This document shows, piece after piece, positions 1-10,399 of a stretch of DNA of 10,399 bases. Source of the stretch: Globomyces pollinis-pini (lineage: Eukaryota; Chytridiomycota; Chytridiomycetes; Rhizophydiales; Globomycetaceae). Location of the stretch: assembly GCA_025399215.1 (NCBI GenBank), contig MU621468.1, positions 4,753-15,151 of the forward strand, given 5' to 3'. Below the pieces are notes generated by a model. That model did not search any database. It saw only the letters and a list, made by a program, of their open reading frames with translations, and had not been told where the DNA came from. Position 1 is the first letter of the stretch. Each line of letters starts with the position of its first letter. The position numbers and the translations under genes are program-made.

Positions 1-30
1 GGAAGTATATAGGGGCTCAATGTTTGGTTT

Positions 31-71
31 ATGTCGAGACATAAAACTTTTATGTCCGGACACAGCGACAT
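31..71. repeat. Cluster of overlapping palindromes built on GACAT/ATGTC
   Basis: Four copies of the pentamer occur in alternating orientation: ATGTC at 31-35, GACAT at 38-42, ATGTC at 52-56 and GACAT at 67-71. The middle pair forms a perfect 9-bp inverted repeat around one base (38-56, GACATAAAA-C-TTTTATGTC). An overlapping perfect 10-bp palindrome, TGTCCGGACA, lies at 53-62. The function is unknown; a binding site array or the edge of a mobile element are both possible. Confidence 0.6.
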
Positions 72-352
72 ACATACAAACTTAAACACACTGCTCACCA
101 AGCATTCCATTTTGAAGCTATGATATTCAAAATGAACAGGTAGAACGTTCGGAACTTTTACTTATACCATATAAAATTTCAAAGAATTTGGGTAATGTTT
201 TAGTTTTTTAATAAACTATCATTTTATGGCTATTCTAATTGCCTTCAATAAAGTGTTAAATAAATAAGTGGAAGAAAGGTCATTTTATCGTTTATTAAGC
301 CTGCCTTGGTTGGTTGAATAAAAGTGTGTATTTTACTACTATTTAATTCACT

Positions 353-385
353 CACTAAGACTGATATTAAAGAATAGTCTTAGTG
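353..385. repeat. Inverted repeat with 10-bp perfect arms
   Basis: CACTAAGACT at 353-362 is the exact reverse complement of AGTCTTAGTG at 376-385, with a 13-nt loop. The pairing stops abruptly at both outer ends. It lies about 185 bp beyond the stop codon of the minus-strand transposase-like gene. It could form a hairpin in RNA or be a remnant of a small element; nothing further can be said. Confidence 0.6.
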
Positions 386-404
386 TTCTAATTGTGATAA
401 ATGA

Positions 405-422
405 ACAGTTTAAACAAACTGT
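405..422. repeat. Palindrome ACAGTTT-N4-AAACTGT, copy 1
   Basis: Two perfect 7-bp arms (405-411 and 416-422) surround AAAC. The repeat is preceded by ATGA and followed by GT. A closely related palindrome occurs at 494-512 with the same arms and a 5-nt spacer. Confidence 0.6.
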
Positions 423-493
423 GTCGCTTTGCAGATTATTATTACATATTTTTTATTACTTATGAGAACTTTAGGTCTTGATATGAACTGGGT

Positions 494-512
494 ACAGTTT
501 GAAATAAACTGT
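494..512. repeat. Palindrome ACAGTTT-N5-AAACTGT, copy 2
   Basis: The same perfect 7-bp arms as the copy at 405-422 occur here at 494-500 and 506-512, with spacer GAAAT, again followed by GT. Spacing between the two copies is 89 bp. Shared arms with different spacers suggest either a diverged duplication or two sites for a dimeric DNA-binding protein. Confidence 0.6.
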
Positions 513-557
513 GTATTATAACACTTAGTATAAAGATTACAATATGTGTGAAGGATG

Positions 558-563
558 TTTATT
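558..563 (-). terminator. Probable AATAAA polyadenylation signal of the transposase-like gene
   Basis: On the minus strand AATAAA begins 5 nt after the TAG stop of the transposase-like gene (stop at 569-571). Such a tight spacing implies a very short 3' UTR. This is a motif match only. Confidence 0.45.
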
Positions 564-568
564 ATTTC

Positions 569-3500
569 CTACAGAATTAACTCTCTGGTGTTCATCATGT
601 GCAATACATGAATTAAAATTGAGGTAAAGGTCTGGTATTTCATAAACCCAGATGTAAACTTGAGTCTATCCAATCGTCTATTCTTCTGTTCATGCAATAC
701 AGATATAACATCTAGGGTTAGAATAATCGTTACCTTTTAAATAGGAGTATTCTTTACTGTTGAATGTTGCACCGCAATTGACATGGTTTTTCCAATGAAA
801 ACCGTCTGACAACACCATTGTATTCAGTATACCAGTAGGTGCTCGGTTTAAGAAGTGTTCAGCTAAGTTGCAACCATTATCATAAATGATAACGTCAGGC
901 ATTGGATTAAAGCTAAACTAATAAGTTAAATGGATATTACCGACTGAGGAAAGTAGTATAAACATGTTGCGGTGCTTCTGCAGATTGCAAAATAACAAAA
1001 CCTATGCATTTGCGGTGATCGGCACACCAAAAAAGAAGTACACCAGATCCAAGATTACCTGGTGATTTAGACTGTTTGCAGCATGATAGATCTTTTTCAC
1101 TCTGGCTAAGGTGCAGTGTTTTCAATTTGTTTTGATACGGTCGGCCAGGAAAGAAGGACCCGGTTTGATTCAACTCATCTTTATCATTCAAAAAAATAAC
1201 CCGATCAGACTCTTCAACTGGAGAGATTGGATTCACATAACTAAATGTTAATAGTGTTTGAAGTTACTTTGGCAGGGGATTGTTAAAACAATTTTCAGCT
1301 TTATAAAGAATAAATTTGAGCAAATCTATGTAACAGGGAAGTCTTCCAGCTGTAGGATCAGCTTCAGTTGACAAAACATCATGATGATTGGAGTTGATTA
1401 GTTCAACTCCAAACAAAATAAGATCCACTAGAATGGGAGCTATCTTTCCAATGGCAGAAACTTTGCATGCATTGATGGTTAATGTGTCGCAAATGTCTTT
1501 AAGATATGGCCAGGTACTTGGTGGTGCCAACGATGAGCTCGGACTTACATCCTTATACATAAAATTGAATACTTTTAGTGATGGTGGAAGAACAAATATG
1601 CCACGAGCTCTTTCTATCTTGAAGTTAATTAGAAATTTGGTGACAGGGTTGTTAAAGTGACTGTCTAAACGTATTAATTCTCGATCCGTAATTCCTAACA
1701 TTAAATATAAAATGATACCATCGTCTTTGATATAGTGCTTCAAAAGTTGTCTCATTGTTTTGTTCATTCCAGGTAATAAATGTCTCTCTTTTCTTGTACT
1801 GAATCGCTTATTTAGAGCAACCTCTGTATCCCTCCATGGTTCTACTAAATTTTGCTGCAGTATTCTTTTCGTTTCCACAGATAATACTATCCCATCGACA
1901 CATACAACTCTAGGGTTTGTGCAACATTTGAAAGCGTATTCTGGATAGTCGATTAAACGTAGATACTCTGTTAAAACAAGACTAACGCTTCCTGAAAACT
2001 GCTTTAATATCTTTCTTGACCTAGCGGTCTTACTTGGATGTGTTCCAAGTAAGATCATCTCCATCTTGACCATCCAAAATGCATGAACAGGTGTCCCATT
2101 TGTATACTTTAATTCCATTATCTCCATTAGAAGTTCAATTGCAAAAAAATGCCGATCACCATAATTTATGATTCCATCATCACGTCCATCATAATGATAC
2201 TTTTGACCACAGACAGAGCAAGAAGACCATGCGGATTTAAATCGTCGAATAAAGTTAGACACAGTATATAGCTAAATGCATTATTTCTATTGGATTTTAC
2301 CTTTGAATCTTCTAATATATGAATCTTACATTCATGACCACAACATACAAGGGTCTCTGGTTGGAATAAGATTGATGATTTGGTCATTCTAGTGTTTATC
2401 CACCAATAAAATCCATTCTGTAGTCTCTTTGGTATCAAAACGCTTAAGTTTTCATCTAAATAAATATCATCTGTTAATTATACTTCCATAGTGTGACTTA
2501 CATGGATATCTGCGTTTCGAGTAAACATTGTAGTCAAAGGCAGGTACCTGAGAATAGTCGATAGGTTCATCTGCAACGTCATAAGTTAATCCAGAAAGTG
2601 GTGGAAGGGATTGAACATGTGTACATATAACACGCTTATTACAAACATAGCAGTAATATGAACGCTTCCGTTTTGAATTGATAGATAAGGAGACCAAAGT
2701 TAACTTGCAATCCAGAGTTAAAAAAAGCGAAATAGGACCGAAATTGGATTCACAATCTAATTCGGATCGGTCATACCAAGCATTCAAATCCATTGGAAAA
2801 GGTTCATTGATTAGAATTGAGGCAAATTTGATTGTCACTAGCTCTTTGAAATCTGCTCTAGACATAATGGCTCTCCAAGCACAATCAAAGTGAAGAATAG
2901 CAGAGATGACTGGAAGGATATGTTTACATGAAAATAAAGACTGCAATTAGTTTGTGAATAAATTACCTCGAATGTTTGAATATGATCAGTTTGACCCCAA
3001 CTTGTCTGATAGTACATTTTGAAGTTTTCAGGAGAGCAAATACTGCATATTCCAACTGGTTGTCGTACATTTGCATACGTAATATTCATAATGACAACGT
3101 AGTACAACTGATTTAGTTTCCTTTTGACAACACCATTTGACACATCATAGCAGTGAAGAATGTGAACCTGTCTATAACTGTACAGATCAGAAGGACAATA
3201 GGCATGTAAATCATACACTTTAAACGCTTCTAAGTTTTCATTATAGTACGGATCATTCATATTGACTTCAGATATAAATCCATCATCTTGTCCATTTACA
3301 TCGATAATTGTATCATCAATATCACTAACAGTAACACTATTTGTTGGTGGAACTGCATCATCGTTTCGGTTAATTGGATTTGGGTTGACAGAGCTCTGGT
3401 CAATGATACTAATATTGTTAAGAAGAATGTATACCTAGAGGGCAATTGGAGTGATTGAAAACGATTGTAAATCCTATCATCCGTCCTTCTTTGCCTTCTT

Positions 3501-3604
3501 TGGCGCAAAACACCAGTGGTTGTGTAATGATAAGACCCATTTCTTCTGGAAACCATTATCGTAGAAAAAAGTTTTGAACCCTCATGAATTAGGGTTACTT
3601 GCAT
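569..3604 (-). CDS. KDZ-family DDE transposase-like protein, eight exons, about 948 aa
   Basis: Exons (minus): 3435-3604, 2967-3408, 2502-2940, 2301-2470, 1268-2271, 941-1240, 734-912, 569-711, separated by introns of 22-31 nt that all restore frame. Features in order: a basic N-terminus rich in Arg; a Cys/His cluster C301-x2-C304-x5-C310-x-H312 resembling a SWIM finger; a CxxC at 425-428 followed by YDGRDDGIINYGD; VDG with candidate catalytic D533; YDNGCN with D853; and HEQ with E909 just before the C-terminus. The last motifs match the family pattern of KDZ transposases (RNase H fold, D-D-E) and HMGXB3-like relatives, which cut DNA during element mobility or are domesticated. The start at 3604 is the first Met in the open frame; Met17 at 3556 is an alternative. 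The family is confident. Whether it is an active transposon or a host gene is open; no terminal inverted repeats were found. Confidence 0.82.
2471..2501 (-). other. Intron 3 of the transposase-like gene, two equally framed alternatives
   Basis: Two GT-AG choices overlap here and both keep the protein in frame. One is 31 nt (2471-2501) with a GTAAGT donor. The other is 28 nt (2456-2483) with a GTATAA donor. They change only a few residues: the segment after RRYP reads YDIYLD with the first and CKSHYGN with the second. I used the 31-nt version for the protein length because its donor is stronger, although its acceptor lies very close to the possible branch site. Confidence 0.5.
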
Positions 3605-3885
3605 AGACTGGGACGTAGGACCAATTCAAATGACTGCATATAGATGGTTCCTATTTACCCATTACTATTACTATTTGAACAGCTTTCATAGCACTGAGTA
3701 TACAAACATGATGTAGTTACTGACATACATTCGTGAAACTAAAAATAAGAAAAAAAATATTACCGAACTTGCGAACTATTTTGTTTAAGAATGGCATAGT
3801 TCCATTAATCCTAATGAGGTCTCTTTCTCTGAAAAGTGGTTCTTTACAAACAATTCTATATTGCCAAGTATTTGAGTTCCATGAT

Positions 3886-3904
3886 TAGTTCGAATGTAAC
3901 ACTA
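3886..3904 (+). repeat. Direct repeat TAGTTYGAATGTAAYACTA, copy 1
   Basis: This 19-bp sequence differs from the copy at 4092-4110 at two positions only, both C here and T there. Both copies have the same orientation in the divergent intergenic region, 206 bp apart. This could be a regulatory motif or a diverged duplication. Confidence 0.5.
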
Positions 3905-4091
3905 TAAATAATTCGAAAAAAATAAATAAATAAAAACCACGTACGGAACTGGTGATGTGAAAGATGTGCATTGTAAGATCCAAATTTATAAAGCTGTAAC
4001 TTTGATCTATGATTCTGACATCATTCCACATGTGAATAAAAATTCAGTATTCATTCAATCTGGACTTCGAAAAAATTTTGCTGAGCAACTC

Positions 4092-4110
4092 TAGTTTGAA
4101 TGTAATACTA
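4092..4110 (+). repeat. Direct repeat TAGTTYGAATGTAAYACTA, copy 2
   Basis: This is the second copy of the 19-bp repeat, 17 of 19 positions identical to 3886-3904. It lies about 200 bp upstream of the sirtuin start codon. Confidence 0.5.
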
Positions 4111-4308
4111 AAGTGAGAGTATATTTAATACCAACAGTATTCGAATCGTTCATGTTCGGCAGATCAAATCTAATAATCATAGACGCCAATCCAAAGCATT
4201 GAAAATGATGTTTTAGTTATTGGTAACCATTGTTCCGTTTAAAAATAATACTGAGTGTAGTAGTAGTTGATAATCACTGTTTAGTTTAAAGATCTGAAGT
4301 TTTTTTTT

Positions 4309-5393
4309 ATGTCAAACCTCAAACAAATTGAATGTTTTACATTAGCAGAGTGGTTGAAAAATGACAAACTAGTTTTGCTTACAGGGGCTGGCATATCTGT
4401 TTCTGCTGGTCTTCAGGTATACTTTACATTTTAAATTATCAGCCGTTCCGTGTTAACAACAGATCTCTAAACAAAGGAAACCTTAGTGCCTTAGAATTCT
4501 ATTCAAATGGAGATCCCATGCGAGTATTTAACCATGTTGCAAAGATGGTAGAAGATGCAAGGGACGCCAAACCATCGAAGTTTCATTTATTTTTAAAAAC
4601 ATTTATCAAAGTTTCGTTGAAGTATTAATTCTAGTCAAAACAACTAATTAGAAACTATTCTATGAATATTGACTGCCTGGAAAACGAAGTTCGAACAAGA
4701 AGTCTTGATGGGTTTTATACAGATCTTTCATCTCTGACAATACGCTTGCATGGTGAAGTTTTAAAAGCGATTTGTTTCCGTTGCTCTAAAGTATATGAAT
4801 TGACGGATACTATTTTAAAATCTTGGAAATCGTCCGATTCCTCTGGTCTGATCAACTGTGAAGATAGTCAGTGTTTATGTAGACCAAGAGATTCTAAACT
4901 GCGTCAGCTGAAAGTCAATCCAGCAAAGCTTCGACCACATATTGTTCTCTATGATGAAGAATTACCAATCAATGCCCAAGAAAGGTATGACCAAAGTTTA
5001 ACATATAGAATCCAAGAGTGTTTATTAAAGGATTCGTTATTAAAACCAGACATTTTGCTAATTGTAGGTACGTCCTTATCTACAGATGTGAACGGCCAAC
5101 AAATGATCATTTCACATTTTAAAAAAAACAACAGCTCGATTAAAGTAGTTCATATCAATATAAACAAACCAAATAGTTGCCAGCAAGGATACTATTGTTT
5201 AGGTGAAGCGGATCAAATTGCAACGACGATCACCAAAATTTACAACCCAAATCTCAGACTGACACCACCATACATAAGAAAGACCAAAGTAATAACAAGA
5301 CGTACATCGAAGAGTTTAATAAATGCTGATAACCATTATACATTTTTTGTCTTTATGGAGATTGGTTTTGTAGAAATTGATTTTACGAAGTAG
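4309..5393 (+). CDS. Sirtuin, Hst3/Hst4-like NAD-dependent deacylase, three exons, 344 aa
   Basis: Exons 4309-4416, 4443-4610 and 4635-5393 are joined by in-frame introns of 26 and 24 nt. The protein shows the sirtuin core: TGAGISVSAG at 25-34 (NAD-binding loop), FR at 38-39, NID at 103-105, LHG with catalytic His131, a zinc site with C139-x2-C142 and cysteines at 167, 172 and 174, LRPHIVLYDE at 191-200, and GTSL at 237-240. The LRPxIVLY and KPSKFHLFL patterns resemble yeast Hst3/Hst4, which remove acetyl from histone H3 K56, more than SIRT1-3. Oddities: the usual GIPDFR reads GLQPFR, QNID reads MNID, and YGE reads YDE. A nuclear histone deacylase role is inferred from the family; the changed NAD-pocket residues leave activity uncertain. 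Nine T precede the ATG. The gene diverges from the transposase-like gene and converges with the PIAS-like gene. Confidence 0.85.
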
Positions 5394-5897
5394 ATACCAT
5401 TTCGGCTTTATTGAGTCAACCAATATATAATTATACACTGAAATTTGTACCGCTATAATGCTCGAATCTTAATGTATCAACTTGATGCTTTATTTTTGGA
5501 AAAGAAGAAGTAGTAGTTTCGGAACGTAATGTATACTGTTAGTTGAATTGGATATTCGGTCTTCCGGCTAAAGAATTAATGCATAGTTATTAAACAAAGT
5601 CTTCGGATCGTTTTGATATTTACCTTTAGTTCAAGATATTACTAATTTTTTGGTAAGATTAATGTTAACATGATTAATATTTCGTTCAAAATCCCTAAAA
5701 AAACAACCAAAGCTTATATTTTAGAGAATTTAAAATAACATCTAAGTCTATAGTAAGTTTTGTTCTACGATGTTTCGTTCCAGAGATTTTTGTGAAGTTG
5801 TGCAAAAACCGCGTAACTTGTCCATTCAGATTTAAATGGTAAAAAACAAAAAATAAGGATTGTTATAGAAATGAAATTTATTTCAGATGCAGTATAT
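5394..5897. other. Intergenic region between convergent genes
   Basis: About 500 bp of AT-rich sequence separates the sirtuin stop from the stop of the minus-strand PIAS-like gene. I see no convincing exon, tRNA or repeat. No canonical AATAAA is evident soon after the sirtuin stop; AATATA near 5422 is a weaker candidate. Confidence 0.5.
5877..5882 (-). terminator. Probable AATAAA polyadenylation signal of the PIAS-like gene
   Basis: AATAAA on the minus strand begins 15 nt after the TAG stop at 5898-5900. Like the transposase-like gene, this predicts a very short 3' UTR. Motif evidence only. Confidence 0.5.
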
Positions 5898-7513
5898 CTA
5901 AATTAAATTAGAATAGCTTCGCGGATAAATGGGATTTCCGGTGACAGGATCCAATGGAATTGGCACACTACTGCCAGGATAATACATATTTCGTCTGTAC
6001 GGATCATAGTATGCACCTTCGGAATTGAGTTTGTATCTCCATACATGTTCTAGCCTATCATGACGAGAGAGTTTCTTAATTTCTACTAATTAGAAAAAAA
6101 AGTACCTAATTATTAGAAATAAATTAGCTACTTCGTTTGTTTCTTGCTCTCCATTTGATCTTTTCTATTTCCGTACGTGGGACGTCATAAAACTGAGGTT
6201 TAGAATTAGAGTTAATCGTTTGCATTGGTGTCAAGTCTGGGATAGGGTTTGAAATCACAGACGAATAGGCCAACTTCATAGCTTTTGAAGGATTGAATTC
6301 ATCAAAATCCTCGTTCAGTTTGTCATCTTTGACTTTCAACAGATGCAGTTCCAACCGCCCATTCAAACTCCATATCCCATTCACTTGCCGAAGATTCACC
6401 TCCTTAGCTCTTGGATCGTTTGAATACCACCCACGTTGCTTGATAATCTTTCGGCTAGACTGGATTTGAAAATTACGAAGAATATCATCATATTCGCAAA
6501 AATTCACAGTTGACCCGTAACGTTCGAATACTCTTGCAACATCCTGTTCAGAGAGGAGTTCGATGGGATGAATGTCTTAAATGTTAAACATATGCTGTTA
6601 CTTAAATGGCTCCAATCTTCAAAAGGATTGAGCTTTGTTCCATCCTTCACAGTAGAATCACCAGCAATGATTAGTGAATGAGTATTGGGATTGGTTCCCA
6701 GATTAAATTTGTTTGGGGTTGAGTCCTCATCTACTACAAGTCTGACCATTCTAATAGTTGCAATGAGACCCTAAATATAAATCAGCTAACCCTGATTGAC
6801 ATACAGTTTCGTACCTACCATCGTTGAAGACAAATGAGATGGTAGAAGTACTTTGAAGTATATCCTTATCTATAACAGTTCCCATATTGGACAGAGGAAC
6901 GTCTATTCCATTGATATGCAACGTCCCATTATTCGGGTACGAGTATTCATTATAAGTATTAAGCGGACAATCTATTTGGCACGAAAGGAACAGAATTGAG
7001 AATCCGTTATGATAAAGGTTTTGAACCAAATCCATGTTCAGAATAAACGTATCGTCAAATTGATTGATAGAATCTTTACTCGGTTGCAACACTAAAGGTA
7101 TGAGTAAACAAGATTAATACCCGAATGTACTTGATAGATAGTGACTTGAGTGAATTCACCACCAATTAGCCTGAATCGAACGGATTCGAACAAGGTGTTA
7201 ATTGCAATTTTCAATTTGGGCGGGAACGAAGAGTCGGTGAGTAACATGGATTCCATCATTGGTACAACTCTTCGTTTACTCCTTTTTTTGTTTGTAGATA
7301 AATCAAATCCAAGTTTCGAGGCAATGTATAGAATATCCCTAGTGTCAATGCGTTAAGTGTACCGTGCATTCATTCGTGAGAGCGTCTCTTTCAATAATCT
7401 AGCGTCCAAATAGTCAAGGAAAGAAGGTAGAGAGTCGGACTATGAAGCAATTAAATTTGAAAACTAACCTTCGAATAATAATCGATGGATATTCCTCCTT
7501 TAGTTTTGTTCAT
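5898..7513 (-). CDS. PIAS/Siz-like SAP-PINIT protein lacking an SP-RING, seven exons, about 475 aa
   Basis: Exons (minus): 7469-7513, 7363-7439, 7121-7338, 6805-7091, 6602-6770, 6132-6575, 5898-6085; introns are 29, 24, 29, 34, 26 and 46 nt. Residues about 36-90 fit a SAP domain and its following helix as in PIAS proteins (ARDILYIASKLG, then SFPPKLKIAINTLF). Residues about 104-222 fit a PINIT domain: a YQVHSVLQPS segment like FYDVLxxLIKPT, FDDTFILNMDLVQNL, then SCQIDC, YPNN, HINGIDVPL and a final RMVRLV. In PIAS/Siz SUMO E3 ligases a Cys/His-rich SP-RING follows and recruits the E2; here residues 223-475 contain almost no cysteine and no such domain. The C-terminus is unrecognised, ending in a Tyr/Pro-rich tail (YYDPYRRNMYYP). 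The start ATG at 7513 is the first in frame after a stop. Function is inferred as DNA or SUMO-pathway binding without ligase activity. The weakest splice is 6771-6804. Confidence 0.7.
6086..6131 (-). other. Composite intron made of abutting 26-nt and 20-nt intron-like units
   Basis: Frame is restored only by removing all 46 nt. The interval is two complete GT-AG units with no base between them: 6106-6131 (GTAGCT donor, AATTAG acceptor) and 6086-6105 (GTACTT donor, AATTAG acceptor). Splicing out only the first unit would regenerate a donor at the junction and, if left so, insert seven codons ending in TAG. Confidence 0.55.
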
Positions 7514-7779
7514 ACCTTTGGAAGTCAAAAATAGTTTGACAGCTTATTCAATAATGTCATGCGCCACAGACTGCAGTGAGATTGCGATAGGAATAACCCA
7601 AGAGTACAGTAGATAATACTTTGCCAAGGAAAAAATCTTATAATCATCGAACTTCCCTTAACGATCCAGTGCTAAAAAATAAAGAAAGAATTCATTATTC
7701 TTGTAGACCATTATGTAGCACCAGCCACCTTATTGCCACACAATGTATTTTTTTTTTGTAGATCAAAACAATATACATT
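7514..7779. promoter_or_regulatory. Divergent spacer between PIAS-like and chromodomain genes
   Basis: This 266-bp region lies between the start codons of two divergent genes and should contain both promoters. No clear TATA box or upstream exon is visible. At its right end, a run of ten T (7748-7757) followed by GTAG gives a strong splice-acceptor-like signal 18 nt before the ATG at 7780. Confidence 0.4.
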
Positions 7780-9999
7780 ATGGTGTTTGACATTGCAAAT
7801 CCAATGGCTGCTCAACCATGGGTTGAAGAGAATGATGCTACCACTTCTAATGGCCTGGAAAATTTATCATTTGGATTTGATCAACGATGGGATGATGATG
7901 AAGACGAACCGATTGATCAATATGAGAATAAAGAAGGTATTTGGTCCACTAATACTAATAATTAGACTCATTTAGTCATCCTATGCCTCAATATATTAAA
8001 GATCTACACCAAAAATTGCCAAAACGGTTTTATGCCAAAGATAAATCAAAGCAACCACAATTTGCCGGAAACAGGAGACAAACTCCTTACTCATCTGATG
8101 AAGCTGGCGCTTGTAAGAGACATTACCAAAGGATTCTTATTCGGTTATTTCACATGTTTGATTGGATTTGCAGAGTTCATCCAGAGTTTGGTTATATTCT
8201 TATTGGTATATTTTCGTTTAAATAATTGTAGTTGATAAACCTCATCATATCAACTCGACATTTGGAACAAAAGAAAGTTATGCTAAAAATTCCCATGTTG
8301 TAGATTTACAAAAGCTACTTCAAAATGACAGAAAAGATAGATCATCATTACATGATCAGCGAACAAAATTGCTTACTGCAAATTTACCTGAAAGCTACTC
8401 TGCTCGGTTTCATGGACTAGTATTACTTCCCACCATTGGAAATTGTATCAATTTAATCTCCAAACTCAATAGAAAAGTTCTACGGGCTGTCTCAGTGAGG
8501 TGGAGGGAATTTTATTCTGGTGAAATTCCAGCGGATCCTAACCGAAAGTCATGTGATGAATTAATAGCTGAAGTTTTGAAAAAGAAAGCGATTTCCACAA
8601 AGTGTCTTTGGGACTCGCTTATTGGAATAAGCAAACAAGTAATATTGGAATACTGCTCATATTATAGAATTCTGCAGTTGGTGTAAAAGAAGTTGTTCAA
8701 CTGATGCAAGTGCTAGATCTACGATTGGCGTCTGAATACGAAGACTCAGGCGCAGATTGTCATCAATTACCTATTATTGGTCTTGATGGTGAGACCACTT
8801 GTGATATGAAAGGTTTGTAAATAGCATTTAATAGTTCAGAGTCTTACCTAACTTCAAGTGTTGCAGAACTTACTCTTTCTCATTCTAATTCTGTCTCTGC
8901 TGATACTATTACTAAAGAAGCTGTCAATGTCAACACAACTGCAACTCTACCAGGACTTACTACTGCTAACTTTACATTGAAAACTGCTAATCGTACTCCT
9001 CAAAGTACTTTCAATTCAAACCCAAGTGCAACTCTTCCTGATCTTACTACTTCTGAGCTTCTTATTACTCAAGGCTCCTTGAATTTAAACCCAACTGCCA
9101 CTGGTCCAGAACTTACTAATTCTAATTCTTCCTTCCAATCTTCTGATGCTATTACTCAAATAGCAAACTCAAATGCACCTGTACCATTACTTACTAGTGC
9201 GAACATTAGTTTGGATTTTGATGCTCTTACTCCTGAAGATTCTCTCAATGCAAACCCAACTGAGACTGAACCAAAAAGTAATACTGCCGACTCTATTTTC
9301 GGCTCTGATCATCTTTTTTCTCAAGGTTCTCTCGATGCAATCCCAACTACAACTCTGTCAGATCATACTAATGCTCAGTCTAACTTGCACTCTGATGATT
9401 TTCCTCAAATACCTATCAATTCAAACCCAACTACAACTAATCAGACCGATCTTATTACTTGTATCTCTGCAAATTTTGTTGAAGGAATTCCAATATCTAC
9501 ACCACCAAGCCATGAGGCATATCCTTTAATCAGAAAACTCCTTCACACCGGTTCACAAATCAATCTGCTCCAGTCCAGTCTGCCTAGGATACCTCAAGAG
9601 AGCGAACCAAGTCAATATTTAAACATTTTCTAACATATAGGAATCATCAACAAACTACCCAGATCGCTCAGAAAAAGAAGAGCGAAGTCTACAACAGCAA
9701 CTAACAAAAACTTTCATGAAACTAAACAAGTAACAGAAGCGAGGTACGAAGTTGAATCTATCTTGAACGAACATATCAAAGATGGCAAAACCTTTTATAA
9801 AGTGAAATGGTCCGAGGGCAGTGTTACTGTCGAACCAGCAGAAAACATCCAAGCTGATTGCCCAATGCTGGTCAAAGAATTTAATGAAAGATTGGAGTTC
9901 GATAAAGATCATTCCGACAAACGGATGATGATACAAATGAGAAGGAATGGATCGCACAGATCTAAGCGTAGAAGAAATGCTATGTTAATTAATAAATAA
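7780..9999 (+). CDS. Unrecognised protein with N-x-N-P repeats and C-terminal chromodomain, six exons, about 692 aa
   Basis: Exons 7780-7936, 7966-8205, 8232-8638, 8668-8812, 8840-9610 and 9641-9999; introns are 29, 26, 29, 27 and 30 nt, the last with an unusual GTCAAT donor. Residues 1-316 are unrecognised: an acidic stretch (WDDDEDEPIDQ, about 37-47), then a basic and helical region. Residues 346-535 are seven degenerate repeats of 23-29 aa, rich in Asn, Thr and Ser. A basic segment (LRKRRAK) precedes a chromodomain at about 608-657 (RYEVESIL, FYKVKW, VEPAENI). Chromodomains commonly bind methylated lysine through three aromatic residues; here Y609 and W630 are present, but the loop carrying the third is shortened and the usual TWEP reads TVEP. 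A chromatin-associated role is inferred; methyl-lysine binding is doubtful. An Arg/Lys-rich tail follows. The gene lies divergent to the PIAS-like gene. Confidence 0.72.
8926..9495 (+). repeat. Seven degenerate coding tandem repeats (N-x-N-P type)
   Basis: Within exon 5 of the chromodomain gene, seven units of 29, 23, 28, 27, 29, 28 and 26 residues follow each other without gaps. Each begins with a variant of N-x-N-P-T-x-T and most end in a serine- or leucine-containing turn such as TQGSL. DNA copies share AATTCAAACCCAA-like starts. Divergence is high, so this is an old expansion, probably encoding a disordered linker. Confidence 0.7.
9608..9663 (+). other. Junction of the repeat exon and the chromodomain exon
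   Basis: The intron here is placed at 9611-9640. Without splicing, the repeat exon would end at a TAA at 9631-9633, giving a protein without the chromodomain. The acceptor (CTAACATATAG) is strong, while the donor (GTCAAT) is the least typical in the window, so retention or an alternative end is possible. Confidence 0.5.
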
Positions 10000-10060
10000 A
10001 CAACAAATGTTTATAATTCATCTTCACCCTTGTTTTTCTTACTTAACATAGCATTTCTTC
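9971..10060. repeat. 18-bp perfect inverted repeat around the chromodomain gene's stop
   Basis: GAAGAAATGCTATGTTAA at 9971-9988 is the exact reverse complement of 10043-10060, with a 54-nt interval. The left arm lies in the last codons of the chromodomain gene, and the interval contains its stop codon and AATAAA signals. In RNA this would form an 18-bp stem at the 3' end if the transcript extends that far. Confidence 0.75.
9991..10000 (+). terminator. Overlapping AATAAA polyadenylation signals spanning the stop codon
   Basis: The sequence AATAAATAAA holds two overlapping AATAAA hexamers (9991-9996 and 9995-10000), and the TAA stop of the chromodomain gene (9997-9999) is inside it. If used, the 3' UTR would be only about 20 nt. 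Motif evidence only. Confidence 0.45.
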
Positions 10061-10266
10061 ATCTCAGTTAGGTGATGCCCCAAAAATGTTTCAAAAACGG
10101 GTCACAACCTTGAAAAGTTTTTTCTCATTTATTATATAGGTAACTCAATTCATTTCAATCCTAGGTTCTTCAGTGCTGTTTTAGCAATCTCAGTCTTTCG
10201 TTTTGTTTAACCAACAAATGGTTGACTGAACGTGTTTTCAACACCACGCTTTTTTTCAACCACACT

Positions 10267-10399
10267 ATGATATCTCGTAGAGAATACAAGGAAGTATACA
10301 ACGCCAACTACTATCAAAGAAAGAAATTAAGAGAAAAAGAAGAAAGAATGCAAGAAGTAACAACAGTTTTTCTCATGGTCTGTCCTGATGGAATTGTTA
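10267..10399 (+). CDS. 5' end of a gene cut by the window edge, basic coiled-coil-like start
   Basis: An open frame from ATG at 10267 runs to the window end (44 codons). The first 30 residues are strongly charged and probably helical (MISRREYKEVYN, then QRKKLREKEERMQE). A GTAACA donor candidate follows codon 30 at 10357, so the reading after that point may be intron. I do not recognise the family. The short length makes this tentative. Confidence 0.4.
   Translation, partial: MISRREYKEVYNANYYQRKKLREKEERMQEVTTVFLMVCPDGIV

Follow-up and report, generated by a model that had tools for sequence, protein, structure and literature searches.

Predicted ultra-short GT-AG introns in the chytrid Globomyces pollinis-pini

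The window analysed here (10,399 nt of the Globomyces pollinis-pini assembly) contains four genes interrupted by predicted ultra-short introns (Table 1). Judged from the DNA, these are very probably conventional GT-AG introns handled by the major (U2-type) spliceosome that have shrunk to about 28 nt in large parts of this chytrid's nuclear genome. An earlier note on this DNA described ultra-short spliceosomal introns and suggested that the window may come from a dicyemid; the introns are borne out by homology, decoy controls and recurrence in the genome, while the dicyemid origin is not. As that note had claimed, removal of small GT-AG segments restored four genes. Its three named examples (712-733, 4417-4442 and 4611-4634) were exact, with GT at the start and AG at the end on the coding strand and the frames joined as claimed. 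It counted twenty introns in all. Here, nineteen were modelled (7, 2, 6 and 4 in genes 1 to 4), 18 of them of 22-34 nt and one a 46-nt composite; a further one, at 4995-5018, was added, and one junction in gene 4 is left with no supported choice.

Gene 1 encodes a CxC4 cysteine-cluster protein, a type found in association with KDZ transposases (Pfam CxC4, 4.1e-10; homologs P0017-P0019). Neither a Pfam search nor a homolog search found anything for gene 3. The candidate junction in gene 4 offers three GT-AG choices, 8789-8824 (36 nt), 8817-8834 (18 nt) and 8813-8866 (54 nt); the frame model picked the 18-nt one, and none is supported. Should there be no intron near 8.8 kb, the stretch assigned to gene 4 may instead hold two genes. 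A search for repeats between genes 1 and 2 gave one weak inverted pair and nothing else.

Homologs back eight of the 20 window introns (five in gene 1 and three in the SIR2 gene); the other 12, including all six of gene 3, were placed by frame and GT-AG ends alone. The 24-nt intron at 4995-5018 was revealed by homologs only. Trained on 200 kb from other contigs, a frame model was run at three penalty settings; it recovered exactly 16, 11 and 12 of the 20 introns and made 9, 7 and 6 additional calls, respectively. Within the window, its gaps of 22-34 nt numbered 14 with GT-AG and 4-5 with five decoy pairs. The deposited G. pollinis-pini SIR2 protein of this contig matches our model letter for letter except for a skipped stretch and the last residues (other frame, early end). 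About 100 nt are skipped where homologs indicate a 24-nt intron, and conserved residues are lost.

Table 1. Genes, introns and one candidate junction in the window (positions are those of the window; "frame" denotes placement by reading frame, "settings" the three penalty settings of the frame model)
Feature	Position	Strand	Length (nt)	Basis and remarks
Gene 1, CxC4 protein	569..3556	-		932 aa, 7 introns; stop checked, start codon our choice
Gene 1 intron	712..733	-	22	Model; homolog P0019 runs through junction
Gene 1 intron	913..940	-	28	Model; homologs P0018 and P0019 run through
Gene 1 intron	1241..1267	-	27	Model; homologs P0017 and P0018 run through
Gene 1 intron	2272..2300	-	29	Model; homolog P0017 runs through
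Gene 1 intron	2471..2501	-	31	Model; homologs P0017 and P0018 run through
Gene 1 intron	2941..2966	-	26	Frame and GT-AG; frame model recovers; without homolog backing
Gene 1 intron	3409..3434	-	26	Frame and GT-AG; frame model recovers; without homolog backing
Gene 2, SIR2 family (sirtuin)	4309..5393	+		3 introns; SIR2 6.8e-16; HST2 chain 9.6e-9; Globomyces homologs
Gene 2 intron	4417..4442	+	26	Deposited P0001 has same junction; P0003 and P0004 concur
Gene 2 intron	4611..4634	+	24	Flanking residues kept in P0003 and P0004; deposited P0001 skips more
Gene 2 intron	4995..5018	+	24	In frame, stop-free; encoded residues absent from P0002, P0004 and P0005
Gene 3	5898..7513	-		475 aa, 6 introns; stop checked, start codon our choice
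Gene 3 composite intron	6086..6131	-	46	GT..AG of 26 nt, then directly GT..AG of 20 nt; frame and GT-AG; 2 of 3 settings
Gene 3 intron	6576..6601	-	26	Frame and GT-AG; 2 of 3 settings
Gene 3 intron	6771..6804	-	34	Frame and GT-AG; 1 of 3 settings
Gene 3 intron	7092..7120	-	29	Frame and GT-AG; 1 of 3 settings
Gene 3 intron	7339..7362	-	24	Takes out in-frame stop; 1 of 3 settings
Gene 3 intron	7440..7468	-	29	Frame and GT-AG; frame model does not recover
Gene 4, C-terminal chromodomain	7780..9999	+		At least 4 introns; Chromo 6.3e-8 on last exon
Gene 4 intron	7937..7965	+	29	Model; frame model recovers
Gene 4 intron	8206..8231	+	26	Model; frame model recovers
Gene 4 intron	8639..8667	+	29	Model; frame model recovers
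Gene 4 candidate junction	8789..8866	+		In-frame stop must be removed, else gene ends here
Gene 4 intron	9611..9640	+	30	Takes out in-frame stop; frame model recovers

The same intron class was observed elsewhere in the genome, which was sampled as 200 kb of 18.5 Mb plus single loci. Eight genes yielded 34 homology-checked introns with a mean length of 27.8 nt (SD 2.3, range 22-32): 8 in window gene 1 and the SIR2 gene together, 5 in glucose-6-phosphate isomerase, 5 in isocitrate lyase, 6 in an ABC-F protein, 1 in alpha-tubulin, 6 in Prp8 and 3 in U2AF65. The length is divisible by three in 8 of the 34. After removal of its six introns, Prp8 matches a solved Prp8 with no net gap, its residues 1-1105 aligning with residues 928-2032 of chain 6qw6 and 952-2056 of 3jcr (hPrp8), and the alpha-tubulin alignment was likewise restored without net gap once the short intron was taken out. 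The alpha-tubulin had an animal look at first sight, which was misleading. Across the 200 kb and the single loci, unrelated genes share a narrow length peak below about 35 nt, as in known ultra-short-intron genomes. Longer introns are present as well, of 106 nt in isocitrate lyase and 126 nt in U2AF65. Paramecium and nucleomorphs are reported to be practically without longer introns.

Gaps of 24-32 nt in the 200 kb numbered 126 with GT-AG ends, against 13, 6 and 8 for three decoy pairs. At the same setting no GT-AG excess was detected among gaps longer than 36 nt (183 against 202-227 for three decoys). With weak penalties, the first gene-finder fused genes and gave a median gap of 63 nt from bridging gaps; tightening the penalties left the median at 63 or 50 nt because bridging gaps persist. 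The decoy comparison, rather than the median lengths, is the fair reading of the gene-finder gaps. In a separate test on 104 frame junctions, a GT-AG gap of 20-36 nt was available at 83, against 8-32 for 17 control pairs, and best-choice gaps of 24-32 nt were present in 16 of 20 genome pieces sampled (none was chosen in the other four). This test was powerless at zero tolerance (GT-AG at 1 of 104), and ranking by fraction placed TA..TT first and GT-AG second.

The introns begin with GT(A) and end with (T)AG, and all 34 checked cases have GT-AG at exon borders of conserved proteins, as is typical of U2-type introns. A loose TRAY motif near the acceptor was found in 23 of the 34, compared with 8.5 in shuffles; the strict form WCTRAY occurs in 5 of 34. 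The genome contains a U2 snRNA (135 bits) and encodes Prp8 and U2AF65, so that parts of a spliceosome are encoded; the U2AF profile matches all lie below the curated cut-off, and weak matches also occur in 2 of 14 control genomes. U1 and U6 snRNAs were not found by the Rfam family search, for which controls matched in no genome either, and a U6 core pattern (3 mismatches allowed) gave no match. The likely mechanism is ordinary splicing by the spliceosome. The spliceosome would remove introns of about 28 nt from RNA, with intron definition as the probable mode of recognition. The TRAY motif would serve as branch site; its A is in most cases 4-11 nt upstream of the final intron nucleotide, at a distance of about 18 nt from the donor.

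It could be argued that the segments are sequencing or assembly indels, or lie in decayed pseudogenes, and resemble introns by chance. Genes 1 and 4 may be related to mobile elements and gene 3 is without relatives, which would suit such a reading; we consider it very unlikely, given the GT and AG ends, the recurrence in housekeeping genes (Prp8 and alpha-tubulin, for example) whose alignments show no net gap once the segments are taken out, the length peak that is absent with decoy pairs, and the 34 homology-checked cases. Equally unlikely is removal at the DNA level or skipping in translation instead of RNA splicing. Ciliate eliminated sequences and mitochondrial bypassing elements can be similar in size to introns of about 28 nt. 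However, ciliate eliminated sequences have TA ends, whereas the segments described here have GT..AG ends, carry branch-like motifs near the acceptor and occur in a genome that encodes spliceosome parts.

The least probable alternative, to which we give almost no weight, accepts the introns as real and assigns the window to a dicyemid or to a dicyemid contaminant within a fungal assembly. The sizes do agree, and the earlier note was right on this point: according to the passages drawn on here, dicyemid introns have a mean of 26.2 nt (PMC2222250) or a median of 27 (PMC6543705). Its suggestion of a dicyemid source was decided against because the window contig matches a deposited G. pollinis-pini contig, and the best match of the SIR2-gene protein is the deposited G. 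pollinis-pini protein of that same contig. The best four matches in that search were all from Globomyces, a chytrid genus of the Rhizophydiales, and the remaining organism-named matches were fungi, in a database perhaps without dicyemids. For gene 1 the sole named relative is Globomyces sp. JEL0801. Dicyemid donors are described as very weak (0.5 bits) and a branch signature as absent in the part of PMC2483917 used here, whereas the donors of the present set hold 2.7 bits at +3 to +6 and a loose branch-like signal is found, although the two bit measures may differ in method. The likeness of the window introns to dicyemid introns is one of size.

Introns this short are already known from dicyemids, ciliates, nucleomorphs and mikrocytids, and the comparisons below follow the portions of the cited papers that were available. 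Dicyemids resemble Globomyces in that many of their nuclear genes carry introns of about 26-27 nt, and some introns are longer (in D. japonicum the mean is 38.2 bp; PMC2222250, PMC6543705, PMC6736024); they are animal parasites, whereas Globomyces is a fungus in which GTA donors and a loose TRAY signal are seen. In Paramecium and other ciliates introns are of similar size, about 25 bp (PMC5014332); no branch signature is reported for Paramecium in the portion consulted (PMC2483917). Introns of 16-17 nt in mikrocytids and of 18-21 nt in chlorarachniophyte nucleomorphs likewise fall in a narrow range near the lower limit, but they are shorter, they belong to reduced genomes, and mikrocytid spliceosomes are strongly reduced (PMC10245619). 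Of the spliceosome parts surveyed in Globomyces, Prp8 shows high conservation and U2AF65 has been retained. The 28-nt class is much shorter than the introns of Cryptococcus neoformans, a short fungal example with a mean of 63 bp; for two Chytridiomycota, the same source tabulates a mean density of 3.93 introns per kb (PMC8476143). Among the matches listed in the open-licence PMC literature, as far as their text was available, there was no report of ultra-short introns in chytrids.

We lean towards the view that Globomyces has reduced most of its nuclear introns to about 28 nt, yet still has many introns and retains a conserved spliceosome core. If so, ultra-short introns would require neither obligate parasitism nor a stripped spliceosome, and Globomyces would, to our knowledge, provide the first genome of this sort among Fungi other than microsporidia. 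Globomyces is a culturable chytrid whose listed isolates come from pollen and, in one case, from the green alga Pediastrum; given this last isolate, it may or may not be free-living. Standard gene models can err here, as the deposited SIR2 protein illustrates, and for the protein sets and intron statistics of Globomyces and its chytrid relatives it may be necessary to lower the minimum intron length to about 15-20 nt. A fungus thereby joins the few lineages with introns near the size limit of the spliceosome, and, if this view is true, a cultured fungus would become a system in which to test how small an intron can be.

The window comprises 10,399 bases at about 35% GC and belongs to an 18.55-Mb genome assembled into 459 contigs. 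In six-frame reading its coding blocks were interrupted by frame shifts or stops, and four gene models were obtained once GT-AG segments had been taken out. The ultra-short GT-AG introns described in the earlier note are a true observation, and the three that it named as examples proved exact. Homologs support 8 of the 20 introns in the window; the evidence for the other 12 is reading frame and GT-AG boundaries. No Pfam domain was detected in gene 3, and no homolog of it was found in the protein search. At 6086-6131, two GT..AG units (26 and 20 nt) lie back to back and resemble each other in their TTTCTAAT...TTAG ends, possibly a single 46-nt intron with a duplicated acceptor.

Gene models and introns in the window (genes 1-4) and elsewhere in the genome (L016, L020 and L031, loci of the genome; P0003, P0004 and P0019, homologous proteins)
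Gene	Position	Strand	Short introns (nt)	Longer intron (nt)	Product	Homology evidence
Gene 1	569-3556	minus	26, 26, 31, 29, 27, 28, 22		932 aa; Pfam CxC4	homologs read through 2471-2501, 2272-2300, 1241-1267, 913-940, 712-733 (the last, 22 nt, P0019 alone)
Gene 2	4309-5393	plus	26, 24 (modelled)		Pfam SIR2	P0003 and P0004 read through 4417-4442 and 4611-4634
Gene 3	5898-7513	minus	29, 24, 29, 34, 26, 46		475 aa	
Gene 4	7780-9999	plus	29, 26, 29, 30		chromodomain at end (Pfam Chromo)	
Glucose-6-phosphate isomerase			five			solved structure
ABC-F protein	L016	plus	six in aligned part (eight placed by gene-finder)			solved structure
Isocitrate lyase	L020, from 8258	minus	five	106		solved structure
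Alpha-tubulin			27			solved structure
Prp8			six, 27-32			1,105 residues against 1,105 of solved structure
U2AF65	L031		30, 26, 25	126		solved structure

A third SIR2 intron, in frame and stop-free, is placed at 4995-5018, because the residues that this segment could encode are absent from three homologs (P0002, P0004, and P0005). The Globomyces pollinis-pini SIR2 protein deposited from the window's contig (P0001) has the first junction in common with our model, skips about 100 nt (4535-4634) where the model has the 24-nt intron, and ends prematurely after about position 4993; conserved residues are lost as a result. When the spliced SIR2 protein was used as a query, 16 proteins were returned (8,000 candidates scored). 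The deposited protein was the best match, matches two to four were also from Globomyces, and the remaining organism-named matches were fungi. The sole named relative of gene 1 was from Globomyces sp. JEL0801. The dicyemid origin guessed in the earlier note is therefore wrong. Globomyces is a chytrid of the Rhizophydiales; a published table records Globomyces pollinis isolates taken from pollen in water, along with one obtained from Pediastrum, an alga (PMC11210171).

Other genes of the genome were checked against solved structures. Residues 1-43 of alpha-tubulin, across the junction, were identical to a solved tubulin alpha-1C chain. The printed Prp8 alignment ends ahead of the last two junctions; the U2AF65 structure spans every intron except that of 25 nt, which is supported by adjoining profile matches. 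Where the gene-finder was off by a few bases, the listed GT-AG option fitting the homolog was taken (28 for 22, 28 for 25, and 31 for 25). The homology-checked set holds 34 tiny introns with a mean of 27.8 nt (SD 2.3, range 22-32), from eight genes selected for showing introns. Longer introns, of 106 and 126 nt, also occur in isocitrate lyase and U2AF65, respectively. One tubulin match lay in a stop-free open frame of 426 aa, and 2 of the 33 better-scoring gene models had no introns. Just before position 3303 of L016, the ABC-F protein reads DEVTN and the aligned ABCF1 chain (5zxd) DEPTN.

Homology-free tests were made on 200 kb, one 10-kb piece from each of 20 other contigs. Of the 498 frame junctions there, 104 were flanked on either side by coding-like sequence. 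With the tolerance set to 1.5 nats, 83 of the 104 could be bridged by a GT-AG gap of 20-36 nt, compared with between 8 and 32 for the 17 control dinucleotide pairs; with 0.75 nats the counts were 39 and 2-15, and at zero tolerance (GT-AG, 1/104) the test did not discriminate. Among dinucleotide pairs, GT-AG came first when ranked by number of junctions (88/104); ranked by fraction it was second to TA..TT. At 63 of 102 junctions, spread over 16 of the 20 pieces, the best GT-AG choice measured 24-32 nt. The full gene-finder, run with a flat prior on length and with donor and acceptor weights trained on 72 candidates (20-36 nt) of the same sample, placed 331 GT-AG gaps, 126 of them at 24-32 nt. 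Under the same weights, three decoy pairs of equal composition yielded 13, 6, and 8 gaps of that size and, above 36 nt, more gaps in total than GT-AG did.

Among the 34 introns, donors were mostly GTAA (21) or GTAT (10), with 2.7 bits at positions +3 to +6, and 27 acceptors were TAG. A loose TRAY lay 4-11 nt before the last intron base in 23 introns, where shuffled sequences would predict 8.5. YTRAY was present in 18, with a median distance of 18 nt between the donor and the A of the motif, and the strict WCTRAY in only five. The genome encodes a highly conserved Prp8, the U2AF large subunit, and a U2 snRNA containing the GTAGTA core, the element that pairs with the branch site. Family searches found neither U1 nor U6 snRNA, and a U6 core pattern was also without match; since the controls of both family searches matched nowhere, this is no evidence of absence, and the two RNAs could be absent from the assembly or have been lost to the search filter. 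Ordinary splicing through intron definition would be the simplest mechanism for the presumed removal of these introns from RNA.

Earlier reports describe equally small or smaller introns in dicyemids, ciliates, nucleomorphs, and mikrocytids (PMC2222250, PMC6543705, PMC5014332, PMC10245619). In Globomyces, introns seem to be both numerous and ultra-short and to carry a weak branch signature. One comparison reports no branch signature for dicyemids, Paramecium, or a nucleomorph, but does report one for two species whose introns are few and short (PMC2483917). Two Chytridiomycota are included in the table of a fungal genome survey, which cites a mean of 63 bp as short (PMC8476143). No report of ultra-short introns in chytrids was among the matches listed from the open-licence PMC literature. 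Ultra-short introns are already known; the interest of the present ones lies in their occurrence in the fungal kingdom.
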